Made by a program: the position numbers and the translations under genes | In this document: positions 1-10,496 of the stretch, in pieces | Position numbering within the stretch: position 1 is the first letter of the stretch | Layout: the number at the start of each line of letters is the position of its first letter | Source of the DNA: an uncultured Anaerolineales bacterium | Lineage (GTDB): Bacteria > Chloroflexota > Anaerolineae > Anaerolineales > UBA11657 | Direction of reading: 5' to 3' | NCBI GenBank assembly: GCA_913040765.1 | Contig: CAJWIA010000035.1 | Location: 1-10,496, forward strand | Length of the DNA: 10,496 nt | Notes under the pieces: generated by a model | Told to the model about the DNA's origin: nothing | The model's input: only the letters and a program-made list of their open reading frames with translations | Databases searched by the model: none

Positions 1-94
1 ATGCATTGAGTATCCACCAAGTTGTAGCTCGTAGGATATTTATTTCGACAATTCTCGTTAGAGATTTAGTAAGCATAAATGTATCATCTTGCAC
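1..94 (-). CDS. possible start of a further operon gene, cut by the window edge
   Basis: After the stop of the 86-residue gene, a minus-strand frame opens at GTG (92-94) or ATG (74-76) and stays open to base 1. From the ATG it reads MLTKSLTRIVEINILRATTW and then W-I-L-N-A. It is basic and then hydrophobic/aromatic, which would suit a membrane-associated or amphipathic N-terminus. No good Shine-Dalgarno sequence precedes either start. The 24-42 nt gap to the upstream gene is compatible with the same operon. With only about 30 codons visible, chance openness is quite possible, and no function can be named. Confidence 0.35.
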   Translation of the reverse strand, partial: MQDDTFMLTKSLTRIVEINILRATTWWILNA

Positions 95-118
95 AATACG
101 TTTTAGTAAAATTTTTCA

Positions 119-379
119 TTATTTGGATAAAGTCATTTTTAATACTTGACCTTTGTTGTTAGCCATTACGCGTACTATTTTATGCATAGTATGTCCACCT
201 GGCATCGAGACTACACCTTTGTAGGTAAGCAGGTACGTAGAAGTATGATTTTGTTTAGATAATGTTTTAGTGTTTGGAATAGATTGTTTAGTCACGCTTG
301 GTATAACCCCTTTGAGTTCAGGGAATTTCCTATATACGTTTGCAGATATTGATTTGACGTTACCTGATCTCAAAGTCAT
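119..379 (-). CDS. small basic beta-rich protein, free-standing copy of the caspase-fold protein's C-terminal domain
   Basis: This 86-residue protein has no signal peptide or membrane segment. It begins 17 nt after the ftsZ-like gene and has the clearest ribosome binding site in the window (AGGA, 7 nt before ATG), which supports it as a real gene. Residues 15-31 read V-x3-FP-x8-V-x-K. Residues 48-54 (TYLLTYK) look like a beta strand. Residues 67-86 look like a beta hairpin with an NNKGQ turn, ending KMTLSK. The same elements in the same order end the 932-residue TPR/C25 protein two genes upstream: V855, P860, V869-x-K871, strand 896-901, and NKDGQ-x2-K to the terminus. I infer a small domain family in which this member lacks the protease. 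I do not recognise a named family. It could be an adaptor, inhibitor or substrate for its neighbours. Confidence 0.8.
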   Translation of the reverse strand: MTLRSGNVKSISANVYRKFPELKGVIPSVTKQSIPNTKTLSKQNHTSTYLLTYKGVVSMPGGHTMHKIVRVMANNKGQVLKMTLSK

Positions 380-386
380 TTGTATG

Positions 387-390
387 TCCT
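387..390 (-). promoter_or_regulatory. ribosome binding site for the 86-residue gene
   Basis: The transcript between the ftsZ-like stop and the next ATG reads ACAGGACATACAAATG, placing AGGA 7 nt before the start. The other visible gene starts in this window lack so clear a Shine-Dalgarno sequence. The site therefore fixes the start of the small gene and suggests independent re-initiation. Confidence 0.6.
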
Positions 391-396
391 GTTTAG

Positions 397-1626
397 TTAG
401 GTTTTCCTATGTTCTATCGAATCCCTTATGCGTTGTCTGCGAAGAAAAGCTGGTGTATCCAAATTATACGGTGAGGGACTGTATGGAAAAGATACTTGGG
501 TGCTGCGTGATGGGCCATTCTCACCAAATTCTGTTTTAATGGTATTTTTTGTTTTTAGGTTTACTATTTTAGAATTGGTGGTAGCAAATGAATGTCTAAA
601 TGGTATCTCACCAATGACGTTCTCTAAAGAGTGTCCTCCCACTCCAGTAGCGAGGACAATAATTTGCACACGATCTTGTAATTGTTCTTCTACTGTTACT
701 CCTAAAGTTAGTTGTGAATTAGGACCGAGAGCTGTGCGGATTTCTTCAACTGCGCGCTCTATTTCATTCATAGGTAGACTGTAGCCACCCGTAAAATGTA
801 CTAGTAATCCTGTCGCGTAGTTCATTCCAGAAATATCTTGCAAAGGATGATGTAGTGCGGAGCGCACTGCAGTTATGGTTGCGTTCTTACCTTTACCATG
901 ACCAATCGCTAGTACAGCACCTCCTGATTCATGTAGAAGTTCGCGTATATCTGCAAAATCAACATTTATCAATCCGGTTTTTAACACAACCTCTGTAATT
1001 GATTGAATACCTTGTCTCAGTATATCATCAGCCATTCTAAATGCTACATCTAGTGTGACATCTTTAGGAACAATTTGGAGTAGACGTTCGTTAGGAACTG
1101 TTATAAGAGTGTCACAGTGGCTCTGCAATACTGTTATACCCTGCATAGCATTATGGTACCGATAGGTCCCTTCAAAGTTGAATGGCATTGTCACGACTGC
1201 GACTGTGATGATATCTAAATCTCTAGCCAATTCGGCTACTACAGGGGCAGCTCCGGTTCCAGTTCCACCTCCCATACCACAAGTTATGAACAATATGTCA
1301 GCATTTTCTATACTTTCCGATAGATTGCTGAGGCTCTCATAAGCAGCTGTTTCTCCGATTTGCGGATCTCCCCCAGCTCCATGTCCATTGGTAAACTGTT
1401 CTCCTAAAAGTAATTTGGTGGGGGCTTCATTCTTAGTCAAAGCTTGTCGGTCTGTATTGGCTGCGAGGAAGTCAACTCCATCTATTCCGAACTGTATCAT
1501 CCGATCAACAGCATTGCTGCCCGCACCTCCTAGGCCAATGACTTTAATAACTGTAGTTTTATCATCTTGGTAGTCTATTGGGTATTTAATACTTGGATCA
1601 CTTTGTGCAGATTTATGTATATTCAT
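397..1626 (-). CDS. ftsZ: FtsZ-type tubulin-like GTPase, probably a divergent paralogue
   Basis: The 409-residue product is a near full-length bacterial FtsZ, a cytoplasmic GTPase that polymerises into filaments and normally builds the division ring. Residues 27-43 form the first glycine loop ([14 protein letters not shown]). The tubulin signature GGGTGTG is at 119-125. FEG plus R156 corresponds to the guanosine-contacting Glu/Arg pair. The T7 catalytic loop NVDFAD is intact at 221-226, so GTP hydrolysis on assembly is expected. A variable linker follows (about 345-387), then [11 protein letters not shown] (389-399), which matches the conserved C-terminal peptide that binds FtsA, SepF, ZipA or similar partners. 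Unusual residues are NTDRQAL (Arg where Ala is usual) in the T2 loop, TNGHGAG (His for Leu) in the T3 loop, and VTMPF for VT[RK]PF. The gene starts 3 nt after the TIM-barrel gene stop, so it is probably translationally coupled. No ftsA, ftsQ or mur genes are adjacent. It may be an accessory FtsZ rather than the main one. FtsZ family certain; paralogue status inferred. Confidence 0.95.
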
Positions 1627-1629
1627 GGT

Positions 1630-2979
1630 CTACATCATTGCCTTGTTTGATAACATTTCTGATTTTCTAGAGATGACCTTCAAATCTTCACTGTTGATTC
1701 TATGAATTCTGCATCCAGCTTGTTTTAATTTAGATTCCACATCAAGACTGATTTCATGATGATTAGCTACTATTGTCACTGTTTCGGATAATAGTGCGGC
1801 ATCTATCGAGTATCCACAACATGCATTATGCTCTTGTACTAATGGCCCAGCAATATTCCAGTGCCATTCAGATAATCCCCAGTCAAAACGTGGTAGCAAA
1901 ATATAATGTTTCAATGTTTTCTGAGTGTTCAGAGAGTTTATGTATTCTCGACCAAGCGTTATCATCGAAGGATGCGTCTTAGTGATTATGTTCTGTAATT
2001 CTGTTGCTGCTGGTGTTATATCTCCTTCAGTTGATAACCAAGCGTCATCTAAAGCTGGATGATCCTCGTCAGCGCATAGTAACCAAAAGTTAACGTTTAA
2101 TAGATAGTCAGGCAAGTGTCCCGAGAGCATTGCGTTTGCAATGCTTGTATTGCAAGTTGTGTGCCAAGCGATATCCTTATTCTGCTTGGTGGTGTTATTT
2201 ATCTGAGTCTGGCGAGCTCCACCAGCGATCATTAGCATCGGTCGTATGTTTCCCAAAACGTTTGCCATTATTTCTGCATACCAGTCAAATGACCAAAACC
2301 CAGTTTGATCCTGTGATCCTGGAGGTGTACGATATGGCTGAGAGGCAGGCCAGGTCTTATTGCCGCCTCTTCCCCAATCGGCTGCATGTCCACCTGCAAA
2401 TGAATATATACCCAATACAAGTTTGTCGATTATTTCTTGGTGCTGTCTATTAACAATTGCCTCCAGGACAGCACCAAGAAATGAGGTATCCCAATATATA
2501 CCTCCTTGGTAGAGCGGAGTTAGTACTGCCGGTAAGCCGCATTCTATTTGTAATTGTGCAATGGGTATCCAGCAATCCACAAAACGTTCAACAAGACGTT
2601 TATGTTCGAAATGGCCCGTTTTCCATGCCATGCGCATATTAGGGCAATCAAATACGCATATGTATTTGATGCCCCAGTTAGCATAAGCATGCATCGTACT
2701 TTTGATTACATCAATATCTAGTGGCTTGATGTAATCAGTTTTTATATGGATTATTGGCTCAATACCTGATTGTACTAGTGGTGACAGAAAGGTTTCGGGT
2801 ATAGATCTGTTAGTAGAACTTACTAGTGTTAACCAACTTGCCCCTAAATTTTGAAGTTTAGGCAACCAGTAATCTAGGTCTGTAGACCGGTAGTGTAATT
2901 CGTCAGGGTAGTAATGAAAGCCAATCCCAGTGTTATAGGTGGTTGTATGTTTAGTGCTGTGTTGTATTTGAGTCTGCAT
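1630..2979 (-). CDS. glycoside-hydrolase-like TIM-barrel protein with a C-terminal alpha/beta extension
   Basis: The 449-residue protein has no signal peptide, so it is probably cytoplasmic. Regularly spaced hydrophobic strands suggest a (beta/alpha)8 barrel of the glycoside hydrolase type: GIGFHYYP (18-25), ASWLTLV (47-53), EPIIHIK (74-80), KYICVFD (105-111), PAVLTPLYQGG (150-160), LVLGIYSFAGG (187-197), RPMLMIAGGAR (246-256) and VNFWLLCAD (296-304). Residues about 355-430 form a further beta-alpha-beta unit with several Trp residues (DWGLSEWHWN). The strand-4 and strand-7 ends, where clan GH-A enzymes carry Asn-Glu and Glu, read FDCPN and AGGARQ here. The usual acid/base pair is therefore not visible. 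It may bind a glycan or polymer, or use other residues. Its ATG directly abuts the TAA of the caspase-fold gene and its TAG lies 3 nt before the ftsZ-like ATG, a tightly coupled position. The fold call is moderately secure; the activity is unknown. Confidence 0.75.
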   Translation of the reverse strand: MQTQIQHSTKHTTTYNTGIGFHYYPDELHYRSTDLDYWLPKLQNLGASWLTLVSSTNRSIPETFLSPLVQSGIEPIIHIKTDYIKPLDIDVIKSTMHAYANWGIKYICVFDCPNMRMAWKTGHFEHKRLVERFVDCWIPIAQLQIECGLPAVLTPLYQGGIYWDTSFLGAVLEAIVNRQHQEIIDKLVLGIYSFAGGHAADWGRGGNKTWPASQPYRTPPGSQDQTGFWSFDWYAEIMANVLGNIRPMLMIAGGARQTQINNTTKQNKDIAWHTTCNTSIANAMLSGHLPDYLLNVNFWLLCADEDHPALDDAWLSTEGDITPAATELQNIITKTHPSMITLGREYINSLNTQKTLKHYILLPRFDWGLSEWHWNIAGPLVQEHNACCGYSIDAALLSETVTIVANHHEISLDVESKLKQAGCRIHRINSEDLKVISRKSEMLSNKAMM

Positions 2980-5778
2980 TTATCTAGATACTGCAAATTT
3001 GATTATCTGCCCATCTTTATTGACGGTAGCATGTGCATATTGTTGTTTTTTATAGTTAGCGAAATCAAGCGTTCGCTTCGTAGAATATACGAAATGCTCT
3101 AAATCAGAAGAGATCGTTTTACTGTGATTTATATCTGCGGTTGTAGACCCAGACACCAACTCAGTTTTCCGAACGGCGAATTCCCCAGTTTCCATACCTG
3201 GCAAATAGTGTGAGACCATTGCTCTCACCTGTTGTAATGCCTCTGGAGTGCCCAACGCTTTGGCACAAGCATTGTGGCTCTTGGCGCATGCAGCGTGTAA
3301 ATTGGCAACCGGAATTGGCTTTGATTTTGGTAGGGATATAGTTGGGGTGGGTAACATTCTTGGATCTCGGAGTAGTGGGTCCCCATACAACACAAAACTA
3401 AGCAATGCTTTTTGATCCTCTCCGTCGAGGAAACCCTGGCGCGATTGCATTGTTTGCGCTAATCCCATTTTAGATCGTCTTAACGCTTCACCAATTTGTA
3501 AGCCTCCTCTAAGGTGGTGCCAGAAGAATCGTCCTACTAGGTCGGCTCCTACCAGTGGAGTCCCAACAGCACCATATGCTATACGAGTAGAACCTACAAC
3601 TGCACGGCTACCTGATTGAAGAAAGTGAAGACACAACGCATCTTCAGTTGACTGTTTATTGATGATATTAGCTCCATAGCAAGCCTCAGTGAAAACTATA
3701 GATGGTGCTTGACCGTGTATTATGTCAGATGGCCTTAATGCTACCGGGTATTGGGGTGCTTGGCCATCAAATGATATGCTTTCTCCAAACCATTCGGATG
3801 TATCTTCTAGACCATGTAGATTGCAATAGAGCAAATCCGAAATTTGAGATAGACGCTCGATAGGGATATTGCTTGCTGCCATTGGTGGACTGCTCAGTAA
3901 ATCTTTCCTACGTCCAATCACGTCAAAAACTTCTAGAGAAGCATCTAGCCATATATCTGCGCTATAGCCTAAATTGTGTTGTTTCGAAGCTCCTGGTTGC
4001 CAAGACGGTATAAGCCATCTTAGCCATTTGAAAAATAGTGGAATTTGTATTGTGGGTGCATTGTGGGCATCAATAGTGCTCTTGATTAGATTTGCCAATA
4101 TGTTCGGATTGTCGCCGGTATGAGATGGAAGTCTGCCAATTGGCCATTTTGGAACGAAATAGTTTTCGTCATCTGTTCCGTAGGGATTGTCAGATAGCAC
4201 ATCTTTATCATGATCGTCAGTTGGATTGGGTAGACGATGGAATGGGACAATGTTATCCCCACCAATCAGTAGTGTCGAACCTATCTGCTTATTATTGTTA
4301 TTCAGTTTAGAACTTATCGCTTTTAGCACATTCTTTATAGCAGTTGCATCCTGTCCATTTATAGCTGATAGTTGGAATGATGAAATACTTGCCGATACAT
4401 CCGGTAATATCACCAAGCACTCTCTACCTGTTCTTTTAGTAGTTGTTTCCGCCAATAATCTCGTTAAAGTTAATATTTTCTCGGCTCCACTAGTGCCAAA
4501 CTGATCGACGAGAGGGCGTGCGCAGGTGATAATGATGTGTACGAGATCATATTTTGCTAGCTTGTTGCTATTCGGATATTGTTTGGAGTTGTTAGAATGT
4601 GAGTTTGTAGTGACTGGATCAATAGCATTCTGTATTTCAACAAGGTCCTCATTGCTATTAGTAATATTTGTATCATCAGATGCTACATTGTAGGTGTTTA
4701 GTGTTGGTTTCTGAGTGTTGTCAGGCAGGTTAGAGTCGGCTTCCAATTTATTAGGCACAAGAAATTGCTGACTGTCTGTACTTTCATTGTTGTCGGCAGC
4801 GAATGGATTAATATCATATTGTTTAGTTGGATCTACTGCACTGCCACCAAAATGATTGATTTTTGTTTCATTTAAGCTTCTTGTGAGGCTATTATTGTGT
4901 GTTTGTGTAGAGTTTTGCTCTTTTTGTGAATTTATAACAACATCATGGTTGTTTACTGGTAAGTTTATGGTATCTGGAAGAGTTATATCTCCGATTGCTA
5001 TATTATGACCGTCACCAATTTGATTAATGCCTAGTGTTGAAGCCACATGTGTAGGAATTGGAGCAGGTTGTTCGATCAATGGTTCGGGAGGCCAAATAGG
5101 ACGGTAGGCATGATCATCATGCCAGTAACGGTCCACCACTTCTCGAGCTGGATCTAGGTGAACTACATCGTGTAGTAGTTCTACTCCTCGTGTGTAATCT
5201 CCTGTTCGCAGTAGGGATTCTGCAAGACATAGGTTGATTGCTATGCATTGTGGCCATCTGTCATAGAACCCTTGGGCTAAAGGAAATGCTAGCTCTGCTT
5301 TACCTGAAAACCAATGACTCTTAATTAACAATAAAGCCGGAAGTGGGGAATTAGGGTTAGACTGAAGTGCATTCTCCGCTGCCTTGCTGGCATTATCCCA
5401 TTGTAGGTTTGTAATGGCGGTGTAACTTTCACGTGTGGCTACTAGCCAGGGTATGCGTGGTAGGGATTGACCCAGTAACATACGTGTCAATCCCTCAGAC
5501 AAAGAATGAACCTCATTTTCACCAATGTCGCGTGCAATGTTAGCAAGTGTCTCATGCACAGACACTTGCTCAGGATCGACCACAGCCAATTTTTTTAGTA
5601 TTGTGAAGGCTTCATGCTCGTTGTTTTCAGATATGAGGGACTTTGATAGTAATAGGTTAACCGTAAAATCCTCTGGCCATACCTGTAACCATGCGCGCGA
5701 TAATTTACGTGCATAGTCAGGTCTGAGGGCGCTTAATGATGCTTCAATAAGCCGGATGAGTTGCGTGCGGTTTAACAC
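2980..5778 (-). CDS. TPR protein with C25 (gingipain-like) caspase-fold peptidase domain
   Basis: The 932-residue protein has no signal peptide, unlike secreted gingipains. Residues about 20-215 are TPR-like helical repeats. A Pro-rich stretch (228-242) and a long Asn/Ser/Thr-rich linker (about 284-405) lead to the peptidase domain (about 408-805). That domain has family C25 landmarks in order: LLIGGDNIVPF (503-513), DDENYFVPKWPIGRLP (536-551), the catalytic His-Gly in CNLHG (His655), the catalytic Cys in TEACYGA (Cys700), GSTRIAYG (729-736) and LYGDPLLR (797-804). His and Cys are both present, so activity is expected. Residues 828-841 carry a tandem H-x-A-C-A-K repeat, and 855-932 form a small domain shared with the 86-residue protein. 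Translation starts at GTG. An in-frame TAG lies 10 codons upstream and no ATG intervenes, so GTG is the best start despite no Shine-Dalgarno. Its substrate may be a neighbour, by inference only. A CHAT assignment is possible but fits less well. Confidence 0.9.
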   Translation of the reverse strand: MLNRTQLIRLIEASLSALRPDYARKLSRAWLQVWPEDFTVNLLLSKSLISENNEHEAFTILKKLAVVDPEQVSVHETLANIARDIGENEVHSLSEGLTRMLLGQSLPRIPWLVATRESYTAITNLQWDNASKAAENALQSNPNSPLPALLLIKSHWFSGKAELAFPLAQGFYDRWPQCIAINLCLAESLLRTGDYTRGVELLHDVVHLDPAREVVDRYWHDDHAYRPIWPPEPLIEQPAPIPTHVASTLGINQIGDGHNIAIGDITLPDTINLPVNNHDVVINSQKEQNSTQTHNNSLTRSLNETKINHFGGSAVDPTKQYDINPFAADNNESTDSQQFLVPNKLEADSNLPDNTQKPTLNTYNVASDDTNITNSNEDLVEIQNAIDPVTTNSHSNNSKQYPNSNKLAKYDLVHIIITCARPLVDQFGTSGAEKILTLTRLLAETTTKRTGRECLVILPDVSASISSFQLSAINGQDATAIKNVLKAISSKLNNNNKQIGSTLLIGGDNIVPFHRLPNPTDDHDKDVLSDNPYGTDDENYFVPKWPIGRLPSHTGDNPNILANLIKSTIDAHNAPTIQIPLFFKWLRWLIPSWQPGASKQHNLGYSADIWLDASLEVFDVIGRRKDLLSSPPMAASNIPIERLSQISDLLYCNLHGLEDTSEWFGESISFDGQAPQYPVALRPSDIIHGQAPSIVFTEACYGANIINKQSTEDALCLHFLQSGSRAVVGSTRIAYGAVGTPLVGADLVGRFFWHHLRGGLQIGEALRRSKMGLAQTMQSRQGFLDGEDQKALLSFVLYGDPLLRDPRMLPTPTISLPKSKPIPVANLHAACAKSHNACAKALGTPEALQQVRAMVSHYLPGMETGEFAVRKTELVSGSTTADINHSKTISSDLEHFVYSTKRTLDFANYKKQQYAHATVNKDGQIIKFAVSR
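2983..3216 (-). other. C-terminal domain of the caspase-fold protein, shared with the 86-residue protein
   Basis: Residues 855-932 contain V855-x3-LP, then V869-x-K871 at the same ungapped spacing as V15-x3-FP and V29-x-K31 of the small protein. A strand (896-901, FVYSTK) aligns with YLLTYK, and N920-x2-GQ-x2-K-x3-SR aligns with N74-x2-GQ-x2-K-x3-SK at both extreme C-termini. About seven residues of loop and one of hairpin length differ. The domain lies outside the C25 fold. Confidence 0.6.
4564..4929 (-). other. Asn/Ser/Thr-rich low-complexity linker inside the caspase-fold protein
   Basis: Residues about 284-405 are dominated by Asn, Ser, Thr, Gln and Asp with almost no hydrophobic clusters. 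This predicts a disordered tether between the TPR helices and the peptidase domain. The reading frame is intact. No exact DNA tandem repeat is apparent, so this looks like low-complexity drift rather than recent slippage. Confidence 0.65.
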
Positions 5779-5887
5779 ACATATACTTGTGCAAGGATCG
5801 TGCCACTATATGTAATTTGTACCTAGGATTATGTATGGACTAACTTGTTGTGTGTATTGATTAGATGCTTACCAAAGAGAAGTAAGA
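5779..5887 (-). other. intergenic gap between the giant TPR gene and the caspase-fold gene
   Basis: This 109-nt stretch is the only sizeable gap in the cluster. It contains a weak 5-bp inverted repeat (CTTAC/GTAAG, 5868-5872 with 5882-5886) just after the TPR stop. There is no following T-run, so it is not a convincing terminator. A CATAAT element (5828-5833) has only a poor match to a -35 box upstream. A separate promoter for the four downstream genes is possible but not demonstrated. No Shine-Dalgarno precedes the GTG. Confidence 0.4.
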
Positions 5888-8800
5888 TTAGGCAGTAACA
5901 TCACCACTTATGAGACCAAGTGCAGATACTGCGGCAAGTTGTCTATGTGCCGAGACATTCTGCGGATCAATCTCAACTGATTTTTTGAACATCAACATTG
6001 CTTCTGAATAATCCTTAAGTTGTTTCAAGGCTAATCCAGCATTGAAATACAAACTGGCATTTGTAGGTGTAATTTTTATGGAACTTGAATAGGCTTTGTA
6101 TGCTCTGTCAAATTGCTTTCGAGCTACCCAAAGGTTTCCTAGTGTCTCCTGTAGTTTGCCATTCTCCTGATCATCACTCTGTAGTTTTGATGCATTGTCT
6201 AAGTGGATCATTGCTTGATCCAGCTTGTTGTGTTCAATACATAACTCAGCAATGCGTAAATGATAGTTGAAGTGCAGGGGTGCTAACTCTATAGCTTTCG
6301 TAAAAGCATTTGTGCTGGCTTCCAAATCGCCAGATTGATCGTACAGTTCTCCTAGTAGTTCCCAGGCTTCGTGGCTCTCACTAAGTTCTTCAATTTCTGA
6401 CTCAAGAACAGATAGTGCTTGGTCATATCTGGATGCGGCACTTAGAAGTCTAGCTTTTTCTAAAATGACAGGTCCTGGATCATTAGTGTTTTCTATGGCA
6501 TGATCAATTGATACTAGAGCGTTACTAGTGTCACCTTTTGCAGCATATAACTCTGCTAGAACTGTTAATGCACTACTGTTGTCAGGATCTTGTTTGAGTA
6601 CTTTTAGAGCATACGATTCTGATTTATCTGTATCTTCGAGAAGCATAGCGGATTCTAATACTCCTACCAGAGGTTCAATATCTCCTGGGAAGAGTTTTGT
6701 GGCTTGTTCGTATCGTGTCATTGCTGCTGAAACATCTCCTAGTTGCATGCATACTTTACCAGCTTCAATTAGTAAATCTGCTTCAACATGACCGTTAGTT
6801 AAAGCTGCGTCATATTGTTCTCGAGCAGCCGCAGCATCTCCATCAGCTGAATAGGCCCGTGCTAGTTCTATTTGATAGTTGATAACAATACTTTCTTCTA
6901 GTTGTTGTTCTGAAGACAGTTGTACTGCTTTATGGAAGTGGGATAATGCAGCGTCTGTTTCACCTTGTTCTCGGCACAATGTCCCTAATTGGAAGTGCCA
7001 TGACGAGTGTTCTGGCTCTATTTGTAGTGCTCGTTCTATAGCAGTTCTAGCATCCTCTATATTACCTAATAGGATATTTATCTTTCCTAGCATGTATTGT
7101 GCTATAGCATTATAAGGATCTATTGAAATGGCTCGTTCTATAGATTGGACCTGACCAGCATAATCTTTCCGGATTGAGTAAATGTTGCTAATTTCTAGCA
7201 GAGCATTTGTGTTGTCAGGATATCGATCCAGTACCCATCGAGCTGCTTGTTCTGCTTTATCTAACTGGCCAGATATTCTATATGAGGCAGCTAAGGCGCA
7301 ATAGATTTCGGCGCTAGCTGTTTGACTTGCGGCTAGCTCTAATGCGGGAATAGCTGTGCCCATGTCTCCAACAAGAGATTGAGCTCTGGCCAGCCATTCT
7401 TGCATTACCATTGCATTAGATTCTAGTTTGCCCCATCGTTCTAAAGCAATTGCAATGAGTTTCCGTTCTTCGTCAGATCTTAGATCGTTTCTCTCATACA
7501 ATCTTCTGCGTTCTTGAGACCGCACTAGTTCTGTTGAGATAGACATAAGTGTGTCGGAATCTGCGTCAATGGAGTCTATTGCGCGTGCCAAGGATTTTAA
7601 TGCACTTTTGCGTCTTTCACTCTGTAGTAGTACTATTCCAGCGTTAGTTAGCACGTCAATGTCAGTAGGTGCATGAGCTAGCGCTTTCTCAGCTTCCTTA
7701 GCTGCAGTTGAACTATTTGCAGTTAATGATAATACACGTGCTAACATGGCTCTATATATTCCTTGTTCTGGAATCAGATCAAGTGAAACTTTGAAGGCTG
7801 ACAAAGCAGCTTCATAATTCTCTAGTTGAAAATGTAAAAGTCCAGCACGATAGGATGCATCTGCTGACTCAAAACAGTCTGCGCCAATATTATTTAGGTG
7901 TCTTTTAGCGCGATTTTGTTCCCCGATTGCCATAGCTGCCTCAGCAGCGCCTAGCACAGCATTTGTGTTTTCTGAATCAACTTCAATTGCACTTTCAAAA
8001 GCTGTACTGGCTTCCTTGTATCGGTCCTGAACCATAAGGACCTCCCCTAATTTTTTCTGTAATGTTGAATTCTGGGGGTCTTCAAGTAGCGCTTTTTGCC
8101 AAAGTGCAGTGGCCTTAGCTTTCTGTTTTTGCTCAATCAGAGAGTCACCAGCTCGTGCTAAATATGATGCTCGTAATGATTCACTTGAGTTGGCGTCACT
8201 CTTTGATAGATCGGCAGCGCGGAGAAATGTATCATGAGCATGCTGATATTTCTGTGATTTGTATTGAGACTCTCCGAGCATTTCTAGTACACCTAGGTCC
8301 TCGGGATCAATATTAATTGCCTGGTGCAGGATGTCTAATGCTTCTTTTTCGTCTCCAAGCATAAGAAGACAATCAGCCATTTGTTTGTGAAGTTTGGCAT
8401 TTTGCGGTTCAAGTGCTAACGCCTTGCCCAGGGCATTTTTTGCTTCTGACCATCGTTCTGAATTTTGATAATGTTTAGATAAATCACTGTGAATACTTGC
8501 ATCGTCTGGATCAAGTGCACTTGCTCGATGTAGAAGTTCAATAGCGCGTTGTTGATCTCCGGATTTTGATGACACTAGAGCCGTTTCCTTGATAGATATC
8601 GTGTCGTCAGGCGTAAGATTGATAACTCGTTCTAAGTAAGGTAGTGCATCGGACCACATTTCTGCGAGCATATATGCTTTGGATGCTGCTTTTTGTAGTT
8701 CTAAATCAGTCGTATGTTTTGTAGCAGCTGGAACTAACGTTGCGATTGCATCTTTGTGATTGTCTAGTGCCAGATAGCAGGCACCAATCTTTGCTGATAA

Positions 8801-10496
8801 ACTTTCATCATCAGGCGTTATGTTAATTGCTCGTTGATATATTCTGAGGGCACTGTTCCAATCCGAAGTACTCTCTAGAACACTTCCATATGTGGTTAGT
8901 AGCTTGACGTCGTCAGTATGATTATCTACTAGGGGTTCTAGGTTGACGCGAGCAACTTCGTATTCTTGCAATGCAAGAGCTAATTCGCCTGTGCGTTGAG
9001 ACAGGCTACTAGAGTTCAAGCCTGATGCTTGTGCTCTTTGTAAAGAATTCAGTGCTGAGCTTTCATCACCAATTTCTTGGTAAGCCAATCCAAGATCATT
9101 CCATACCGTTCCGTCTGCTGGAGAAACTTCAGACGCTCGTTTTAGCGCATCTACTGCTCCTAAATAATTTTTTTCAGCAATCAATGCTTTTCCGTATTGA
9201 TGGTGTATATGTCCATCTGTTGGTTGAATAATTGAAGCTTCTTTCAGTGACTCTATTGCCATTTCACTATCCTGCATAGTTAACTGTAGCTCTCCGATTT
9301 CTGCCAATAACATACCTCTACTGTTTTTATCATCTTCATCAATGTTGGCATAACCCGACTTTAACGCACTATATGCTCTATCGTATTCTCCACGAAGTTT
9401 GTGGAAGGAAGCAATGGCGCTCCATGGTTCGGGTGATTTAGGCGCTATTTGAGTAGCCTTCTGGAAATGTTGGCTCCCCAGTTCAGTTTCGCCCAGCTGT
9501 AATAAGGATTGTGCTAGCACAGTGTGAGCCATTCCTAATGTGGCCCGATCGTGATCAGATGCATTTTCGTCAATTTCGTTATTGGACAGAAGATTGTTGC
9601 ATTGATCACGTGCCTTTTCTGGTTTGCCGGAGTTGAGCGCACACCTGGCAAATTGAAGTTGGATGTTTGTGTCGTCGGGACTAATATTGAGCGCCTTCTC
9701 CCAATGCGTGAGTGCTTCTGCATAATTGGATTGGATTACAGTGTCTTTGTAAGTGAGAGCTTCTGCTAAAGCTATTCTATTCTCAGATGATTGAGTTTCA
9801 AGTGCTACTGCTTCAAATGCAGTTTGACGCGCATCTTGTATGCGACCGCAGGCTAATAAATGTTTTGATTGCTGAACCAATAAATTAGCAGGGGATTTTG
9901 TAATTGGTATAGCTTTCTCAAGTGCCAGAGAAGCATCTTGATGTTCGCCAGCTGACCCCAAAATATTGGCCAATTCTGCTAACTCAGATGAGGAATCGAT
10001 GGAGTCGATAATATCAACTGCAGTTTCAGAGGCGAGGACTATATCTCCATTTGCGTAATATGCCCGAGCAAGAGCAAGCTGACTACGGGGAGATTTGTAG
10101 TCGATATGTGATAGGATCTCCAGTGCATCACCTGGCATATCAAGTGCAATTTTGGCTTCAGCGGTGTATACAGATAATTCAGTTAAATCACCACCAAAAT
10201 CTTTGGCTTGCTCAAATGCAGCAAGCGCACTAACAGCATCACCTTGTTCAAGTGCGGCTTTGCCAAGACGTATAGCTAATTTGTTTGTGAGGGACTGAGA
10301 AGCTTGTAGGGTGTCAGCTAATTTGTCGAGTGCATATTCGGAGTCAGTTTCTAGTGCTAACAGGCTTTCCATCGTGTTTTTGGCGATAGAATCTGAAAAA
10401 GTTGACAGTTCTTCAGTGTTTTGTGTTAGATTAGGTGTTTCTAGATGGCTGTCGCTTACTAAACTACGTAGTTCAGGATCTGAGGAGTTTTTTAGA
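5888..10496 (-). CDS. giant TPR solenoid protein, 5' end outside the window
   Basis: The frame ends at TAA (5888-5890) and is open to the right edge, giving at least 1535 codons. The first in-window Met (10370-10372) has no Shine-Dalgarno sequence. The 41 codons before it are free of stops and of ATG, so the true start lies beyond the window. Numbering from that Met, about 40 TPR units of roughly 34 residues can be counted by eye, with the usual small residue/Gly/Ala spacing and closing D-P or T-P (for example GTVWNDLGLAYQEIGDESSA; ASLYFNAGLALKQLKDYSEA). No membrane segment or enzymatic motif is seen. A charged insert (about 949-971, with ERRRLYERND) interrupts the repeats about two-thirds along. 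TPR superhelices are protein-binding scaffolds, so it may assemble the neighbouring products. It is followed by the caspase-fold gene on the same strand after 109 nt. It could have an additional N-terminal domain that is not visible here. Confidence 0.92.
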   Translation of the reverse strand, partial: LKNSSDPELRSLVSDSHLETPNLTQNTEELSTFSDSIAKNTMESLLALETDSEYALDKLADTLQASQSLTNKLAIRLGKAALEQGDAVSALAAFEQAKDFGGDLTELSVYTAEAKIALDMPGDALEILSHIDYKSPRSQLALARAYYANGDIVLASETAVDIIDSIDSSSELAELANILGSAGEHQDASLALEKAIPITKSPANLLVQQSKHLLACGRIQDARQTAFEAVALETQSSENRIALAEALTYKDTVIQSNYAEALTHWEKALNISPDDTNIQLQFARCALNSGKPEKARDQCNNLLSNNEIDENASDHDRATLGMAHTVLAQSLLQLGETELGSQHFQKATQIAPKSPEPWSAIASFHKLRGEYDRAYSALKSGYANIDEDDKNSRGMLLAEIGELQLTMQDSEMAIESLKEASIIQPTDGHIHHQYGKALIAEKNYLGAVDALKRASEVSPADGTVWNDLGLAYQEIGDESSALNSLQRAQASGLNSSSLSQRTGELALALQEYEVARVNLEPLVDNHTDDVKLLTTYGSVLESTSDWNSALRIYQRAINITPDDESLSAKIGACYLALDNHKDAIATLVPAATKHTTDLELQKAASKAYMLAEMWSDALPYLERVINLTPDDTISIKETALVSSKSGDQQRAIELLHRASALDPDDASIHSDLSKHYQNSERWSEAKNALGKALALEPQNAKLHKQMADCLLMLGDEKEALDILHQAINIDPEDLGVLEMLGESQYKSQKYQHAHDTFLRAADLSKSDANSSESLRASYLARAGDSLIEQKQKAKATALWQKALLEDPQNSTLQKKLGEVLMVQDRYKEASTAFESAIEVDSENTNAVLGAAEAAMAIGEQNRAKRHLNNIGADCFESADASYRAGLLHFQLENYEAALSAFKVSLDLIPEQGIYRAMLARVLSLTANSSTAAKEAEKALAHAPTDIDVLTNAGIVLLQSERRKSALKSLARAIDSIDADSDTLMSISTELVRSQERRRLYERNDLRSDEERKLIAIALERWGKLESNAMVMQEWLARAQSLVGDMGTAIPALELAASQTASAEIYCALAASYRISGQLDKAEQAARWVLDRYPDNTNALLEISNIYSIRKDYAGQVQSIERAISIDPYNAIAQYMLGKINILLGNIEDARTAIERALQIEPEHSSWHFQLGTLCREQGETDAALSHFHKAVQLSSEQQLEESIVINYQIELARAYSADGDAAAAREQYDAALTNGHVEADLLIEAGKVCMQLGDVSAAMTRYEQATKLFPGDIEPLVGVLESAMLLEDTDKSESYALKVLKQDPDNSSALTVLAELYAAKGDTSNALVSIDHAIENTNDPGPVILEKARLLSAASRYDQALSVLESEIEELSESHEAWELLGELYDQSGDLEASTNAFTKAIELAPLHFNYHLRIAELCIEHNKLDQAMIHLDNASKLQSDDQENGKLQETLGNLWVARKQFDRAYKAYSSSIKITPTNASLYFNAGLALKQLKDYSEAMLMFKKSVEIDPQNVSAHRQLAAVSALGLISGDVTA

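Follow-up and report, generated by a model that had tools for sequence, protein, structure and literature searches.

The window analysed here (10,496 nt) is the whole of contig C35 of a 1.6-Mb metagenome-assembled genome (MAG) of an uncultured Anaerolineales bacterium (77% complete), and it carries five genes that, on the sequence comparisons described below, form two co-inherited modules: a giant TPR scaffold with a C25 protease, and a TIM-barrel protein with a second FtsZ (FtsZ2) and a small protein. The modules share sigma-54 promoters and, across the genomes compared, are present and missing together with rpoN, making it very likely that they constitute a single co-inherited system. This combination of a second, altered FtsZ, a giant scaffold and a gingipain-like protease points to an undescribed form of control of cell division or of the envelope. 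A sequence-only reading of the window had proposed protease-controlled division, filament turnover or regulated cell death on the basis of linkage; the linkage and co-inheritance prove to be conserved, a role in division stays tentative, and regulated cell death now appears improbable.

All five ORFs of the window's ORF list lie on the same strand, as had been claimed; it is the minus strand, with gaps in coordinate order of 17, 3, 0 and 109 nt that include the three short junctions (0, 3 and 17 nt) singled out earlier. They encode the C-terminal 1535 aa of the giant TPR scaffold (5888..10495), the protease (2980..5778; 932 aa), the TIM-barrel protein (1630..2979; 449 aa), FtsZ2 (397..1626; 409 aa) and the small protein (119..379; 86 aa). 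The scaffold gene is open at the contig end, with its N-terminus beyond it; its counterparts elsewhere in the order encode ~1,650-1,925 aa. Genes 5' of the scaffold gene are visible in relatives only, the window being a whole contig. A motif scan revealed two exact sigma-54 sites, also on the minus strand: TGGCACGATCCTTGC (5791..5805), 12 nt 5' of the protease start codon, and TGGCACACAACTTGC (2152..2166), of sigma-54 type, within the TIM gene and ~525 nt 5' of the FtsZ2 start. Shuffled windows contained 0.07 such sites on average and none of 200 contained two. A sigma-70 promoter scan of positions 1-3200 gave chance-level results, and an Rfam search of the window returned no match. Matching loci place the MAG close to the Anaerolineales bins UBA3499, UBA3001 and UBA1136.

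The identification of the 409-aa protein as an FtsZ paralogue holds up: its tubulin GTPase domain and FtsZ C-terminal domain exceed curated Pfam and NCBIfam cut-offs (TIGR00065), and it is distinct from the ftsA-linked FtsZ1 in a FastTree phylogeny of 71 sequences, in which 26 FtsZ1 split from 45 FtsZ2 (midpoint rooted; support 1.0 and 0.73 on the two sides). FtsZ2 is, by these sequence criteria, an old paralogue of FtsZ1. In most of the loci that could be read, FtsZ1 comes after ddl, ftsQ and ftsA (names assigned by eye, with some loci mis-called or incomplete), whereas FtsZ2 does not lie in the dcw cluster beside ftsA in the loci read. Tree distances among FtsZ2 sequences are 2.3 times those among FtsZ1 (16 genomes; larger in 120/120 pairs). 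The GTP-binding motif GGGTGTG, intact in the window, is nearly invariant in FtsZ2 (Ser at one position in 5/45, otherwise unchanged), and a C-terminal P[AT][FY][LM]R[RKQ] peptide, PAFLRR in the window, is found in all 27 FtsZ2 C-termini listed. Two apparent fusions of FtsZ2 to the small protein (L080_6 and L089_8) were rejected, since one reads on through masked bases and the other is an ORF in the wrong frame.

The T7 loop is where the paralogues differ in a catalytic residue. Its final Asp is present in 26/26 FtsZ1, compared with His in 28, Asn in 8, Asp in 7 and Ala in 2 of the 45 FtsZ2; it is gone, that is, in 38/45, and kept in the window copy (INVDFADIR) and its genus. Parsimony reconstructs Asn for the root of FtsZ2, followed by 8 changes within this clade, and the T7 Asp is one of 16 FtsZ1-invariant columns that are kept in less than a quarter of FtsZ2. 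The T7 Asp is described as catalytic in passages of PMC8142252, which give 7% GTPase activity for Escherichia coli FtsZ D212A. We therefore consider GTP hydrolysis likely to be altered in FtsZ2 of most lineages; because the window FtsZ2 keeps the residue, non-hydrolysis would not be the whole story in every lineage.

For the 932-aa protein, the earlier claim of TPRs joined to a clan CD protease is supported by N-terminal TPRs detected by Pfam and, for family C25, by orthologues, the catalytic dyad and a predicted gingipain fold. A Pfam scan of the window's own protease did not match the C25 domain; PF01364 is over its cut-off in an orthologue (41 bits versus 23), and precomputed annotation assigns it to the 120 homologues that were listed from a total of 800. 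An alignment of 100 sequences shows no variation at His655 or Cys700. In an AlphaFold model (100 sequences; mean pLDDT 79.9), the TPRs are followed by a disordered linker (residues 253-406, pLDDT <50), a C25 domain and a C-terminal beta domain, and the best PDB matches of the predicted protease fold are gingipains, well above CHAT and C50. Searching solved structures with the protease sequence gave no C25 chain, nor did a profile, whose 39 matches were TPR-type chains.

The protease ends in Ser-Arg in the window, and S[RK] is found at this end, a beta strand in the model, in 96/100 aligned homologues and, among those proteases of the loci that extend to the model end, in 64/70. The small protein likewise ends in S[RK] in 23/23 cases (Ser-Lys in the window) and is evidently kin to the protease C-terminal domain (hhalign probability 94%, E 1e-7, in one comparison). 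In profile comparisons, 36/70 protease tails match at E<0.01, and only two of 2064 other tails do, both of them ORFs running into the small gene itself. BLASTP of the small protein against the whole protease gave no match, and the kinship is visible by profiles only.

That the 449-aa protein is a TIM barrel, also claimed from the sequence, is confirmed by its predicted structure, which lies nearest to GH39/PslG, with no Pfam or NCBIfam match. It is probably not an active glycosidase, because the catalytic Glu positions of clan GH-A, as judged from strand order, look unconserved in the alignment (column 112 is Glu in 18/104 sequences and columns 295-300 never are). Relatives of the TIM protein found beside flagellar genes or fused to an amidase were too distant to be counted as system members.

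The predicted fold counts in favour of an envelope-building programme, in which FtsZ2 would be a division-independent scaffold placing sigma-54-induced envelope synthesis (S-layer, sheath, holdfast or surface polymer), with the TIM protein, an LCP-like membrane protein and the protease processing envelope precursors. In the same direction, the C-terminal stretch of the TIM protein weakly resembles S-layer or cell-wall-binding chains (E 6e-4 for the whole sequence; 0.11 for the single best stretch), amidase domains occur in 2/7 distant TIM relatives scanned, and ~245-aa membrane proteins encoded downstream of the small gene resemble LytR-CpsA-Psr proteins in two of four scanned (E 0.009 and 0.3). 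Within one f9 genus, three genomes also have a sigma-54-type site ahead of a gene for a 365-aa protein, and both of the proteins scanned carry a SnoaL domain. Parts of a sigma-54 survey (PMC3162934) describe this factor as a controller of the bacterial exterior and place cell division among the categories not over-represented near it, which either favours an envelope role or marks the present system as unusual. However, FtsZ2 keeps a divisome-type C-terminal peptide and both LytR-CpsA-Psr matches are below the cut-off, and we regard an envelope-building role as rather unlikely.

Conserved synteny, a check proposed with the original claim, was found: linkage of the five genes is conserved across the order to which the window belongs (Anaerolineales-type Chloroflexota MAGs). 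The TIM gene lies directly 5' of FtsZ2 in 20/20 FtsZ2 loci read (22 less L166, which gave no FtsZ ORF, and L182, which is FtsZ1), and an FtsZ ORF lies directly 5' of the small-protein gene in 23/23 small genes found. The fullest clusters (for example, L104 and L108) run from rpoN, a PAS histidine kinase, an NtrC-like sigma-54 response regulator and a ~110-aa membrane protein through the giant TPR, C25, TIM, FtsZ2 and small proteins to a ~65-aa membrane protein and a ~245-aa protein. Pfam matched the cluster kinase, the response regulator and the sigma-54 DNA-binding domain, and revealed no domain after the AAA lid of the regulator.

The arrangement of the modules varies. C25 and TIM-FtsZ2 adjoin, sometimes with an extra ORF between them, in the loci read from families f1-f5 and f11 and from G018 of f10; TIM-FtsZ2 is upstream of TPR-C25 in f15, and the modules are apart in f7, f8, f9, f13, f14 and G031. 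C25-TIM-FtsZ2 occurs without the scaffold in genus g3 of f1 (L066 and L068), and in G047 the C25 gene, again without the scaffold, follows the kinase-regulator genes. In some relatives the scaffold comes directly after the genes for rpoN, the kinase and the NtrC-like regulator, which in other relatives are found elsewhere. Judged by eye on fragmented assemblies, rpoN shares a contig with C25 in 33/77 genomes having both, at <=20 kb in 26, and is ~30-36 kb from C25 in f9.

Sigma-54 sites mark genes of both modules. The TGGCACGATCCTTGC site recurs at the same position before C25 in L065, L068, L105, L106 and L107, and the TGGCACACAACTTGC site with identical sequence in L065, L105 and L107. Within -150..+60 of mechanical ORF starts in the order's loci, exact sites are found for TIM in 22/41, the 110-aa gene in 16/32, C25 in 8/57, FtsZ2 in 7/41 and the giant TPR in 1/44, compared with 2/25 for FtsZ1 (both in f12 genomes without sigma-54) and 2/1090 for other genes, one of these a truncated C25 gene. 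Genes inside an operon need no site of their own, and the 110-aa gene opens the scaffold operon. The sites mark the modules also where the two are far apart, and a looser sigma-54 scan gave 24/34 and 17/19 against a mean of ~0.1 in mononucleotide shuffles. An exact site also lies ~1.0 kb before the DNA-binding domain of rpoN, near the rpoN start, in 9/10 genomes judged (not G069). Outside the order, no exact site was found at the starts of 8 C25 and 6 TIM genes.

Matches to the sigma-54 activator domain PF00158 were over the cut-off in all 21 genomes and all 14 controls, and we accepted as true activators those with E below 1e-40, treating all others as AAA+ cross-hits. One strong activator was present in 11/12 system genomes, two in G022, and one each in G012 and in G211 (outside the order). 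There was none in four genomes without the system, and in total G020, G057, G202, G068, G117, G355 and G256 have none; in the 12 system genomes and G012 one lies ~3 kb from rpoN. Genome-wide, each of 13 system genomes contains the motif TGGCAYRNNNNTTGC 10-27 times, versus 0-9 times for a reversed-pattern control; G020, G057 and G202, which are without the system, contain it 17, 2 and 19 times (controls 4, 2 and 3). Because the motif is frequent in some system-free genomes too, its position before these genes is evidence and raw site counts are not. The f12 genomes without sigma-54 still contain exact sites.

Co-occurrence, another check proposed earlier, was likewise found. The C25 protein is present in 81/101 genomes, including the window's own (56/69 good genomes), and at least two FtsZ matches, which may include fragments, were found in 75/81 genomes with C25 versus 2/20 without it (Fisher 6e-13, treating genomes as independent; 54/56 versus 1/13 among good genomes). 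Sigma-54 is over the cut-off in 77/81 genomes with C25 versus 4/20 without it (good genomes, 55/56 versus 2/13). The four C25-bearing exceptions are G000, G008, G038 and G049; no rpoN was detected in the MAG of the window itself (77% complete). Of the four genomes with sigma-54 and no C25, G087 carries TIM-FtsZ2-small, the G071 contig begins just before TIM, G050 is 76% complete, and the contig of G012 ends inside the TPR gene. The lack of C25, TIM and FtsZ2 in G012 may thus reflect an incomplete assembly, and we dropped the idea that this genome lost them together independently. The clear absences, with no C25 and one FtsZ match each, are f12 (9 genomes), f13 genera g36 and g41 (4) and f6 (2). 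None of these has sigma-54 over the cut-off, with the G045 match just below it. The absence in G052 says little at 59% completeness.

This distribution bears on two further explanations. One is redundant duplication, with FtsZ2 a spare division FtsZ and its neighbours unrelated passengers. In its favour, FtsZ2 carries both Pfam domains of a true FtsZ, and a few bacteria are noted in parts of PMC9871819 to have a second ftsZ outside the dcw cluster; against this stand the constant TIM and small-gene neighbours, the promoters common to the modules, the joint absence with C25 and rpoN, and the larger divergence with loss of one catalytic residue, and we consider redundancy, already disfavoured, highly improbable. 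The other is regulated cell death or phage defence, in which a signal would free the TPR-held protease to cut the Z ring and kill the cell. Spread across the order in nearly all families sampled and sigma-54 promoters both argue against it, as does a PADLOC search at E 0.01 with no match for four of the five window proteins (the protease, TIM, FtsZ2 and small proteins).

Of 400 genomes drawn from the phylum, 20 match TIM strongly (E below 1e-60), including 9 from outside the order; 19/20 have C25, and eleven more have C25 without a strong TIM. Outside the order, C25 and TIM adjoin in at least 6 loci among those listed, and 9/9 TIM-bearing genomes have one FtsZ match. For this reason TPR-C25-TIM looks older, with FtsZ2 and the small protein having joined in this order. 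Outside the order, TPR-C25(-TIM) thus occurs in genomes that have only one FtsZ, and no exact sigma-54 site lies at its starts, so the protease has some role without FtsZ2. G218 belongs to a different order of the same class; there, a degenerate gene of the FtsZ family comes after TPR-C25.

Taken together, we tentatively favour a programme under sigma-54 control in which an FtsZ that hydrolyses GTP poorly, together with a latent protease of Arg/Lys type, serves to remodel the Z ring or to arrest it, a reading we would put a little short of even. Sigma-54 would switch on an alternative, second Z-ring component plus its own latent protease, and FtsZ2 would join FtsZ1 filaments or form its own at the same FtsA-marked membrane site. 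A T7-loop-donating subunit unable to catalyse would slow GTP turnover, leaving the ring frozen or stabilised. In the alpha/beta-tubulin pair, one subunit type is non-catalytic, and FtsZ2 may by analogy be a non-catalytic partner. The C25 protease would be held latent on the TPR scaffold. Gingipains are specific for Arg/Lys, and latency might be conferred by the Ser-Arg/Lys tail of the protease C-terminal domain or of the small protein, sitting product-like in an Arg/Lys S1 pocket. Once activated, the protease would cut a ring or envelope protein, ending the arrest or completing a special division, while the TIM protein is probably a sensor whose ligand is a sugar or a precursor of the cell wall. 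A bolder version, which we think rather doubtful, is that the order keeps sigma-54 mainly to switch on a hydrolysis-defective FtsZ2 paired asymmetrically (alpha/beta-tubulin-like) with FtsZ1, plus a scaffolded, putatively cytoplasmic gingipain-type protease kept latent by its own Ser-Arg/Lys tail, such that an alternative Z ring would be assembled, maintained and then released by proteolysis in developmental or stress division.

If true, the system would provide a natural FtsZ pair with one partner mostly lacking the hydrolysis-loop residue, a testable case of how filament asymmetry evolves, and a candidate for a step in cell division or in growth of the envelope that a protease controls, testable with purified proteins. 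It would also give sigma-54 a role in a phylum where, according to parts of a 2011 survey (PMC3162934), only some members have it.

Each component has known counterparts. Unlike the C25 gingipains RgpB and Kgp, the protease has an N-terminal TPR solenoid, a C-terminal beta domain, a sigma-54 promoter and linkage to FtsZ in the order. It shares the alpha-solenoid plus clan CD protease architecture of separase and of type III-E CRISPR TPR-CHAT, but its catalytic domain is nearest gingipains rather than CHAT or C50. The TIM protein differs from GH39 enzymes and PslG in its seemingly unconserved acid/base and nucleophile Glu positions and in lacking a Pfam or NCBIfam match. Plastid and archaeal FtsZ1/FtsZ2 pairs are likewise two functionally diverged FtsZ paralogues per cell or organelle and are not known to have lost the T7 catalytic Asp; here, in contrast, this residue is mostly gone from the second FtsZ, whose gene shares a sigma-54-marked cluster with that of a protease. 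Extra ftsZ genes outside the dcw cluster, some in conserved loci, are likewise described, for instance in Bipolaricuta, and CetZ-like proteins in Dehalococcoidia, in sections of PMC9871819 that make no mention of a protease, TIM or sigma-54 link or of such an FtsZ in Anaerolineae. Among open-licence full texts, we found no description of a system under sigma-54 control in which a clan CD protease is paired with a GTPase of the tubulin family. The parts come from known families, and it is their combination that is new.

A conserved 365-aa protein of family f9 is likely to be an additional member of the sigma-54 regulon. Four f9 stretches were examined, and three of them have a sigma-54-type site ~60-145 nt upstream of its gene (L265:1562-1576, L266:611-625 and L268:545-559; L267 is the exception). 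Both of the two copies scanned contain a SnoaL_2 domain, and the N-terminal part of the protein resembles a TIM barrel, as judged by eye.

Sigma-54-type sites were also found around FtsZ1, the ordinary ftsA-linked FtsZ. Genomes of f9 have a conserved, exact site immediately downstream of this gene and oriented back toward it (L126:8673-8687 and L127:10563-10577). Two f12 genomes without sigma-54 over the cut-off carry an exact TGGCAY-N5-TTGC site 12-13 nt upstream of the start of their sole FtsZ1 (L138:8261-8275 and L139:8578-8592), which is perhaps a relic or a chance occurrence.

In L104, among the fullest clusters, the sigma-54 response regulator (L104:16708-17886) stops after the AAA lid, with no DNA-binding domain recognised by Pfam. 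Genome G047 (L084) has kinase-regulator genes followed by a 102-aa gene and then C25, with no giant TPR gene between them; the scaffold may thus not be required, or may be encoded elsewhere. Directly 3' of TPR-C25 in G218, from another order of the same class, lies a degenerate FtsZ-family gene (L263:7103-8365) with the motif GLSGDTGGG and no T7 Asp (both by eye).

Distant relatives of the TIM protein occur in flagellar gene clusters (L225:6255-7646 and L231:8850-10034; neighbours identified by eye), a setting in which wall-cutting enzymes are common, and TIM-family regions are fused to N-acetylmuramoyl-L-alanine amidase domains in two further proteins (L227:2345-6427 and L228:9332-11476).
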